Notes under the pieces: model-generated | Seen by the model: only the letters and a program-made list of their open reading frames with translations | Told to the model about the DNA's origin: nothing | The model's database searches: none | Part shown: piece after piece, positions 1 through 64,000 of the stretch | Layout: each line of letters starts with the position of its first letter | Numbering within the stretch: position 1 is the first letter of the stretch | Assembly: GCF_011050415.1 (NCBI RefSeq) | Contig: NZ_DRFS01000019.1 | Location: 62,001 to 126,000 of the forward strand | DNA: 64,000 bases | Reading direction: 5' to 3' | From: Halomonas sp. | GTDB lineage: Bacteria > Pseudomonadota > Gammaproteobacteria > Pseudomonadales > Halomonadaceae | Made by a program: the position numbers and the translations under genes

Positions 1-93
1 AGTAAAGGCAATGAATGACCTATAAGCGGTGAAAAACTGAAGCCTATAGGTTAGCACGATAACTTTTCGCCACAGCTACTGATTGATAGTGCT

Positions 94-136
94 CTGCATA
101 ACCACCTTTCTCCCAATCGTTAAGGGGGTTATGCAG
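94..136 (-). terminator. Hairpin downstream of the chemoreceptor gene
   Basis: Inverted repeat CTGCATAACC (94-103) and GGTTATGCAG (127-136) gives a perfect 10-bp stem with a 23-nt loop, starting 15 nt past the stop codon of the minus-strand chemoreceptor gene. There is no clear U-tract on the minus strand, so it may be an mRNA-stabilising hairpin rather than an intrinsic terminator. A smaller 7-bp inverted repeat (ACCTATA/TATAGGT, 18-51) lies further downstream. Nothing else is recognised in bases 1-150. Confidence 0.4.
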
Positions 137-150
137 CTTTCAAGGCAACA

Positions 151-2103
151 TTACGTCTCTTGAGTCACGGCGATATTATCTTCTATGCGGAAGCGCTCTA
201 ATAGAGCCGCTAATTCTCGAGCCTGATCATTTAGCGATTGGCTGGAAGCAGAAGCTTGTTCAACGAGAGCGGCATTTTGCTGAGTCACTTCTTCAAGCTG
301 GTTCACTGCCTGATTGATCTGATCTATGCCGCTTGATTGTTCGCTGGCCGCGGTAGATATTTCGCTGACAAACTCTGTTATGCGTTTGACGCTCTGTGCA
401 ATGCTGAGCAGCTGTTGACCCGCATTAGCAACAAGGCTTTCTCCCTCATTAACTTTTGTGGCGCTGTTATTCACCACCTCACGAATTTGATTCGCTTCAT
501 CTGCGCAGCGTTTGGCAAGTTTGCGCACTTCATCCGCTACTACGGCAAATCCGCGCCCATGCTCGCCAGCTCGTGCGGCTTCTACCGACGCGTTTAGGGC
601 AAGCAAGTTGGTCTGAAAGGCAATAGCATCAATCGACTCGACAATCGTAACGACTTGAAGGTTGGTTTGCTTGATGGCCTGCATCGCTTGGGTGGCCTGC
701 TCGCCCACTTGGCTAGCCGTTTGGGTTTGCTGGTCTAAGGATTGAGTGAGTGCGTTAGCCTGATTAGCGTAGTCCGCCGTTTGTCTAACGGTTGCGCTCA
801 TCTCTTCAATGCTGGAGGCCGTTTCAACCAGGGAAGACGATTGCTCCTCTGTCCGACTTGCAAGGTCGTCATTGCCCTGGGCGATCTCATTGCTAGCGGT
901 GTTGACTGAATCTGCGGCACCTTTAATGTTCGTCATCATCTGACGTAAATTCTGCTGCATTTCAGCAATGTTGGCTAGCAGGCTGGTGGTATCGCCGGGT
1001 TTGAGCGGTACCTGTGTTGTGAGGTCGCCGTTGACCACTCGCTGGACAATGTTGCTCGCAATCTGCGGGTCGCCGCCCAGCGTTTTCACCACCGAGCGTA
1101 CAACCCATAAGCTGAATACGGCAGCGCAAACCACAATGACACTGGTAATCAAAATGAGTAGCCAGAACATTCTGTTTACATCAGCCAGGGCGTCCTGCTC
1201 TGGGATTTCAACCACTAATCCCCAGTCCAAACGGGGGAGATAAGTATAACTGCCGATCACGTTAGTGCCTGCTGCATCCGGGTAATGATCCACGCCCGTT
1301 TCACCAGCAGCGATAGCGGTGGCGGCTTGGGTACTTAAGGTAATGCCCTGATCATTAAGACCCGCAATTGGAGTTACCGGCGCTCCATCGCTAGCAAGTA
1401 GGTAAGTGTTTGAGCGCCCGCCCATCGACATTGCTTCCATGCGTTCAAACAGCACGTCGAGCCGGACAGCGGCACGTACTACACCCACTACATTGCTATT
1501 GTCGTCAAAAACAGGGGCCACTACGTTACTGACTTGATTCCCTGTGGCGCGGGATATGAGTGGCTGAGAGAAAACCATTTCTCCTTGGATCGCCTGCTGA
1601 AACCATGCGCGATCGGCAACATTGAACTCTGCTGCCTGGCTTTGAGTGAGAATGCTAGTGCCGTTGTCATAGCTTACTCCTGAGAGCCCTATGCCGTCGG
1701 GACCAACAAAAAATATCGTGTCGTAAAAGCCGTCTTGTGCTGCCATTTGGGCAAGAAGATGGTCAATTTGTGGCACATCCACTGAGCGGACTGGATCCAA
1801 ACTCGCGATATAGCGCATATCATCTTGTCGGGCATTGAGCCACTGACTGAACGAGTCGCTCATCATTTGACCTGTGCTCTGGAGCTGCTCAACAGTAGCC
1901 TGCGTATAAGCCTGTCGGTATTGCAAATAAACCAGGCTTGCGACAATTGTGACTGACACCAGCACTAAGCTAACAATCATGCTGGTAAGCCGAGCACGGA
2001 AGCTCATGCGATGCCTTTCACGTTTCGTGGGAACGCTAGAAAATCCACTTTCTGAGTGTTTGTTGGCAATGCCTTTAGCATTTGCAATTGAGCTTATAGT
2101 CAT
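151..2103 (-). CDS. Methyl-accepting chemotaxis protein with dCache-type sensor
   Basis: Transmembrane chemoreceptor of 650 aa that signals ligand binding to CheA/CheW. After a basic cytoplasmic tail there is a first membrane helix (about residues 38-62), a periplasmic double-Cache-like domain (about 65-310) with the DRAWFQQA segment typical of Cache sensors, a second helix (about 315-337), a HAMP region and a long coiled-coil signalling domain. The conserved hairpin is present ([20 protein letters not shown]). The Cache motif suggests an amino acid, amine or organic-acid ligand, which is inference. An internal ATG (MSFRARL) about 30 codons downstream could be an alternative start. It appears to be a single-gene unit with a sigma-28-like promoter upstream. 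Confidence 0.93.
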
Positions 2104-2188
2104 TATTTTTTCTCCTACTCATTTGGCTCGCCGCTAGCATGGCGACAGTTGGTCACCAAAAACGAGTGACTTTTTATTCTTATAATAC

Positions 2189-2216
2189 TTATCGGTAAAA
2201 GGGTGAGAGAACTTTA
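2189..2216 (-). promoter_or_regulatory. Candidate sigma-28 (FliA) promoter for the chemoreceptor
   Basis: Read on the minus strand, TAAAGTTC (2216-2209) is followed after 12 nt by ACCGATAA (2196-2189). The enterobacterial FliA consensus is TAAAGTTT, 11 nt, GCCGATAA, so each box has one mismatch and the spacer is one base long. It lies about 85 nt upstream of the chemoreceptor start, as expected for flagellar-class regulation of a receptor gene. Found by eye, not scored. Confidence 0.5.
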
Positions 2217-2237
2217 CCTGATGAGGCAACGGTTGAT

Positions 2238-2918
2238 TCAACGCCTGCAAAACGGCCAGACCTGATAAAACTTGCGGCACTGAAACTCCGCTTCGCAGCT
2301 GTTGAGTTGCGCTTGGTAACGGTTAGCGCGGGCCGCCACTTGCCTGCCCGCACTCAATACGTGGGACTTGCCGCGGTAAGTGCCCCGTTGATAGCCCCCC
2401 GCGCCTTCATGATAGGCGTAATAGAGGTGTTCAGGGTTACTGAGCGATATGCCCGCCTGCTGCTGAGAGCGGCGGTTGTACCAGCCAATAAAATCGGTGG
2501 CGTGCTTCATATGGGTACGCCGGGCAAACAGGCCGCCTGCCTGGTCTTGATACTCGCCCCAAACCGGGTCTTGGGCCTGGGCGTAGCCTCTGGCGGAGGA
2601 GGGGCGAGGGCCAGGGATAAAGCCTAGGTAGCGCTTACGGTCAGGGCGAACATGGCTACGAAACGAGGACTCCTGCTGAATAAACGACATTTGGGTAGCA
2701 ATCGGTGTACCCCATTTTTGCTGTGAATCGCGTGCGTAGTCATACCAACTAGGCTGTTCGCGAAATATCTCACAGATATTGCTTTGATCCTGAGGGGGAT
2801 TGGGGGCAAAGGTGGCGCAGCCAGAAAGCAATAAAACAAGGCTCATCGCTAGCCAAAAGCGAAGAGAAGCGAATGCAGGTGAAGCGTCAGCGGCAAAACT
2901 ATCAACAGGGAGGTGCAT
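2238..2918 (-). CDS. Lytic transglycosylase-like lipoprotein (SLT domain)
   Basis: Predicted outer-membrane lipoprotein of 226 aa that probably cleaves peptidoglycan glycan strands. It has an N-terminal hydrophobic segment ending in lipobox LLSGC (Cys about 34) and an SLT-type catalytic region containing QQESSF, whose Glu83 fits the catalytic acid. The segments SSARGYAQAQ and YYAYHEGAGGYQRG are typical of this family. The mature protein is rich in Gln and Arg and ends in a short Cys-containing tail. It is followed by the chemoreceptor gene about 130 nt downstream, but that gene has its own promoter candidate, so no functional link is implied. Confidence 0.8.
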   Translation of the reverse strand: MHLPVDSFAADASPAFASLRFWLAMSLVLLLSGCATFAPNPPQDQSNICEIFREQPSWYDYARDSQQKWGTPIATQMSFIQQESSFRSHVRPDRKRYLGFIPGPRPSSARGYAQAQDPVWGEYQDQAGGLFARRTHMKHATDFIGWYNRRSQQQAGISLSNPEHLYYAYHEGAGGYQRGTYRGKSHVLSAGRQVAARANRYQAQLNSCEAEFQCRKFYQVWPFCRR

Positions 2919-3035
2919 AAAAAGCCCTTGTGCATAAGTTGTTTAAATTTTGTGAATACGTTATTGAAGTCTTGTGGATAAGGTGTTGAAAAGAACTCCC
3001 TTATCAATCAATGAGCGGTGAGCCCCCAGCCGCGC

Positions 3036-4457
3036 CTAGCGTAATAAAACCTCCAAGCAGCGACGCAGCCGCTGGGCTTCGCGCACTAAGGTTTCACCCG
3101 AGAGCATGCCCACACCCATCACCAAGCCAACGCGGGGGTCATGCTTGGCGCATACCGGACTCAATGGGCGCACAATTAAGTGCTCTTTTAACAGCGTTTG
3201 GGCGATCTGCACGTCATTAACCGGCGGTTCAAACTCAACGCATAGGCTAATGGCGCTGCTAGGTGGCGAAACGCTACGTACCTGGGGCAGCGAACGTAGC
3301 TGATCATGTAGCACCTGTTGGCGGCCTAAGTAGTCGCGCTGAATGCGCCGACACCAGGCATCCAAATCACCATCAAAAATAAACTGTGCCAGTACGGCCT
3401 GATCCAGCATGCGTCCTTCGCGGAATAGTTCACTGCGCAGTCGGTTCATGGGCCCCGCTAAATGGCGTGGCACGACTAAATAACCTAACCGCAGACCTGG
3501 AAACATCATCTTGGAAAACGAGCCCACCAGCAAGTGACGCTCTGAGTGTGGGTCAAACAGCAAGTTAGGGTGGTCGTCACGGTTGAACTCGTAATCATCT
3601 TCGACAATATAAGCGGGTGCTAAGGCATCGCACAAATGCTGTTTATCGATAGCGCTAGTAGGCACGCTGAGCGGGTAGTGGTGCGAGCCGGTTAGGTAGG
3701 CCAGCTTTACCGGGCCAGGAGCAGGCGGAAGGCTGTGCCCCTGACCTGGCAGCCACGCCACCGGTTCGATTTCCAAACCTGCAGCGGTAAAGACATTGCG
3801 CGCTCCCCAGTAGCAGGGCGACTCCATGGCCACGGTATCGCCCACATCAGCCAGCGCTACGGCGCAGAGTTCAATGCCGTTATGGGTACCGTCGGTGATG
3901 ATGATCTGCTCCGTATCACAGCTAATATTGCGCCAGCGCGCCAAAAAATCACGTATCGCGCGCTTTAATGGCCCGTAGCCACCGGTGGAGTAGGAGAGCA
4001 GCAGGGCGTTTTGCGGCACCGTCACGCTGGCGTAGAGCTGACGCCATTTTCGCATCGGGAACTGGGCGATATCAGGAATGCCGGGCACAAAAGCGCCGCT
4101 TTGGACGGTGCTCGCGCCTGGCCACCTCAGTACGCTTTGCGCACGTTTTGATAGTTGGACATTGCTAGCAGATGAGAAAACGGCAGGGGGCGGCGCCTTG
4201 TGGCTCCAAGTCCCGCTGCCATGGAATGTCGTAAGCAGACCTTCTTCAATAAGCGTTGCTACCGCCAAGGACAGGGTGTTTCGAGCAATCCCTAACGCTA
4301 CTGCTAGCTGCCGGTGTGATGGCAAACGGGTTTGGTTTGGCCACTCTTGAGTGACTGCTTGCCTCAATGCCTGCTCTAACCGCACCTGCTTGCTTAAACG
4401 TTCAGGTTGCTGCGCATAGCGGTTTATAAGGTGTTGCAACGCTGTCTGACAATCCAT
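3036..4457 (-). CDS. MocR/GabR-type PLP-dependent transcriptional regulator
   Basis: Fusion of a GntR-type winged helix (about residues 15-85, with RLPSHRQLAVALGIARNTL) and a fold-type I aminotransferase-like domain (about 120-470). The PLP-binding lysine lies in GSFSKMMFPGLRLGY (about Lys316). It is divergent from gabDT, so it is very likely the GABA/PLP-responsive activator of that operon, like GabR. The start at 4457 is chosen because the minus strand has AGGA five bases upstream and the domain begins at once. In-frame ATGs at 4469 and 4478 are possible; 4478 also has a GGAG. The longest reading would overlap gabD and is unlikely. Confidence 0.87.
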   Translation of the reverse strand: MDCQTALQHLINRYAQQPERLSKQVRLEQALRQAVTQEWPNQTRLPSHRQLAVALGIARNTLSLAVATLIEEGLLTTFHGSGTWSHKAPPPAVFSSASNVQLSKRAQSVLRWPGASTVQSGAFVPGIPDIAQFPMRKWRQLYASVTVPQNALLLSYSTGGYGPLKRAIRDFLARWRNISCDTEQIIITDGTHNGIELCAVALADVGDTVAMESPCYWGARNVFTAAGLEIEPVAWLPGQGHSLPPAPGPVKLAYLTGSHHYPLSVPTSAIDKQHLCDALAPAYIVEDDYEFNRDDHPNLLFDPHSERHLLVGSFSKMMFPGLRLGYLVVPRHLAGPMNRLRSELFREGRMLDQAVLAQFIFDGDLDAWCRRIQRDYLGRQQVLHDQLRSLPQVRSVSPPSSAISLCVEFEPPVNDVQIAQTLLKEHLIVRPLSPVCAKHDPRVGLVMGVGMLSGETLVREAQRLRRCLEVLLR

Positions 4458-4506
4458 TCTTATCCTCATTACCGTCATGACTCTCCGGATACTCTCAGTA
4501 AACCAG

Positions 4507-4536
4507 AAAAGTGGTCTAGTTGAACGCAAAAGTGGT
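4507..4536. promoter_or_regulatory. Candidate MocR/GabR operator: two direct repeats
   Basis: The 9-mer AAAAGTGGT occurs at 4507-4515 and again at 4528-4536. The copies are 21 bp apart, two helical turns, in the divergent region between the MocR-type regulator and gabD. MocR-family proteins such as GabR are known to bind paired direct repeats between their own gene and the target operon. The assignment rests on position and repeat geometry only. Confidence 0.5.
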
Positions 4537-4598
4537 GCATTCGTCTGCCAAGACTTAACTGCTAGCGTGAGTGCCATATTGTTAATAAGGAGAAGAGC

Positions 4599-6050
4599 AT
4601 GAGCTTTATCGAACAGTGGTTGCACGATGCCGTTCCTGCCCTGGTGGGCAGTGAGTGGCGCACAGGACAACAAACTTTTGCGGTAGACAACCCCGCCACC
4701 GGTGAAACCATTGCCCGGGTGGCCGATATGGGCGCCGACGATACCCGTGATGCCGTGGCAGCGGCTTACAACGCTGGCGCTGGCTGGCGCGCCACACCGG
4801 TGAAGCAGCGCTCAGCACTGCTGCGTCGCTGGTTTGAGCTAATTAATGAACATGCCGATGATCTGGCCCGCCTGATGACCTTAGAGCAGGGCAAGCCCCT
4901 GGCCGAAGCTAAAGGCGAAGTGACCTACGGCGCCTCGTTTATCGAGTTCTTCGCCGAAGAAGCCAAGCGCATGGCCGGTGAAACGCTGCCCAGCCACGGC
5001 GCCGACAAGCGCCTGCTGGTACTGCGCGAGCCGGTGGGTGTCGTCGCGGCGATTACCCCCTGGAACTTCCCGCTGGCGATGATTACCCGTAAGTGCGCCC
5101 CGGCCCTGGCCGCGGGCTGCACGGTAGTGATCAAACCTGCTGAAGCCACGCCGCTTACCGCACTTGCCGCTGCCTATTTAGCGCTAGAAGCCGGCCTGCC
5201 CGCAGGCACCATTAACGTGGTCACCGCTTCCAAACCCGCCGCCGTGGGGGAAGTGCTCACCACCGATCCACGGGTGCGCAAAGTCTCGTTTACCGGCTCG
5301 ACCCCAGTGGGCAAACATCTGCTGGCCCAGTGCGCCAGCACGGTGAAGAAAACCGCCATGGAACTGGGCGGCAACGCGCCGTTTATCGTTTTTGACGATG
5401 CCGATGTGGACGCCGCCGTGGCCGGTGCCATCGCCTCCAAATTCCGCAACGCCGGGCAAACCTGTGTGTGCACCAACCGCTTCCTGGTGCAGGACGGCAT
5501 TTACGACGCGTTCGTCAGCAAGCTTACCGAACGAGTGAACGCGCTAAAAGTAGGCGACGGCCTAGCGGAAGGCAGCATTATCGGCCCGCTGATCAATCAG
5601 GCGGCAGTGGACAAGGTTCAGCGCCATGTGGATGACGCAATAAACCAAGGCGCGCGGCTACTGTGCGGTGGCAAGCCCCACGCCGCGGGTGAGCGCTTCT
5701 TTACCCCCACGGTGCTGGCGGATGTCACTACTAAGATGGCGGTGGCCGATGAAGAGACATTTGGCCCTGTGGCGCCGGTGTTCCGCTTCCACCGCGATGA
5801 AGAGGCCATTCAGATGGCCAACGATACGCCCTTTGGCCTGGCCGCCTACTTCTATGCCACGGATTATCGCCGCATTTGGCACACCATGGAGCAGCTGGAG
5901 TACGGCATGGTCGGTGTGAATGAAGGGTTGATCTCTACCGAGCTGGCGCCGTTTGGCGGCGTGAAAGAGTCCGGTCTGGGCCGTGAAGGTTCACACCATG
6001 GGCTGGATGAATTTACCGAACTGAAATACGTCTGCGTTGGCGGCCTTTAA
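4599..6050 (+). CDS. gabD: Succinate-semialdehyde dehydrogenase (NAD(P)+)
   Basis: Oxidises succinate semialdehyde to succinate, the last step of GABA degradation. The 483-aa length matches E. coli GabD. It has the aldehyde dehydrogenase NAD(P) site (FTGSTPVGK), the catalytic Glu motif (MELGGNAPF) and the nucleophile in GQTCVC (Cys289; Cys288 in E. coli). A ribosome-binding AGGAG lies upstream of the ATG. gabT follows after 8 nt, so the two are co-transcribed. Close homologues include glutarate-semialdehyde dehydrogenases, so that substrate cannot be excluded. Confidence 0.95.
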   Translation: MSFIEQWLHDAVPALVGSEWRTGQQTFAVDNPATGETIARVADMGADDTRDAVAAAYNAGAGWRATPVKQRSALLRRWFELINEHADDLARLMTLEQGKPLAEAKGEVTYGASFIEFFAEEAKRMAGETLPSHGADKRLLVLREPVGVVAAITPWNFPLAMITRKCAPALAAGCTVVIKPAEATPLTALAAAYLALEAGLPAGTINVVTASKPAAVGEVLTTDPRVRKVSFTGSTPVGKHLLAQCASTVKKTAMELGGNAPFIVFDDADVDAAVAGAIASKFRNAGQTCVCTNRFLVQDGIYDAFVSKLTERVNALKVGDGLAEGSIIGPLINQAAVDKVQRHVDDAINQGARLLCGGKPHAAGERFFTPTVLADVTTKMAVADEETFGPVAPVFRFHRDEEAIQMANDTPFGLAAYFYATDYRRIWHTMEQLEYGMVGVNEGLISTELAPFGGVKESGLGREGSHHGLDEFTELKYVCVGGL

Positions 6051-6058
6051 AGAGAAAA

Positions 6059-7333
6059 ATGATGACTAACCAAGAATTGAACGAACTGAAAAACCGTTAT
6101 GTAGCCAATGGGGCCGCGACGCCGACCACCCAGTTTGCCGAGCGTGCTGAAAACGCCGAGCTATGGGACGCCGACGGCAACCGCTGGATCGATTTCGCCG
6201 GTGGGATTGGTGTGCTGAACCTGGGCCACCGCCACCCGAAAATCGTTGCTGCCGTTGAAGCGCAGCTCAAGAAAGTTATGCACACCAGCGCGGCGGTGAT
6301 CTCCTACGCGCCCTACGTGCAGCTGTGCCAAAAGCTGTGTGAACTGAGCCCGGTACGCGGCCCTGAGCGCAAGGCGATGCTGGTCAACACCGGTGCCGAA
6401 GCGCTGGAGAACGCCGTAAAAATTGCCCGCGCCGCCACTGGCCGCACCGGCATTATCACTTTCGACGGCGCCTTCCACGGCCGCACCATGATGACCCTGG
6501 CGATGACCGGCAAGGTGCTGCCCTACAAGAACGACTTCGGCCCGATGCCGGGCGATGTGTTCCGCGCACCGTTCCCCAACCCACTGCACGGCATCAGTGA
6601 AGAAGCCTCGCTCAACGCCATTCGCACGCTGTTCAAAACCGATATCGCCCCGCACCGCACGGCGGCCATCGTGATTGAGCCGGTACAGGGTGAAGGCGGC
6701 TTCTATATTGCGTCACCGGCTTACCTGAAAGCGCTGCGCGCGCTGTGCGACGAGCACGGCATTCTGCTGATCGCCGACGAAGTGCAGTCCGGTTTTGCCC
6801 GCACCGGCAAGCTGTTTGCGCTCGAACATAGCGGCATTGAGGCGGATATTCTCACCACCGCCAAGAGTCTCGCCAACGGCATGCCGCTATCTGCAGTAGT
6901 AGGTAGCGCCAAGGTAATGGACGCCTCCGGCCCCAACTCGCTAGGCGGCACCTACAGCGGTAACCCGCTCTCCTGCGCAGCGGCGCTGGCAGTGATTGAG
7001 GTGATTGAAGAGGAGAATATACTGGCCCGCAGCGAGCAGATGGGCAAAATGCTGGCCGAACGTTTCGCGGTATGGGAGGCGCGTTTCCCCGCCGTGGCTC
7101 ACGGCCGCCAGCTAGGCGCCATGGCAGCGTTCGAATTGCTCGACAGCGATGGCAAGCCAGATACTCAGATGACCGGCGCGCTCTGCGCCAAAGCCCGCGA
7201 GAAAGGCCTGATCCTGCTCTCCTGCGGCTTCTACGGCAACAGCATCCGCATTCTGGTACCGCTGACGGTTTCTTCTGCGGTATTGGAGGAAGGGTTGAGC
7301 ATTATTAAGGCGTCGTTGGAAGCGCTTAGTTAA
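6059..7333 (+). CDS. gabT: 4-aminobutyrate aminotransferase
   Basis: PLP enzyme that transfers the amino group of GABA to 2-oxoglutarate, giving succinate semialdehyde for GabD. The 424-aa class III aminotransferase shows GAFHGRTMMTLAMTGK, the acidic DEVQSGFARTGK motif and the PLP lysine in TTAKSLANGMPLS (Lys268 or 269, as Lys268 in E. coli GabT). Two adjacent ATGs (6059, 6062) can serve as start. It is the second gene of gabDT. 5-aminovalerate is a common side substrate of this family. Confidence 0.95.
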   Translation: MMTNQELNELKNRYVANGAATPTTQFAERAENAELWDADGNRWIDFAGGIGVLNLGHRHPKIVAAVEAQLKKVMHTSAAVISYAPYVQLCQKLCELSPVRGPERKAMLVNTGAEALENAVKIARAATGRTGIITFDGAFHGRTMMTLAMTGKVLPYKNDFGPMPGDVFRAPFPNPLHGISEEASLNAIRTLFKTDIAPHRTAAIVIEPVQGEGGFYIASPAYLKALRALCDEHGILLIADEVQSGFARTGKLFALEHSGIEADILTTAKSLANGMPLSAVVGSAKVMDASGPNSLGGTYSGNPLSCAAALAVIEVIEEENILARSEQMGKMLAERFAVWEARFPAVAHGRQLGAMAAFELLDSDGKPDTQMTGALCAKAREKGLILLSCGFYGNSIRILVPLTVSSAVLEEGLSIIKASLEALS

Positions 7334-7350
7334 TCCTAAGTTATAAGAAT

Positions 7351-7405
7351 CATTTAGCCCGCCATCGTCAAACAGTGAAAGCTGCTGGCGAAGGCGGTTT
7401 TTTCA
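7351..7405 (-). pseudogene. Relic A: extreme 3' end of a photolyase gene
   Basis: These about 55 bases closely match 37220-37274, the end of the intact photolyase gene in this window, in the same orientation (for example the shared GCCCGCCATCGTCAAA and TGAAAGCTGCTG). In the intact gene this stretch encodes the C-terminal QQLSLFDDGG region. Here it is isolated, 18 bases after gabT. The next part of the photolyase sequence reappears 2.2 kb away as relic B, beyond the azl insert. Confidence 0.75.
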
Positions 7406-7457
7406 TAGAGGGGTTTGAGTGTTTTTGTGATGCCGGTGATTAGTAGCCAGTGGCCCT

Positions 7458-8237
7458 TCAGCCTTTCTTAAACCTAGACAACCACTGAGTAGGGGTAAGA
7501 CCGAAGGCTTTCTTAAAGTGGTTTGTCATATGGCTCTGGTCATTGAAACCAGCTGAAACCGAGGCGTACGACAACGAGTAACCCTGGATCAAATAGTGTT
7601 TTACAAACGAAAGACGCCGCATGGTCAAGTAACGGTATGGACTTGTTCCATATAATGCCCTGAAATCCCTTGATAAACTCCACTTTTCACGGCCACTCAC
7701 TAACGCTAAATCATTCAGTGTGATCTGAGAATCCAACGAATAGTGGATATATTCTCTAGCCTTTTCTGCAGCGTTATAGTCGTATGCCACCCTACCTCTT
7801 TTGTGACCGGCAACAGCAGAGAGAACATTGGCTAATTCGAAAACGATATCTTCCTCTTCAAGCTGCTCATGAGCAGTTTGAAGGTCATTCATAAGAAATT
7901 CTGTGGCGGCATAAAGCCGAGGGTCTGTGCTAACGCCCCCCTTTATGTAGGGTAATGTGCGGCCACCAAGTACAGCTTGAAGAGCACAGGGCTCAATATA
8001 CATGATGCGGTAGTGGAAGCCGTCATTCGTGCCAGCCTCACCATCATGAAGTTCATCAGGATGAAGCACAATGGTATTGCCAGGTAAGCTAGTTCTTTTT
8101 TCACCTCGGTAATTGAAGCAATGAACCCCTGCCAGGGTTCTACCTACAGCATACGTATCGTGCCGGTGGGGCTCAAAGGCGACGCCAGAAAAAAAGGCTT
8201 CAAATCTTTCTATCTGTGTATTAAAAGAGTTTAGCAT
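7458..8237 (-). CDS. AraC-family transcriptional regulator of the azlCD module
   Basis: 259-aa regulator with an N-terminal cupin-type AraC-binding domain (about residues 10-90, HRHDTYAVG followed by HPDELHDGEAG) and a C-terminal pair of helix-turn-helix motifs (about 155-255, ending SHMTNHFKKAFGLTPTQW). It lies downstream of azlC and azlD on the same strand, an arrangement commonly seen for amino acid exporters regulated by an AraC protein. It is therefore the likely local regulator of azlCD; the effector is unknown. Base composition is lower in GC than gabDT. Confidence 0.85.
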   Translation of the reverse strand: MLNSFNTQIERFEAFFSGVAFEPHRHDTYAVGRTLAGVHCFNYRGEKRTSLPGNTIVLHPDELHDGEAGTNDGFHYRIMYIEPCALQAVLGGRTLPYIKGGVSTDPRLYAATEFLMNDLQTAHEQLEEEDIVFELANVLSAVAGHKRGRVAYDYNAAEKAREYIHYSLDSQITLNDLALVSGREKWSLSRDFRALYGTSPYRYLTMRRLSFVKHYLIQGYSLSYASVSAGFNDQSHMTNHFKKAFGLTPTQWLSRFKKG

Positions 8238-8369
8238 ATGCGGTAAGTTATCGGCTTCTGTCTGAGTGCAGGATTATCATGCAGTGGAATATATGTTAAG
8301 TAAAGCTAGTGATCCCGTTTTGACAGTTTATATAGCCTGTCTTTGACGCGATCTCGTATTGCGGGCTAT

Positions 8370-8666
8370 TCAGCTCAATACGTAATATAGAGTAGTGGCG
8401 ACGACTGTCGTTAGGATCAGTCCACTTTTTAATATAACTGCCAATATACCTACTGCAATAAAAGAAAAAATAGAAAGATTAAGCCCGCTAGCAATCTCTG
8501 GCATCACAATATAAGTAATGAAACAAATAAAAATAGAAGTAGGTAATACTTCCTCAATCAGGTGCTGGGCCTTAGCACCGAAGTTAATCGTGAGCAAAGA
8601 GGGAAGAACTCTTACCACGACACTTGTAAATAGAAGAGCAAAAATCACCAGAAAATTATCTGCCAT
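8370..8666 (-). CDS. azlD: AzlD-family branched-chain amino acid transport subunit
   Basis: 98-aa integral membrane protein, almost wholly hydrophobic, with about three to four predicted helices. It has the AzlD-type segments RVLPSLL near the N terminus and VLPTSIFICFITY. AzlD proteins act with AzlC in export of branched-chain or other amino acids. The gene starts 9 nt after azlC, so the pair is one transcription unit. A GAGGA lies before the ATG. The 132-bp gap between it and the araC gene holds no recognised feature. Confidence 0.85.
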   Translation of the reverse strand: MADNFLVIFALLFTSVVVRVLPSLLTINFGAKAQHLIEEVLPTSIFICFITYIVMPEIASGLNLSIFSFIAVGILAVILKSGLILTTVVATTLYYVLS

Positions 8667-8675
8667 ACTTATTCC

Positions 8676-9404
8676 TCAATATTTTATCTTCATTAAATAG
8701 AAGATAGCGGATAATAGAATGATGGAGGGGATCCAAAAGTAGTCGCCACCAAGGGTGTAGTAGAAAACTCCGCTTATTAAAATGCCTAACATTGCCTTTG
8801 GAAAAGTTATCAAACCACTTTTATAAGGTCGATTTTGAAGATACGAGATGGCAAGAAACAGAAGTACCAAGCTCGCAGGAATACTGGCATTGATGTCATC
8901 AGGTAAAAGGTTTGGAAACAGCCCCGCTATAATGCCGCCTGCTACCCCAAAGAGTATCCAGATCGAGAAAATGGTGAAGCGAATTATCAGCATGGCTCTT
9001 TGGTTATTTCCCTGCTCAATAGCGTACGCTTCGTCGCCGAGTGCATGGGAGGCAAAAACCTTAAGCAGCTTGTTTTTTGGTAGTTTTTTTGAGCATGAAA
9101 GCGAAATTGCAAAATATCGGCTATTGATCATAGTGGTAACGAAAGCAATAGTTAAAAGGCTGGCACCAGTCTCAGATAGAGGTAGAGCGGCAAACTGCCC
9201 GCTTCCAGAAAAGCCTAATAAACTTACGAGAAAAATTTCAACAATGCTCCAGTCTGCTTTATAAGCAGTAAAGCCGAACAGCATGCTTACTGGTGCTATT
9301 GCAAATATGGCCGTCAATAACTGCGGAAGCAAGACCCGGAATTCTGTTGTATTTGAAGTAGAGAACATTTTTTTGGTGCTTAAAGACTTGTTCGTTATTG
9401 TCAA
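8676..9404 (-). CDS. azlC: AzlC-family amino acid exporter, large subunit
   Basis: 242-aa membrane protein of the AzlC family (large subunit of AzlCD exporters). It has GFTAYKADWSIVEIFLVSLL and GFSGSGQFAALPL in the first half, where family members carry the conserved G-x-S-Q-like motif, and YFAISLSC further on. The start is the TTG at 9404: it is preceded by AGGAG with six bases between, far better than any ATG, the first of which is 12 codons in. It is the first gene of azlC-azlD-araC. The region is AT-richer than the surrounding core, consistent with horizontal gain. Confidence 0.85.
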   Translation of the reverse strand: MTITNKSLSTKKMFSTSNTTEFRVLLPQLLTAIFAIAPVSMLFGFTAYKADWSIVEIFLVSLLGFSGSGQFAALPLSETGASLLTIAFVTTMINSRYFAISLSCSKKLPKNKLLKVFASHALGDEAYAIEQGNNQRAMLIIRFTIFSIWILFGVAGGIIAGLFPNLLPDDINASIPASLVLLFLAISYLQNRPYKSGLITFPKAMLGILISGVFYYTLGGDYFWIPSIILLSAIFYLMKIKY

Positions 9405-9610
9405 TTGATTCTCCTAAGGTGTGAGCTTTGTAGTTATGGCGAATGGGCCTGCAGCAGAAACGTGAAGTGAGCTGATATACTGGAAGCGTATGGGAAAAAT
9501 TGATAAGAGTATTGTAAGATCGTGCAGTTTATTAAGAGAAGAGTGAGTCTAGCCGTTATGGGTTTTTAATATTTCATTTTGGCGCGTTGGCTTGAGCATC
9601 GTTAACTGGA

Positions 9611-9780
9611 GAGCTTACCCACAATCGCTTGGCTTGCTTCCCTCGCTTCTGGCGTGCGACGCAACTCATACAGCATTTTCTTCCAGTGGCGTGGTTCGGC
9701 TTCGAAGTCGTTGGGCAGCGGGTAGTGCTCGCCGAGTTGAAAGCCGAAACGTTGAGGTGGCGCTCGGGAGCAGTATTTCT
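9611..9780 (-). pseudogene. Relic B: photolyase C-terminal coding fragment
   Basis: About 170 bases align with 37314-37475 of the intact photolyase gene, same orientation, sharing runs such as CTTCCAGTGGCG, CTCATACAGCA and TGAAAGCCGAAAC (with small changes). Translated, it corresponds to the segment from the FQPGVDYP region to the helix with YELRRTPDAREASK. No start or full frame remains; the 73-codon open frame at 9574-9795 is a chance remnant. Together with relic A it shows that a photolyase-like gene end stood here. The rest of the 9405-9821 interval shows nothing recognisable. Confidence 0.75.
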
Positions 9781-9821
9781 ATACTGGGGACTCACACACG
9801 TTATCGCTAAGGTATTGCACT

Positions 9822-10142
9822 ATGACAAAGAGTTATTTTTCTTCCAGCGCAGGAAAGGTAGCGAATTAGTATCCTGATATTTGGGATGCTTATGCTGAAT
9901 TGGTTAAAGCCTGTGCTGAAGCCGGGCCAATTGATGCGCGTAGTAGGCGTTTGATCAAGTTATCGCTGGCGATAGGTTCCCGCTCTAAAAGGTGCCGTCC
10001 ATCTCATGTCCGTCGTGCTCTGGAGGAAGGCATCAGCGCAGACGAACTCAAACAGGTGGCTATGCTGGCGATTCCTACCACTGGGTTTCCGACTGCCGTC
10101 GCGGCCTTGACCTGGATTGAGAACATCACTGACTTCCAATAG
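9822..10142 (+). pseudogene. Carboxymuconolactone decarboxylase-family gene with in-frame amber stop
   Basis: Reading from ATG 9822 (MTKSYFSSSAGKVAN) the frame hits TAG at 9867-9869, then continues without error to 10142 with YPDIWDAYAELVKACAEAGP and the family hallmark region IKLSLAIGS, HVRRALEEGIS and AIPTTGFPTAVAALTWIE. The whole would be about 106 aa, the usual size of a single-domain AhpD/CMD protein of the type lacking the CxxC redox pair. A start at TTG 9900 would give 80 aa, missing the first helix. The gene is probably dead, unless the stop is a sequencing error or is suppressed. Confidence 0.7.
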
Positions 10143-10174
10143 AGATATCCAGTGCACCCTATTTGTGCACCCAA

Positions 10175-10207
10175 GCACACAACCCTGGTTAAGACCGTGT
10201 TGTGTGC
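10175..10207. terminator. Bidirectional terminator-like hairpin
   Basis: GCACACAAC (10175-10183) pairs with GTTGTGTGC (10199-10207), a 9-bp stem between the converging CMD pseudogene and the narK-family gene. U-tracts on both sides are weak. Confidence 0.4.
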
Positions 10208-10231
10208 GTTAGTTACCGATAGACTTAATGT

Positions 10232-11731
10232 TCAAGGTTTGGAGTTCTGAAGCGCTTGCGCTTGCGCTTCGATATCTCTATCAACTGACGACACATAGTA
10301 CTCATCGTCGAAGGCACCCTCCGGCTCCTTGAGCCACACCAGACATATCAGCCAGCTAGTGAAAGCACCCGTCGCGATGATGTAGAAAAATTGCGACGGG
10401 GTTACAAACGTAAAGATGGTCAAGTAGACCACCGCGCCCACATTACCGTAAGCACCTGCCATGCCTGAGATCTGCCCAGTGATACGGCGCTTAATGGAGG
10501 GAATGATGCCAAAGGTCGCCCCTTCTGCCCCCTGGACGAAAATCGACGTGCCGATAGTTACGGCGATCGCCAGGATCAGCGGCCAGCTTGAATTGAGCAT
10601 ACCCATCAATAAAAACCCGATGCTAATGCCAAACATATAGCACAGCATGACGAAACGGCGATTGCCCATACGATCAGAGACCATGCCACCCATGGGGCGC
10701 GCTACCAGGTTGACGAACGCGAACGAGGCCGCAATCATGCCTGCCGTGGCGGCATTTAGCCCCCAAGTCTCCTCAAAGAACATGGGGAGCATTGACACCA
10801 CGGCCAGTTCAGCGCCGAAGTTGGCAAAATAAGTGCTGTTAAGTGCGGCCACACTATTGAACGAGTACTTGTCGTCCTCAGGTACCCCTTTGCGTAGGAT
10901 CGGCAGGTTGACCCGTAGGATTTGCACTATCTGATAGATGACAATCGCCACGATGACAAGATAAGCAATAACGGCGCTGGTGACAGATAGATAGCCCATG
11001 TACTGGATGCGCCAGACCAGAATGGCGAGTACGCCGACCAACGGGATGGTCCAGATGATCAGCTTGATCATATCGGCCCAGGAACTCACTTCCATGGCAG
11101 CGGATTTACGCGGTTTGCGATGGGAGTTAGCGTCAGGACCGTCGGTGATCGCGAACCAGTAGTAGACGCCATAAGCTGCCATCACGATGGCACTCTGGGC
11201 GATCGCCCAGCGCCAGCCATCGGGGCCGCCATACATGCTTAGCGCAATGGTCGGCAGTGACATGGCAGCCACAGCGGAACCGAAGTTACCCCAACCAGCA
11301 TAAAAGCCTTCGGCGAAACCGATATCCTTAGGCTTGAACCACAGTGCGGTCATGTGGATACCGACCACAAAGCTGGCACCAATCGAACTCAGCACCAGGC
11401 GCGCCACTAGTAGCTGCATCATGCTGTTACCGAAGGCAAACGCCAGGGCCGGTAGCGACATCGTTACCATCAGTACCGAAAACACTCGGCGTGGCCCGAA
11501 GCGATCCAGCGCCATGCCAACGATTATGCGAGCGGGAATGGTCAAAGCGACGTTGCAGATGGCGAACAGCTTGAGATCATCCGGGGTCAGCCAGTCGACG
11601 CTTTTGAGCATGCTTGACGCGAGTGGCGCCATGTTGAACCACACGTAAAAGGTAATAAAGAAGGCAATCCAGGTCAGGTGCAAGGCCCGAATTTCAGGGC
11701 TGCGGAACTTGAATACAGCGGAAACTTTCAT
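10232..11731 (-). CDS. narK: NarK-family nitrate/nitrite MFS transporter (first of two)
   Basis: 499-aa, 12-helix major facilitator protein with the nitrate/nitrite porter features: MFS loop GMALDRFGPRR after helix 2, the nitrate-signature region GIHMTALWFKPKDIGFAEG in helix 5, and the second signature around GAEGATFGIIPSIKRR in the C-terminal half. It differs from the E. coli NarK-like paralogue at 12358 in both signatures. One of the pair is probably a nitrate/proton symporter and the other a nitrate/nitrite exchanger; which is which is inference. It is co-oriented with the usp gene 55 nt upstream. Confidence 0.88.
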   Translation of the reverse strand: MKVSAVFKFRSPEIRALHLTWIAFFITFYVWFNMAPLASSMLKSVDWLTPDDLKLFAICNVALTIPARIIVGMALDRFGPRRVFSVLMVTMSLPALAFAFGNSMMQLLVARLVLSSIGASFVVGIHMTALWFKPKDIGFAEGFYAGWGNFGSAVAAMSLPTIALSMYGGPDGWRWAIAQSAIVMAAYGVYYWFAITDGPDANSHRKPRKSAAMEVSSWADMIKLIIWTIPLVGVLAILVWRIQYMGYLSVTSAVIAYLVIVAIVIYQIVQILRVNLPILRKGVPEDDKYSFNSVAALNSTYFANFGAELAVVSMLPMFFEETWGLNAATAGMIAASFAFVNLVARPMGGMVSDRMGNRRFVMLCYMFGISIGFLLMGMLNSSWPLILAIAVTIGTSIFVQGAEGATFGIIPSIKRRITGQISGMAGAYGNVGAVVYLTIFTFVTPSQFFYIIATGAFTSWLICLVWLKEPEGAFDDEYYVSSVDRDIEAQAQALQNSKP

Positions 11732-11745
11732 GGTCGTATGTCCTG

Positions 11746-11778
11746 TGTCCCAAAGGTGGTATGTCCCTAAGGTGGGTA
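11746..11778. repeat. Short tandem duplication upstream of the narK-family gene
   Basis: TGTCCCAAAGGTGGTA (11746-11761) is followed at once by TGTCCCTAAGGTGGGTA (11762-11778), two imperfect copies of a 16-17 bp unit between the usp stop codon and the downstream narK start. It is one of four such duplications in this window. Confidence 0.7.
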
Positions 11779-11786
11779 GAGGCTGC

Positions 11787-12245
11787 TCAAGGGCTGGGTA
11801 GGATTAACAAGGGACACTCGGCACGCCGGGCCAGGAAAGAGCTGACGCTGCCGAAAGTCATGTAGTCCAGCTCATCGACGAAGTAAGTCAACGATTTGGC
11901 AATGATGCCGCCGTCCGGTTGGTGGCTATGGCGAGCAATCACCAATAGGTCTGGCGACAGTTTGCGAGTGGCCTGAAGCAGCATCTTGCGCGCATCCCCC
12001 TCGGCGAGAAGATGCTCTGCTTGGAAACCCTCGCCGATAGCGAACGCCACTCCCTCTTGAAGGTGTTGTTTAACTTCCTCGTTCTCCTGCTGAAAAAGCG
12101 TTTCGTTGTTATCGGTAGCGTCGAGTGGGTTCTCCACCACGCCGACCAGTACCAGCAGAGGTTGGTTACAGCGGAACATGTTGACGACCTGAGCGAGAGC
12201 CAGCTTGGCGTTTCGCGAACCGTCATAGGCGATCATGATTTTCAT
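11787..12245 (-). CDS. Universal stress protein (UspA family)
   Basis: 152-aa single Usp domain: N-terminal strand MKIMIAYDGSRNAKLAL, central DLLVIARHSH, and the C-terminal GSVSSFLARRAECPLLIL that forms part of the ATP-binding motif in the ATP-binding class. It has a strong ribosome-binding site (GGAGGA before ATG). It sits between two nitrate transporter genes on the same strand, which suggests expression under anaerobic nitrate conditions. Usp proteins elsewhere help survival under anaerobic energy stress. The exact role here is unknown. Confidence 0.88.
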   Translation of the reverse strand: MKIMIAYDGSRNAKLALAQVVNMFRCNQPLLVLVGVVENPLDATDNNETLFQQENEEVKQHLQEGVAFAIGEGFQAEHLLAEGDARKMLLQATRKLSPDLLVIARHSHQPDGGIIAKSLTYFVDELDYMTFGSVSSFLARRAECPLLILPSP

Positions 12246-12279
12246 GGTGTCCTCCCGCAGTGGGGTAGGGGGTGAAGAC

Positions 12280-12296
12280 CCGGCGCTTAGCGCCGG
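12280..12296 (-). terminator. Hairpin between narK and usp
   Basis: CCGGCGC-TTA-GCGCCGG is a perfect 7-bp GC-rich stem with a 3-nt loop about 60 nt beyond the narK stop and 35 nt before usp. It lacks a U-run, so it may attenuate rather than stop transcription, or mark a processing point. Confidence 0.45.
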
Positions 12297-12320
12297 ACTT
12301 AAAGAAGCAAGCCCTATTTA

Positions 12321-12380
12321 GGGGTTCTTAACGTAGCTCAGGGGTTCTTAACGTAGCTCAGGGGTTCTTAACGTAGGCAC
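12321..12380. repeat. 20-bp tandem repeat that duplicates the 3' end of narK
   Basis: The unit GGGGTTCTTAACGTAGCTCA occurs at 12321-12340 and 12341-12360, and its first 16 bases again at 12361-12376. The last copy is the end of narK itself (minus strand: codons for YVKNP and the TGA at 12358-12360). So the final codons of the gene have been copied twice past its stop, probably by replication slippage. Confidence 0.85.
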
Positions 12381-13950
12381 CCTTGCGTAGGTAGAACCAC
12401 CAGTTGATGACGAGGCAGATAGCGTAGAAGACCGCAAAGCCGTACATGGCCAGTTCCGGTGTCCCGGCCTGGATTTGCTCGCCCATTACCCGCGGGGCGA
12501 TGAAGGCGCCATAGGCTGCGACGGCAGAGGTCCAGCCAAGTACCGGGCCTTTCTGCTGTTGATCGAAAATCACGCCGATGCTGCGGAAGGTAGAGCCGTT
12601 GCCGATACCACTGGCGGCGAATAACACGATGAATAACAGCAGGAATAGCCAAAAGAACTGATTAGGATCGGTGGCGTTGTAGGCCTGCATCATCACGTAG
12701 CCGGTGGCGATAGAGGCGACCACCATGATCGCTGAGATTATTTGGGTGACGATGGAGCCGCCCACTTTATCGGAGATCCAGCCGCCCAGCGGACGAATCA
12801 GGGCACCCACGAAGGGGCCTATCCAGGCCCAGGTCAACGCGCTGGGCGCCTCTGGGTTGGCCACGCGAATCAGCGTGCCGTCGACAGTGGCTTCCATCAT
12901 GTTGCCGAAGATGACGTTGATGGAGAGCGGCAGCGCCGCAGAGAAGCCGATAAAAGAGCCGAAGGTTAAGATGTAGAGGATGGTCATTGACCAAGTGTGC
13001 TTATTGGAAAATATCGCGAACTGCTTCTGGATATTGGGCTTGATGTCGCCAGGAATCAGGCGTAACAACACTAGGGTCAGAACGATGGTTAGCGGCAGGG
13101 CAATCCACATATTAAGCCAGCTGAGTGCCAACATGCCGACGATGGCGGTCACCAAGCCGACGCCGTAAAGCCCTAATATTTTGCTGAAAGCCGCCAGCGG
13201 TGAACCAGGATTGGGTGTAATAGTGCGAAGATTGTTCATACCGAACCAACCGGCGAACGCTAGCGGGATCAGAAACACTAGCCAGATAAAGCCCGCATTC
13301 TGAATCCAGGTATCGGTACCTGCTTCAATACGACCAATCAACGTACCACTGGCGCTTTGTAATTCCAGCGGAGAACCGCCCATCGCGCCGAAAATACCAA
13401 TAGTCATCACCAGCGGGATCAAAATCTGCATGGTGGTGACGCCGAAATTGCCGAGGCCCGCATTCATGCCCAGCGCGTAGCCTTGCTGCTTACTGGGGTA
13501 GAAGGTGGAAATGTTGCTCATTGAGCAAGCGAAGTTACCGCCGCCGATGCCGGAAAGTAGCGCCAACGCCTGGAATACCCAGAACGGTGTGCCTGGGTTC
13601 ATCAAGGCGATACCAGTACCGGCGGCGGGGATCATCAGCAGCGCAGTGGTTAGGAAGATGGTATTGCGCCCGCCAGCGATGCGGATCATGAACGAAGCGG
13701 GGATGCGCAGCGTGGCACCCGCTAGGCCAGCAAGTGCTGTTAGGGAAAAAAGTTGGTTGATCGTGAATGCAAAACCCAGGTTTTGCATCTGAGTGGTGAT
13801 CATTCCCCACATCATCCAGACAGCGAAGCCCATCAGCAGGCTGGGAATAGATATCCATAGGTTGCGGTTGGCGATCTGCTTACCTTCCTGTTCCCAGAAT
13901 TGGGCATCTTCGACCTCCCACTTCTCAATGTCGGCGTTTCTCTTGCTCAT
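12358..13950 (-). CDS. narK: NarK-family nitrate/nitrite transporter, E. coli NarK-like
   Basis: 12-helix MFS transporter that resembles E. coli NarK in its signature regions: GIGGGNFACSMSNISTFYPS, LTFGSFIGFSAALPLS and the C-terminal GIGNGSTFRSIGVIF. It is longer (530 aa) than E. coli NarK (463 aa) because of an N-terminal extension and an enlarged loop around residues 210-240. The start at 13950 (MSKRNADIEK) is chosen because an AGGGGAA ribosome site lies seven bases upstream; a longer frame to 13971 would contain that site. Its upstream region carries a perfect NarL site. It heads the narK-usp-narK cluster. Confidence 0.92.
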   Translation of the reverse strand: MSKRNADIEKWEVEDAQFWEQEGKQIANRNLWISIPSLLMGFAVWMMWGMITTQMQNLGFAFTINQLFSLTALAGLAGATLRIPASFMIRIAGGRNTIFLTTALLMIPAAGTGIALMNPGTPFWVFQALALLSGIGGGNFACSMSNISTFYPSKQQGYALGMNAGLGNFGVTTMQILIPLVMTIGIFGAMGGSPLELQSASGTLIGRIEAGTDTWIQNAGFIWLVFLIPLAFAGWFGMNNLRTITPNPGSPLAAFSKILGLYGVGLVTAIVGMLALSWLNMWIALPLTIVLTLVLLRLIPGDIKPNIQKQFAIFSNKHTWSMTILYILTFGSFIGFSAALPLSINVIFGNMMEATVDGTLIRVANPEAPSALTWAWIGPFVGALIRPLGGWISDKVGGSIVTQIISAIMVVASIATGYVMMQAYNATDPNQFFWLFLLLFIVLFAASGIGNGSTFRSIGVIFDQQQKGPVLGWTSAVAAYGAFIAPRVMGEQIQAGTPELAMYGFAVFYAICLVINWWFYLRKGAYVKNP

Positions 13951-14051
13951 GGCGGTTCCCCTTGGCATCAAACCTTTCTGCAGTTAGCAGGCAAGATACG
14001 CTTGCAAAGGGGATTGGAAAACTAAGGGAAATAACCTATAAATCAGCGACA

Positions 14052-14067
14052 TACCTCTTGAGAGGTA
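14052..14067. promoter_or_regulatory. NarL-binding site (7-2-7) upstream of narK
   Basis: TACCTCT-TG-AGAGGTA is an exact match to the 7-2-7 inverted NarL/NarP heptamer arrangement (TACYYMT, 2 nt, AKRRGTA). It is embedded in a wider palindrome with flanks CAGCGAC (14044-14050) and GTCGCTG (14068-14074... approximately). It lies about 100 nt upstream of the narK start and downstream of narL. A half-matching FNR sequence (ATCAATCAA on the minus strand, 14086-14094) is close by. Confidence 0.75.
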
Positions 14068-14180
14068 GTCGCTGTAAAGCCAGGATTGATTGATTTTAAA
14101 GACAAAAAATCGAGAGGGGGTAAAGGCGGGCCAGAGTAAAAGTACTCAGGAAGTCTTTGGAGGTAACCACACAGAATCGA

Positions 14181-14846
14181 CTAGTAATCGATACCTTCTT
14201 GAACCGCCCAAACGGCGGCTTCAACACGTGAGCGTAAGTTGAGCTTTTTGAGTAGGTGCTTGACGTGAACCTTAACCGTGCCTTCAGTAATATCCAGTTT
14301 GCGCGCGATGAGCTTGTTCGAGAGCCCGCCAGCCAGTTGCTGCAGGATTTCACGTTCGCGTTGCGTCAGGCTGTGGATGTCGGGGGTCGAGGGCGCGTTG
14401 CGTTGATTACGCAGGGCTTCAGCGAGCAGGGCGGTCAGACTTTCGCTGATTACCATGCGGCCTAGAGCAGCCTGACGCAGTTGGCGAACCATGTCTTCAG
14501 GCTCCATATCCTTTAGCAGGTAACCGTCAGCACCGTTACGCAGTGCGGCGACAACATCATCCTCATGGTCGGAAACAGTGAACATCACCACACGGCCGCT
14601 ATAGTTGGCTTCCCGTAGGCGGCGCAAGGCTTCTAAACCATTGACGCCCGGCATGTTTAAATCAAGTAAAACCAGGTCAGGCTCAAGTTTGAGTGCCAAT
14701 GCAATGCCTTCTTCTGGATTGCCCGTCTCGCCCACCAATTCAAGGTCGTCTTCAAGCTCAAGAAGTTGTGCCACACCACGCCGGAGTAACGGGTGGTCAT
14801 CGATAATCACCAGACTGGCAGGTGTATCAGGAGTGGTCAGCGTCAT
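14181..14846 (-). CDS. narL: Nitrate/nitrite response regulator NarL
   Basis: 221-aa NarL/FixJ-type regulator. The receiver domain (about 10-130) has the acidic pair in [11 protein letters not shown] and the phosphorylated Asp62 in [13 protein letters not shown]. The C-terminal LuxR-type helix-turn-helix (about 155-215) contains [15 protein letters not shown] and [17 protein letters not shown], nearly the E. coli NarL recognition helix. Its ATG overlaps the narX stop codon (TAATG), so sensor and regulator are translationally coupled. A matching DNA target stands upstream of narK. Confidence 0.95.
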
Positions 14847-16741
14847 TAAGAAGCCCCTTTATCTAAATGAGAAACGTCGGCAGCCGACAAGGGCTGTTGC
14901 TGGATTAAGCGTGCAGTTAAAGGCGTAAAGACAAGTTCAATACCGGTACCGCCGGTAGGACGATTAACGATATTCAACTCCCCATTCAGGGTGTTAGCGC
15001 GGTCGCGGATAATCACCAAACCGTAATGCATCGGCGGCGAGCTATCGTCCTCTAAGCCAATGCCATCATCTTCGATTTTTACCAGCAAACGCGCATTAGC
15101 AAAACGTACTGTCACGGCAGCCCAATGAGCCTTGGCATGTTTGTGCGTATTAGCAAGTGCCTCACGAATGATCTGTAACACGTGAATTTCTTCGTTCGGA
15201 TTAAGCAAGTATGGTGGCACATCGTACTCCAGCTCTACTGTGGCTCCCATACGCTGAGTGAACTCATTGACCGTTTGGCGCAAGGCGAATTGTAAACCTG
15301 GGCCTTCAAGCTTAAGCCGAAACGTAGTCAGCAGCTCACGGAGTTGGCGATAGGCGCTATTCAACCCATTACGCAACTCATCAAATACCGCTGCCTGAGC
15401 CTCACGTGACGTATCTTTTTGCTGCATGCGTTCAAGCCGAGCAACCTGCATCTTGAGATAAGAGAGCGATTGAGCCAGGGAGTCGTGCAGTTCCCGCGCA
15501 ATAATTGTGCGCTCGTTGATCAGCGTGACTTGCTGCTGCTCTTCAATACGTCGCTGTAGGTAGACCGCCGTGGCCAGCTGATCAGCAAGAATGCTGAGGA
15601 GCCTGCGGGTGTTATCGTTAAGCCGCTCGCGGGGGTACCACACTTCCAGGGTTCCCAGCAGGGTGTCACCGACACTAATAGGTAATAACAAACATTGCGA
15701 TTGATCGCTAGCGACCAAATCCAGAGGGAGAGGGTCGATCAAACAGGCATGGCACGCTTGGTCTCGACAATACTCAGGCCGAGTGCGCGAGTGGGTTTCC
15801 AGTACCGGCATTTCCTGTTGGTCAAAGGGGTCATTAAGCGATAAGCGTATCGGCCCGATATTCAACAGTTTTTCCAGTTCGCGCAGCATAGGCGCTGCGC
15901 TGGAGCAGAGATCGTTTCCACCGCCATAGAGCGAACGGCTGGCATCGTGCATAACCCGCATGGCTTGGTTGCTGCGCTCAAGCTCCTGTTTCTTGCGTGA
16001 TACTTTGTCTTCCAGCGCGGCGTAGCTGGATGCCAGTTCAGCGGACATGTTGTTGAAGGTGTCGCCTAGCAAGGCCAGCTCGTCGCTGCCACGAATCTGC
16101 GAACGCGGCTTAAAGTTACGCTGAGATGCTTCCCGGGCAAGTACCATAAGTTGGCGTAATGGCAGCACAAGGTTGTGGCGAACATCATAGAGCGCTATGA
16201 ATACCACAATAGCGATCAGCACTAGGAAGAGTACTTGCATCATGCCTAGCAGTCTTACCTTCGCCTCGGTGCTCTGCTCTAGGTAGGTCACCAGGATTTC
16301 GATGTCATTGACCATCGCCACGATCATCGTTTCTAGCCTATCTAGGTCACGTGCGGCGGCGGTTGGGTTCTGCAGAGCTGGGCGTAGCGTGTGTTGCCAG
16401 TAGGATTGGATTTCTTCCAACTGGTGGCGGCTCTCGTGGTGTTGATCGGCAGGAATACTTTGCTGGAGAGTAGTACCCTGCAAGCGCTGGTCGAAGCGCA
16501 CCAAAATTGCTTCTAGCTGAGTCTCATGTGTCTCTTCGGGTTCATAGTACGCGCGCTGCAACGCTCCCATGATCTGGTAGGCGTTCATGCGTAACGAGCC
16601 AGCGACATTAATGGCCGCAGCATCCCCATGGGTACTGTTAGACATGCCCATGGTTAGAGTGATGCTAATAAGTGCCATACCACTGATAGCTAGCAGTGAT
16701 GCAATGATGCGCGCAACCAGGGAGCGTTGAAGTAATTTCAT
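14846..16741 (-). CDS. narX: Nitrate/nitrite sensor histidine kinase NarX
   Basis: 631-aa membrane kinase. A first helix (about 8-30) is followed by a periplasmic four-helix sensor carrying the nitrate-binding P-box ([14 protein letters not shown], residues 44-57), very close to E. coli NarX. A second helix (about 165-187), HAMP, a GAF-like central module with a Cys cluster ([11 protein letters not shown]), a HisKA_3 domain with [13 protein letters not shown] (His419) and an ATPase domain ([16 protein letters not shown]) follow. It senses nitrate or nitrite and phosphorylates NarL. narX is the upstream gene of the overlapping narXL pair. Confidence 0.95.
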
Positions 16742-16917
16742 GACGGTTCCAGTAGCACATAAGAGGTAAAAAAGTGAGGCATTAACTGGATCTCGATACG
16801 GGGGCTATTACTTTGGGGTTAGTCCGTCTACCTCCGATGCTTTTTGACCTAAACCCGGCATTTACCGACAATTCTGGCATGTCTTCAGATGTCTTCATAC
16901 CCTCGCCGGGAAACACC

Positions 16918-17553
16918 ATGCCTCCACCTATACTGCCTCCGACGCTGGAGACATCAAAAGAGCCAGTCAATGGCTATCAGGTGCTGGTAGCCATGCTATT
17001 GATGCCGTTGGCCAGCGCCTTAGCGGTAGCCAGCTGGACACTCTACGCGCTGCTCTCGATTCACCCTATCTATGTATTGTTGCCGGTGGGGAGTGGTGCT
17101 CTGTTGGCATGGCCTGCATGGCGCCTAGCGCGGCGAAATAATACCTGCAGCTTGATGCAGTGGCTGCTGTTGGGGCTCGCGCTAGCACTTGGCTGGTTTG
17201 GGGTGGCTAATCAGCCAGGGGAGTTTCTGCTGGTGGGAGGAGGGCTAGGGTTGGGGGGGGCTGTCATTGCCACCGGTATCGCCCACGCCAAAGGCTGGAT
17301 GCCTGGCTGTCTAAAGTGCCTACTGGTAGGGCTCTTCCTTGCTCTGATGGCAGGCGTGGGGTTTTCTTTGCATATGGAGCCTTTGGTCGTTCAAGCCTAT
17401 GGTTGGCGGGCAGCGCCATTGAGCCTGCTTATTCCACTCACCATGGTAATGCTGCTGTTATGGCTTTTCGTGGAGGCGCCTGCGGCCTCGACAGCAATGC
17501 GTGGCGATACCCAAAAATTCTCTGGCCGCAAAACGGCTCGCTCGCCAGATTAA
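16918..17553 (+). CDS. Six-helix membrane protein resembling half of a NarK/NasA-type MFS carrier
   Basis: About 211 aa with roughly six hydrophobic helices. The segments LPVGSGALLAWPAWRLARRN (MFS helix 2-3 loop position), GLGLGGAVIATGIAHAKGWMPG and AYGWRAAPL follow the pattern of helices 2-6 in nitrate/nitrite porters, but the MFS-A acidic residue and most charged motif residues are missing. It is thus perhaps a decayed or repurposed half-transporter; this is inference. The start at 16918 is taken from a GGGAAACACC leader; the frame is open from TTG 16813. It is divergent from narX, followed 73 nt later by the next gene. Function unknown. Confidence 0.6.
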   Translation: MPPPILPPTLETSKEPVNGYQVLVAMLLMPLASALAVASWTLYALLSIHPIYVLLPVGSGALLAWPAWRLARRNNTCSLMQWLLLGLALALGWFGVANQPGEFLLVGGGLGLGGAVIATGIAHAKGWMPGCLKCLLVGLFLALMAGVGFSLHMEPLVVQAYGWRAAPLSLLIPLTMVMLLLWLFVEAPAASTAMRGDTQKFSGRKTARSPD

Positions 17554-17626
17554 AGATACATAGCAACGACGCATATTTCATAACGTCTCTCACCTATTAA
17601 CAACCGTAACCATAAGGCCCTTTCCC

Positions 17627-18019
17627 ATGACGATAGCGACATTTACCGATCTACTGCAGGAAGCTCGTCAACAAGCTAAGCCCCAGCGGCTGCTGTTTGT
17701 GTTCGTCCGCGCTGAACTGCCCGATTTTCCTGATGATGAGCAACGTCGTCGTTTTGAAAAGGGAGAGGGCGGCGTGCTGATCCCCGTCGTCTGTGTGGAC
17801 AAGTCGACCGATGACCTGAGCAGTATGGCAGCGTTGGTCGAGGAGTCTGATCGTACCGGCTTCGAATGGGATCTGGTGTTTGCTGCTGCCATGGACGACC
17901 CGGCGGATGGCGCTGAGATTGAACGTCAGCTTCAGCGTATGGCGGAGTCGCTGCAAATGGGCAATATCACCTCGTTCATCGCTTTCGATCGTCATGGCGA
18001 TGCCGTGAACGTTGGCTGA
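17627..18019 (+). CDS. Conserved hypothetical protein
   Basis: 130-aa soluble acidic protein without signal peptide. It begins MTIATFTDLLQEARQQ, has a strand-rich core (RLLFVFVRAELPD, GGVLIPVVCVDKS, WDLVFAAAMDD) and ends in FIAFDRHGDAVNVG. I recall close relatives in halophilic and pseudomonad genomes that are labelled ribonucleotide reductase subunit alpha, but no reductase motif is visible and the label looks like an error. It overlaps the ribosome site of the SirB2 gene, suggesting co-translation with sirB2 and ubiT. Confidence 0.75.
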   Translation: MTIATFTDLLQEARQQAKPQRLLFVFVRAELPDFPDDEQRRRFEKGEGGVLIPVVCVDKSTDDLSSMAALVEESDRTGFEWDLVFAAAMDDPADGAEIERQLQRMAESLQMGNITSFIAFDRHGDAVNVG

Positions 18020-18029
18020 GGGCGTTACC

Positions 18030-18416
18030 GTGGAACACTATTTTGTCATTAAGCATCTGCATATGATGGCCGCTGCGTTGAGCATCACGCTCTTCATGGT
18101 GCGCGCCTGGTGGTCGGTGCGGGAAAGCCCGCAACTCAAAGCCCGTTGGGTCAAGGTATTGCCTCACCTCATCGATACGGCTCTGTTGGGCCTAGGGGTG
18201 ACGTTAATGATGCTGCTCTCCGTATGGCCCTGGCAGCTTCCCTGGCTGGGAGCCAAATTGCTGGCATTACTGGCGTATATCGGTATTGGCAATATTGCCA
18301 TTAAACGCGGGAAGACGCCCCAGGCGCGTGGTATTGCCGCCGTGGTGGCTATCTGTTTATTCGCCTATATGGTGGGGGCCGCCATTCGCCACAGCCCTCT
18401 TTCCTGGCTAGCTTGA
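18030..18416 (+). CDS. SirB2-family membrane protein
   Basis: 128-aa protein with about four hydrophobic helices, matching SirB2-family size and pattern: N-terminal HYFVIKHLHMMAAALSI, the VRAWWSV turn, LPHLIDTALLGLGVTLM and a C-terminal AVVAICLFAYMVGAA helix. The start is GTG 18030, six bases after GAGGGC; an upstream TTG at 18012 would overlap the previous gene. SirB2 proteins are named for an old invasion-gene phenotype in Salmonella, and their biochemical role is unknown. It lies just before ubiT. Confidence 0.8.
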   Translation: MEHYFVIKHLHMMAAALSITLFMVRAWWSVRESPQLKARWVKVLPHLIDTALLGLGVTLMMLLSVWPWQLPWLGAKLLALLAYIGIGNIAIKRGKTPQARGIAAVVAICLFAYMVGAAIRHSPLSWLA

Positions 18417-18555
18417 GTCGGGCTGGTACATCGCAATGGCCATGAGTGAGGTTATGTCGTCTCTACTGACACATATCAGCTCGCAGCGTCATGGCAGTGT
18501 TTAGTATAGACCCCATGGCGTTTGCCATTGTTGCTTTTACTTAGGAGTGCGTGCT

Positions 18556-19053
18556 GTGTCATTGCTACCGTTTGTTGTTCCCCCGGCGTCTGCGTTGCTG
18601 CCTCTACCGGTAAACCTTGAGCATTTGATTCGTCTTCTTGATCCGAAGGTGCCTTTCATTATTAAGCAGCGTGTAATCGCGCCTTTACTCAACCGTACGT
18701 TTGCTGAGCCTCTGCAAGAGGGCGAGTTTGATGTTCTGGAAGGGCGGCGTATTACCCTCGCCATCGGGGATTTAGGGGTGACGCTAAGCCTGACGCTTAA
18801 AGCCCAGCGCTTGGTAGTATGCCGTGAGCAGGGCGAGGCAACCATTCGTGGAGGATGGCGCGAGTTTTTGTGCCTTGCTACTCGCCGCGAAGACCCCGAT
18901 AGCCTGTTTTTCCAGCGTCGTTTAGTCATAGAAGGGGACACGGAGCTGGGGTTAACGCTTAAAAACCTGCTGGATGGCCGTGAGGAAAGTTTTGCGCAAG
19001 GTCGTTTAGGTGAAGTGCTGATGGGGCTAGAGCGGATGTCGCGCAGTGGGTGA
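18556..19053 (+). CDS. ubiT: UbiT, SCP2-like factor for oxygen-independent ubiquinone synthesis
   Basis: 165-aa SCP2-domain protein similar in size and layout to E. coli UbiT (YhbT): N-terminal proline-rich lead, PVNLEHLIRLLDPKVPFIIKQ, then the sterol-carrier fold with FDVLEGRRITLAIGDLG, and a conserved DTELGLTLKNLLDG motif. UbiT is a lipid-binding partner of UbiU and UbiV, whose genes are 3.3 kb away. The start GTG 18556 has TTAGGAG eight bases upstream; the GTG at 18547 overlaps that site. It is preceded by the SirB2 gene after 139 nt. Confidence 0.85.
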   Translation: MSLLPFVVPPASALLPLPVNLEHLIRLLDPKVPFIIKQRVIAPLLNRTFAEPLQEGEFDVLEGRRITLAIGDLGVTLSLTLKAQRLVVCREQGEATIRGGWREFLCLATRREDPDSLFFQRRLVIEGDTELGLTLKNLLDGREESFAQGRLGEVLMGLERMSRSG

Positions 19054-19083
19054 TTTCACCCTCCCCAGCTTCCAGGAATTTAT

Positions 19084-19118
19084 TAGGCGGCGTCGGTATG
19101 CGTTACTGAGGCCGCCTA
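19084..19118. terminator. Terminator-like hairpin between ubiT and hmp
   Basis: TAGGCGGC (19084-19091) and GCCGCCTA (19111-19118) form an 8-bp stem followed by TTTAT on the plus strand. It lies between convergent ubiT and hmp and could serve both. Confidence 0.55.
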
Positions 19119-19122
19119 TTTA

Positions 19123-20295
19123 TCAAGCGGCGTCGAGCGGTCGCGAGGGGCCGAAGTGCTCAAAGTGTCGGCGGTCTGCGCCGATACCTAGCTCAGCCAA
19201 AGCATTGTTGATAGCCGTCATGAACCCCTGGGGACCGACAAAATAGCAGCGAGCCATAGGGCTAGGCAGGTAGTCAGCTAATAAGGAGCGGTCGATACGC
19301 CCAGTATGATCGGCGCAGTTTCCCCGTTCATGAATGCTGACAGCTTGAAAACGTTGGGGATAGGCAGCCTTCAAGGTTTTAAGCTCGTCATTAAAAGCGT
19401 GATGATCGGCATCTAAGGCAGCGTGTAAATAGACTACCTGTCGTCCAAGGGCCAAAGCATGCCGCGCTATGGGGAGAAGTGGCGTTTGACCGACTCCCCC
19501 GCTGGCAAACAGCAGCGGTTCGTCACCCTCTACCAGCGTCAAATCACCTGCGGGGGGAAGCAGCTCTATGCTATCACCTAGTTGCAGGACATCGTGGAAA
19601 TGACGGCTGACTAGCCCTTCTGCTTCGCGTTTGATTGAGATGCGATAGCTCCGACCATTGGAGGTATCCGATAGGCTGTAATGCCGATAGGCCGGTTCGC
19701 CATTAATGGTTAGGCGTACGCCGATATATTGGCCAGGCTCATGGTCAGCCACCGTGTCGCCATCCTCAGGTGCCAGAATAAAAGAGCGAATCAAGACACT
19801 CTCCTGCTGAGTGCTGGCAATCTTGAAGCGGCGGGTGCCCCGCCAACCGCCAGGACGCTGCTCAAACTCACGGTAGCGCTGGTCTTCAAGGTCGATGAGT
19901 AGTGCAGCAAGCTCGTTATAAAGCGCGCCCCACGCATCGGCGATTTCTGGCGTTATGGCATCGCCAAGAACATCGCCAATCGCCGCTAGCAAGCACTCCC
20001 CTACGATGGGGTACTGTTCAGGAAGTATTCCCAAAGAGACATGCTTGCTGACCACAACAGCCAGTGTGGCGCGTGCTTGGGCAGGGTTGCTGCGTAGTTT
20101 TATATAGGCCAACACGGCGCTGGCCAGAGCGCGAGGCTGTCCACCGCTTTGCTGATGCGCCTCATTGAAGAGTGGTTTTACGTCAGGATAGCGGTTAAAC
20201 ATCAACGGGTAAAAATGCTGCGTAATGGCGTCTAGATGTTCAGCAACGATGGGGGCCGTAGCGTCGATCAGTTGTTCTTGTTCATGTGTTAGCAC
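19123..20295 (-). CDS. hmp: Flavohaemoprotein, nitric oxide dioxygenase
   Basis: 390-aa three-domain enzyme that converts NO and oxygen to nitrate, or reduces NO anaerobically. The globin domain (1-140) has proximal His85 (VVSKHVSLGI), as in E. coli Hmp. The FAD-binding barrel (about 150-255) has RHYSLS and GLVSRHFHD. The NAD domain (about 260-390) has LLFASGGVGQTPLLP and CYFVGPQGFM. The start is GTG 20295; AGAGG lies eight bases upstream inside a large palindrome. Regulation by NsrR is supported by the operator immediately upstream and by nsrR 1.5 kb away. Confidence 0.95.
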   Translation of the reverse strand: MLTHEQEQLIDATAPIVAEHLDAITQHFYPLMFNRYPDVKPLFNEAHQQSGGQPRALASAVLAYIKLRSNPAQARATLAVVVSKHVSLGILPEQYPIVGECLLAAIGDVLGDAITPEIADAWGALYNELAALLIDLEDQRYREFEQRPGGWRGTRRFKIASTQQESVLIRSFILAPEDGDTVADHEPGQYIGVRLTINGEPAYRHYSLSDTSNGRSYRISIKREAEGLVSRHFHDVLQLGDSIELLPPAGDLTLVEGDEPLLFASGGVGQTPLLPIARHALALGRQVVYLHAALDADHHAFNDELKTLKAAYPQRFQAVSIHERGNCADHTGRIDRSLLADYLPSPMARCYFVGPQGFMTAINNALAELGIGADRRHFEHFGPSRPLDAA

Positions 20296-20303
20296 GGATA
20301 ATA

Positions 20304-20350
20304 CCTCTGGGCTTTAAGATGCTTTATAAATGCATCTTAAAGCCCAGAGG
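20304..20350. promoter_or_regulatory. NsrR operator within a 19-bp-arm palindrome before hmp
   Basis: Arms CCTCTGGGCTTTAAGATGC (20304-20322) and their exact complement (20332-20350) flank the 9-nt spacer TTTATAAAT. The core, 20316-20338, starts AAGATGC and ends GCATCTT and fits the 11-1-11 NsrR consensus of enterobacteria. The site begins 9 nt before the hmp GTG and covers the ribosome site and probably the -10 region, an ideal place for repression. The palindrome extends well past the NsrR core, so the transcript could also fold. Confidence 0.85.
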
Positions 20351-20442
20351 GTATAAATACCAATCTTAAAGCGGGTTTTATTATTGGAAGGACCCTTGAC
20401 GTGACGACGGTTATTGATGGGCGGCTAGCTGCTTAAAACTAT

Positions 20443-20467
20443 AAGATGCATTTTTGATACTTGTCAT
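20443..20467 (+). promoter_or_regulatory. NsrR half-site next to an FNR/Anr-like box before nnrS
   Basis: AAGATGCATTT (20443-20453) is a perfect left half of the NsrR operator, but the right half is poor. It abuts TTGAT-ACTT-GTCAT (20454-20467), which matches the FNR consensus TTGAT-N4-ATCAA at 8 of 10 positions. The box is centred 68 nt before the nnrS ATG, compatible with an activator at -41.5. Together they would make nnrS respond to low oxygen and NO. Confidence 0.5.
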
Positions 20468-20528
20468 GGTTTTTGATGGTTGCGAGGCGCACAATCATAT
20501 TTCCAAGCAAATTAGTCGGGATTATGCC

Positions 20529-21740
20529 ATGCCAACGATCACCTCATCCCCACCTGCCTTCAAGCTTAAGCATCTGCCATTGATGCGTCTGGCTTTTCGG
20601 CCTTTCTTCCTACTGGCTGCGTTGTTTAGCGTGGTATCCCTGTTGGTGTGGTTGGGTTTCTGGCACGGCAATATTCTGCTGCGCCCCTACGGCGGCCTGA
20701 TTTTTTGGCATCAGCATGAAATGCTGTTCGGTTTTGCAGCGGCAGTGGTAGCGGGATTTTTACTAACGGCTGTGCGCAACTGGACCGGATTGCCGAGCTT
20801 AAGCGGTGGGCCACTGCTGGCGCTAGTCGTGTTATGGCTATTAGGTCGGCTACTAATGGCCTTTCCCATGGCGTTGCCGGGCTGGCTGCTATTGATGGTC
20901 GACCTAGCGTTTCTGCCGGTGGTTGCTATCGTCATGGCGAAATTGGTAATTACCGCGAAGCGGTGGCGTAATTTGATCTTCATCCCTGTGCTTGCACTGT
21001 TTGCGATGGCTAATCTGGCAATGCATCTGGGGTTGAAGAACGGCGATGCCGAGTTGATTCGCCAAGCGGCCTATTTAGCCGTGCTGTTGATCACACTGAT
21101 GATGACAGTGGTTGGCGGGCGCGTGATTGCTATGTTTACTGCGAACCGTTTAGGGCGCACCAAGCCAGAGCCTATTCCCTTACTCGAAGGTGTTACGCTG
21201 GCGAGTACGGTGAGCGTCGTATTACTGCAGCTGGCCATCATGCTGGGTATTGCCGTACCTACGATGTTAATGGGTGGGGCGATGGTCTTAGCGGCATTGG
21301 CCAACACTCTTCGCATGGCACGCTGGGGTGGGCTGCACAGCTGGCGCGAACCATTGCTATGGGGATTGCACGGCAGCTATGCCTTCATCCCCTTAGGCTT
21401 CGTAATGTGGGTATTAGCACTGATGGGGCTAATGCGCACTGAGCTTGCGGTTCATGCGCTGAGTATCGGGGGGATGGGTGTCATGATGTTAGCCATGATG
21501 GCCAGGGTTTCTTTAGGCCATACCGGTCGGCCAATACACACCTTACCGGGTATCGGTATGGCGCTGGGGTTAATGTTAATAGCCGCCTTGCTGCGCGCAC
21601 CCGTATTGGCGCTATTTCCCCAGATAACCCACTGGATCTACACGCTAAGTATCATCCTCTGGTGCTTGGCCTACGTCATATTTTTAGTGCACTACACGTT
21701 GCCGTTGATGCAGGCGCGAGTCGACGGGCAGGAGGGCTAA
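20529..21740 (+). CDS. nnrS: NnrS family haem-copper membrane protein
   Basis: 403-aa protein with about 12 predicted helices. It begins with the family motif LMRLAFRPFFLLAALF and has conserved histidines in FWHQHEMLFGFAAAVVAGFLLTA (the WHxHEM-like motif, written here in part) and VRNWTG, GLPSLSG. NnrS proteins bind haem and copper and protect cells against nitrosative stress; they do not reduce nitrate themselves. ATG 20529 gives the usual length; the frame is open to 20454, but that part covers the regulatory region. It is divergent from hmp and convergent with nsrR. Confidence 0.9.
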   Translation: MPTITSSPPAFKLKHLPLMRLAFRPFFLLAALFSVVSLLVWLGFWHGNILLRPYGGLIFWHQHEMLFGFAAAVVAGFLLTAVRNWTGLPSLSGGPLLALVVLWLLGRLLMAFPMALPGWLLLMVDLAFLPVVAIVMAKLVITAKRWRNLIFIPVLALFAMANLAMHLGLKNGDAELIRQAAYLAVLLITLMMTVVGGRVIAMFTANRLGRTKPEPIPLLEGVTLASTVSVVLLQLAIMLGIAVPTMLMGGAMVLAALANTLRMARWGGLHSWREPLLWGLHGSYAFIPLGFVMWVLALMGLMRTELAVHALSIGGMGVMMLAMMARVSLGHTGRPIHTLPGIGMALGLMLIAALLRAPVLALFPQITHWIYTLSIILWCLAYVIFLVHYTLPLMQARVDGQEG

Positions 21741-21751
21741 TTTTTGAAGGT

Positions 21752-21810
21752 CTAAGCACTTAAGGACTAAGCACTTAAGGACTAAGCACTTAAGGGCTAA
21801 ACACTGAGGG
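21752..21810. repeat. 15-bp tandem repeat duplicating the 3' end of nsrR
   Basis: The unit CTAAGCACTTAAGGA occurs at 21752-21766 and 21767-21781, and with one change at 21782-21796. The fourth, degenerate copy (CTAAACACTGAGGG, 21797-21810) is the end of nsrR on the minus strand, including its TAG. The repeats fill the whole gap between convergent nnrS and nsrR. The same kind of 3'-end duplication occurs at narK. Confidence 0.85.
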
Positions 21811-22243
21811 TAGGAATACGCATGAGGCGCGCAAGCTGAGGTTGTTGATTGCCCAATAGGTCAGCCAATGTGTAGTGGTCAAGTACGTCTAGAAATGCTG
21901 ACAACGCATCCTTAAGAATCGATTGAAGTCGACATGCCGGGGTAATGATGCAGGCGTTATCGCTATGAAAACACTCAACTAACGCCATGTCATGCTCCAT
22001 CTCCCGCACCAGCTCGCCTAGCACGATTGTTGCGGGGTCACGTGTCAGCAGTAAGCCGCCGTTCTTGCCGCGAATAGCCGTTACGTACTGTTTTTGGCTT
22101 AGTTCCTGAACGATTTTCATCAAATGATTGCGTGAAATATCAAACGTTTCGGCAATCTCATGAATGGTAGAGCGCTCCTCTCCCTTGGCAGCAAGAAAGA
22201 TCAATACGCGTATCGAATAATCAGTGAATCGGGTGAGATGCAT
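21797..22243 (-). CDS. nsrR: NO-sensing repressor NsrR (Rrf2 family, Fe-S)
   Basis: 148-aa Rrf2 regulator. It has an N-terminal winged helix (MHLTRFTDYSIRVLIFLA, ISRNHLMKIVQELS, RGKNGGLLL) and three conserved cysteines, Cys91, Cys98 and Cys104, spaced as in NsrR (ECF, NAC, PAC) for the iron-sulphur cluster. NO destroys the cluster and relieves repression. Likely targets in this window are hmp (a perfect operator) and nnrS (a half-site). The gene is flanked by tandem duplications on both sides. Confidence 0.93.
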   Translation of the reverse strand: MHLTRFTDYSIRVLIFLAAKGEERSTIHEIAETFDISRNHLMKIVQELSQKQYVTAIRGKNGGLLLTRDPATIVLGELVREMEHDMALVECFHSDNACIITPACRLQSILKDALSAFLDVLDHYTLADLLGNQQPQLARLMRIPTLSV

Positions 22244-22267
22244 GGAGTTTACGTTGCTCCGAGGGTA

Positions 22268-22294
22268 ATCCAGCTATAAGTCATCCAGCTATAA
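22268..22294. repeat. Short tandem duplication upstream of nsrR
   Basis: ATCCAGCTATAA occurs at 22268-22279 and 22283-22294, a 15-bp period, 25 nt before the nsrR start and probably inside its promoter or leader. Confidence 0.65.
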
Positions 22295-22348
22295 AAAGTA
22301 TATTGTATGAATGTTCAGTAGGTTGCAATGATAGCGGGATTAAACGGT

Positions 22349-22376
22349 GATGGCCCTGCCGCAAAGCAGGGCCATC
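22349..22376 (-). terminator. Terminator hairpin of the ubiUV operon
   Basis: GATGGCCCTGC (22349-22359) and GCAGGGCCATC (22366-22376) form a perfect 11-bp stem with a 6-nt loop, 17 nt beyond the ubiV stop codon. The U-tract is short, but the stem is strong. It separates ubiUV from the nsrR promoter region. Confidence 0.65.
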
Positions 22377-22393
22377 AAAACTAATTTGTTGCG

Positions 22394-23311
22394 TTAGTGA
22401 GCCACGCTGCGGGTATTGTCCATGCCTGGACGCCCGTACCAATAGCCGTCGCAGACCTCGGCATCAACCAGGGATAATGGATCGGGTGTAGGCAGCTGGC
22501 CTTGGCGGGCTTGGTTAAAGGCGCTGACCACTTCAGCCATGCCTTCTGCTCGGGGGCTGAGACGCACCACCGATACCCCCATTTCGGCCATGACCGGAAG
22601 CTCATGACGAAGGTCCTGGCAGGCGCTTGAGAGAGTTTGAATGCCGTTCAGGTTGAAAACGTTGCGGGACTCTTGCGAACGCAGCACCAAGCCTTCGGGG
22701 TACTGCTGGCAAACAAACTGACAGCGGTCTTTGGGTTTCTGGTGGCGTCGCGCGGTAAAGCAGCGCGATGACCAGGCTAAAGGTAAGTGACCGTAGGCAA
22801 ACACTTCGCAGGGTTGGCTTACTCCTGCCTGATGGCAATCGGCGATCAGTTGAGTCAGGTCATCCCGGGACATTTCCACCGGTGCCTGCCAACGCTGCAT
22901 CCCAGCCCGCTTCATAACGCCCAAGGTGGCCGGGTTGTAAAGATTGAGTGCGGCGCCGGCGATGAACGGTAGCCCGGCATTCGAAAGGCGTTGTAGGGCG
23001 CTTTGATCGTTAGCCTCAACAATGAAGTCGCCGTTGTCACAGAGCTTGCGCAAATCGCGCAGATCGGCCTCGGACTCAATCAAGGTTTGGCTGGCGAGCA
23101 CCACCTGCTTGCCTGCCTGAGTGAGTTCGCGGCCAATGCCTAGCCAGTCGTCAAGTTTCATGTCGCGGCGTCGCGAGCAGACCGTTTCTCCCAGGGTGAT
23201 GATCTCTACCGGCCAATCGGCCGCCTCACGATAGAAGTCGGCGTAGCACTCCCGAGTCCAGTAGAAGAGTACCGGGCCCAGCGACAGTTGCAGGGCAGTG
23301 GGGGTCGTCAT
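22394..23311 (-). CDS. ubiV: UbiV, oxygen-independent ubiquinone hydroxylation subunit
   Basis: 305-aa U32-family protein (YhbV type) that works with UbiU in the oxygen-independent hydroxylations of ubiquinone synthesis. The cysteines expected to hold the 4Fe-4S cluster are visible: ETVCSRRRDMKL near the N terminus and the group CFTARRHQKPKDRCQFVC in the second half. It lies 9 nt after ubiU on the same strand, a clear operon. It matters for nitrate respiration, because Nar takes electrons from ubiquinol when oxygen is absent. Confidence 0.93.
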   Translation of the reverse strand: MTTPTALQLSLGPVLFYWTRECYADFYREAADWPVEIITLGETVCSRRRDMKLDDWLGIGRELTQAGKQVVLASQTLIESEADLRDLRKLCDNGDFIVEANDQSALQRLSNAGLPFIAGAALNLYNPATLGVMKRAGMQRWQAPVEMSRDDLTQLIADCHQAGVSQPCEVFAYGHLPLAWSSRCFTARRHQKPKDRCQFVCQQYPEGLVLRSQESRNVFNLNGIQTLSSACQDLRHELPVMAEMGVSVVRLSPRAEGMAEVVSAFNQARQGQLPTPDPLSLVDAEVCDGYWYGRPGMDNTRSVAH

Positions 23312-23320
23312 GGCAAACTC

Positions 23321-24316
23321 CTATTTCCAGCGACGCTCGTAGGCGCCCAGCGTAGTAGTGGCGCCTTCGGAAAGCTCAGCAAGACCGGCCATCCAAGCAT
23401 GCTCTGGATGAAAGCGCCCTGGCGCGTCTTCGAGGCTGTCCAGCGCCTGGCGCCAAATGCCTGCGACCTTCGACACATAAGCGGGGCTGCGCTGTCGTCC
23501 TTCAATTTTTACCGCACTAATACCCAGTTCACGCAATTCTGGTAGTAGCGCCAGGGTATTAAGGCTGGCGGGCTCCTCAATGGCGTGATAGGTCTCGCCG
23601 GTTACCTCAAAGCGTCCCTTGCACAGAGTTGGGTAGCCAGCGCGTTCACCTTCGGCGTAGCGATCAATCAGGACGTTGTTAAGACGCGACTCTAGACCTT
23701 GAGACGTCTCTTCCCAACGGACATGAGCCGCTGGCGAGCAGACGCCACGTGTATTGGGCGACTCGCCGGTGAGGTAAGAAGATAGATAGCAGCGCCCTTC
23801 GGCCATGATGCACAGGCTACCAAAGGCAAACACTTCGAGTTCCACCGGCGTCTGCTTGGCCAGGTCGCGTACTTGAGTAATCGATAACACCCGAGGCAGT
23901 ACGGCGCGCTTGATGCCAAAGTGCTCATGATAGAAGCGCAGTGCTTCATGGCTGGTCGCCGACCCCTGAACAGATAGGTGTCGTGCCACGTCAGGATGGT
24001 GCTGAGTGGCGTAATCCAATAGCCCCATATCGGCGAGGATCAAAGCATCCACGCCCAGATCGACTGCCTGATCCACAGCGCGGGTCCACTGGTGCCAGCC
24101 ATCGGGTTGTGGGTAGGTGTTAATCGCGCAGAATACTCGTTTGCCGTGCTTATGGGCGTAATCGACACCCTCACGGGCGCGTTTGTCGGTGAAGTTAAGC
24201 CCAGCAAACTGGCGAGCGTTCGTGGCATTTTGAAAACCGAAGTAGACAGCATCGGCCCCCTCATCTACCGCACGCTTCAGGGCGGGCAAGTTGCCAGCAG
24301 GGCACACAAGCTCCAT
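23321..24316 (-). CDS. ubiU: UbiU, oxygen-independent ubiquinone hydroxylation subunit
   Basis: 331-aa U32-family protein (YhbU type), partner of UbiV. The start MELVCPAGNLPALKRAVDEG and the strand-helix pattern of a TIM-barrel are typical. The iron-sulphur cysteines are present in GSLCIMAEGRC, GVCSPAAHVRW and, further on, CKGRFEV. First gene of ubiUV; an FNR-like box lies 60 nt upstream, shared with hemN. The pair needs UbiT, which is encoded 4 kb away at 18556. Confidence 0.94.
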   Translation of the reverse strand: MELVCPAGNLPALKRAVDEGADAVYFGFQNATNARQFAGLNFTDKRAREGVDYAHKHGKRVFCAINTYPQPDGWHQWTRAVDQAVDLGVDALILADMGLLDYATQHHPDVARHLSVQGSATSHEALRFYHEHFGIKRAVLPRVLSITQVRDLAKQTPVELEVFAFGSLCIMAEGRCYLSSYLTGESPNTRGVCSPAAHVRWEETSQGLESRLNNVLIDRYAEGERAGYPTLCKGRFEVTGETYHAIEEPASLNTLALLPELRELGISAVKIEGRQRSPAYVSKVAGIWRQALDSLEDAPGRFHPEHAWMAGLAELSEGATTTLGAYERRWK

Positions 24317-24375
24317 TGCGAAGACTCCTTAAGATGAAAACCCGAGCATTTTAGTTGCCTATTTATTGCCGCCCT

Positions 24376-24389
24376 TTGACTCAGATCAT
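24376..24389. promoter_or_regulatory. FNR/Anr-like box between ubiU and hemN
   Basis: TTGAC-TCAG-ATCAT matches TTGAT-N4-ATCAA at 8 of 10 positions. It is centred 66 nt upstream of the ubiU start and 178 nt before hemN, so it best fits ubiU. Anaerobic control of both divergent genes would make biological sense. Confidence 0.5.
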
Positions 24390-24560
24390 TATGGGGAGGC
24401 TTTCAAGGCGTAGTGAACAAAGCAGAGGCGTCACGATGGATGCAGGGTATTTTTTAAAACGTATACTTTATGAATATTAACCAGCGCTTGCTGCGCTCAC
24501 TTTTAGAGATCTTTTTCAAAAACCTTGTTCAAAGCCCCTTTTCAGAGACCTTTCCCGATT

Positions 24561-25946
24561 ATGCGAAATGAACCGTTGTTCAACCGCCCCCCGGTCGAAA
24601 AATATGACCGTCCGGGACCCCGCTACACCTCTTATCCTACCGCTCCGCAGTTTCATGCGGCGTTTGCTGAGGATGACTACCGAAGTGCTGCCGAGCGCAG
24701 TAACCAGGCCAGTGAACCAAAGCCACTGTCGGTTTACGTGCATATCCCTTTCTGTAAAAGCCTGTGCTATTACTGTGCCTGCAACAAAATCATCACCCAC
24801 AACACTGAACGGGCGGTTGAATATCTCCAGTGGCTGAAACAGGAGATTCGCGTTCAGGGGGCGCTTTTCGATAGCACCCGACGGATGACTCAATTGCACC
24901 TTGGCGGTGGCACCCCGACCTACCTGAGTAACCACCAGCTAGGCGAGTTAATGGCAGCGTTAGACGAGGCCTTTCATTTTGCGGCGCCTGCAGAGCGCGA
25001 ATTTTCGTTAGAGGTCGACCCGCGCACCGTGACCCCTGAGCAGGTGTATGAACTGTACGCACTGGGATTTAATCGTTTGAGCTTCGGCGTACAGGATTTT
25101 GATCACGACGTGCAGCAAGCGGTCAATCGTGTCCAGAGCGAAGAGCAGGTGGTATCGCTGGTGAAAGCAGCCCGTGACGCCGGGTTTGAATCGGTCAGTG
25201 TGGATTTAATCTATGGTCTGCCGCAGCAGACGGTAGCGAGTTTCGATACCACGCTGACCAAGATTATTGATCTGCAACCGGACCGCATTGCTGCTTACAG
25301 CTATGCCCATCTACCTGAGCTGTTCAAGGCTCAGCGATTGATTCGCCCCGAGGATATGCCGCCGCCAGAACGAAAGCTGGAACTGCTGGAGTTAACGATC
25401 AATCGCCTGACCGGCGCGGGTTACGTCTACATTGGCATGGATCACTTCGCCTTGCCGGATGACGAGCTGAGCCTAGCCCGTGAAAAAGGCACGCTGCAGC
25501 GCAACTTCCAGGGCTACTCCACCCACGCCGACTGCGACATGATCGGATTGGGTATTACTTCCATCGGCAAGGTGGGCGACACCTACAGTCAGAACGTCAA
25601 GGAGACGGCCCAGTACCAGCACCGCCTGGACGAAGGGCGCCTGCCCGTCTTTCGTGGCTACCGGCTTAGCGACGATGATCGCCTGCGACGCGATGTCATC
25701 AATACACTGATGTGTCATGGGCGTCTTGAGTTCGCCGCTATCGAGGCTCGCCATGGCATCGAGTTTGGTAGCTACTTTGCCAAGGCATTGAAAGACCTGG
25801 AAGAGATGGCCGATGACGGCCTGATCGCTCTGCGTGAAGAAGAAATCGAAGTGTTGCCTTCGGGCCGGTTGATGATTCGCAACCTGGCCATGGCGTTTGA
25901 TGCCTACCTAACGCCGAAGGAAAATCGCTACTCGCGAACCGTATGA
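24561..25946 (+). CDS. hemN: Oxygen-independent coproporphyrinogen III oxidase
   Basis: 461-aa radical SAM enzyme that decarboxylates coproporphyrinogen III in haem synthesis without oxygen; E. coli HemN is 457 aa. It has the cluster motif CKSLCYYCAC, HLGGGTPTYLS and the conserved N-terminal YDRPGPRYTSYPTAP needed for substrate binding in true HemN, unlike HemW. The start at 24561 is chosen because it matches the family; a longer frame exists from TTG 24525. It stands directly upstream of narG and supplies haem for NarI and other anaerobic enzymes. Confidence 0.95.
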   Translation: MRNEPLFNRPPVEKYDRPGPRYTSYPTAPQFHAAFAEDDYRSAAERSNQASEPKPLSVYVHIPFCKSLCYYCACNKIITHNTERAVEYLQWLKQEIRVQGALFDSTRRMTQLHLGGGTPTYLSNHQLGELMAALDEAFHFAAPAEREFSLEVDPRTVTPEQVYELYALGFNRLSFGVQDFDHDVQQAVNRVQSEEQVVSLVKAARDAGFESVSVDLIYGLPQQTVASFDTTLTKIIDLQPDRIAAYSYAHLPELFKAQRLIRPEDMPPPERKLELLELTINRLTGAGYVYIGMDHFALPDDELSLAREKGTLQRNFQGYSTHADCDMIGLGITSIGKVGDTYSQNVKETAQYQHRLDEGRLPVFRGYRLSDDDRLRRDVINTLMCHGRLEFAAIEARHGIEFGSYFAKALKDLEEMADDGLIALREEEIEVLPSGRLMIRNLAMAFDAYLTPKENRYSRTV

Positions 25947-26121
25947 TTTCTAAGGCTGCCCCTCATCTATTCCTAAACATTTGCTGCTCTATCACCTTGG
26001 GGGTAGATGGGGTGTATATGGAGGTAATCACGCAGTAATTCTGATGTCGATCGCGCAGACTCCTCTTCATGGAACCCGCCTGACGGGTAATGCAAATTTC
26101 CGAGGAGCCTGGAGATCGACC

Positions 26122-29100
26122 ATGAGTCACTTCATAGATCGGCTGAATTTCTTCCGCAAGGCCCGCGAGCCCTTCGCCAACGAACACGGCGAACTGCGCA
26201 GCGAATCCCGCCAATGGGAAGATAGTTATCGTGCCCGCTGGCAGCACGACAAAGTGGTCCGCAGCACCCACGGTGTGAACTGCACCGGTTCGTGTAGCTG
26301 GAAAATCTACGTCAAAAACGGTCTGGTGACCTGGGAGACCCAGCAGACCGACTACCCCCGTACCCGACCCGACCTACCTAATCATGAACCGCGTGGCTGC
26401 CCACGCGGTGCCAGCTACTCCTGGTACATGTATAGCGCCAACCGTCTCAAGTACCCGTTGGTTCGTAAGCCGCTGCTGGCGCTATGGCGCGAAGCTCTCA
26501 AGGCTAACCCAGACCCGGTAGACGCCTGGGCGTCTATTGTCGAAGACCCCGCCAAGACCAAACAGTACAAGCGTGCTCGCGGCATGGGCGGTTTCGTTCG
26601 TGGTAACTGGGACGAGCTTAACGAGCTAGTGGCGGCCTCGAACGTTTACACCGCCAAACAGTACGGCCCCGACCGCATCATCGGCTTCTCGCCGATTCCC
26701 GCTATGTCGATGGTCAGTTACGCTGCCGGCAGCCGCTACCTGTCGTTGATCGGCGGCGTCTGCATGAGCTTCTACGACTGGTATTGCGACTTGCCGCCCG
26801 CGTCGCCAATGACCTGGGGCGAACAGACCGATGTGCCTGAGTCCGCCGATTGGTACAACTCCGGCTACATCATCGCCTGGGGCTCCAACGTTCCCCAGAC
26901 CCGTACCCCGGATGCCCACTTCTTTACCGAAGTGCGCTACAAAGGCACCAAAACGGTCTCGATTACCCCGGACTACGCCGAGGTCTCCAAACTCACCGAC
27001 GAGTGGCTCTCTGCTAAGCAGGGCACCGATGCCGCACTGGCGATGGCCATGGGCCACGTCATCCTCAAAGAGTTCCACCTCGATAACCCCAGTGCCTACT
27101 TCACCGACTACGTGCGCCGCTATACTGATATGCCGTTCCTGGTGGAACTAGAAGCGCGTGAAGATGGCAGCTTCGCACCGGGGCGCCAATTGCGGGCCAG
27201 CGACTTTGATGCTGCCCTGGGTCAGGAAAGCAACCCCGAGTGGAAAACTGTCGCCTGGGACGAAACCCGCGACCAGCTGGTGGTACCACGCGGTTCCATC
27301 GGTTTCCGCTGGGGCGAAACCGGCGACGAAGTGGGCAAATGGAACCTGGAATCGCTGGACGCCGCAGGCACTGAAATAAAGCCGTTGCTCAGTTTGGCCA
27401 ACCACCACGATAGCGTCGCGCGCGTGGCGTTCCCTTACTTCGGTGGCATCGAGCACGAGCACTTTGAGCATGTCAAAGGGGCTGGTGTTGGCGCCGCTGA
27501 TGACCTTCTGTTCCATAACTTGCCCGCCAAGCGCTTGAAGAGAGCCGATGGCAGCGACATGCTTGCGGTCACCGTTTTTGATCTGATGTGTGCCAACTAC
27601 GGCATCGACCGTGGCTTTGTCGGCGACGGCGAAGATGATGGTGCGACCTCATTTGATCAGGTTCGCCCTTATACCCCCGCTTGGCAGGAGAAAATCACCG
27701 GCGTTTCGGCTGAGCAGTGCACCCGTATTGCTCGAGAGTTTGCTGACAACGCCAATAAAACCAACGGGCGTAGCATGATCATCGTCGGTGCCGGTATGAA
27801 CCACTGGTACCACATGGACATGAACTACCGTGGCCTGATCAATATGCTGGTCATGTGTGGCTGTATCGGCCAGAGCGGTGGCGGCTGGGCGCACTATGTG
27901 GGCCAGGAAAAGCTGCGTCCGCAGACTGGCTGGACCCCGTTGGCTTTCGGCCTCGACTGGCAGCGCCCGCCGCGTCATATGAACTCTACCTCGTTCTTCT
28001 ACAACCACTCCTCTCAGTGGCGCTACGAGAAGCTTGAGATCAAAGAGATCCTATCGCCGTTGGCCAAGGCCGAGGACTACCCGGGCAGTTTGATCGACTT
28101 CAACGTGCGCGCCGAGCGCATGGGGTGGCTGCCCTCCGCGCCGCAGCTGGGCACCAACCCACTGCGCCTGGCCAAAAAAGCCGAAGCCGCGGGCATGTCC
28201 ACCGCTGACTACGCGGTGCAGCAACTTAAAAGTGGTGAGCTGGCCTTTGCCGCGGAAGATCCGGACAACGCCCAGAACTTCCCGCGCAACATGTTCATCT
28301 GGCGCTCGAACCTACTGGGCAGTTCCGGTAAAGGTCACGAGTACATGCTCAAGTACCTGCTGGGTACCCGCCATGGCATCCAGGGCAAAGACCTGGGTGA
28401 CTTCGGTGGCCAGAAACCCGAAGAAGTGAAATGGCACGAAGAGGCGCCGGAAGGCAAGCTCGACCTGCTGGTGACCCTGGACTTCCGCATGTCCACCACC
28501 TGTCTCTACTCGGATATCGTGCTGCCTACGGCCACCTGGTACGAGAAGGACGACCTTAACACTTCTGACATGCACCCCTTTATTCACCCCTTGACTGCCG
28601 CCACCGACCCGGCCTGGGAGTCGCGTAGCGACTGGGATATTTACAAGGGTATTGCTAAATCGTTCTCCAAGGTATGTGTGGGGCACCTGGGGGAGGAGAC
28701 CGACCTAGTCACCCTGCCCATGCAGCACGACTCCCCGGGTGAACTGGCCCAACCGCAAGTACTGGATTGGAAAAAAGGCGAGTGCGCGCCGATTCCCGGT
28801 AAAACCATGCCTTCGCTGATCGAGGTCAAGCGTAACTACCCCGAGACCTACGAACGCTTCACCTCTGTTGGACCGTTGCTGGAAAGTATTGGCAACGGCG
28901 GCAAGGGTATTGCCTGGAACACCGATGCTGAAGTCGAGCTGCTGGGTAAGCTCAACCATCGCAAGCTGGACGGCCCGCATAAAGGGCGCCCACTGATCGA
29001 CAGCGCTATTGATGCCGCCGAGATGATTCTGACCCTGGCTCCGGAAACCAACGGCGCCGTGGCAGTAAAAGCGTGGGAAGCGCTTTCCAAAATTACCGGG

Positions 29101-29904
29101 CGCGACCACACCCACTTGGCGACGCCTAAGCAGGAGGAGAAGATCCGCTTCCGCGATGTGGTCGCCCAGCCACGCAAGATCATCTCTAGCCCCACGTGGT
29201 CGGGTCTTGAGGATGAGCACGTCTCTTACAACGCTGGCTATACCAACGTTCATGAGCTAATTCCATGGCGCACGGTGAGCGGCCGCCAGCAGTTCTATCA
29301 GGATCACGCCTGGATGCGAGCTTTCGGTGAAAGTCTGCTGGTCTATCGCCCGCCCATCGATACCAAAGCGGCCAAAGGCTTCACGCTACCTGCCGACAAC
29401 GGCTACAAGAGCAAGGCGCTGAATTTTATTACGCCACACCAGAAGTGGGGGATTCACTCCACTTACTCGGACAACCTGCTGATGTTGACGCTTAACCGCG
29501 GTGGCCCGGTGGTGTGGCTGTCCGAGGCAGACGCTGCCTCGATTGATATCGAGGACAACGACTGGATCGAGGTCTACAACGCCAACGGCTCGATTGCCGC
29601 GCGGGCAGTGGTCAGCCAGCGGGTCAAGGCGGGCATGGTGATGATGTACCACGCCCAGGAGCGCAACGTGAACGTCCCTGGCTCTGAGGTCACCGGTACG
29701 CGGGGTGGCATCCACAACTCGGTTACCCGAGTTTGCCCCAAGCCTACCCATATGATCGGTGGCTACGCGCAACTCTCTTACAGCTTTAATTACTACGGCA
29801 CTGTCGGCTCCAACCGTGATGAGTTCGTATTAGTGCGCAAGATGAAACACGTTGACTGGCTAGATGGCGAAGGCAATGACAGCGTTCAGGAGGCCGTGAA
29901 ATGA
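26122..29904 (+). CDS. narG: Respiratory nitrate reductase, alpha subunit
   Basis: 1260-aa catalytic subunit that reduces nitrate to nitrite at a Mo-bis-MGD centre on the cytoplasmic side of the membrane. The FS0 cluster ligands His50, Cys54, Cys58 and Cys93 are seen (THGVNCTGSCSW, RGCPRG), and the molybdenum ligand is Asp223 in YCDLPPASP, each at the E. coli position or one off. No twin-arginine signal peptide is present, as expected. ATG 26122 has GGAG seven bases upstream; the frame remains open to 25981, but that part is leader. First gene of narGHJI; no strong FNR site is visible before it. Confidence 0.97.
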   Translation: MSHFIDRLNFFRKAREPFANEHGELRSESRQWEDSYRARWQHDKVVRSTHGVNCTGSCSWKIYVKNGLVTWETQQTDYPRTRPDLPNHEPRGCPRGASYSWYMYSANRLKYPLVRKPLLALWREALKANPDPVDAWASIVEDPAKTKQYKRARGMGGFVRGNWDELNELVAASNVYTAKQYGPDRIIGFSPIPAMSMVSYAAGSRYLSLIGGVCMSFYDWYCDLPPASPMTWGEQTDVPESADWYNSGYIIAWGSNVPQTRTPDAHFFTEVRYKGTKTVSITPDYAEVSKLTDEWLSAKQGTDAALAMAMGHVILKEFHLDNPSAYFTDYVRRYTDMPFLVELEAREDGSFAPGRQLRASDFDAALGQESNPEWKTVAWDETRDQLVVPRGSIGFRWGETGDEVGKWNLESLDAAGTEIKPLLSLANHHDSVARVAFPYFGGIEHEHFEHVKGAGVGAADDLLFHNLPAKRLKRADGSDMLAVTVFDLMCANYGIDRGFVGDGEDDGATSFDQVRPYTPAWQEKITGVSAEQCTRIAREFADNANKTNGRSMIIVGAGMNHWYHMDMNYRGLINMLVMCGCIGQSGGGWAHYVGQEKLRPQTGWTPLAFGLDWQRPPRHMNSTSFFYNHSSQWRYEKLEIKEILSPLAKAEDYPGSLIDFNVRAERMGWLPSAPQLGTNPLRLAKKAEAAGMSTADYAVQQLKSGELAFAAEDPDNAQNFPRNMFIWRSNLLGSSGKGHEYMLKYLLGTRHGIQGKDLGDFGGQKPEEVKWHEEAPEGKLDLLVTLDFRMSTTCLYSDIVLPTATWYEKDDLNTSDMHPFIHPLTAATDPAWESRSDWDIYKGIAKSFSKVCVGHLGEETDLVTLPMQHDSPGELAQPQVLDWKKGECAPIPGKTMPSLIEVKRNYPETYERFTSVGPLLESIGNGGKGIAWNTDAEVELLGKLNHRKLDGPHKGRPLIDSAIDAAEMILTLAPETNGAVAVKAWEALSKITGRDHTHLATPKQEEKIRFRDVVAQPRKIISSPTWSGLEDEHVSYNAGYTNVHELIPWRTVSGRQQFYQDHAWMRAFGESLLVYRPPIDTKAAKGFTLPADNGYKSKALNFITPHQKWGIHSTYSDNLLMLTLNRGGPVVWLSEADAASIDIEDNDWIEVYNANGSIAARAVVSQRVKAGMVMMYHAQERNVNVPGSEVTGTRGGIHNSVTRVCPKPTHMIGGYAQLSYSFNYYGTVGSNRDEFVLVRKMKHVDWLDGEGNDSVQEAVK

Positions 29905-31463
29905 AGATTCGTTCCCAGGTAGGCATGGTCCTCAACCTAGATAAGTGTATCGGCTGTCACACCTGCTCGGTGACCTGCAAAAATGTCTGGACCAGCCGCG
30001 AAGGTATGGAGTACGCCTGGTTCAACAATGTGGAGACCAAGCCCGGTATTGGCTATCCCAAAGAGTGGGAGAACCAGGCCAAGTGGAAGGGCGGCTGGAT
30101 GCGCCGTAACGACGGTCGGATTGAACCGCGTATTGGTGGCAAATGGCGGGTGCTGGCGAATATCTTCGCCAACCCCGACCTGCCTGAAATGGATGACTAC
30201 TATGAGCCGTTCACGTTCGACTACCAACACCTGCATACCGCCAAGATCGGTGAGCACCAGCCGGTGGCGCGTCCGCGCTCGCTGATTTCCGGTCAGCGTA
30301 TGAAAAAGATCGAATGGGGTCCGAACTGGGAAGAGATTCTCGGCACCGAGTTCGCCAAACGTCGTAAAGATGCCAACTTCGACAAGGTGCAGGCGGATAT
30401 TTACGGCCAGTTCGAAAACACCTTCATGATGTATCTGCCGCGCCTGTGCGAGCACTGTTTAAACCCCACCTGCGTGGCCTCGTGCCCCAGCGGTGCGATC
30501 TACAAGCGGGAAGAGGACGGTATCGTTCTGATCGACCAGGACAAGTGTCGCGGCTGGCGGATGTGTATCTCCGGCTGCCCCTACAAAAAGATCTACTACA
30601 ACTGGAAAACCGGCAAGTCTGAGAAGTGCATCTTCTGCTACCCGCGTATCGAGGCCGGCCAGCCGACCATCTGCTCGGAGACCTGTGTAGGCCGCATTCG
30701 TTACCTCGGCGTGTTGCTTTACGACGCCGACCGTATTGAGGAAGTAGCAAGCTCGCCGGACGAGCGCGACCTCTATCACCGCCAGTGCGACATCTTCCTC
30801 GATCCGCATGACCCGGAAGTGATTGCCCAGGCGAAAAAAGATGGCATTCAGGACAACGTTATCAAAGCGGCTCAGGCATCGCCCGTCTACAAAATGGCCA
30901 TCGATTGGGGCTTGGCGCTGCCGCTGCACCCGGAATACCGCACGCTGCCGATGGTGTGGTACGTGCCGCCGCTGTCGCCGATTCAGTCCGCCGCTGAGGC
31001 GGGGCATGTCGAGTTCGATGGCATCCTGCCCAAGATCGAATCACTGCGTATCCCGGTGAAGTACCTGGCTAACCTGTTGACAGCCGGTGAAGAGGCGCCC
31101 GTTGTGTTGGCACTCAAGCGCTTAATGGCGATGCGTGTTTATATGCGCGGCAAGCATGTGGATGGCGCGCCGAATGCCGAGGTGCTGGATGCGGTGGGTC
31201 TTAGTGTCGCTCAGGTGGAAGAGATGTATCGCTACTTGGCTATCGCCAACTACGAAGATCGTTTCGTGATCCCCACCAGCCATCGTGAGATGGCAACCGA
31301 AGCCTTCCCCGAGCGGGGTGGATGTGGCTTTACCTTTGGTGATGGTTGCCACGGTGAGAGCCAGCCCAACCTATTTAACGGCCGTAAGCAGACCAGCGTT
31401 TTGGTAAAACCGGTAGAGGTCTTCGACCCACAGCCACAACTTGAGGAGTCTCGTCATGACTGA
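29901..31463 (+). CDS. narH: Respiratory nitrate reductase, beta subunit
   Basis: 520-aa electron-transfer subunit with four cysteine groups. They are CIGCHTCSVTCKNVW, CEHCLNPTCVASCPSGA, CRGWRMCISGCPYKK (Trp in place of one Cys, the mark of the 3Fe-4S cluster in NarH) and CIFCYPR with CSETCVG. Its ATG overlaps the narG stop codon (ATGA). It links NarG to the haem subunit NarI. Confidence 0.97.
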   Translation: MKIRSQVGMVLNLDKCIGCHTCSVTCKNVWTSREGMEYAWFNNVETKPGIGYPKEWENQAKWKGGWMRRNDGRIEPRIGGKWRVLANIFANPDLPEMDDYYEPFTFDYQHLHTAKIGEHQPVARPRSLISGQRMKKIEWGPNWEEILGTEFAKRRKDANFDKVQADIYGQFENTFMMYLPRLCEHCLNPTCVASCPSGAIYKREEDGIVLIDQDKCRGWRMCISGCPYKKIYYNWKTGKSEKCIFCYPRIEAGQPTICSETCVGRIRYLGVLLYDADRIEEVASSPDERDLYHRQCDIFLDPHDPEVIAQAKKDGIQDNVIKAAQASPVYKMAIDWGLALPLHPEYRTLPMVWYVPPLSPIQSAAEAGHVEFDGILPKIESLRIPVKYLANLLTAGEEAPVVLALKRLMAMRVYMRGKHVDGAPNAEVLDAVGLSVAQVEEMYRYLAIANYEDRFVIPTSHREMATEAFPERGGCGFTFGDGCHGESQPNLFNGRKQTSVLVKPVEVFDPQPQLEESRHD

Positions 31464-32253
31464 AGCCGCTACCCAATCGCCGACCCCGGTAGAGCCGTCG
31501 TTCGAACCGCTACAGGGTATGCGTAGCCTGCGTGTGCTGGCCCGTTTACTCGATTACCCGACCCAGGAACTGCAGGATGCCTGCGGCGAGCTAATCGAAA
31601 TTCTCAATGCTGAGCGCCGCCTGGGAGCGGCCCTCAAGTCGTCGTTGATGGATTGGTGTCAGCGACTTCATGAAGGGGATCTGTTGGAGCTGCAGGCCGA
31701 GTACGTGGCCATGTTCGACAAGGGCCGAGCGACGTCACTATTGCTGTTCGAGCACGTGCACGGTGAATCCCGCGATCGTGGCCAGGCCATGGTGGATTTA
31801 ATGGCCGAGTATAGCGCGGCCGGTTTCGAGCTGGACGCTCGGGAACTGCCCGACCACCTGCCGGTGTTTCTTGAGTATCTCTCACTGTGTGATGAAGCGG
31901 AGATCGGTCGCTGGCTGGGCGAAATACGCCACATCTTGGCGCTGCTCACCGCGCGGCTGGAAGAGCGGGGAGCTGATCACGCCCTGGTACCGCTTTCACT
32001 ACTGGCGTTAGTGGGGGCTGAGGGCGATGTGGAAGAGCACCGTCTACAGGTTAAAAAAGAGGTGCCCGACAACACCCCCGAAGCGCTGGATGCAGTATGG
32101 GAAGAAGAGGCAGTGCGCTTTTCAGCCTCCTCAGACGAGGATTGTGCGCTGCAGTCCGCCGAAGGCCGCCGTCTGGCCGAGCGCAAACACACCGTACAGA
32201 GCCAGCCGGTACGCATCATGCCTGCCACTAATTCTCACCCTGCCAATCGTTAA
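31456..32253 (+). CDS. narJ: Nitrate reductase assembly chaperone NarJ
   Basis: 265-aa TorD/NarJ-family chaperone needed for insertion of the molybdenum cofactor into NarG; not part of the final complex. It shows the typical LRVLARLLDYPTQELQDAC start, the central YVAMFDKGRATSLLLFEHVHGESRD-like helix (motif FDKGRATSLLLFEH) and RELPDHLPVFLEYLS. The start at 31456 has GAGGAG upstream and overlaps the end of narH. Its C-terminal tail after residue 225 is charged and poorly conserved. Confidence 0.95.
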   Translation: MTEAATQSPTPVEPSFEPLQGMRSLRVLARLLDYPTQELQDACGELIEILNAERRLGAALKSSLMDWCQRLHEGDLLELQAEYVAMFDKGRATSLLLFEHVHGESRDRGQAMVDLMAEYSAAGFELDARELPDHLPVFLEYLSLCDEAEIGRWLGEIRHILALLTARLEERGADHALVPLSLLALVGAEGDVEEHRLQVKKEVPDNTPEALDAVWEEEAVRFSASSDEDCALQSAEGRRLAERKHTVQSQPVRIMPATNSHPANR

Positions 32254-32265
32254 AGGAGAAAGATC

Positions 32266-32958
32266 ATGTTTGACGCGATTGCGCTTTATTTAAATCACCT
32301 TATCTACGGCTACTACCCCTATCTGGTTGGCACGGTCTTCCTGATCGGCAGCCTAATGCGCTACGACCATGGCCAGTTCACTTGGAAGACCGGTTCCAGC
32401 CAGATGCTGTCATCGAAGAATATGCGTCTGGCCAGCAATTTGTTTCATATCGGCATCATCGTGATTTTCTTTGGCCACTTGTTCGGCATGCTGACGCCGC
32501 ACTGGGTTTACGACCGTTTCCTGCTCGCTAGCACCAAGCAACTGCTGGCCATCGTGATCGGTGGTATTGCTGGTGCCATGTGCCTGGTGGGGGGCGCTAT
32601 GTTGCTGTATCGCCGTATCGCCAACGCTCGGGTGCGGGCTTCTTCCAGTGTTATGGATACTGCCATCCTGGGGTTGATCGTGTTCCAGGCGGCGCTGGGC
32701 ATGGTCACCATTCTCTTCTCGCTGGGCCACATGGACGGCGCAATGATGGTCACCCTGGCGAGTTGGGCCCAGGCAATCGTCTTCTTCGGCGGCGGCGCTG
32801 CCAACTACATGGAAGAGGTCTCGTGGATCTACAAGCTGCACATCTTCGTGGGCCTGACCATCATCCTGCTATTCCCCTTTACCCGTCTGGTTCACGTTTG
32901 GAGCGTGCCGTTCGGATACATCACACGTAGGTACCAGCTGGTACGCCGTCGCGGCTAA
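32266..32958 (+). CDS. narI: Respiratory nitrate reductase, gamma subunit (cytochrome b)
   Basis: 230-aa membrane subunit with five helices and two b haems that oxidises quinol. The four haem ligands are visible as His61, His71, His192 and His210. The 18-residue gap of the second pair equals that of E. coli NarI (187/205). It begins with FDAIALYLNHLIYGYYPY. Quinol donors available from this window are ubiquinol (via UbiTUV) and menaquinol. Starts 12 nt after narJ with a good AGGAG. Confidence 0.97.
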   Translation: MFDAIALYLNHLIYGYYPYLVGTVFLIGSLMRYDHGQFTWKTGSSQMLSSKNMRLASNLFHIGIIVIFFGHLFGMLTPHWVYDRFLLASTKQLLAIVIGGIAGAMCLVGGAMLLYRRIANARVRASSSVMDTAILGLIVFQAALGMVTILFSLGHMDGAMMVTLASWAQAIVFFGGGAANYMEEVSWIYKLHIFVGLTIILLFPFTRLVHVWSVPFGYITRRYQLVRRRG

Positions 32959-32998
32959 AAACTGGCTTGTGCTCGGCCAGACGTAGAGGAGAAATACC

Positions 32999-33820
32999 AT
33001 GCAGATGATTGATATTGAACAACTCCCTGGGGGCGTTTCCCCACCGCCGGTGCGTGTCGGTAACGCCGGTATCGATGAAGAAGCCATTGCGTTAGAGATG
33101 CAGTATCACCCCGCCGAAACGGCGGGGGAGGCCCAGCTTCAAGCGGCGCGCGCCTTAGTGGTTAAAGAGCTGCTGCGCCAGCGCGCCATTGAACTGGGTT
33201 TGTGGTCGGCCCAAGGGCAAGCGGAAGCTCAAGAGGACGCTGCGATTGCTGCCTTGCTCGAACAGGAGCTGGTAGTCCCCGAGCCTGAAGAGGCGGACTG
33301 CCGTCGCTTTTTTGACACGCATCGTGAGCGCTTTAGCGAACCTTCCCAATTGCGCGTTCGGCATATCCTGCTGGCAGCGGCGCCCGATGACTCACAGGGG
33401 CGCGACGAAGGATGCCAACTTGGAGAGAAGCTGATTAAACAACTCACGCTAATACCCGAACGTTTTGCTGAATTCGCCCAACACCACTCCGCTTGCCCCT
33501 CCAAAGAGATGGATGGTGACTTGGGCTGGCTAGTGTCGGGGCAAACCGTCCCTGAGCTTGATCGCGCACTGCAACACTTACCCGTAGGGCTTCACGAGCG
33601 CCCCTTGGCTTCCCGCTATGGCTGGCACGTTGTCAGTATCGACGAGCGGCGTGAAGGGCGGGCATTACCGTTTGAACAGGTCGCCGACCGGGTTCGCCAT
33701 AGTCTGCGCGAGCAGGCGACGCGACGTGCGTTACGCCACTATTTGCTGGCGCTGGAAAGCGAAATTGGCGTTGAAGGCATTGTCCTGGATGACGATGCCG
33801 CCGGCAGTTTGATGCAATAG
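32999..33820 (+). CDS. Parvulin-type peptidylprolyl isomerase
   Basis: 273-aa protein with an N-terminal helical arm (about 1-110, resembling NifM) and a parvulin domain (about 115-215: LRVRHILLAAAPDD, AQHHSACPSKEMDGDLGW, ASRYGWHVVSIDER). No signal peptide is seen, so it should act in the cytoplasm, as a folding helper for the nitrate reductase. Genes like this follow narI in several denitrifiers. It is 40 nt after narI and 20 nt before moaB, inside one long operon. Confidence 0.88.
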   Translation: MQMIDIEQLPGGVSPPPVRVGNAGIDEEAIALEMQYHPAETAGEAQLQAARALVVKELLRQRAIELGLWSAQGQAEAQEDAAIAALLEQELVVPEPEEADCRRFFDTHRERFSEPSQLRVRHILLAAAPDDSQGRDEGCQLGEKLIKQLTLIPERFAEFAQHHSACPSKEMDGDLGWLVSGQTVPELDRALQHLPVGLHERPLASRYGWHVVSIDERREGRALPFEQVADRVRHSLREQATRRALRHYLLALESEIGVEGIVLDDDAAGSLMQ

Positions 33821-33840
33821 AAAAGCAATAGGAGAGTGTG

Positions 33841-34416
33841 ATGTCCCATGTGCCTGTCGATGCCCTTTTTAGCCCGCTTAATATCTCGGTGCTAACGATT
33901 TCCGATACACGCGGGTTCGACGAGGATGGCAGCGGTGATCTGCTCGCTGCTCGTCTGAGTCAAAGTGGCCATAGTTTAGTTGAGCGGCGCATCGTACCTG
34001 ACGATATCTATCAGGTTCGGGCGGTGGTTTCGGAGTGGATCGCACGGGCCGATGTTCAAGCGATCTTGGTCAACGGGGGCACCGGTTTTACTCCCCGGGA
34101 CACCACCCCAGAGGCGCTGACGCCACTGTTCGACAAAGCGATTGAGGGGTATGGCGAGCTATTTCGGCATTTGTCCCTGCAAACCATTGGAACGGCGACC
34201 ATCCAGTCTCGAGCGGTAGCGGGGGTCGCTAATCAAACGTTGATCTTTGCAATGCCCGGCTCACCTAAAGCGTGTGCCATGGCGTGGGACAAAATTATCT
34301 CTTTGCAACTGGATTCTCGCACGCGGCCCTGCAACTTTGCTGCCATGGTATTACCCTCAGTGACGCCATGTAGTAGCCGTCACGCCGTGGCCACTAATGA
34401 TGCGGAGCGCTTATGA
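33841..34416 (+). CDS. moaB: Molybdenum cofactor protein MoaB
   Basis: 191-aa MoaB/Mog-fold protein with [18 protein letters not shown], the [16 protein letters not shown] loop and [17 protein letters not shown]. In most bacteria MoaB (or Mog) adenylylates molybdopterin before MoeA inserts molybdate; E. coli MoaB itself lacks known activity. The ATG at 33841 has AGGAG six bases upstream; a GTG one codon earlier is less well placed. Its stop overlaps the moeA ATG. Confidence 0.93.
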
Positions 34417-35675
34417 ACTGCCACTGCGCTGAAATAGTAACGCCTGGACTGATCGATTTGTTTGAAGCGCGCCAGCGGCTTATTGAAGCCGCCACACCGC
34501 TTAATGGCGTAGAAACAGTTCTTCTTGAACAGACGCCAGGGCGAGTGCTGGCGGAGGCGGTGGTCGCCCCCCTTGATATGCCGGGGGTGGACAATAGCGC
34601 AATGGATGGTTACGCGCTGCGTCTAACCGACTACCAGTCTGCACCTGATGGACAAGGGCTGCCGGTGCTTCAGCGAGTACCCGCCGGTGCGGGTGTGATG
34701 TTGCTGCCCCCAGGCGGCTGCGCACGTATTTTTACCGGCGCGCCGGTGCCCACGGGGGCCGATATGGTGGTGCCTCAAGAGCGGGTCACCCTTGATCAGC
34801 ACGGGCATATACACCTTGAGGGTAACGTGGTGGTAGGCGCTAATATTCGCCGTCAAGGCGAGGAGACCCGCATGGGAACCCCGCTACTCGCCGCGGGTAA
34901 GTTTCTTGATGCCGCGTCGATTGCGTTGTTGGCAAGCCATGGAATCAATGCCGTGACCGTCAAACGGCGCCTGCGGGTGGCACTGCTCTCAACCGGAGAT
35001 GAACTGATTGCCCCTGGCATGTCGCGGTCTCCGGGGCAGGTGTACGACAGCAATCGCGCCATGCTTAGCGTACTGCTAGCGCAAGCTCAGTGCGAGGTGC
35101 TGGATTTGGGCGTCATCGCTGATTCGCCGGCGTCATTGCATCAGGCCTTTGAACACGCACAAACCGTTGCAGATGTGGTGATGTGCACTGGGGGCGTTTC
35201 GGTAGGCGAAGAGGATCATGTTCGTCCGGTGATCGAGCAGCGCGGTGGACTACATTTTCATGGTGTCGCGATGAAACCGGGAAAACCCTTTGCGTTCGGT
35301 TATCTTGGCTCGGCGCCATCTTCTGTCACGCCGCTTATTGCGCTGCCGGGTAACCCCGTGGCATCCCTAGTAGGCTGGCAACTGCTGGCGCTGCCTTTTA
35401 TTCACGCCATGCAAGGTAGATTTGTTGCCGCACTTCAGTGTTTCCCCGTAAAAGCAGGCTTTTCTCAGCGCGGCCCCCAAGGGCGGAGCGAACTCTTACG
35501 GGTAGCACTGGACTGGACAAACGGGGCGCCGGCGGCGCAATTAGCAGGCGGGCAAGGGTCACATATGCTCAGCGCGGCTAGCCAAGCCGATGGTTATTTA
35601 ATGATTACCCCCGCAACAGATGTGGTCGAAGGGAGCGCCTACCACTACTACCCCATTAATCAGTTCTCCGTATGA
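34413..35675 (+). CDS. moeA: Molybdopterin molybdotransferase MoeA
   Basis: 420-aa four-domain enzyme that inserts molybdate into adenylylated molybdopterin. It has MPGVDNSAMDGYALR, TGAPVPTGADMVVPQE, STGDEL and the MPT-binding-like TGGVSVGEEDHVRPV, then GNPVASLVGWQLLALPF. It overlaps moaB by 4 nt and is followed after 53 nt by the DGC-motif gene. Its presence in the nar operon supplies cofactor for NarG. Confidence 0.95.
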   Translation: MNCHCAEIVTPGLIDLFEARQRLIEAATPLNGVETVLLEQTPGRVLAEAVVAPLDMPGVDNSAMDGYALRLTDYQSAPDGQGLPVLQRVPAGAGVMLLPPGGCARIFTGAPVPTGADMVVPQERVTLDQHGHIHLEGNVVVGANIRRQGEETRMGTPLLAAGKFLDAASIALLASHGINAVTVKRRLRVALLSTGDELIAPGMSRSPGQVYDSNRAMLSVLLAQAQCEVLDLGVIADSPASLHQAFEHAQTVADVVMCTGGVSVGEEDHVRPVIEQRGGLHFHGVAMKPGKPFAFGYLGSAPSSVTPLIALPGNPVASLVGWQLLALPFIHAMQGRFVAALQCFPVKAGFSQRGPQGRSELLRVALDWTNGAPAAQLAGGQGSHMLSAASQADGYLMITPATDVVEGSAYHYYPINQFSV

Positions 35676-35728
35676 GCTTCTATACCCACAGCGGCGGCTG
35701 ATATTGTTTGCCTATTCAAGGAGAGGGT

Positions 35729-36136
35729 ATGTCTTCACACCACAAACCACGCACATTGGTATATGCCTGCTCCGGCTGCTCTGATGTTGCGCAACTTGCC
35801 AATAGTGTCGCTCTGCGCCTTGATCATGCAGGGGAGGCAGAAATGTCCTGCATTGCGGGCGTAGGTGGTGGTGTGCCTGGCCTGGTTCGTACAGCCCGTA
35901 GCGGGCGGCCGATCGTAGCCATCGACGGGTGTCAGATGCATTGCGCCAGCCACTGTCTCTCCAAAGCAGGTGTTACACCCACCGAGCATGTAAAACTCTA
36001 CGAAAATGGCCTGCGCAAGCGGCGGGGCCAATTTTATGATGAGGAAACCGTTGAAGAGGTCACGGCCGAAGTGAAAGGGCTCATAGCTCGTCTACCCGTT
36101 AACACCAGTGCCCAAGCAGAGGAGCCCTCAGAATGA
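35729..36136 (+). CDS. DGC-motif (putative zinc-binding) protein in the Mo-cofactor cluster
   Basis: 135-aa soluble protein with the features of the DGC domain family: [25 protein letters not shown] and [17 protein letters not shown]. The seven or so conserved Cys and His residues suggest metal binding. The start at 35729 follows AAGGAGAGG; an upstream TTG start is unlikely. It ends by overlapping the moaA ATG (4 nt), so it is translated with moaA. The family has no proven function; the context suggests a part in metal or sulphur handling for molybdenum cofactor or nitrate reduction, which is inference. Confidence 0.82.
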
Positions 36137-37122
36137 GTGCGCTAGTCGATGGGTTTGGCCGTACGGTGCGTTACCTGCGCATATCGGTGACTGATCGTTG
36201 TGATTTTCGCTGTGTTTATTGCATGGCTGAGGAGATGACCTTCCTGCCTCGGGCCCAACTACTTACCCTTGAAGAGATAGCCACGCTGTCGCAGGCCTTC
36301 GTCGAGCTGGGGGTGGAAAAAATCCGCCTAACTGGCGGGGAGCCGCTGGTACGCCAGGGCGTATTAACGCTAGTGCAAAAACTCGGTGAATTGGAAGGCC
36401 TGCGCGAGCTGGCCATGACCACCAACGGCTCAGGGCTTGTCAAACATGCCGATGCATTGCGGCAAGGCGGGTTAGATCGACTCAATATCAGCCTCGACTC
36501 GCTCAAGCCCGAGCGCTTTAAAGCATTAACCCGGACAGGTGACCTAAGCCAAGTGATCGCCGGTATCCGCGCAGCACGCCAGGCTGGCTTTACGTCAATC
36601 AAACTTAATGCCGTACTGCTGAAGGGGCGTAATGATGATGAGATTCTTGATTTAGTCAGCTTCGCACGCGACGAAGAAGTGGATATTAGCTTTATAGAAG
36701 AGATGTCACTGGGCACAATTAGTGAACATAACCGTGGCGAAACCTACCTTTCCAGCGATGCAGTGCGCGAGACGATTGAACAGCACCATCAGCTTCTGCC
36801 GACCACTGAGACTTCTTTGGGACCTTCCCGTTATTACCGAATGCCGGGCAGTGCTTCGCGCATTGGTTTTATCTCTCCCCATAGTCATAATTTTTGCGAT
36901 GCCTGTAACCGGGTAAGGGTGACGGCTGAGGGGCGGCTACTTCTTTGCCTGGGCAATGAGGACTCGGTTGATCTACGCGCCATAATGCGGCGCTACCCGG
37001 GTGACACCCACCGCCTAAAAGCGACCATTGTGGCTGCGGTGACGAAAAAGCCCGAGCGTCACTACTTTACTACTGACGGTGAGGTTCAGATCTTAAGGTT
37101 TATGAATGCAACAGGTGGCTAG
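36133..37122 (+). CDS. moaA: GTP 3',8-cyclase MoaA
   Basis: 329-aa radical SAM enzyme, first step of molybdopterin synthesis. The SAM cluster is Cys23, Cys27 and Cys30 (CDFRCVYC); the second, substrate-binding cluster is in [13 protein letters not shown] and LLLCLG. The C terminus ends in Gly-Gly (NATGG), as required for activity in MoaA. Last gene of the nar-mo operon; moaC, moaD, moaE and mobA are not in this window and must lie elsewhere. Confidence 0.96.
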
Positions 37123-37211
37123 AAAGGGTGAGTCGCTATTTTTAATGCAGGCGATTCAATGATTATCCATAAATAATTTTTTATCGAATGTGAGTCGAGG
37201 GTTAGTGCCTT

Positions 37212-38792
37212 TTAGGCCCCATCTAGCCCGCCATCGTCAAATAATGAAAGCTGCTGACGATTGGCGGGTTTTGCTTTTTTAGAGCGCTGAGCAGGCGGCA
37301 GCCGCTGGCTGGCAAGTTTATCCGCAATGACTTTGCTAGCTTCTCTGGCATCCGGTGTACGGCGAAGCTCATACAGCAGCTTTTTCCAGTGGCGCGCTTC
37401 GGCCTCGAAATCGTTCGGAATGGGGTAGTCGACGCCCGGCTGAAAGCCAAACCGCTGGCGTAGGCTTTCCGGCAGTGCCCAGGGCTTGGCGCGCCACTCT
37501 AGCGGCAGGGCGGTTAATTCCGGCACCCATCGAGCAACAAACTCGCCGCTAGGGTCATTATCCTCTGCCTGTTTGATGGGGTTATACACCCGAAGTGCAT
37601 TGGTGCCCGTGGCGCCTGCCTGCATCTGTACCTGGGGGTAGTGAATGCCAGGTTCGAAGTCGGTAAACAGCCGCGCCAAGTGTAAGGCTGGCTCAACCCA
37701 ATGCAGCCCAAGACCAAAGGTTGCGTGGGAGATCAGCATGGCGCGCATGCGAAAATTGATCCAACCGGTAGCGATTAGGCTGCGCATACAAGCGTCCACC
37801 AGAGGCACGCCGGTTTGACCGCGCTTCCAGGCGATCAGGTTGGGATGTTCGGGATCACGCTCCCGCAGGCCGCGCAGCGCTGGGTGCAGGGTTTGTGACT
37901 CTATGCTTGGCTCACTTTCCAGCTTTTGAATAAAGTGACAGTGCCAATGAAGCCGAGAGGCGAAGGCGCGCAACGAGCGTGACCAAGCGGTGTCTTCAGC
38001 ATGCTTTTTGCGCTGGCGGCGCAGCGACTGCACGACTTCGCGCATGGAGAGAGTGCCCCAGGCTAAGTGGGGCGAAAGTCGTGAGCCAAATTCCCAGGCA
38101 AGCAAAGGGTTAGACAGCGAGCCACGATAACGCCGCCCGCGCTGGTTGACAAAGCTGCGCCATATTGCGCGGCCTTCGCTGCGGCCACCGGTCTGGCGCT
38201 CTGGGCAGGGCGTGGTATCAAACCCTAGCGTCAGGCCGTGAAGCTGTTCGGCGTCAATGTGGTGAAACGCTTGCCAGCCCTCAGCCGCCTGGGCGTTTTG
38301 CGGGGCAGTGGCGGTGGGCGCCGTCATTAACGTTTCCCACTGCTTTTCCCATGCGTTGCGCTCGGTCACTCGGGATTTTAAGCCACGCACAACGCCGTGC
38401 TGGCGTGCTTCGTGCCACGGGGTGTCGTGCTGCTGGCACCATGCCTTGACGCTTAGGTCGCGGGCAAAGCTCCAGGCGTTGCCGGTCTCTTCGTGGGAGT
38501 GAAACGCAAACTCCCCATAGTGCGCTTTCAATGCGGTTAATAAATCGACAATATCGCCTTGCCAAATACACAGTGGTAGGCCCAGTGTTTCCAGTGCGTT
38601 TGAAAGGTCGATAAGGGAGTCAGCGGCAAACTGCCAGTGGCGCAGGGCGCTGTCTGGCGCTTGCCACTGTCCTGGCTCAATGGCGAATATGGGTAACACG
38701 GGGCCAGCTGCGGCTGCATTAGAAAGCGGCGCATGATCATGAATGCGTAAATCGCGTTTGAACCAAACGACCTGGATGGGTGCCTTAGCCAT
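37212..38792 (-). CDS. Photolyase/cryptochrome family flavoprotein
   Basis: 526-aa protein with the N-terminal antenna-type domain (VVWFKRDLRIHDHAPL, HEETGNAWSFARD) and a C-terminal FAD-binding domain (SRLHWHCHFIQKLE, GQTGVPLVDACMRSL, GWINFRMRAMLIS, WEFGSRLSPHLAWGTLS). It should use light to repair pyrimidine dimers or act as a light sensor. The subfamily cannot be settled by eye. The end has a basic tail and LSLFDDGG. Parts of this 3' end also occur as decayed copies at 7351 and 9611. It converges with moaA. Confidence 0.88.
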   Translation of the reverse strand: MAKAPIQVVWFKRDLRIHDHAPLSNAAAAGPVLPIFAIEPGQWQAPDSALRHWQFAADSLIDLSNALETLGLPLCIWQGDIVDLLTALKAHYGEFAFHSHEETGNAWSFARDLSVKAWCQQHDTPWHEARQHGVVRGLKSRVTERNAWEKQWETLMTAPTATAPQNAQAAEGWQAFHHIDAEQLHGLTLGFDTTPCPERQTGGRSEGRAIWRSFVNQRGRRYRGSLSNPLLAWEFGSRLSPHLAWGTLSMREVVQSLRRQRKKHAEDTAWSRSLRAFASRLHWHCHFIQKLESEPSIESQTLHPALRGLRERDPEHPNLIAWKRGQTGVPLVDACMRSLIATGWINFRMRAMLISHATFGLGLHWVEPALHLARLFTDFEPGIHYPQVQMQAGATGTNALRVYNPIKQAEDNDPSGEFVARWVPELTALPLEWRAKPWALPESLRQRFGFQPGVDYPIPNDFEAEARHWKKLLYELRRTPDAREASKVIADKLASQRLPPAQRSKKAKPANRQQLSLFDDGGLDGA

Positions 38793-38903
38793 TAGCCGTG
38801 AAGCCTATTCGTCACCAAACCATGACGTTACCATCAAGGCACCGTTTGCGTAATCAATACAGCAAAACCAACCCAGTAGAACCAGTGCAACAGGAGAGTA
38901 ACG

Positions 38904-39206
38904 ATGTATATCGCCATGAACCGTTTTCGGATTGCCCCAGGCCGCGAAGAGGACTTTTTAGAGGTGTGGCGCAACCGTGATTCTCACTTAGACGAAGTGC
39001 CGGGCTTTAAGCAGTTCCAAATGCTGCAGGGCGAAAGCCAGGAAGACCACACTGTGTTTATCTCCCACAGCGTGTGGGAATCGGAAGCGGCCTTCCGCGA
39101 CTGGACTAAGTCAGATGCATTTCGTAAAGCTCACGCTAATGCCAAGGCGCCTGAAGGTATTTACCTTGGCCCGCCTAAATTTGAAGGCTATGAGGTGGTG
39201 CTTTAA
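38904..39206 (+). CDS. IsdG/ABM-family monooxygenase
   Basis: 100-aa ferredoxin-like dimeric protein of the antibiotic biosynthesis monooxygenase superfamily. Asn6, Trp67 and His77 occupy the positions of the Asn/Trp/His triad of haem-degrading IsdG/IsdI, so haem breakdown is plausible. It begins MYIAMNRFRIAPGREEDF and has GFKQFQMLQGE and FRDWTKSDAFRKAH. An AGGAG lies before the ATG. No haem-uptake genes are adjacent; it is simply convergent with menA. Confidence 0.8.
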   Translation: MYIAMNRFRIAPGREEDFLEVWRNRDSHLDEVPGFKQFQMLQGESQEDHTVFISHSVWESEAAFRDWTKSDAFRKAHANAKAPEGIYLGPPKFEGYEVVL

Positions 39207-39225
39207 TCGCCCTTTAGCCCCTTAA

Positions 39226-40152
39226 TCAGAAAAAGGCCAAGCCAACAGACAGCAGCATGCTGTAAAAAAGCGTCGAGATGGCTGTTTTCTTCAGCATGCC
39301 AGTCAGGGTTTCCCCATCGCGCGTATGGCGTAATGTCCTGGCGGCATCGGTTAGCGGCTTGGCCACCAAAAGGCAGCTCCAACCTATCAATGGTACAGGC
39401 AGTACCACTAGGTAAATAAGCGTCAGCAGTAGCGCCAACCCCAGCAGCGCCCAGTGATAGTGAATGGCGTTTTCTCGACCCAGGCGCACCGCCAAGGTGA
39501 TTTTGCCGTTGCGCGCATCGCTCTCGATATCGCGCACGTTATTCACATTGAGCACGGCGGTAGCCAGCAGCCCGCAAGCGGCGGCAGGTAGTAACGGCAG
39601 CCAGCTTAGCTGTTGTACATGAAGGTAGTAGGTGCCTAAAACACCTAATAAGCCGAAAAACATAAAGACGGCAATATCCCCCAACCCGCGATAACCATAG
39701 GGTGTCCCCCCCAGGCCAACGGTATAGGTCACGGCGGCTAACAAAGAGGCGGCACCAAGCAGCAGGAAAGTGACAATCTGCCCCCACTGATTACCAAAAG
39801 CGGTAAGCAGTAATGAAAGCCCTAACAGCGCTGCTACGATTGCTGTAATGACCATCCCGGCGCGCATTGCCTGTGGCGTTAGCAAGCCAGAAGAGACCGC
39901 TCGAACCGGCCCAATGCGCGTCTGATCGTCGGCACCAGAAGCCGCGTCGCCATAGTCATTCGCTAGATTAGAGAGTATCTGTAGAGCAATGGCGGTCAGT
40001 AGGGCTAGCAATAGCACCGCGCCATTAAAAGCATTCACGCTAGCCGCTAGCCCAGTACCCAACAGGATAGAAGCGCACGCCAGCGGTAGCGTGCGTGGGC
40101 GTGCGGCTAACAGCCATGCTTGGTAGTGGCGGGGCTTACTGTTTTGTTCCAT
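39226..40152 (-). CDS. menA: 1,4-dihydroxy-2-naphthoate polyprenyltransferase
   Basis: Membrane prenyltransferase (UbiA superfamily) that attaches the isoprenoid tail to DHNA to form demethylmenaquinone. About nine helices are predicted. The first Asp-rich motif is in LANDYGDAASGADDQTR, the second in NVNNVRDIESDARNGK. ATG 40152 gives 308 aa, the length of E. coli MenA; the frame extends to 40215. It is divergent from the doxX-menFDH genes, with an FNR-like box between. Confidence 0.92.
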   Translation of the reverse strand: MEQNSKPRHYQAWLLAARPRTLPLACASILLGTGLAASVNAFNGAVLLLALLTAIALQILSNLANDYGDAASGADDQTRIGPVRAVSSGLLTPQAMRAGMVITAIVAALLGLSLLLTAFGNQWGQIVTFLLLGAASLLAAVTYTVGLGGTPYGYRGLGDIAVFMFFGLLGVLGTYYLHVQQLSWLPLLPAAACGLLATAVLNVNNVRDIESDARNGKITLAVRLGRENAIHYHWALLGLALLLTLIYLVVLPVPLIGWSCLLVAKPLTDAARTLRHTRDGETLTGMLKKTAISTLFYSMLLSVGLAFF

Positions 40153-40244
40153 TCCGTCGAGATTCCTGTTGACCGTTTTCATTTTAAAAGCGTTAGCGGG
40201 GTAATCGTCAAACATTCAGCAATGAATGATTAAGTGCTAAAAAG

Positions 40245-40258
40245 TAGATCTACGTCAA
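40245..40258. promoter_or_regulatory. FNR/Anr-like box between menA and doxX-menFDH
   Basis: TAGAT-CTAC-GTCAA matches TTGAT-N4-ATCAA at 8 of 10 positions. It is centred 65 nt before the doxX-like gene start and about 100 nt before the menA start, compatible with activation of either. Confidence 0.5.
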
Positions 40259-40316
40259 AATATGCCGCGTCATCTTGCCCCACACTGCCAGCACCCCTTG
40301 AGCAGGAGTTTACGCG

Positions 40317-40820
40317 ATGATTGGCGACTTATTTAGACATAACAAATATATGGCGGTAGTTTGGTTACTGCTAAGGCTCTATTTAGGCATCACTTGGCTG
40401 ACGCTTGGTATCGGTAAGGTGACCGGTGGTTTTAATGCCGAAGGTTTTCTAAGCAATGCCGTGGCCAATCCCGTGATGCGAGAAGGAAGCGCGGTTTACC
40501 CTAATTATGTCGCTTTCCTTGAGAACTTTGCGCTGCCCAACGCAGATTTGATCAATATCATGATACCGCTGGGGGAGGTGTTGGTTGGCCTTGGCTTGAT
40601 CGTTGGCGTGTTGACCTCCTTCGCTGCGTTTTTCGCCATTGTGATGAATATGTCTTTCTTGATGGCAGGCACGGTGTCCACTAATCCATGGATGATTGCA
40701 CTAACCTTCTTCTTACTGGTGGCGGGTGCCAATGCAGGGCGGTTTGGCGGTGATCGGTGGGTGCTACCCTATATGAGAAAAAAGCTAGGCTTGAAGTACC
40801 CAGCAGCTGCCAGTAGGTAA
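40317..40820 (+). CDS. DoxX-family membrane protein
   Basis: 167-aa protein with four predicted helices and the DoxX-type pattern: LLLRLYLGITWLTLGIGKVTGGF, then IPLGEVLVGLGLIVGVLTSFAAF and a Trp/Asp-containing end (RFGGDRWVLPY). DoxX/DoxD proteins include quinone-linked thiosulphate dehydrogenase subunits, but no partner is present. It lies 28 nt upstream of menF in the same direction, so it is probably transcribed with menaquinone genes. AGGAG precedes the ATG. Confidence 0.8.
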   Translation: MIGDLFRHNKYMAVVWLLLRLYLGITWLTLGIGKVTGGFNAEGFLSNAVANPVMREGSAVYPNYVAFLENFALPNADLINIMIPLGEVLVGLGLIVGVLTSFAAFFAIVMNMSFLMAGTVSTNPWMIALTFFLLVAGANAGRFGGDRWVLPYMRKKLGLKYPAAASR

Positions 40821-40848
40821 TTGAAAACGCTGCTCTAACAGGCAAATT

Positions 40849-42174
40849 ATGCACTCTATACACCCTATTGAAGCACTCAAACAGCAGATTGATGCGCTTG
40901 GAAATACTGCAAAACAAGGGTTTATGCGCCTAAGCACTCCCTGTCAGGTGGATAACCTGATGGGGTGGCTAAACGTGCAGAGCGTTTACCCTCGCCTTTA
41001 TTGGCAATCCCGTGATGCTGGCGCCGTTGAGTATGCTGCGCTGGGGGTTGTTAAGGCGTTTGATTCGTTAGCGGCGCTGCAGGCGGATCTTGCTGCGCTG
41101 GCTCAAGCAGGCGGCCAACAGCCCAACTATTTTGGTGGCATGGCCTTCGACCCTGGTACGCCGGGGTGGGAGCACTTTCCAGCCTGCCACTTTTTGCTGC
41201 CGCGTATCGAGCTTAAACGCCATCAAGGTGGCGCGACGCTATCACTTAATCTACGTTTCGATGACCGCTCCCCCAGTGCCGAAATCACCCAGGCTTATGC
41301 CTGTTTAGACGCGTTGGTAGCAGAGCAGCCGCTGCCTCGCCTGCAGCCTTTGGTTTACCAGCGTGAAGATCGCCCTAGCCAACAAGAGTGGGTGGCTTGG
41401 GTGGGACAGGTGACGAACCCCGACCACCTAGTGCATACGCCCAAGGTGGTGCTTTCCCGGGAGACCTGCCTGACGACCCCTAAAACGCCTAGCCCTTGGG
41501 CGCTGCTAGCACGCTGGCAGGCCGGTGCCGCCGACTGTTTTCACTTTGGCATCCAATTGACAGCCCATGAGGCGTTTATCGGCTGCCCACCGGAGCGTCT
41601 ATATAAGCGCGAAGGCAGGCACTTAATTACCGAGGCGCTAGCCGGTACAACCCGCCGCGGGCGTGATACCTCGCAAGACCAAGCGCTTGCCGCTGAGCTG
41701 CTGGCGGATAAGAAAAATGCGCTGGAAAACCAGTGCGTGTATCAGCACCTGCTAACTCAGCTTGAGCCCCTTTCAGATCACGTAAATATGGGCGAAGCAC
41801 ATACTGTTAAGCTGCGCTCTATACAGCATATCCGCCGTTTGATTCACGCCGAACTTCACAGCAATGTCAGCGACCAGCAACTGCTTACAGCACTGCCTCC
41901 AACGCCTGCGGTGGGTGGCGTCCCCCGTGAGTCGGCATTGGCGTTTATTCGCCAGCATGAACGCCATCAGCGGGGTTGGTACGCGGGCGTGTTTGGCAGA
42001 ATCAGCCAAGCGAGTAGCGATTTGGCGGTAGCTATTCGTTGCGCCCATATCGGCCCAGAAGCGATTCGGCTCTATGCCGGTGCAGGTATCGTGGCAGGCT
42101 CTCAGCCGGACGAAGAGTGGCGTGAGTTGGACAGTAAAATCGCCGATATTATGTCGCTGCTAGGGATGGGATAA
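40849..42174 (+). CDS. menF: Isochorismate synthase
   Basis: 441-aa chorismate-using enzyme that starts menaquinone synthesis. The catalytic C-terminal half has [35 protein letters not shown]-like [14 protein letters not shown] and the end [14 protein letters not shown]. The N-terminal half is less conserved, as usual in MenF. It starts the menF-menD-menH run; menD begins 5 nt after its stop. EntC is an alternative, but siderophore genes are absent and the neighbours are men genes. Confidence 0.94.
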
Positions 42175-42179
42175 CACAT

Positions 42180-43928
42180 ATGACGGCACTGACATCGAAC
42201 GGTTTTGCGCAAGCGCACGCCACCTTTAATCATGTTTGGGCGGCGCTGACGCTGGAAGAACTCTACCGCTTAGGCGTGCGCGATGTGGTGCTGGCGCCGG
42301 GCTCCCGCTCATCGCCTTTAACAATGGTGGCCAGCGAGCATGCCGGGCTGCGCTGCCACTGCCATTTTGACGAGCGAGGGCTGGGTTTTATGGCGCTGGG
42401 CATTGCCCGGGGCAGTCAGCGCCCGGTCGTCATTATCACTACCTCAGGCACCGCTGTAGCCAACCTTTACCCGGCAGTAGTGGAAGCCAAGCTGTTCGGC
42501 GTACCGCTTATTGTGCTCTCTGCTGATCGCCCTATTGAACTGCTGGATAACGGCAGCAATCAGGCGATTGACCAGCGTGATATTTTCTCCCGCCACACCA
42601 TTGTTCACCACGACCTGCCGCCGCCGGATGCTGAGATAAAAGCGGCTTTTGTACTTAGCACGATTGATCAAGCGGTTGATCAGCAGCGCCGCACAACGGG
42701 GCCCATCCACATTAACTGCCGTTACCGCGAACCGCTTTATCCCGGCCGTTGCCTGGTGGATGCCAGCGATTATCTCGCCCCGCTGGGGCGTTGGCTGACG
42801 ACGTCAACACCGTGGAGTGATTGGCAGGACAGCACAGCGATTCCAGGACCCAAGAGTGAGTGGGAAACATTTGCCCAGCATAAAGGAATGATTGTTGTCG
42901 GCAGGGTTGAGGGCAACGCTGATGACTTCCAACAGGCGCAGCAGGTGGTTGAGTTATCCAAGCAGCTGGGTTGGCCACTGCTGGCGGATGTGCAGAGCCA
43001 GGTTCGGTTTGATCCTCAGAACCTGATCCACTTTGATTTGGCGCTGCATGATGTACGTTTCAGCGCTGAACTCGCCAACGCCGAGGTGCTGCTGCAGTTT
43101 GGCGGTCGGTTAATTTCCAAGCGGCTAACGCAATTTATTGCCCAGCAGCCCTGGCAGGATGTCTGGTTGGTTGAGCCGCTGCCCCAGCGGCTGGACCCTG
43201 ATTATTGTGTGAAACGCCGTTTGATATGCCCTCCAGCGGATTTCATAGCTGGCTTGCCGGAAATTCCCGAACAAACGCCTTGGCATCAATTGGATAGCCT
43301 GCAACGGCGCACCAGCCAGCTTCTAGAAGAGCGCTGTACGACATTCTCAGAAGTGGGTGTTTGCCACCAGCTAGCGCAGTTGGCGGAAGGGCAGCTGTTT
43401 ATTGGCAATAGCCTGCCTGCACGGCTAATGAATATGCTGGGAACGCATCGCCAAACGCCGCTGCGGGTATTGGCCAATCGCGGCGCCTCCGGCATAGATG
43501 GTCTCATCGCGACAGCCTATGGCCTCAGTTGCACATGCTCGGAACCCACTACCATTGTGCTGGGAGATACCAGCGCACTGCATGATCTCAACAGCTTGGC
43601 GCTGTTAAAACAGGCCACTCAACCCCAGGTGGTAGTGGTCCTCAATAATGATGGCGGCAGTATTTTTCATATGCTGCCGGTGCCTAAAGAGGGGGAACTG
43701 CTGGAGCGTTATTATCGCCAGCCCCATGGGCTGAGCTTCGAGTATGCGGCCAAGATGTTTGGACTTGGCTACTCGGCGCCCAACTCATTGGATACCTTTG
43801 CGGCGGCCTACACACAGGCCCTGCAGGTGGGCGTTACACTGATAGAGGTTACCGTACCCCATCAGCAGGTCGCCGATGATCTTAAGGCGCTTGGTTTAGC
43901 GATTCGCGGTGAGCCGCGTGAGCAGTAA
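42180..43928 (+). CDS. menD: SEPHCHC synthase MenD
   Basis: 582-aa thiamine-diphosphate enzyme that joins 2-oxoglutarate and isochorismate. It shows the [14 protein letters not shown] start, [29 protein letters not shown] and, in the C-terminal ThDP region, [12 protein letters not shown] with [12 protein letters not shown]. It is slightly longer than E. coli MenD (556 aa). It overlaps the menH start. Confidence 0.96.
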
Positions 43929-44667
43929 AGCTCAGGCGCCGACCCTGGTGCTGCTACACGGCCTGCTGGGCGACCGCCACGATTGGGCGGGGGTGAGTGA
44001 TGGCTTGGAAGGCGTTGATTGCTTAGCGTTGGACTTGCCTGGCCATGGCGAAAATCACCGCGTCCAGACCGCCACTTTTGAGGCGTTTCACTATTGGCTT
44101 ACTGACACACTGGTGACTCACGGTATTCGCCGCTATTGCCTGCTGGGCTACTCCCTGGGCGGGCGCTTGGCGCTTTACCACGCCAGCCGTCAGCCATTAG
44201 ATCTTGCCGCCCTCTGGTTGGAAAGCGCCCATCCAGGGCTGGCTACCAGCGAGCGACCCGCCCGCATTGCCCATGATGAACGCTGGGCAACACGTTTCGA
44301 GCAGGAACCAATAGAGGGGGTACTGACTGACTGGTACCAACAACCGGTGTTTTCCGACCTAACCGAGGCCCAGCGTCGTCGGCAGATTCAACGCCGTCTT
44401 GCTAATCATGGGCCGGCTGTCGCGAATATGCTGCGTGCCACGTCACTCGGCAAGCAACCGTCGCAATGGGCGTGGCTGGCAAACACGTCGCTACCGGTCA
44501 GCTATTTTTCAGGTCTTCGGGATGCCAAGTTTCATAAATTGGCATCCCGTTTGGCTGCTAGGGCTCCCCACCTGCGCCATATCACGCTGGAGGGGGGCCA
44601 CAACCTTCATGCTGAGCAACCGGAGATGATTGCTCAGCAGCTCAACGCCTGGTACCGGCTAGGCTAA
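43909..44667 (+). CDS. menH: SHCHC synthase MenH (alpha/beta hydrolase)
   Basis: 252-aa alpha/beta hydrolase that removes pyruvate from the MenD product. It has [14 protein letters not shown], the nucleophile elbow [15 protein letters not shown] and the catalytic His in [12 protein letters not shown]. The reading frame begins at GTG 43909 within the end of menD, a translationally coupled overlap. This is the last gene of the first men segment; in E. coli menB would follow, but here it is 8.4 kb further on. Confidence 0.93.
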
Positions 44668-44673
44668 TGTTTA

Positions 44674-46143
44674 TCAGCTGATCAACATTAACCAAGGCAG
44701 ACCGATTACCAGCCAAACCACCAGGAACAGCAGCCCGAAGATTGCTCCTAGCCGCCAGAACAGCGCGCTGGGCAGGTAGCCGCTACCGTAGTAAACCGGG
44801 CTTGGGCCAGTGCCATAGGGGGTAAGAATGCCCATAAAGCCGAGCGTGGGCAGTAGCAACAGGATAAACATCTCCATATCCAGCCCTGCAATACCTGATG
44901 CTGCCGCCAGAATCACCGGCAGTAGGGCGGTAACGTGGGCTGTCACGCTGGCAAAGAAGTAGTGCAGCAGGTAGAAGATAGCCACCAGCGCTACCATGGC
45001 AATCAGCGGGTCGAAGTGGCTTATCTGACCGCCCACCACATTGCCAAACCAGGTAACGAACCCCACCTGACTCAGCCCGCCTGCCAGCGCCACCAGGGTG
45101 GCAAACCATACGAAGATATTCCAGGCAGCACGGTTATCAAGAATATCGTTCCAGGCAACGATGCCGGTTAACAGCATGCCGCAGATCACCATTAACCCCA
45201 CCAAGGAAGCAGAGATAATATCGCCTGCAAAAATCCACAGCAGCAGTGCAGTCACTACCATAATGACCAGGACTATTTCATGGCGGGTCAGTGACCCGAG
45301 CTTGGCTAACTCTTCCCCCGCCCAGTCGGAAATTTCGTGGCCGGCTTTCACTTCCGGCGCGCATAGCCAGTAGGTCAGTAGAGGCACCAGCAGCAGCAAC
45401 AGAATGCCCACCGGTGCTACCGCTATAAACCACTGCCCCCAATTGATATGAATGCCGGTGGCGCTTTCGGTTAGCGCGATGGCAAGTAAGTTAGGTGCTA
45501 GGGCGGTCAAAAATAGCGAACTGGTGACACAAGTCGCCGCCAGCGCGGTCCACATCAAAAAGCTGCCCATGCGCTTCATACTGGGGTCGTTAGGAAGTGA
45601 ATCGTAAAGCGGCGGCAGGTTGCGAATCACTGGGTAGATCGTGCCCGCACTGCGCGCCGTGTTGGAGGGCGTAAAGGGGGCCAGAATGCCATCGGCAATC
45701 ATCACTGCGTAGCCAAGGGTCAAGGTACGTTTGCCCATGGTTTTGACCAGCCAGAGGGAAATTCGCCTGCCCAAACCGGTTTTCTCATACCCCAAGGCAA
45801 ACATAAAAGCGCCAAAAATCAACCATACCGTGGAGTTGGTAAAGCCTGACACCGCCCATGAAAAGGCTTGGCCCGCGGCATTAAATCCGTCAGCCGCCAG
45901 TTGCTCCGGCGAGAACAGCACCCACCGGGAAAGCAGTGCCACCAGGGTAACGCCCACCAGGCCCACCACTGCGCCCGGCAATGGTTCAAGAATAAGGCCA
46001 ACGACACAGCCGAGGAAGATGGCTAAAAAATACCACGCATGAGGCGCAAGCCCCGGGGGTGTGGGTATCAGCGCGACGATGATAGCGACGGCTAGCGGCG
46101 CTAACAGTTTCCATCGCGGTGAGGGTTGAGCATTGGTTGTCAT
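44674..46143 (-). CDS. DASS-family anion (dicarboxylate) transporter
   Basis: 489-aa membrane protein with about 12-14 helices of the divalent anion:sodium symporter family. It has FTPSNTARSAGTIYPV and a later AWNIFVWFATLVALAGGLSQVGF, with the C-terminal LTPYGTGPSPVYYGSGYLP repeat signature. Likely substrates are C4-dicarboxylates, 2-oxoglutarate or citrate. It sits tail-to-tail with menH (6 nt) and head-to-head with aspA, so it may serve import or export of succinate or malate in fumarate respiration. Substrate not resolved. Confidence 0.88.
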   Translation of the reverse strand: MTTNAQPSPRWKLLAPLAVAIIVALIPTPPGLAPHAWYFLAIFLGCVVGLILEPLPGAVVGLVGVTLVALLSRWVLFSPEQLAADGFNAAGQAFSWAVSGFTNSTVWLIFGAFMFALGYEKTGLGRRISLWLVKTMGKRTLTLGYAVMIADGILAPFTPSNTARSAGTIYPVIRNLPPLYDSLPNDPSMKRMGSFLMWTALAATCVTSSLFLTALAPNLLAIALTESATGIHINWGQWFIAVAPVGILLLLLVPLLTYWLCAPEVKAGHEISDWAGEELAKLGSLTRHEIVLVIMVVTALLLWIFAGDIISASLVGLMVICGMLLTGIVAWNDILDNRAAWNIFVWFATLVALAGGLSQVGFVTWFGNVVGGQISHFDPLIAMVALVAIFYLLHYFFASVTAHVTALLPVILAAASGIAGLDMEMFILLLLPTLGFMGILTPYGTGPSPVYYGSGYLPSALFWRLGAIFGLLFLVVWLVIGLPWLMLIS

Positions 46144-46331
46144 GCGGCACCTCTACTTCTCTTAAGTATATTCAGAGCTACTCATTAATTTATTCTGAGC
46201 TACGAGGGCGCAAATCTCCCTATCGTCACCAATTAGCCTTTTAGGATTAAGTTACGTCAGCTAGGTGTGCGAGGCGAGAACGTTGAAGAGTACACCAAAC
46301 GCCAGAATATACTCAGAAATCCTGATCCGCT

Positions 46332-46345
46332 TTGATGTACATCAA
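46332..46345 (+). promoter_or_regulatory. Perfect FNR/Anr box before aspA
   Basis: TTGATGTACATCAA matches the FNR consensus TTGAT-N4-ATCAA at all ten positions and is a full palindrome. It is centred about 81 nt before the aspA ATG, which allows a start site 41-42 nt downstream. The same 14-mer stands before frdA. The rest of the 276-bp gap to the DASS gene shows no other clear feature. Confidence 0.8.
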
Positions 46346-46419
46346 AATTTGTAGATAACTTTCAAGATACGGTTATGTAGAGGAAGATAACTAGATAATC
46401 ATATTGGGGGTGAATAATC

Positions 46420-47865
46420 ATGAGTGATCAGATCTCTCGTCGTACAGAAGAAGACCTGCTGGGCTGCAAAGAAGTAGATAGCCAGAATTATTATGGCATC
46501 CACACCTTACGGGCAAAGGAGAACTTCCAGCTTAGCTCCCAGACAATTTCCGACCTCCCTGATCTTGTGCGGGGTATGGTATTGACGAAGAAAGCGGCTG
46601 CTTTGGCCAACGGTGAGTTGGGTACGATAGAACCGTACATTGCCGATTATATTGTCGCAGCTTGCGACTTGATGTTGAACACAGGAAAAGGGTTCGATCA
46701 ATTTCCCGTCGATGCTTTTCAAGGTGGTGCGGGTACTTCGGTCAACATGAATACCAACGAGGTGCTGGCCAATATTGCTCTGGAGTTAATGGGCCAGCCA
46801 AAGGGCAGCTACGACGTCATTGGCCCCAATGATCACGTCAATAAGTGTCAGTCAACCAATGATGCTTATCCCACCGGCTTTCGGGTAGCCCTGTTCAGCA
46901 GCTGCGATAGCCTGATAGCAGCGCTTGAGCGGTTAGCCGAAGTGTTTGAATCAAAAGCGGAAGCTTTTAAGGATATTCTAAAGATGGGGCGTACTCAGCT
47001 CCAAGATGCAGTCCCCATGAGTCTGGGCCAGGAATTCCACGCCTACGCCGTGACGTTAAAAGTGGAGGTGAGGAGTCTCCGTAGGTGCCGGGAGTCACTG
47101 TTGGAGGTCAACTTAGGCGCCACCGCAATCGGCACCGGCATTAACTCGCCGCCGGAGTATTCACTCTTGGCCATCACCAAGCTTGCTGAGATCACAGGCC
47201 AAGCTTATACGCCTGCAGAAGACTTGATTGAAGCCACCTCCGATTGTAATGCCTATGTGTTGCTGCACAATGCCTTCAAGCGGCTGGCAGTGAAATTATC
47301 AAAAATCTGCAACGACCTACGTTTACTGTCATCTGGTCCCCGTGCAGGGTTTAACGAGATCAATCTGCCCGAGCTGCAAGCGGGCTCCTCAATTATGCCA
47401 GCAAAAGTCAATCCCGTTATCCCTGAAGTCGTCAATCAAATCGCCTTCAAAGTGATTGGCAATGATGTGACGGTCACCCTGGCCGCCGAGGGAGGCCAGT
47501 TGCAGCTTAATGTCATGGAGCCGGTGATCGCCCAAACTATGTTCGAGTCGATCAATCTGTTGGAAAATGCCTGCATCACACTGGCCGACAAGTGTGTCGC
47601 TGGCATCACAGCCAACCCCGATGTATGCCGCGATTATGTGCTCAATTCAATTGGCATCGTTACCTACCTAAATCCTTACATTGGTCACCATGAAGGCGAT
47701 ATCGTAGGAAAAATCTGCGCTGAAACCGGCAAAAGTGTGCGCGAAGTGGTGCTGGAACGGCAGCTCCTCACTGCCGAGCAGCTCGATGAGATCCTCTCTA
47801 TCGATAATTTGATGCGCCCGCAATATCGTGCCAAACGGTATACGCGTGCTTTGGGTGCCCAGTGA
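46420..47865 (+). CDS. aspA: Aspartate ammonia-lyase
   Basis: 481-aa enzyme of the fumarase/aspartase superfamily that turns L-aspartate into fumarate and ammonia; E. coli AspA is 478 aa. It has the superfamily signature [15 protein letters not shown] and the aspartase pattern [23 protein letters not shown] (positions about 7-29, given in part as [15 protein letters not shown]) and TGINSPPEY. It feeds fumarate to FrdABCD. dcuA follows after 58 nt, probably on the same transcript. Confidence 0.95.
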
Positions 47866-47923
47866 GCCGTCAAAATCAAAAGAATAGGCTAATTTTACCC
47901 ACGCTTTTGCAGGGGAGGTCCTT

Positions 47924-49225
47924 ATGATTTTTTTGGAATTATTGGTTGTGCTGGGCGCTATTTATTTGGGCGCCAGAATAGGCAGCATCGGTATCGGGCT
48001 TGCGGGTGGCATGGGGGTGTTGATACTCACCTTAGGGTTTGGGCTAACGCCTGGTTCCATTCCTATCGAAGTCATCTTAATTATTATGGCTGTCATTACT
48101 GCGATCGCAGCCATGCAGCTTGCTGGTGGCATGGACTACTTGGTTAAGCTGGCCGAGCGGCTGCTGCGCCGATACCCTAAGTATATTACTTTTCTAGCTC
48201 CCATGGTCACCTATGCCATGACCTTCTTCGCAGGCACAGGCCATACTGCATATTCCACTCTGCCTGTGATTACCGAAGTAGCCAAAGAATATGGAATTCG
48301 TCCCTCGCGGCCACTGAGCATTGCAGTGGTTGCCTCACAAGTTGCTATTACCGCCTCGCCTATTTCAGCAGCGGTGGTTTATTTCTCCGGTATCCTTGAG
48401 CCTCTTGGGGTAGGCTATTTAACCCTATTAGCGATATGTATCCCCGCTACTTTGCTGGCCTGTTTTGCTGGTGCCTTGGTGGCAAATATGATGGGAAAGC
48501 CGCTGGATGAGGATCCTGTATATCAAGAGCGATTGGAGAAGGGACTGGTTAAACTCCGGGGTAAACAAGCTTTTGAAATTCAACCGGGGGCCAGGCGCTC
48601 CGTTCTTTTGTTCTTGCTAGCCATTGTCGCCGTAGTGTTTTACGCAACAGCTATCTCCGATGCGGTGGGTTTGATCGCTAACCCGGTTCTACCACGAGAT
48701 GCCGCTATCATGGTCTTCATGCTAACAACCGCCGGTGCCATTACTCTAAGCTGTAAGCTGGAGGCAAGTCGTATCCTCAATATGCCCACTTTCCAATCGG
48801 GTATGTCGGCCTGCGTGTGTGTACTAGGGGTGGCATGGCTGGGCAACACGTTTGTCTCTAATCATATCAATGAAATCGAGGGTATTGCTGGCGAGATGCT
48901 TGAAAGCTATACATGGCTGTTAGCAGTCACTTTGTTTTTTGCTTCCATGCTGCTCTACTCCCAGGCAGCCACTACTAAAGCCTTGATGCCTGCGGCACTA
49001 GCTATGGGTGTGGATCCCTTAACTGCGGTGGCTTCTTTCGCGGCGGTGAGCGCGCTATTCGTGTTACCTACTTATCCTACCCTGTTGGCGGCTGTGGAAA
49101 TGGATGACACAGGTTCCACCCGAATCGGTAAAGCGGTATTCAACCACCCTTTCTTTATCCCCGGTGTTGTGACTATCACAGTGAGCGTAATACTAGGCTT
49201 TGTTTTTGGTGGGCTGCTGCTTTAA
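47924..49225 (+). CDS. dcuA: Anaerobic C4-dicarboxylate transporter DcuA
   Basis: 433-aa carrier with about ten helices, very like E. coli DcuA throughout: IMAVITAIAAMQLAGGMDYLV (shown in part), ITASPISAAVVYFS, GMSACVCVLGVAWLGNTFVSN and VEMDDTGSTRIGKAVFNHPF. DcuA exchanges aspartate, fumarate or malate for succinate. It pairs with aspA, a common linkage. A GGGGAGG ribosome site is present. Confidence 0.95.
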   Translation: MIFLELLVVLGAIYLGARIGSIGIGLAGGMGVLILTLGFGLTPGSIPIEVILIIMAVITAIAAMQLAGGMDYLVKLAERLLRRYPKYITFLAPMVTYAMTFFAGTGHTAYSTLPVITEVAKEYGIRPSRPLSIAVVASQVAITASPISAAVVYFSGILEPLGVGYLTLLAICIPATLLACFAGALVANMMGKPLDEDPVYQERLEKGLVKLRGKQAFEIQPGARRSVLLFLLAIVAVVFYATAISDAVGLIANPVLPRDAAIMVFMLTTAGAITLSCKLEASRILNMPTFQSGMSACVCVLGVAWLGNTFVSNHINEIEGIAGEMLESYTWLLAVTLFFASMLLYSQAATTKALMPAALAMGVDPLTAVASFAAVSALFVLPTYPTLLAAVEMDDTGSTRIGKAVFNHPFFIPGVVTITVSVILGFVFGGLLL

Positions 49226-49241
49226 CTACCTGCACCCATGC

Positions 49242-49266
49242 CCCGCATCTCGACTACGGATGCGGG
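49242..49266 (+). terminator. Terminator hairpin after dcuA
   Basis: CCCGCATC (49242-49249) and GATGCGGG (49259-49266) form an 8-bp stem followed by TTCTCATATT, 16 nt after the dcuA stop codon. A weak intrinsic terminator is likely. Confidence 0.55.
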
Positions 49267-49273
49267 TTCTCAT

Positions 49274-49297
49274 ATTGCTATTTACAGAAATAGCAAT
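49274..49297. promoter_or_regulatory. Inverted repeat just upstream of the frdA FNR box
   Basis: ATTGCTATTT (49274-49283) and AAATAGCAAT (49288-49297) are a perfect 10-bp inverted repeat with loop ACAG. It ends 16 nt before the FNR box. It may be a second terminator element for dcuA or a binding site for another regulator; the sequence does not decide. Confidence 0.4.
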
Positions 49298-49313
49298 CTC
49301 ACCAGTGCTTTTC

Positions 49314-49327
49314 TTGATGTACATCAA
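49314..49327 (+). promoter_or_regulatory. Perfect FNR/Anr box before frdA
   Basis: TTGATGTACATCAA, identical to the aspA box and matching the FNR consensus fully. It is centred about 124 nt before the frdA ATG; a TTGTATGGT -10-like sequence lies at 49361-49369. Indicates oxygen control of the frd-men operon. Confidence 0.8.
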
Positions 49328-49444
49328 TAGTCCTTTGGACTAATGAACAGGGCCTTCCTCTTGTATGGTAAGTTCGAATAGACAAGACGGCAGCGCAGAT
49401 TGCCGCCAGTACCACCTTTGACTTGGCTAATGAAGGGGCTTTTC

Positions 49445-51232
49445 ATGCAGCAGCGAGATTTCGATATCGTGATTGTGGGTGGGGGAGGCGCAGGATTACG
49501 CGCTGCCATTGGGGCCGCTGAGCAGGCCAAGGAGCAAAACACACCTCAACGTATTGCGCTGCTGTCCAAGGTTTACCCCATGCGCTCCCATACCGTGGCC
49601 GCGGAAGGCGGGGCAGCTGCGGTTACCAGCGCAGAAGACTCCCACCAGGCGCATTTTGATGACACGGTGTCAGGCGGTGACTGGCTGGTTGAGCAGGGGG
49701 TAGCTGATTACTTTGTCCACCACGCCTATCAAGAGCTGGTGCAGATGGAGCGCTGGGGCTGCCCCTGGAGCCGCAAGGATGACGGCCAAGTGCAGGTGCG
49801 CCGCTTTGGGGGGATGAAAACCGCCCGGACCTGGTTCGCTGCCGACAAAACCGGCTTCCATATGCTCCACACCCTGTTTCAGACCTCGCTGAAATACCCC
49901 GAGATCGAGCGCTTCGATGAGTACTTTGTGCTCGATCTCGCCGTCCACGAAGGCACCGTCATTGGCGTGATTGCGCTGCAAATCGCCACCGGTGAATTGA
50001 TCCTGCTGCGCGCCAAAGCGGTGGTGCTCGCCACCGGCGGCGCGGGTCGCCTGTTCCGCTTCAATACTAATGCGGGCATTGTCACCGGCGATGGCATGGC
50101 GATGGCTTATCGCCATGGTGTGGCGCTGCGGGACATGGAATTTGTTCAATACCACCCCACCGGCTTACCCGGCTCCGGCATTTTGATTACCGAAGCGTGC
50201 CGGGGCGAAGGGGGTATTTTGCTCAATAAAGATGGCTACCGCTATCTGCAGGATTACGGCCTAGGCCCGGAAACGCCGCTGGGCAAGCCGGAGAATAAAT
50301 ACATGGAACTGGGACCTCGGGACAAACTCTCCCAGGCCTTTTGGCAGGAACAGCAGGCGGGCCGCACCGGCAAATTTGGCGACAGCGACGTGGTCTATCT
50401 CGACTTGCGCCACCTGGGTGAAAAATACATTCTGGAGCGTCTGCCATTTATCTGCGAGCTGGCCAAAGCCTATATCAACGTTGATCCGGTGAAAGAGCCG
50501 ATTCCCATTCGCCCAGCGGTTCACTACACCATGGGCGGGATCGAAACCGACCCTCAGTGCGAAACCTCGATTGCCGGACTATACGCCGCCGGGGAGTGTG
50601 CCTCCGTTGGTTTACATGGGGCCAACCGGCTGGGTTCCAACTCGCTTACCGAGCTACTGGTGTTTGGCCGCTTGGCCGGTGAGCAAGCAAGTCAACGTGC
50701 AGCGCAAACCGAGTGGGCCGATATGCACTTGCTGGAAGCCCAGGGTGATCGTCAGCTAGCCAAGCTTTCTAGGCTCTGTGACGGCGCCGGGAGCGATGAG
50801 AACTGGGTAGAACACAAGCACGCCATGGTGCAGGCTATGGAGAACGGCTGCGGTATTTATCGCACCGAAGCGAGCATGCGGCAATCGCTTGAAACCATAC
50901 GCCAGCTACGAGCGCGCTACGAAAAGGTACGCGTTAACGATACCAGCAAAATATTCAATACCGAGCTGCTTGAGTTTATCGAGTTTGGGTATGGCCTAGA
51001 TATCGCCGAAGCCTCTTGCCTGAGTGCACTGGAGCGCCGTGAATCACGCGGTGCTCACCAGCGCTTGGATGACGGCATGCAGAAACGCGACGACGTTAAC
51101 TACCTCAAGCATAGCCAGGTGTTCTATCAAGGCGAAGCCAATGCCGAGTTGCACTGGCAGGATGTCGATGTGCGGTTTTCCGCGCCGGCTGAGCGGGCCT
51201 ATGGCGATGCGGGCAAGGGGGGCAAGGTATGA
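49445..51232 (+). CDS. frdA: Fumarate reductase, flavoprotein subunit
   Basis: 595-aa catalytic subunit that reduces fumarate to succinate. It has the FAD motif [19 protein letters not shown], the flavin-linked histidine in [11 protein letters not shown] (His49) and [14 protein letters not shown]. It is closer to E. coli FrdA (602 aa) than to SdhA in length, and the separate frdC and frdD genes confirm fumarate reductase. ATG 49445 follows AAGGGG; the frame extends to 49400 without support. First gene of frdABCD-menBCE. Confidence 0.95.
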
Positions 51233-51981
51233 ACACCCAGCAGATCAGCACCAAACAAGTCAGCGTCAAACGCTATCTGCCAGACAGCTCGGCTGAACCC
51301 TTCTGGCAGCAGTACGAACTACCGGTGGACGACAGTACCTCGCTACTGGATGCCCTCAACCATATCAAAGAGCAGCTCGATAGCACGCTGAGTTACCGTT
51401 GGTCGTGCCGTATGGCGATTTGCGGCTCCTGCGGGGTGATGGTTAACGGCATTCCCAAGCTGGGCTGCAAAACCTTCCTGCGCGATTACGAAGGCGATAT
51501 CCGTATTGAGCCGCTGGCTCACTTCCCCGTACAGCGGGATCTGGTGGTGGATATGGAGATCTTCCTTGAACACCTGGCGGCGGTAAAGCCCTACCTGATT
51601 GATGACAACCCGGTAAAACCCTACGATCCCAAAACGCCGGAAACCTATCAGCAGACGCCCGAACAGTTGGAGCGCTACAAACAGTTTGCTAACTGCATTA
51701 ACTGCGGCCTCTGCTACTCCGCCTGCCCTCAGTTTGGGCTTAATCAAGAGTTCCTCGGCCCAGCAGCGCTAACGCTGGCTCACCGTTACAACCTGGACAG
51801 CCGCGACCACGGCAAAAAAGAGCGTATGGCCGAGCTTAACCGCCACGACGGCGTATGGAGCTGCACCTTTGTGGGCTTTTGTTCTCAGGTGTGTCCAAAA
51901 CATGTTGACCCGGCTGCCGCAGTAAATCAGGGCAAGGTCGAGGCAGCTAAACACACGCTTATTGCGCTGTTTAAAGGGTAG
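51229..51981 (+). CDS. frdB: Fumarate reductase, iron-sulphur subunit
   Basis: 250-aa electron-transfer subunit. The 2Fe-2S ligands are in [13 protein letters not shown] and KLGC, the 4Fe-4S ligands in [12 protein letters not shown], and the 3Fe-4S ligands in [17 protein letters not shown]. Its ATG overlaps the frdA stop (ATGA). The gene is separated from frdC by an unusual 231-bp gap that holds a structured element. Confidence 0.96.
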
Positions 51982-52006
51982 GGGCAACTAGGCCGCGCTG
52001 CCGTGC

Positions 52007-52142
52007 GGCAGGTTTCCGCGAGGGCGCTGTGAACCCATCCATGGGCGCTACTTTCGCCATCTGACCGCCAGGGATGGCGGAAATGCCGGAATTGTCAGGA
52101 ACATTTTCCGGCCATGGCGAAAGACCCTCGCTACAACCTGCC
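52007..52142. repeat. 136-bp structured element with terminal inverted repeats between frdB and frdC
   Basis: The element is bounded by GGCAGGTT-TCC-GCGAGGG (52007-52024) and CCCTCGC-TAC-AACCTGCC (52125-52142), exact complements except for three central bases. Inside, TTTCGCCAT (52053-52061) pairs with ATGGCGAAA (52114-52122), and smaller inverted pieces lie between. So the RNA could fold into one long hairpin. It looks like a dispersed intergenic element of the BIME or MITE kind; I have the impression that halomonads carry similar ones, but no second copy is seen in this window. Confidence 0.65.
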
Positions 52143-52212
52143 CCACTCAACGGTATCGGATATCCGTAACCAACTGAGATAGCCCTGTTAGAAAAGGTGT
52201 AGGAGATAAGGT

Positions 52213-52614
52213 ATGGATAAATCATCATCGCAACGCCTGCCACCGCTAAAACGCAACTGGTGGCTAAAACACCGCTTTTTCAAGCTCTATATGCTGCGTG
52301 AAGCCACGGTGCTACCGCTGGTGTTTTTCACGCTCTGCTTCCTCGCCGGTATGGTTGCCCTGCTGCAGGGAGCGGATAGCTGGCAGGGGTGGATCGCCTT
52401 TATGGGCTCGCCCATTGTGCTATTGCTGAATCTTTTGGCATTGGCCGCCAGCCTGTTTCATGCCGCCACCTTCTTTGTGCTGTTCCCGCGGGTGATGCCG
52501 ATCCGCATTGCTGGGCATAGCCTGCCCGATCAAGTCACTGTCGCCGGTCAGTGGGCAGGTGTCGTCGTGGTCGCGCTGCTGTTTTTCTGGCTACTGGTGA
52601 GGAGTGGAGCATGA
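52213..52614 (+). CDS. frdC: Fumarate reductase, membrane subunit C
   Basis: 133-aa protein with three predicted helices and the FrdC-type N-terminal region WWLKHRFFKLYMLREATVLP, the conserved YMLREAT part of which lines the quinone pocket. It anchors FrdAB and takes electrons from menaquinol. AGGAG precedes ATG 52213. Its stop overlaps frdD. Confidence 0.92.
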   Translation: MDKSSSQRLPPLKRNWWLKHRFFKLYMLREATVLPLVFFTLCFLAGMVALLQGADSWQGWIAFMGSPIVLLLNLLALAASLFHAATFFVLFPRVMPIRIAGHSLPDQVTVAGQWAGVVVVALLFFWLLVRSGA

Positions 52615-52997
52615 ACATGCACAAACATGATGTTCAGCATAAACAAGCCTTTGATGAACCGCTTTGGTGGGGACTGTTTAGTGCAGGCGGCGTCTGTTTT
52701 GCCGTTTTGCTGCCCGCCGTTATCCTGTTTATCGCCGTTCTACTGCCCCTGGGCTTGCTACCCGCTGAGGCGCTGAGCTATGAGCGGGCATCTTCGCTGC
52801 TGTTTAGCGTGCCGGGTTTTTTGTTTGTTGGTGCGGTGGTCTGCATGCCGCTATTTCATGCTGCCCACCGGCTGCGCCATGGGCTGTTTGATATCAGCGT
52901 GGGCAATGACGCACTTAATAAGAAGCTGATGTACGGTGGGGCGACGCTGTTGAGTGTTTTGGCGTTGGGCATTGTTGTGGCGGGTTTTCTTCGCTAA
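52611..52997 (+). CDS. frdD: Fumarate reductase, membrane subunit D
   Basis: 128-aa protein with three predicted helices; DEPLWWGLFSAGGVCFA, the family's N-terminal motif, and MPLFHAAHRLRHGLFD in the centre. Start ATG 52611 overlaps the frdC stop by 4 nt; an earlier in-frame start would lie inside frdC. No haem ligands are evident, as in E. coli FrdCD. menB follows after 50 nt. Confidence 0.92.
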   Translation: MNMHKHDVQHKQAFDEPLWWGLFSAGGVCFAVLLPAVILFIAVLLPLGLLPAEALSYERASSLLFSVPGFLFVGAVVCMPLFHAAHRLRHGLFDISVGNDALNKKLMYGGATLLSVLALGIVVAGFLR

Positions 52998-53047
52998 ACG
53001 GCGCTTTGTCATCACCTTAACCCTGACAGATAAAAAAAGAGGCTGGC

Positions 53048-53908
53048 ATGATTAAAGGACTCACTGAAGCAGAACTCTACGCGGCGATTGAGTGGCAGGA
53101 TCACTCAAGCGACTACCAGGATATTTTGTATCACACCTCAAAAGAGGGCATTGCCCGCATCACCATCAACCGCCCCGAAGTTCGCAACGCCTTTCGCCCG
53201 CTAACGGTGAGCGAGATGATCCAGGCACTAAGCCGGGCGCGCTACGACAGCGCCATTGGCGCGATTATTCTCACCGGTGCAGGCGACAAAGCGTTCTGTT
53301 CCGGTGGGGATCAGCGCATTCGTGGCGACTACGGTGGCTACCAGGACGAAGAGGGTGCCCATCACCTTAACGTGCTGGACTTCCAGCGCGATATTCGCAC
53401 CTGCCCTAAGCCGATTATCGCGATGGTGGCGGGTTACGCCATTGGCGGCGGCCATGTGCTGCATATGATGTGCGACCTGACCATCGCCGCCAATAACGCT
53501 ATTTTTGGCCAGACCGGCCCTAAAGTCGGCTCTTTTGATGGTGGTTACGGTGCCTCTTATATGGCGCGCATTGTGGGCCAGAAAAAGGCCCGGGAAATCT
53601 GGTTCCTATGCCGTCAGTACGATGCCGCCCAAGCGCTTGAAATGGGCCTGGTCAACCATGTAGTGCCCCTGGCGGAACTGGAGAAAGAGAGCGTACGCTG
53701 GTGCCGTGAAATGCTGCAGAATAGCCCGATGGCACTGCGCTGCCTGAAAGCCGCACTCAATGCCGACTGCGACGGGCAAGCCGGGCTGCAGGAGCTAGCG
53801 GGTAACGCCACCATGCTCTACTACATGACCGAAGAGGGGCAGGAGGGGCGTAACGCCTTCAACGAGAAGCGTCGCCCGGACTTCTCCCGCTACCCACGCA
53901 ATCCGTAA
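53048..53908 (+). CDS. menB: 1,4-dihydroxy-2-naphthoyl-CoA synthase
   Basis: 286-aa crotonase-fold enzyme that closes the naphthoate ring; E. coli MenB is 285 aa. It shows [32 protein letters not shown] (oxyanion-hole region), [19 protein letters not shown] and [12 protein letters not shown]. It starts the second men segment, directly after frdD; the stop overlaps menC. Confidence 0.96.
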
Positions 53909-54858
53909 TGCAACTAGCGCTTTACCGCTACTCTCTGCCGTTTCGCCAGCCGCTGGTTTTTAAAGGCCAGCGGCTGGCGAACAGAGAAGGACTGCTAGTG
54001 ACGATCAATGGCCAGTGGGGCGAGATAGCCCCGCTGCCTGGTTTCTCAACCGAAACCCTCGCCAAAGCGGAAACGGAAAGCCTGGCCTGCCTTGCCGCTA
54101 TAAAGCGCGGCGAGAAAGCCATGCCAACGTTACCCTCAGTGCAGTTTGGATTCGACTGTGCCCAGCGCCAATGGCCTGCAAATCTTCCCGCGCTTTTGCC
54201 CCCCTATCCACTGCTTCAAGGGGAGCCTGCGGCGCTGATGGTCACCCTTGATAATATCGTGGCCGGTTGGGGGGCTTTGCCGCCGACCCGACTCAAACTC
54301 AAAGTGGCACGCTACGCCATGGAAGAGGAGCTAGCGCTGATTAATCAGCTTGCTACTCGGCTGCCCACCACCAAACTGATTCTGGATGCCAACGGCGGCT
54401 GGACACGGGAAGAAGCCCAGCGTTTCTGCGAGTGTCTATCCCTTAAACAGATCGACTACCTGGAAGAGCCCTGCGCCGCCTTTGCCGACACCATCGCCGT
54501 GGCAGAAGCGACTGGGGTGGCCATCGCCCTGGATGAAACGCTAACGCGCGGGGAGGAGTGGTACTGCCACCCGCAGCTCAAAGCCCTGGTAATCAAACCC
54601 ACGCTGATCGGCTCGCTAAGTGACTGCGAGGCACTCGTTCAACGGGCACGGGCGGGCAACCTGCGCGTAGTCATCTCCTCCAGCTTTGAATCCGACCTAG
54701 GCCTTGGGCTGCTTGCCCGCCTGGCAAGCGAGTGGGCGCCCTCTGAGCCACCGGGGCTGGATACAGAACACTGGCTTACCGAGCGAGTTACCACTGCCAC
54801 AGGCGAGGTAGTAGCAGAAAACTTGCACTGTCTCTCTAAAATGGAAAATTCAGCGTGA
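53908..54858 (+). CDS. menC: o-Succinylbenzoate synthase
   Basis: 316-aa enolase-superfamily enzyme that dehydrates SHCHC to o-succinylbenzoate. The catalytic Lys is in RLKLKVAR, metal ligands in LILDANGGWT, YLEEPC and ALDETL, and the second Lys in LVIKPTLIGS. It is translationally coupled with menB on one side and menE on the other. In pathway order it acts before MenE and MenB. Confidence 0.95.
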   Translation: MQLALYRYSLPFRQPLVFKGQRLANREGLLVTINGQWGEIAPLPGFSTETLAKAETESLACLAAIKRGEKAMPTLPSVQFGFDCAQRQWPANLPALLPPYPLLQGEPAALMVTLDNIVAGWGALPPTRLKLKVARYAMEEELALINQLATRLPTTKLILDANGGWTREEAQRFCECLSLKQIDYLEEPCAAFADTIAVAEATGVAIALDETLTRGEEWYCHPQLKALVIKPTLIGSLSDCEALVQRARAGNLRVVISSSFESDLGLGLLARLASEWAPSEPPGLDTEHWLTERVTTATGEVVAENLHCLSKMENSA

Positions 54859-56261
54859 TAGATACCTGTCCCATTCACTACTGGGCTAAAGAGACCCCTG
54901 AGCATATTGCGGTGGAGGCGGGCTCAGTGCACCTTAGTTACCGAACGCTCAATCGCCGGGTGGCGTCTTTAGCGCTGCAACTTGAGCGGGAAGGTTTTGT
55001 GCCCGGTGATCGTTTAGTTGCGCCCGCCAAAGGCTCGCTTAAATCCTTGCTGCTGGCGTGGGCCTGCCTGCGGACCGGGGTTATTTTTTGTCCGCTTAAC
55101 CCGGCTTTTCCCGTTGCCCAGCAGCTCAATCTGGCCAAACGTTTGCAGGCTGGGTGGGTTTGCCAAACGGAAAGCGATCATCAATATTCTTCCGAACTAA
55201 CGCCGGTTAGCCTCGATTTTCTAGCCGAAGCCAATGCGGGTGAACCTCCGACACTGGATGGCAACCAACTGTGCAACACGATTTTTACCTCTGGCTCCAG
55301 CGGTTCGCCTAAGGCGGTTCTGCATCGCGTAGGGAATCATTTGGCCTCCGCCCGTGGCTCCGCGTCGTTTATTCCCGTTGATCAAAACAGTGGCTGGCTG
55401 CTGTCGCTGCCGCTGTTTCATATCGGTGGCTACGCTATCCCGTTCCGCGTTTTTATGGCCGGTGGGCGAGTGATTCTTGATGACGATCCGCAAACACTTC
55501 CTGCGCGCCTTGAGCAGCAGTCGATTACCCACCTTTCCCTGGTGCCCACTCAGCTGTGGCGGCTTCTGAAAGTGGGTTTTTCCCCCAAACGCACTCAGTT
55601 GCGCGAGCTGCTGCTAGGCGGCGCGGCGATTCCCGCGCCGCTGGTGGCAAAGATGACATCCCTGGGGCTGACGCCGAAGGTTAGCTATGGGCTGTCCGAG
55701 ATGGCCAGCCAGGTCTGCACCGGCATACCCACCGCGCCGGGCGTGGTCGGCAGGCCGCTACTGAACCGTGAAGTGAGGGTCGTCGAGGGTGAGATACAGG
55801 TGCGTGGCGAGACCCTTTTCTGCGGTTATTTGAATAACGGCGAGATTGATCCAGCCCTCAACGATGAGGGCTGGTTTGCTACCCGTGACAAAGGACACTT
55901 CACCACGGAAGGCGCGCTGGTGGTGGAAGGGCGGCTTGATAACGGCTTTATCTCCGGTGGCGAGAATATTCAGCCGGAAGCAATTGAGCAGCGCTTAGTC
56001 GACCACCCCGGCGTTGCCCAGGCGTTAGTCGTACCAGTGCCCCACCCCGAGTGGGGGGAGCGCCCGGTGGCGTTTATCGATTGGCACGGCGAGGCCGTAT
56101 CGGAACAAGCACTAAGCACTTGGGTACGCGAGGCGCTGCCCGGCTTTATGGTGCCCGATGCCTGGCTGGCCTGGCCGCCAGGGGTGGGTTTTAAACCCTC
56201 CCGCAAGCAGTTTACTGAGCTGGCGCGGGCGCAAATAATAATTTATGAATCAAACATCTAG
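54855..56261 (+). CDS. menE: o-Succinylbenzoate-CoA ligase
   Basis: 468-aa adenylate-forming enzyme that makes o-succinylbenzoyl-CoA. The P-loop-like motif is TIFTSGSSGSPKAVLHR; later come VSYGLSEMAS, DEGWFATRDKGH, GRLDNGFISGGENIQPE and the C-terminal lysine near FKPSRKQFTEL. It overlaps menC by 4 nt. Last gene of the frd-men operon. menI and the final methyltransferase (ubiE/menG) are not in this window. Confidence 0.95.
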   Translation: MIDTCPIHYWAKETPEHIAVEAGSVHLSYRTLNRRVASLALQLEREGFVPGDRLVAPAKGSLKSLLLAWACLRTGVIFCPLNPAFPVAQQLNLAKRLQAGWVCQTESDHQYSSELTPVSLDFLAEANAGEPPTLDGNQLCNTIFTSGSSGSPKAVLHRVGNHLASARGSASFIPVDQNSGWLLSLPLFHIGGYAIPFRVFMAGGRVILDDDPQTLPARLEQQSITHLSLVPTQLWRLLKVGFSPKRTQLRELLLGGAAIPAPLVAKMTSLGLTPKVSYGLSEMASQVCTGIPTAPGVVGRPLLNREVRVVEGEIQVRGETLFCGYLNNGEIDPALNDEGWFATRDKGHFTTEGALVVEGRLDNGFISGGENIQPEAIEQRLVDHPGVAQALVVPVPHPEWGERPVAFIDWHGEAVSEQALSTWVREALPGFMVPDAWLAWPPGVGFKPSRKQFTELARAQIIIYESNI

Positions 56262-56459
56262 CATTGAGGGTGTACCGTTTGGGATATGGAATGTAACGTT
56301 AACGCCGTGAAATCCAGCTATTTCAATAAATATTTTAAACTCAGAATATTACGACGTATGTCGTGATGTGAACTGATCTATGGGCCAGTCGTGCGCATGA
56401 TAGTAGGTACCAGTAGTGATCTAGTTGCCCCCACCCCACCCCTATCCAGAACGCCAGGT

Positions 56460-57125
56460 TAACGCCACTCATGATAAAACGCTTTCCACCATATCAGCCC
56501 AGGGGAGCAGGCAGCTCGAGCCGAAAATAACTGGCTAGGTGCCCATAACGTAGTGGGGGCAGCGTCATCATAATCAAGACCCCGAACCAGAACAGGGTAT
56601 CCCAGGCGTTCTTGCCGGCAGCACATCATCCCAGGTTAATCCATCGTTGAGCAGGAGTATGGAGAGGCCAATAAACGCCTATGTTGTGGTATTGAGGGTG
56701 ACCCAATCGCCTATAAATAGCGCCGGGATATCCGCCCAAAGCAGCAACAGAAAGACAAGCAACATGATGCCTTCGTTTCTATTGAGCTTACCTAGTGCAG
56801 CAAGTTTATGGAGTGCCATTTGCGAGTCATGAGGTGTCTGTTTGGCTTCAGGCGGATGCAGCCAGTAAAAAATCAGCGGCATGGCCAGCCCGGGTAACAG
56901 CATAGGACTGCCTAGGTCGTCCAACTCAACTGAATCTCTGGAGCGGTGGCAGTGACAGATGTTGCTGAGGTAATAGGGTTGGTATGATAATGCACCTGAG
57001 CTAGGTATGAGCCGATTTTGTCTGAAATGCCATCTTCCTGTCGTGCATCAAAGTCTTTAGCAATCAAGCGCATGATGTCGCTGTCACGGGCAGTATTGAG
57101 GGGAGTTATGGGAGTAACTATGAGT
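56460..57125 (-). pseudogene. Decayed DASS-family transporter gene
   Basis: Minus-strand fragments of a second divalent-anion carrier lie in three frames. About 57125-56915 gives TPITPLNTARDSD and DKIGSYLAQVHYHTNPITSA, matching the family's PSNTAR and TSA motifs. After a frameshift near 56915, MLLPGLAMPLIFYWLHPPEA and LGKLNRNEGIMLLVF run to an in-frame TAG near 56680. Then AFIGLSILLLNDGLTWDDVL, another shift and NAWDTLFWFGVLIMM follow. The N-terminal third is missing. It is not a copy of the intact DASS gene at 44674 but a distinct paralogue. 56262-56459 and 57126-57287 hold nothing recognised. Confidence 0.75.
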
Positions 57126-57287
57126 TTAGAAAAAATCAAACGATAGTCAATTTCCAGAGTTTTTCTTACCACAAATAGTGATGAAATAGTAGCTTATTAA
57201 GAAGAAAGTGCATTATGGCTTCACTACCGAATGGGATAGTTACATCGGCGTGTAGTGATTTTTAACCACTAGATATAATAAATGAAT

Positions 57288-57316
57288 AAGTCGGCGATGT
57301 AGCCCATCGCCGACTT
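57288..57316 (-). terminator. Terminator of the RND efflux operon
   Basis: AAGTCGGCGATG (57288-57299) and CATCGCCGACTT (57305-57316) form a perfect 12-bp stem with a 5-nt loop, 21 nt after the RND permease stop codon. On the minus strand it is followed by ATTCATTTATT, moderately U-rich. Confidence 0.7.
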
Positions 57317-57336
57317 GTATTAAAGTTTATAAAAGG

Positions 57337-60300
57337 CTATGCCTTGTTGGGCTCATGCGCCAGCTTGTCCTTGTCGTAACGAATCTTAAAGAACAGTGAG
57401 TAGAGCACAGGCACCGCAATCAGCGTCAGGATCGATGCAAAGGCTAACCCACCCATGATAGTGACTGCCATGCTATTGAAGAAGGCATCCGTCAAAAGTG
57501 GGAGCATGCCGAGAATCGTGGTGCCAGCGGCCAACAGCACCGGGCGAAGACGGCTTACACTCGCATCAACAAGAGCTCTAATTGCTTCTTTATCGGTGTC
57601 GATCTGATCATCAATTTCATCGACCAGCACGATGGCATTTTTCATGAGCATCCCCGATAGACTCAGCATGCCTAGTAGCGCAGTAAATGAGAATGGCAAC
57701 CCAGTGAGCAAAAGCCCAATCACCACACCGCATACCGACATAGGTACCACCAGCCAAATGATCAGCGGTTGCTTAAGCTTCCCGAACAGCAGGATCGAGA
57801 TCAACAGCATGATTAGTACGCTGATGGGTATTTGTTTAAATAAAGCGGCCTGAGCATCACCTGAATTTTCATATTCCCCTCCCCATTGGAAGGAGTAACC
57901 AGGCGGCAACTCGATCGCTTCGAGATTGCTGCGTATCGACTGGAAGGCTTCATTGGCAGTATAACCATCGGCCGTGTCTGCTAGCACGGTAAGTGTGCGG
58001 ACTCGGTTACGACGTGAAATCAAGCTCTCTTCGCTTCGCGTCTCGAAGGCGTCGACGATCTGGCTGATTGGAATGAACGTTTGCTCGGCATTGCTCCACA
58101 CCAGACGATCCGACAGCAGGTCGACATTGTCGCGCTCGTTGGCGGGCGGGCGCGCGACCACCGGGATGAAGTTGTCACCTTCGCGGTAAGTGCCGGCTTG
58201 CGTGCCCGAGGAGGAGAACTGCAATGTCTGGGCGATCTCGTCACGATTGACGCCAGCGATCCTTGCTCGCTCCTCGTTGATAATCGGCACCACCATCAAT
58301 TCCTGCTGTCGCCAGTCATGCCTCACATCGATGAGCATGGGATTTTCCAGCATCAGATGCTCCGCCTCTTCGGCAAGCCGACGCAGAACGGCAGGGTCGC
58401 TACCCTGGAACCTCGCTTCTACATCTGCCCCATCCCCGGGGCCGAATTGCAGTCGCTGGGTGCGCACCTCGGCTTGTGAATAGGCTTCGCTCAGTTCACG
58501 GTAGATTTCCGGATCCAGTGCATCGATGGTCTCCAAGTCCTGGGCTCGAATGATGAACTGCGCATAGGAGGGGGCGGGCTGCTCAGGGGCATAGGTCAGC
58601 ATGAAGCGCGAGGCACCACGGCCAATAAAGGATGTGACCGACTCGACACCCTCTTTCTCCATCAGGTAGCGATCTATCTCCTTGGCGTCGCGTTCTGTGG
58701 CACGAATGTCTGTGCCGTGTTGAAGCGAGTAGTTGACATAGAAGATGGGGGTGTTGGAGTTGGGGAAGAAGGCCTGGGGAATCAGTCCGAACCCCCAGAT
58801 ACATAGTGCGGTGATGGCAACCAGCAAAGCAACGGTTATGAGCCTGACACGCAACGCAAGGGTCAGTAGTTTCTGATAAGCACGATAGAGAAAGCCAGCG
58901 TATGGATCCTTATCGTCACCCTTGATATTCTTCAGCAGATAATAACCCAACAGCGGCGTTACCGTGATGGCAAGCAACCAGCTCAGCAATAATGAGATCA
59001 TGATGACCATGAACAGAGAGAACAAAAATTCACCTGTTACATCGTCGGAGAGGCCGATCCCGGCGAATGCCATGATCCCAATGACGGTGGCCCCGAGCAA
59101 CGGAATCTGAGTGCGCTTGGCCGAGGCGCTGGCAGCATCCGTTGCGCTCTGGCCACGTTTGATATTGATTACCATCCCCTCGGCGACTACGATGGCGTTG
59201 TCGACTAGCATGCCCATGGCGATAATGAGCGCGCCAAGCGAGATGCGCTCCATCTCGATATTCAAGATGGCCATAAATAGTAGGGTGCCCAGTACGGTCA
59301 GCAGCAGTGTGGCGCCCACTACGACACCGATCCGCCAGCCCATGAAGAGGCACAGCACGATAATGACGATGGCCACCGACATTGCTAGGTTGATCAGGAA
59401 ATCGTTGATGGCATCATCCACGACCCGGTGCTGCTCGTAGATGGGATGCAGCTCCACCCCCAGTGGGATGCGGCCCTCGAGCGATGCCAAATGGGCTTCG
59501 ACTGCTTTGCCCACCTCGATGATATTCTCGGTCTCAATGCCGGCAATCGCAAGGGTGAAAGCATCCTGCCGGTTGTGGCGGATGAGGTGATTGGGAATCT
59601 CTGTGGTCGTGCGATAGACATGTGCGATGTCGGCCAGTGACACCTGTTCGGTGGAGCCGGGACGCCCGATGCGGATTGATTCGATATTCTCGACACTGTC
59701 AATCTGGGTTCTTGCCACTATCCTGACATGGCTATCACCTACTCGCAGAGATCCTGCACTTTCAACCGTATTTTCAGTCTGAATAGTGTTAAGCACTTGT
59801 TCGATGGGAATGCCCAGCGTTGTTAGGCGTTCATTGGGAATTTCTATATAAATAGTCTCCTCACGTTCGCCAGCTGTCGCAACACGAGATACACCGGATA
59901 CGCTTAATAATTCTCGTTGCAAAAAGGTGGATATCTTCCGAATTTCGTTAGTTGAATAGCCTTCAGCTGTTACTGCATAGAACAACCCATAAACCTCGCC
60001 AAAGTCATCATTGACCTGGGAGGGGGAAGCGCCTTCAGGCAGTGTCCCCTGAGTATCGTTGACCTTCCTTCTCAGTTCGTCCCAGATCTGGGGAAGCTGA
60101 TTGCTGCCATAGGTATCGGCAATCTCCACTTCAATTTCCGATCTTCCCGGTAGTGATAGAGACTCGATAATATCGACTTGAGGTAACTCCTGTATTGCTC
60201 GTTCCAGGCGCTCTGTGATCTCCTCCTCCACCTCCTGCGCTGTGGCGCCAGGATACTCAGTGTTGATGATGGCATTGGGAATCGTGAAGGCGGGATCCTC

Positions 60301-60405
60301 CAGTTTACCTAACGTATTGAACCCCCAAATCCCGCCAAAGAAACAGATAATGATGATAAGCCAAGTATTGAGTGGTCGCTCAATGGATGATCTTGTAATA
60401 TTCAT
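57337..60405 (-). CDS. RND efflux pump inner-membrane permease
   Basis: 1022-aa, 12-helix resistance-nodulation-division pump with two large periplasmic loops, driven by the proton gradient. It begins MNITRSSIERPLNTWLIII. The fourth helix has GMLVDNAIVVAEG (around residue 400), where AcrB has two Asp; here the second is Asn, as in a subset of RND pumps. GMLSLSGMLMKNAIVLVDEI lies in the second half. The start at 60405 is the family start; the longer frame to 60531 overlaps the adaptor gene. Substrates (drugs, detergents, solvents) cannot be told from sequence alone. Confidence 0.92.
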   Translation of the reverse strand: MNITRSSIERPLNTWLIIIICFFGGIWGFNTLGKLEDPAFTIPNAIINTEYPGATAQEVEEEITERLERAIQELPQVDIIESLSLPGRSEIEVEIADTYGSNQLPQIWDELRRKVNDTQGTLPEGASPSQVNDDFGEVYGLFYAVTAEGYSTNEIRKISTFLQRELLSVSGVSRVATAGEREETIYIEIPNERLTTLGIPIEQVLNTIQTENTVESAGSLRVGDSHVRIVARTQIDSVENIESIRIGRPGSTEQVSLADIAHVYRTTTEIPNHLIRHNRQDAFTLAIAGIETENIIEVGKAVEAHLASLEGRIPLGVELHPIYEQHRVVDDAINDFLINLAMSVAIVIIVLCLFMGWRIGVVVGATLLLTVLGTLLFMAILNIEMERISLGALIIAMGMLVDNAIVVAEGMVINIKRGQSATDAASASAKRTQIPLLGATVIGIMAFAGIGLSDDVTGEFLFSLFMVIMISLLLSWLLAITVTPLLGYYLLKNIKGDDKDPYAGFLYRAYQKLLTLALRVRLITVALLVAITALCIWGFGLIPQAFFPNSNTPIFYVNYSLQHGTDIRATERDAKEIDRYLMEKEGVESVTSFIGRGASRFMLTYAPEQPAPSYAQFIIRAQDLETIDALDPEIYRELSEAYSQAEVRTQRLQFGPGDGADVEARFQGSDPAVLRRLAEEAEHLMLENPMLIDVRHDWRQQELMVVPIINEERARIAGVNRDEIAQTLQFSSSGTQAGTYREGDNFIPVVARPPANERDNVDLLSDRLVWSNAEQTFIPISQIVDAFETRSEESLISRRNRVRTLTVLADTADGYTANEAFQSIRSNLEAIELPPGYSFQWGGEYENSGDAQAALFKQIPISVLIMLLISILLFGKLKQPLIIWLVVPMSVCGVVIGLLLTGLPFSFTALLGMLSLSGMLMKNAIVLVDEIDDQIDTDKEAIRALVDASVSRLRPVLLAAGTTILGMLPLLTDAFFNSMAVTIMGGLAFASILTLIAVPVLYSLFFKIRYDKDKLAHEPNKA

Positions 60406-60415
60406 GACAAGCTCT

Positions 60416-61468
60416 CTATAGTGCCTGTTCCAGTGGCCGAACCGGCATGCCGTCACGCAACAAGTGCAAACCGGCGACCACGATGGTAGTACCTCGTTCC
60501 AGTCCGGAAATGACAGGCACGCTATCGCCACTGATCTCGCCTAATGCCACCTGCTGGGAGGTTACGGTCTTTTCGTCGGTGTTGTAGCGCCAGACATGAA
60601 AGTTGCCGGCCTCATCCTTGGCGACCGCGCTGACGGGAATCATGATGACAGGAGGCATGACATCATCGGCCAGGGAAATGAACACCGTCGCGGTCATGCC
60701 GGGCAGGGCGACTAAGGGAGTATCGTCGATGAGAGCAAACTCTACTTCATAGGTTTGCGCAACTTCATCGGGCTCGGTGACATGTTCGCGATATTCAAGA
60801 GGGATGCGATGGCCGGGCATGGCTAACAGTTCGGCTTCGATCTCGAAACGATCAGAGTTGGCGACATACTGGATCAAAGCTTCCGGCGCACTCATTCTGA
60901 TTCGGAGCTCGGTAACATCCTGTACCCTGACCACCTGTTCATTAGGCTGAATGTTGCTGTGTAGGTCCGTTAGGCGGCGAGTCACCAACGCATCGAAGGG
61001 TGCCCTAATGGTAGTATACGAGAGATCCTGCCTAGCACTTTCCAACTGAACTTCCGACAGTTCAAAGTTGGTTTGAGCTTCATCGAACACGGACTGAGAA
61101 ACAGCGTTGTGCGCCAGAAGGTTTCGCTTGCGTTGCATGTCGCGTCTAGCGAGGTTGCTTTCCGCTTCCGCTTTTCTTAACGCTAATGCATAGTCGGTTT
61201 GTTCGAGGCGAGCTACCAACTCGCCCTCAGGAATAACGCCACCTTGAATTGCTGGAAATTCAGACAGACGACCACCCACTTGAAATGAAAGATCGACAGT
61301 ATTCAGGGCATCGACTCGGCCTACGAAACGGCGACTTATGATATCACTTTGCTGGTTAGTTTCTATAACTTTGACCACTCGCGGGCTCACTTCACGCTCT
61401 TTTTCGTCACTGCTACAACCAGTTAATAATACTGAAAAAATAAATATAAATGTTTTTTTTGGTCTCAT
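60416..61468 (-). CDS. RND efflux periplasmic adaptor lipoprotein
   Basis: 350-aa membrane-fusion protein linking the permease to an outer-membrane channel. A signal peptide ends in lipobox LLTGC (Cys18). The lipoyl/barrel parts are seen in VGRVDALNTVDLSFQVGGRL and YTTIRAPFDALVTRRLTDLHS (shown in part), with a helical hairpin between. ATG 61468 has AAGGG upstream; the frame runs on to 61540 without support. First gene of the two-gene minus-strand operon. The 284-bp divergent gap to the AraC gene is AT-rich and shows no recognised operator. Confidence 0.9.
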   Translation of the reverse strand: MRPKKTFIFIFSVLLTGCSSDEKEREVSPRVVKVIETNQQSDIISRRFVGRVDALNTVDLSFQVGGRLSEFPAIQGGVIPEGELVARLEQTDYALALRKAEAESNLARRDMQRKRNLLAHNAVSQSVFDEAQTNFELSEVQLESARQDLSYTTIRAPFDALVTRRLTDLHSNIQPNEQVVRVQDVTELRIRMSAPEALIQYVANSDRFEIEAELLAMPGHRIPLEYREHVTEPDEVAQTYEVEFALIDDTPLVALPGMTATVFISLADDVMPPVIMIPVSAVAKDEAGNFHVWRYNTDEKTVTSQQVALGEISGDSVPVISGLERGTTIVVAGLHLLRDGMPVRPLEQAL

Positions 61469-61752
61469 TAAAGCCCTTCCTTGATGTAATGGCCGAGTGA
61501 AGTTTATAGGCGATGATGTTTGTTTTAAGTATGAGGGCATTTATTATGACTCTATGAGCCCGGGGTTTTTAATGTGTTTATTTTTTCATGTATGCTTTAT
61601 TCCTATTTGAATTGCTGTTTACAATGCTGGGTTATATGGTGATGGTTGATTTGAGTATTATTTAATCGGTAATGGTGGAATATTTACCGCTGAACTTCTA
61701 GTGGCCTAGGGCGACAGCATGCTGGCTTTCTGCGACAGGAAAGAGGAGGCTT

Positions 61753-62793
61753 ATGACTAAAATGGCAAAAACTCCCTCCACGAATGCAATCGAAAAGGGG
61801 ACTATTGCTGCGTCGGTGGCGAGATATAAGATCGATGTGATCCGAAAGGTGGGGTTGGACGAGAAGCGTCTATGTTATTCGGTGGGTCTTAACATGGCCG
61901 AGCTTGATGACCCGAATGGCCGTATCTCCAAGGCCGTTCTCTTTCGTCTATTCTCACTTGCTTCAGCAGAATCGAAGATGATTAGTTTGGGTTTACAGTG
62001 CGATGAGTATCTCGATGCCGGTTTCTTGGGCATAGTCGGCTACACTATGATGTCTTGCTCAAATTTCAAGCAGGCGTTGCAACGTTTGGAAAGGTATTCT
62101 GTTCTCCTCGATGATGAACTAGAGGTGTGGACCGAGCGGGAAGAGGGGAATTTAAGATTATCGGCCAGGATCGGTTCGGTTGAGCGTTATCCTTTCGATT
62201 ACATGATGGCAGGAATTAAGGGGTTTTTGAGCTTTTGTAAGGTATTACTGGGGAGCTATCCGATTACACATGAGCTTAACGTAATGTACGGTAGGCCAAA
62301 TAGTTATGAAGAAGGGACATTGTTTTTCAAAAACATTAATTTTGAGATGCCTTTTTTTTCAATTTTATTTGATGCTGACACGCTTTCCAAACCACTGCGT
62401 TCTTTCAACCCTAATCTTGACCGCGTTCATGTAGATATTGCAGAGGCAATGCTTGAAAATTTTAATTCAGTAAAAAGTGTTGATTATATTAGGCAGTTAA
62501 TTAGTGAGTCACTTTCAGGCCGAGCTCTTAGCCTGGGGGATTTGGCTATTCGGTTAAGTGTGAGTAAGCGAACCTTACAACGTGAACTTGAAGTACAAGA
62601 AACTAGTTTCAAAGAGATACTTGATGATGTACGTAAACAGCAAGCCAAGCAATATTTGCTCTACTCCAAGAAGAACATGAAGGAGATCTCCTGGAGTCTT
62701 GGATTTGTTGAGATTAGTAGCTTTTATCGGGCCAGCCATCAATGGTTTGGGATGACTCCAAAGCAGTACCGCTTCAAGCATCAAGAGTTATGA
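61753..62793 (+). CDS. AraC-family regulator, probable control of the efflux genes
   Basis: 346-aa regulator with an N-terminal arabinose-binding-like domain of the OruR/ArgR-type AraC subgroup (about 25-215; GLDEKRLCYSVGLNMAELDD, given in part, and LGIVGYTMMSCSNFKQAL) and two C-terminal helix-turn-helix motifs (about 245-345; LAIRLSVSKRTLQREL and EISSFYRASHQWFGMTPKQYR). A GAGGAGG ribosome site precedes the ATG. It is divergent from the RND adaptor and permease and in line with the outer-membrane factor. Noticeably AT-rich, which suggests recent acquisition. Confidence 0.88.
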   Translation: MTKMAKTPSTNAIEKGTIAASVARYKIDVIRKVGLDEKRLCYSVGLNMAELDDPNGRISKAVLFRLFSLASAESKMISLGLQCDEYLDAGFLGIVGYTMMSCSNFKQALQRLERYSVLLDDELEVWTEREEGNLRLSARIGSVERYPFDYMMAGIKGFLSFCKVLLGSYPITHELNVMYGRPNSYEEGTLFFKNINFEMPFFSILFDADTLSKPLRSFNPNLDRVHVDIAEAMLENFNSVKSVDYIRQLISESLSGRALSLGDLAIRLSVSKRTLQRELEVQETSFKEILDDVRKQQAKQYLLYSKKNMKEISWSLGFVEISSFYRASHQWFGMTPKQYRFKHQEL

Positions 62794-62834
62794 TTCCAGT
62801 GCTATCAATGACTAGAAATATAAGAGGTTAGAGC

Positions 62835-64000
62835 ATGTTTTTAACGTTTAAGGAAGAGCCTAATGTTGTTTTCAAGGGATTGCTTACGCCGCTGCTAGTT
62901 GGCGCAATCCTGTCAGGCTGTGCCATGGGGCCGGAGTATCAGGCACCTGATATTGCTCTGCCTGAAGAGTGGCCTGAGCATGTGTTCTTGAGTGACAAGC
63001 AGCATCATGATTGGAGTGACTGGTGGCGCCAGTTTCAAGACCCTAAACTTGACGCATTGGTTAAGCAAGCTACTAGCGAGAATCTCGAGTTAAGGCTTCA
63101 GCTTCAACGTATTCAAGAGGCCCGTGCTCAACTAGGTATGTCACGTGCTGAACAATTTCCTACGGTAGCGCTTCAGGCTGAGGCTTCGCGCGAACGCACC
63201 CCTGGAGCGATGCTGCCTGGTAATGGAGACATGGAGCCGATCCGTGATTTGATAGAATCGACTAACAACATGTTTTCGATCACCGGCGTTTTAGAGTATG
63301 AAGTGGATCTGTGGGGCAGGCTGGCGCGGGAGCGTGAAGCGGCGGAGGCTATGCTTGAGGAGAGTGCTTTTGCTCACGACGCCGCGCGTATCGGTATCAT
63401 AACCGATGTCGTATCTACTTATTTCAATCTGAGAAGCGCAGAAGCTCAGTACCGGATTACCGAAAATACGCTTGCTTCACAAGCAGAATCGTATCGTCTT
63501 GAGCAATTACGCTTTGATCTGGGCGATACCGATGAACTGGCACTGCGTCAGGCCCAATCTGAGCTGGAAACCTCACGTGCTGAACTGCCTGGCCTGAGAC
63601 AGCGGGTTCGCTTACTTGAGGGGGCCCTTGCCATTCTGGTCGGTAAGTCGCCTGCTGAGTTATTCGCCGAACTCGATTTTGGTGATTCGCAGTTGGATGA
63701 GATAGTCTTGCCAAGTGGGATGCCGTCGGTACTGCCCTCCGACCTGCTGCAGCGTCGCCCGGACATTCGAGCGGCTGAGGCCACCATGATCGCGGCGAAT
63801 GCCCGGATAGGCTCGGCTGAGGCGAGCAGGCTGCCATCACTCAATCTCTCTGCATTTCTGGGGAGTAGTACGGCGGACACCACTGATCTGTTCACCTCCT
63901 CAGCCGAAACTTGGGGGCTAGGCGCTTCCATCGCCGGGCCACTCTTCGACTTTGGGCGGGCGCGAGCGCAGGTTGAGACTGCTGAGGCACAAGCCGAGCA
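62835..64000 (+). CDS. RND outer-membrane factor lipoprotein, NodT/OprM family (cut by window end)
   Basis: An open frame of 388 codons from ATG 62835 to the last base with no stop, so the 3' end lies outside the window. The signal peptide ends at lipobox ILSGC (Cys29), followed by AMGPEYQAPDI, the typical start of NodT-type channels. Coiled-coil repeats follow: LRLQLQRIQEARAQLG, LRSAEAQYRIT, LPSDLLQRRPDIRAAEATM. It would form the trimeric exit duct for the adjacent RND pump. A usual length of about 470-490 aa means 80-100 residues are missing here. Confidence 0.9.
   Translation, partial: MFLTFKEEPNVVFKGLLTPLLVGAILSGCAMGPEYQAPDIALPEEWPEHVFLSDKQHHDWSDWWRQFQDPKLDALVKQATSENLELRLQLQRIQEARAQLGMSRAEQFPTVALQAEASRERTPGAMLPGNGDMEPIRDLIESTNNMFSITGVLEYEVDLWGRLAREREAAEAMLEESAFAHDAARIGIITDVVSTYFNLRSAEAQYRITENTLASQAESYRLEQLRFDLGDTDELALRQAQSELETSRAELPGLRQRVRLLEGALAILVGKSPAELFAELDFGDSQLDEIVLPSGMPSVLPSDLLQRRPDIRAAEATMIAANARIGSAEASRLPSLNLSAFLGSSTADTTDLFTSSAETWGLGASIAGPLFDFGRARAQVETAEAQAE

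What the first reader, a model, noticed from the sequence alone, without database searches (positions are those of the whole stretch)
52007..52142. Structured 136-bp element inserted inside the frd operon
The frd genes overlap or nearly touch except for 231 bp between frdB and frdC. That gap contains an element with near-perfect terminal inverted repeats and inner complementary segments. It could lower frdCD expression, stabilise the upstream RNA, or be a mobile intergenic element.
Basis: seen in the sequence. Interest (0 to 1): 0.58.

Follow-up and report, generated by a model that had tools for sequence, protein, structure and literature searches.

The report
Dispersed RNA-hairpin repeat in frd operon
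The stretch between two fumarate reductase genes is one copy of a folded DNA repeat scattered between genes in many related bacteria, and one strand of the repeat shows hairpin loops that look like docking sites for a global RNA-binding regulator (CsrA/RsmA), which would matter if confirmed because such repeats are usually explained by transposases or as terminators.

Summary
The element (family boundaries 51999-52150) folds far better than shuffles and is one of about 20 copies in its genome, 11 long. A 101-bp short form lacks a 51-bp inner block. Related copies occur in 74 of 82 genomes of the genus, 220 of 275 of the family and 102 of 372 sampled elsewhere in the order. At frdB-frdC only 4 of 50 relatives carry it; there the element is 98-99% identical between species whose frdB/frdC are 77-91% identical, so the spacer probably spread horizontally. 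No target duplication and no link to RAYT transposase genes was found. In the order, stems change freely but mostly stay paired; the most constant bases are two loops reading C-ANGGAN-G on the minus strand, the CsrA/RsmA consensus, and a CGCnGTnAA segment. In the genus this strand is the transcribed one at 32 of 36 same-direction sites, shortly after a stop codon; frd is one of the 4 exceptions, and other genera show no such bias. A dispersed structured repeat: near certain. CsrA/RsmA binding: a testable inference. Effect on frdCD: untested.

The parts
49400..51232 (+). frdA, fumarate reductase flavoprotein (upstream in operon; start codon not settled)
   Evidence: ORF; Pfam FAD_binding_2 and Succ_DH_flav_C
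51229..51981 (+). frdB, iron-sulfur subunit; its stop codon ends 17 bases before the element
   Evidence: Pfam Fer2_3
51999..52150 (+). Whole long-form element (152 bp by family boundaries; the reported 52007-52142 is its well-paired part)
   Evidence: boundary by flank information over 40 sites; covariance model hit 100.6 bits
52007..52014 (.). outer stem, left arm (pairs with 52135-52142)
   Evidence: pair columns covary in relatives
52135..52142 (.). outer stem, right arm
52018..52024 (.). second stem, left arm (pairs with 52125-52131)
   Evidence: covariation
52125..52131 (.). second stem, right arm
52034..52045 (-). hairpin A; on the minus strand its hexaloop (52037-52042) reads A-N-G-G-A-N closed by C-G, the CsrA/RsmA consensus
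   Evidence: consensus from PMC7652899
52051..52060 (.). hairpin B stem, left arm (pairs with 52114-52123); in the short form its loop is a second minus-strand ANGGAN hexaloop, here interrupted by the 51-bp block
52114..52123 (.). hairpin B stem, right arm
52062..52112 (+). 51-bp inner block present in long forms only (edge ambiguous by 1 base); gained or lost as a precise block at the apex of hairpin B
   Evidence: 13 of 23 multi-version sites hold both forms
52065..52080 (+). inner hairpin 3; plus-strand hexaloop A-G-GGA-U closed by C-G (52070-52075)
52085..52112 (+). inner hairpin 4; plus-strand GGA (52098-52100) at the loop, invariant in 29 of 29 aligned long copies
52151..52212 (+). 62 bp between element and frdC with its own Shine-Dalgarno-like AGGAGA; no other convincing copy in the genome, travels with the element at frd
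52213..52614 (+). frdC, membrane anchor subunit
   Evidence: Pfam Fumarate_red_C

Best explanation
It is one long-form copy of a family of dispersed, non-autonomous structured repeats found across the order (near certain). The basic unit is about 101-105 bp: a long basal stem capped by two hairpins. On the strand that I call minus, both hairpin loops read ANGGAN closed by C-G. Inferred mechanism: when that strand is transcribed, as in 3' untranslated and intercistronic RNA, the two loops, 22-24 nt apart, offer a dual site for the CsrA/RsmA dimer. The repeat would thereby mark its mRNA for CsrA/RsmA-dependent stability or translation control, and the many copies together may titrate the protein. 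A 51-bp inner block, gained and lost precisely, breaks the second minus-strand loop and puts two GGA loops on the plus strand. In frd the element lies in the rare orientation, so frd mRNA would carry the plus strand: a very stable intercistronic stem plus the two GGA loops of the block. Shown here: family, structure, covariation, loop conservation, strand bias in the genus, patchy frd site. Inferred: transcription, CsrA/RsmA binding, any effect on frdCD.
For: Copies: own genome 36 BLAST rows at E<=10, of which 11 are near-complete long copies and 7 are short-form sites; genus 74 of 82 genomes; family 220 of 275, 15 of 24 genera; order sample 116 of 390 genomes, 52 of 142 genera, of which 14 of 18 are family members and 102 of 372 are not. 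Covariation: order set (56 rows), 93.0% of cells paired, 628 cells changed on both sides against 174 shuffled, score 0.866 against 0.190 +/- 0.010 in 500 shuffles and at most 0.132 when slid; family set (51 distinct rows), 98.8% paired, 22 of 32 pairs with two-sided change, score 0.290 against 0.106 shuffled, at most 0.071 slid. Loops: at least two minus-strand GGA hexaloop hairpins in 48 of 55 order copies and 54 of 54 family copies, against at least one on the plus strand in 4 of 55 and 15 of 54; closing pair C-G in 103 of 107 and 109 of 109 minus-strand hairpins; loop spacing 22-24 nt in 44 of 48 and 22 nt in 53 of 54. Columns at least 90% constant in 48 non-redundant order copies are mainly the two loops, their closing pairs and a CGCnGTnAA segment; in hairpin A both N positions vary, in hairpin B only the first does. 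The review PMC7652899 gives the ANGGAN loop and bridging of sites 10-63 nt apart, best over 18 (passages). Strand: 32 '--' against 4 '++' of 36 same-direction sites, 9 convergent, 1 divergent, 2 inside ORFs, of 48 distinct sites in the genus (p=1.9e-6); upstream stop 15-70 bp away in 30 of those 32. CsrA (PF02599) in 81 of 82 genus genomes including the own. Rfam TwoAYGGAY, a family proposed to bind CsrA (PMC4333381, passage), matches the same strand weakly in three order loci.
Against: No transcription or binding data. The order and family copies were found with a model built from genus copies and picked from its best-scoring hits, so part of the loop conservation is selection by the search. 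The strand bias fails outside the genus: order sample singles 6 '--', 4 '++', 8 '-+', 1 '+-', 1 inside an ORF; other genera of the family 3 '--', 3 '++', 7 '+-', 3 '-+', 9 inside ORFs. An earlier set mixing the genus with other genera gave 30 against 10. Long forms are not enriched where the plus strand is transcribed (18 of 32 '--', 3 of 4 '++'), as a strict GGA-strand reading would predict, and long copies in the common orientation keep only one canonical loop on the transcribed strand. The CGCnGTnAA segment is not explained by CsrA. In hairpin B the second N of ANGGAN is nearly fixed (94%). Hairpin B is often a long stable stem, and PMC7652899 notes that very stable structure may hinder CsrA. 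In the order sample copies often come as inverted pairs, which fits a DNA-level REP-like role. TwoAYGGAY scores stay below Rfam's gathering score (29.5-33.4 against 43 bits). Not every covariation measure beats its control: in the order set further pair types are 80 against 86.8 shuffled, two-sided pairs 30 against 26.7 (3 of 500 shuffles reach it), and helix 3 is paired in only 72.3% of cells. Compensatory change can also arise from template switching that perfects palindromes.
Confidence: 0.4

Rival explanations
1. A REP/REPIN-like DNA element: the hairpins are substrates for a single-strand transposase (Y1/HUH type), and the folded shape and conserved loops are kept because the enzyme reads them as single-stranded DNA. 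The RNA role is incidental.
For: Palindromic, mostly intergenic, many copies, no target duplication. In the order sample the 13 close pairs that I printed (at most 12 distinct sites) are all inverted in the same order, + then -, like REP doublets. The own genome has two RAYT genes.
Against: No copy lies near either own RAYT among the hits: none on contig C18, nearest on C6 about 97 kb away. The one RAYT locus read is flanked by a different, GTAGGAGG-type REP array. RAYT presence does not follow element load: 15 of 27 genus genomes with 10 or more BLAST matches have one, against 44 of 82 overall (match numbers are capped). In the sample of other Halomonadaceae genera, near neighbours are mostly in the same orientation. 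The unit is several times longer than a REP (REP size recalled).
Confidence: 0.34
2. A MITE of an insertion sequence with a DDE transposase, like the Correia element (NEMIS/CREE) of Neisseria: short and long forms, RNase III-processed hairpins that change expression of neighbouring genes.
For: Size classes of 101 and 152 bp resemble the ~105 and ~150 bp forms of CREE (PMC2649163, passages); stable double-stranded stem in either strand's RNA.
Against: No target duplication of 5-9 bp at any of 8 end offsets over 40 sites, and at most 1 of 40 at 3 or 4 bp. The long form differs by an inserted hairpin pair. The arms diverge freely between loci while staying complementary, whereas terminal repeats read by a DDE transposase should keep their sequence.
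Confidence: 0.08
3. A passive mRNA stability or coupling element: after stop codons the stem blocks 3' decay or uncouples the next gene. Selection is on stem stability only, and at frd it lowers frdCD relative to frdAB.
For: Position 15-70 bp after the upstream stop in 30 of 32 '--' genus sites; strong fold; stems kept by compensation.
Against: Does not explain why the loops and the CGCnGTnAA segment are the most constant bases, nor the strand bias in the genus, since both strands fold about equally well.
Confidence: 0.12
4. Spacer at frd without any effect there; the copy persists by chance.
For: It is absent from 46 of 50 relatives at this site, so it is dispensable.
Against: The element is 98-99% identical between species whose frdB/frdC differ by 9-23%, although recent exchange alone would also give this.
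Confidence: 0.06

Closest known systems
TwoAYGGAY RNA motif (Rfam RF01731, clan CL00106)
   Same: Long basal stem and two adjacent hairpins whose loops read AYGGAY/ANGGAN on one strand; proposed CsrA-binding (PMC4333381, passage read)
   Different: Matches of order-level copies at 29.5-33.4 bits, below the gathering score 43; no match for the frd copy (L001) at E<=1; ours is a high-copy dispersed repeat with a conserved CGCnGTnAA segment
REP / BIME / REPIN elements with RAYT transposases
   Same: Palindromic, mostly intergenic, high copy, inverted pairs in the order sample, no target duplication
   Different: 101-105 bp with a branched head; not next to the own RAYTs; no link to RAYT presence in the genus
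Correia elements (CREE/NEMIS) of Neisseria
   Same: Short (~105) and long (~150) forms, stable RNA hairpin (PMC2649163, passages read)
   Different: No target duplication seen; long form carries an extra two-hairpin block; arms are not sequence-conserved
Intergenic repeat families of Pseudomonas fluorescens, e.g. R178 (101 bp)
   Same: Same length class, intergenic, inverted repeats (PMC2718517, passages read)
   Different: Its consensus sequence was not seen (supplement not readable here), so identity is untested; a lead only
CsrB/RsmZ-type CsrA antagonist RNAs
   Same: GGA motifs in hairpin loops
   Different: Those are dedicated sRNA genes with many sites (CsrB 22 GGA, PMC7652899); here two sites per dispersed copy, mostly behind genes

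Membership tests
REP/REPIN-RAYT | dispersed palindromic intergenic repeats in many copies | tested here: met
REP/REPIN-RAYT | RAYT gene next to or associated with the repeat | tested here: not met
   own RAYTs at C18:21579 and C6:299234 have no copy nearby among the hits; 12 of 27 element-rich genus genomes have no RAYT match. Tested in the genus only
REP/REPIN-RAYT | REP-sized hairpin (about 20-40 nt) with GTAG at its foot (definition recalled) | tested here: not met
   unit is 101-105 bp; GTAG occurs on the minus strand of genus copies but is not conserved in the order set
DDE MITE / CREE | target site duplication | tested here: not met
   40 sites, lengths 2-9 at 8 offsets: none at 5-9, at most 1 at 3 or 4, and one excess at 2 bp (14 of 40 at offset 2) that lies inside the palindromic stem
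DDE MITE / CREE | an IS with the same terminal repeats | not tested
   no systematic search; only the ORFs around one fragment (L024) and one RAYT (L113) were read
TwoAYGGAY RF01731 | score at or above Rfam gathering threshold | tested here: not met
   window; 18 different loci: matches in 3 (L217, L218, L220), best 33.4 against 43 bits
TwoAYGGAY RF01731 | two hairpins with AYGGAY-type loops on a common stem | tested here: met
   for short and order-level copies; in the long form, such as the frd copy, one of the two loops is interrupted
CsrA/RsmA binding site | ANGGAN hexaloop closed by C-G in a hairpin | tested here: met
   against the consensus in PMC7652899; the C-G closing pair as part of the consensus is recalled
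CsrA/RsmA binding site | bound by CsrA/RsmA | not testable with these tools
   needs gel shift or CLIP-seq
Intrinsic terminator | GC hairpin followed by a T run | tested here: not met
   one search finds none in the frd element; flanks of 40 sites show no T-run signal

The most novel reading that the evidence does not exclude
An order-wide family of dispersed repeats is a genome-scattered CsrA/RsmA docking module: selection keeps the two ANGGAN loops and the pairing of otherwise free stems, in one genus the copies sit sense-oriented behind stop codons, and a 51-bp cassette that comes and goes precisely moves GGA loops to the other strand. This would be a repeat family that plugs genes into, or drains, the Csr/Rsm network, and at frd it would place a fumarate respiration operon under it.
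Probability: 0.3. Interest if true: 0.82.

Novelty: new variant of a known kind. Interest (0 to 1): 0.6.

Why it matters
Bacterial intergenic palindromic repeats are usually explained by transposases or as terminators. Here the most constant bases match the binding consensus of a global post-transcriptional regulator while the stems change freely, in 220 of 275 genomes of one family and 102 of 372 sampled elsewhere in the order. That makes a direct test possible: does CsrA/RsmA bind repeat-derived RNA across the genome, and do repeat gains rewire regulons? The precise gain and loss of the 51-bp block at 13 of 23 comparable sites is also an unexplained recombination event that can be studied.

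Tried and rejected
Intrinsic terminator or promoter: none in the element. Known Rfam family: nothing at gathering score in the window. Weak TwoAYGGAY matches occurred in 1 of 4 loci (L217) and 2 of 17 (L218 twice, L220); L217 was too and did not match there, presumably because of the stricter filters. The mir-266, mir-204, mir-939, Ysr224, SRP, snoRNA and isrG rows were taken as chance hits to a long hairpin. Target duplication: none beyond chance; the one excess (14 of 40 at offset 2, length 2) is the palindromic CG of the stem. RAYT as driver: no proximity, no correlation in the genus. Plasmid or phage carriage: the genus short form in one plasmid record (a 1.83-Mb Halomonas replicon, 11 places) and no phage record; one order-level copy in no plasmid record. 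Enrichment of long forms in the ++ orientation: not seen. A first frdB-end parse that ran past the stop codon was discarded and redone (then 12). Partial hits L024 and L026-L030 were treated as fragments or chance and left out of counts. The nine 'inside ORF' rows of the family sample are probably spurious ORFs in part: of five scanned, one had a Pfam match. The second window match (minus strand, 25.1 bits) is the palindrome read backwards; the like row L231:1551-1656 is in the pair counts but was dropped. L299 was left out of the context counts because its stretch begins at the element. L203, the stretch around the second RAYT, was fetched but not analysed.

Full report
What is at the site. 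frdB ends at 51981 and frdC starts at 52213. The reported 136 bases fold far better than dinucleotide shuffles on either strand. By the flank information of 40 distinct sites the element reaches 8 bases further on each side, 51999-52150, and the covariance model built from 20 short copies places it exactly there with 100.6 bits.

Copies. In the own genome BLAST gives 11 near-complete long copies including the frd copy, 7 short-form sites (71-85 bases in the 136-base frame), 2 degenerate copies and fragments. In the genus 74 of 82 genomes have matches (scoring per genome is capped, so numbers per genome are lower bounds). One plasmid record (a 1.83-Mb Halomonas replicon) holds the genus short form, no plasmid record matched one order-level copy, and no phage record matched the genus short form.

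Two forms. Short and long forms differ by a 51-bp block at the apex of the second hairpin. In a genus set of 146 elements at 51 sites, 23 sites were seen in more than one version and 13 of these hold both forms; at one site (L119 against L094) the two are otherwise identical over 101 bp. An earlier, smaller set gave 9 of 40 sites. I cannot tell precise excision, precise insertion and gene conversion apart.

The frd site. Of 50 relatives aligned at frdB-frdC, 4 carry the element: L033 long; L034, L044 and L053 short. The others have a short spacer or overlapping genes; L049's apparent 60-base gap comes from a truncated frdB alignment. The element differs by 3 of 152 (L033), 1 of 101 (L034), 2 of 101 (L044) and 2 of 101 (L053) bases from the window, while frdB is 78.0-88.0% and frdC 76.9-90.5% identical. 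Other long and degenerate copies in the own genome, by contrast, are 81-95% identical to the frd copy. L051 and L053 agree in 56-60 of 60 bases per window along the frd genes, yet L051 lacks the insert. So the same spacer, element plus about 17 and 62 flanking bases, has probably been exchanged between species rather than inserted anew; strong constraint is the alternative. The 62 bases bring an AGGAGA before frdC and have no other convincing copy in the genome (whose query was the right-hand 70 bases: one further 21-base match at E 0.15).

Structure. RNAalifold finds a basal stem and two hairpins in 20 short sites, with 17 of 32 pairs showing compensatory change, and 18 of 44 in 29 long sites. 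On model-fitted alignments, the family set (51 distinct rows) has 98.8% of cells paired, 22 of 32 pairs with two-sided change and a score of 0.290 against 0.106 shuffled. The order set (56 rows, one of them a palindrome read backwards) has 93.0% paired, 30 of 32 pairs and a score of 0.866 against 0.190 shuffled. Slid structures stay at or below 0.071 and 0.132. Not every measure favours the structure: in the order set further pair types are 80 against 86.8 shuffled, two-sided pairs 30 against 26.7, and helix 3 is paired in 72.3% of cells. The alignments were fitted to the structure, which favours it. But the printed sequences, where arms of different loci share little sequence and are still complementary, leave no real doubt about the outer stem and hairpin B. 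Template switching that perfects palindromes could contribute to such compensation.

Loops. In 48 non-redundant order copies the columns at least 90% constant are mainly the two loops with their closing pairs and a CGCnGTnAA segment, plus a C after hairpin A and one G-C pair in hairpin B. On the minus strand both loops read C-A-N-G-G-A-N-G; both N vary in hairpin A, while in hairpin B the second is U in 94%. At least two such hairpins occur on the minus strand in 48 of 55 order copies and 54 of 54 family copies, against one or more on the plus strand in 4 of 55 and 15 of 54. This is the RsmE/CsrA hexaloop, and the 22-24 nt spacing (44 of 48; 53 of 54 at 22 nt in the family set) lies within the range bridged by one dimer (PMC7652899, passages read). 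Caveat: these copies were found with a model built from genus copies and taken from its best hits, so the loop conservation is partly selected for. In the long form the second minus-strand loop is interrupted, and the 51-bp block has two hairpins with GGA at the loop on the plus strand, invariant in 29 of 29 copies. Rfam's TwoAYGGAY, suggested as CsrA-binding by a motif survey (PMC4333381, passage read) and rated a probable RNA by its discoverers (PMC2864571, passages read), matches the same strand in L217, L218 (two places) and L220 at 29.5-33.4 bits, below the threshold of 43; no other of the 18 different loci of the two calls matched it.

Context. With a simple hexamer gene caller, 48 distinct genus sites split into 32 where the minus strand is the transcribed one, 4 where the plus strand is, 9 convergent, 1 divergent and 2 inside ORFs (102 orthologous duplicates and 2 elements near a locus end dropped before counting, of 152). 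In 30 of the 32 the match begins 15-70 bp after the upstream stop codon. In the own genome alone the split is 12 to 3, with 2 convergent, 1 divergent and 1 inside an ORF. An earlier set that mixed the genus with other genera gave 30 to 10, 8 convergent, 2 divergent and 3 inside. The frd copy is one of the few plus-strand cases. The bias is absent in the order sample (singles 6 '--', 4 '++', 8 '-+', 1 '+-', 1 inside; members of close pairs 10 '--', 10 '++', 6 '-+') and in the other genera of the family (3 '--', 3 '++', 7 '+-', 3 '-+', 9 inside). In the order sample the 13 close pairs that I printed, at most 12 distinct sites, are all + then -; in the family sample near neighbours are mostly in the same orientation.

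Who moves it. No target duplication. The own genome has two RAYTs; the one whose surroundings were read lies in a different REP array, and no copy lies near either. Of 27 genus genomes with 10 or more matches, 15 have a RAYT, against 44 of 82 overall. I made no systematic search for another transposase partner.

Reading. That this is a dispersed structured repeat family is near certain. That its RNA binds CsrA/RsmA is the best single explanation of which bases are conserved and of the strand bias in the genus, but it is an inference: the bias is genus-limited, long copies do not follow the prediction, one conserved segment is unexplained, and the search favours conserved loops. A DNA-level REP-like role is the main rival. 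At frd the likely immediate effect is a very stable intercistronic stem with two GGA loops between frdB and frdC; whether this changes frdCD is open.

Literature. Searches for Halomonas, Marinobacter, REP, REPIN/RAYT, CsrA and repeat terms listed no paper that, from its title and the start of its abstract, describes this family: 1 of 1 listed; 1 of 1; 4 of 4; 7 of 7; 12 of 56; 15 of 50; 15 of 396. The library holds open-licence papers only. The R178 repeat of P. fluorescens (101 bp; PMC2718517, passages read) could be a relative whose sequence I did not see.

Noticed in passing
L010:1501-1612 and L281:1301-1401: Copies lie inside ORFs with a UvrD-helicase domain, one in the own genome and one in another genus, roughly 100-150 codons from the ORF start: the repeat seems to be read through as protein.
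   Followed up: partly
L113:1182-2391 (own genome C18): A RAYT gene sits in an array of GTAGGAGGGAGCTT-type REPs with a 142-bp period on one side, a separate repeat system.
   Followed up: partly
genus genomes G001, G015, G025, G029, G031, G041, G077: In these genomes one copy lies about 14.5 kb from csrA (coordinates); probably one orthologous site and coincidence.
   Followed up: no
window:52151-52212: Spacer between element and frdC with short palindromic stretches; in L053 it has a perfect CTAACTGAG-CTCAGTTAG hairpin before the ribosome site.
   Followed up: no
window:53942-53981: A 40-base near-perfect palindrome (20-base arms, 90% complementary) inside the ORF at 53908-54858 downstream of frdD.
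   Followed up: no
window:44659-44696: A palindrome at the junction of two converging ORFs, possibly a bidirectional terminator.
   Followed up: no
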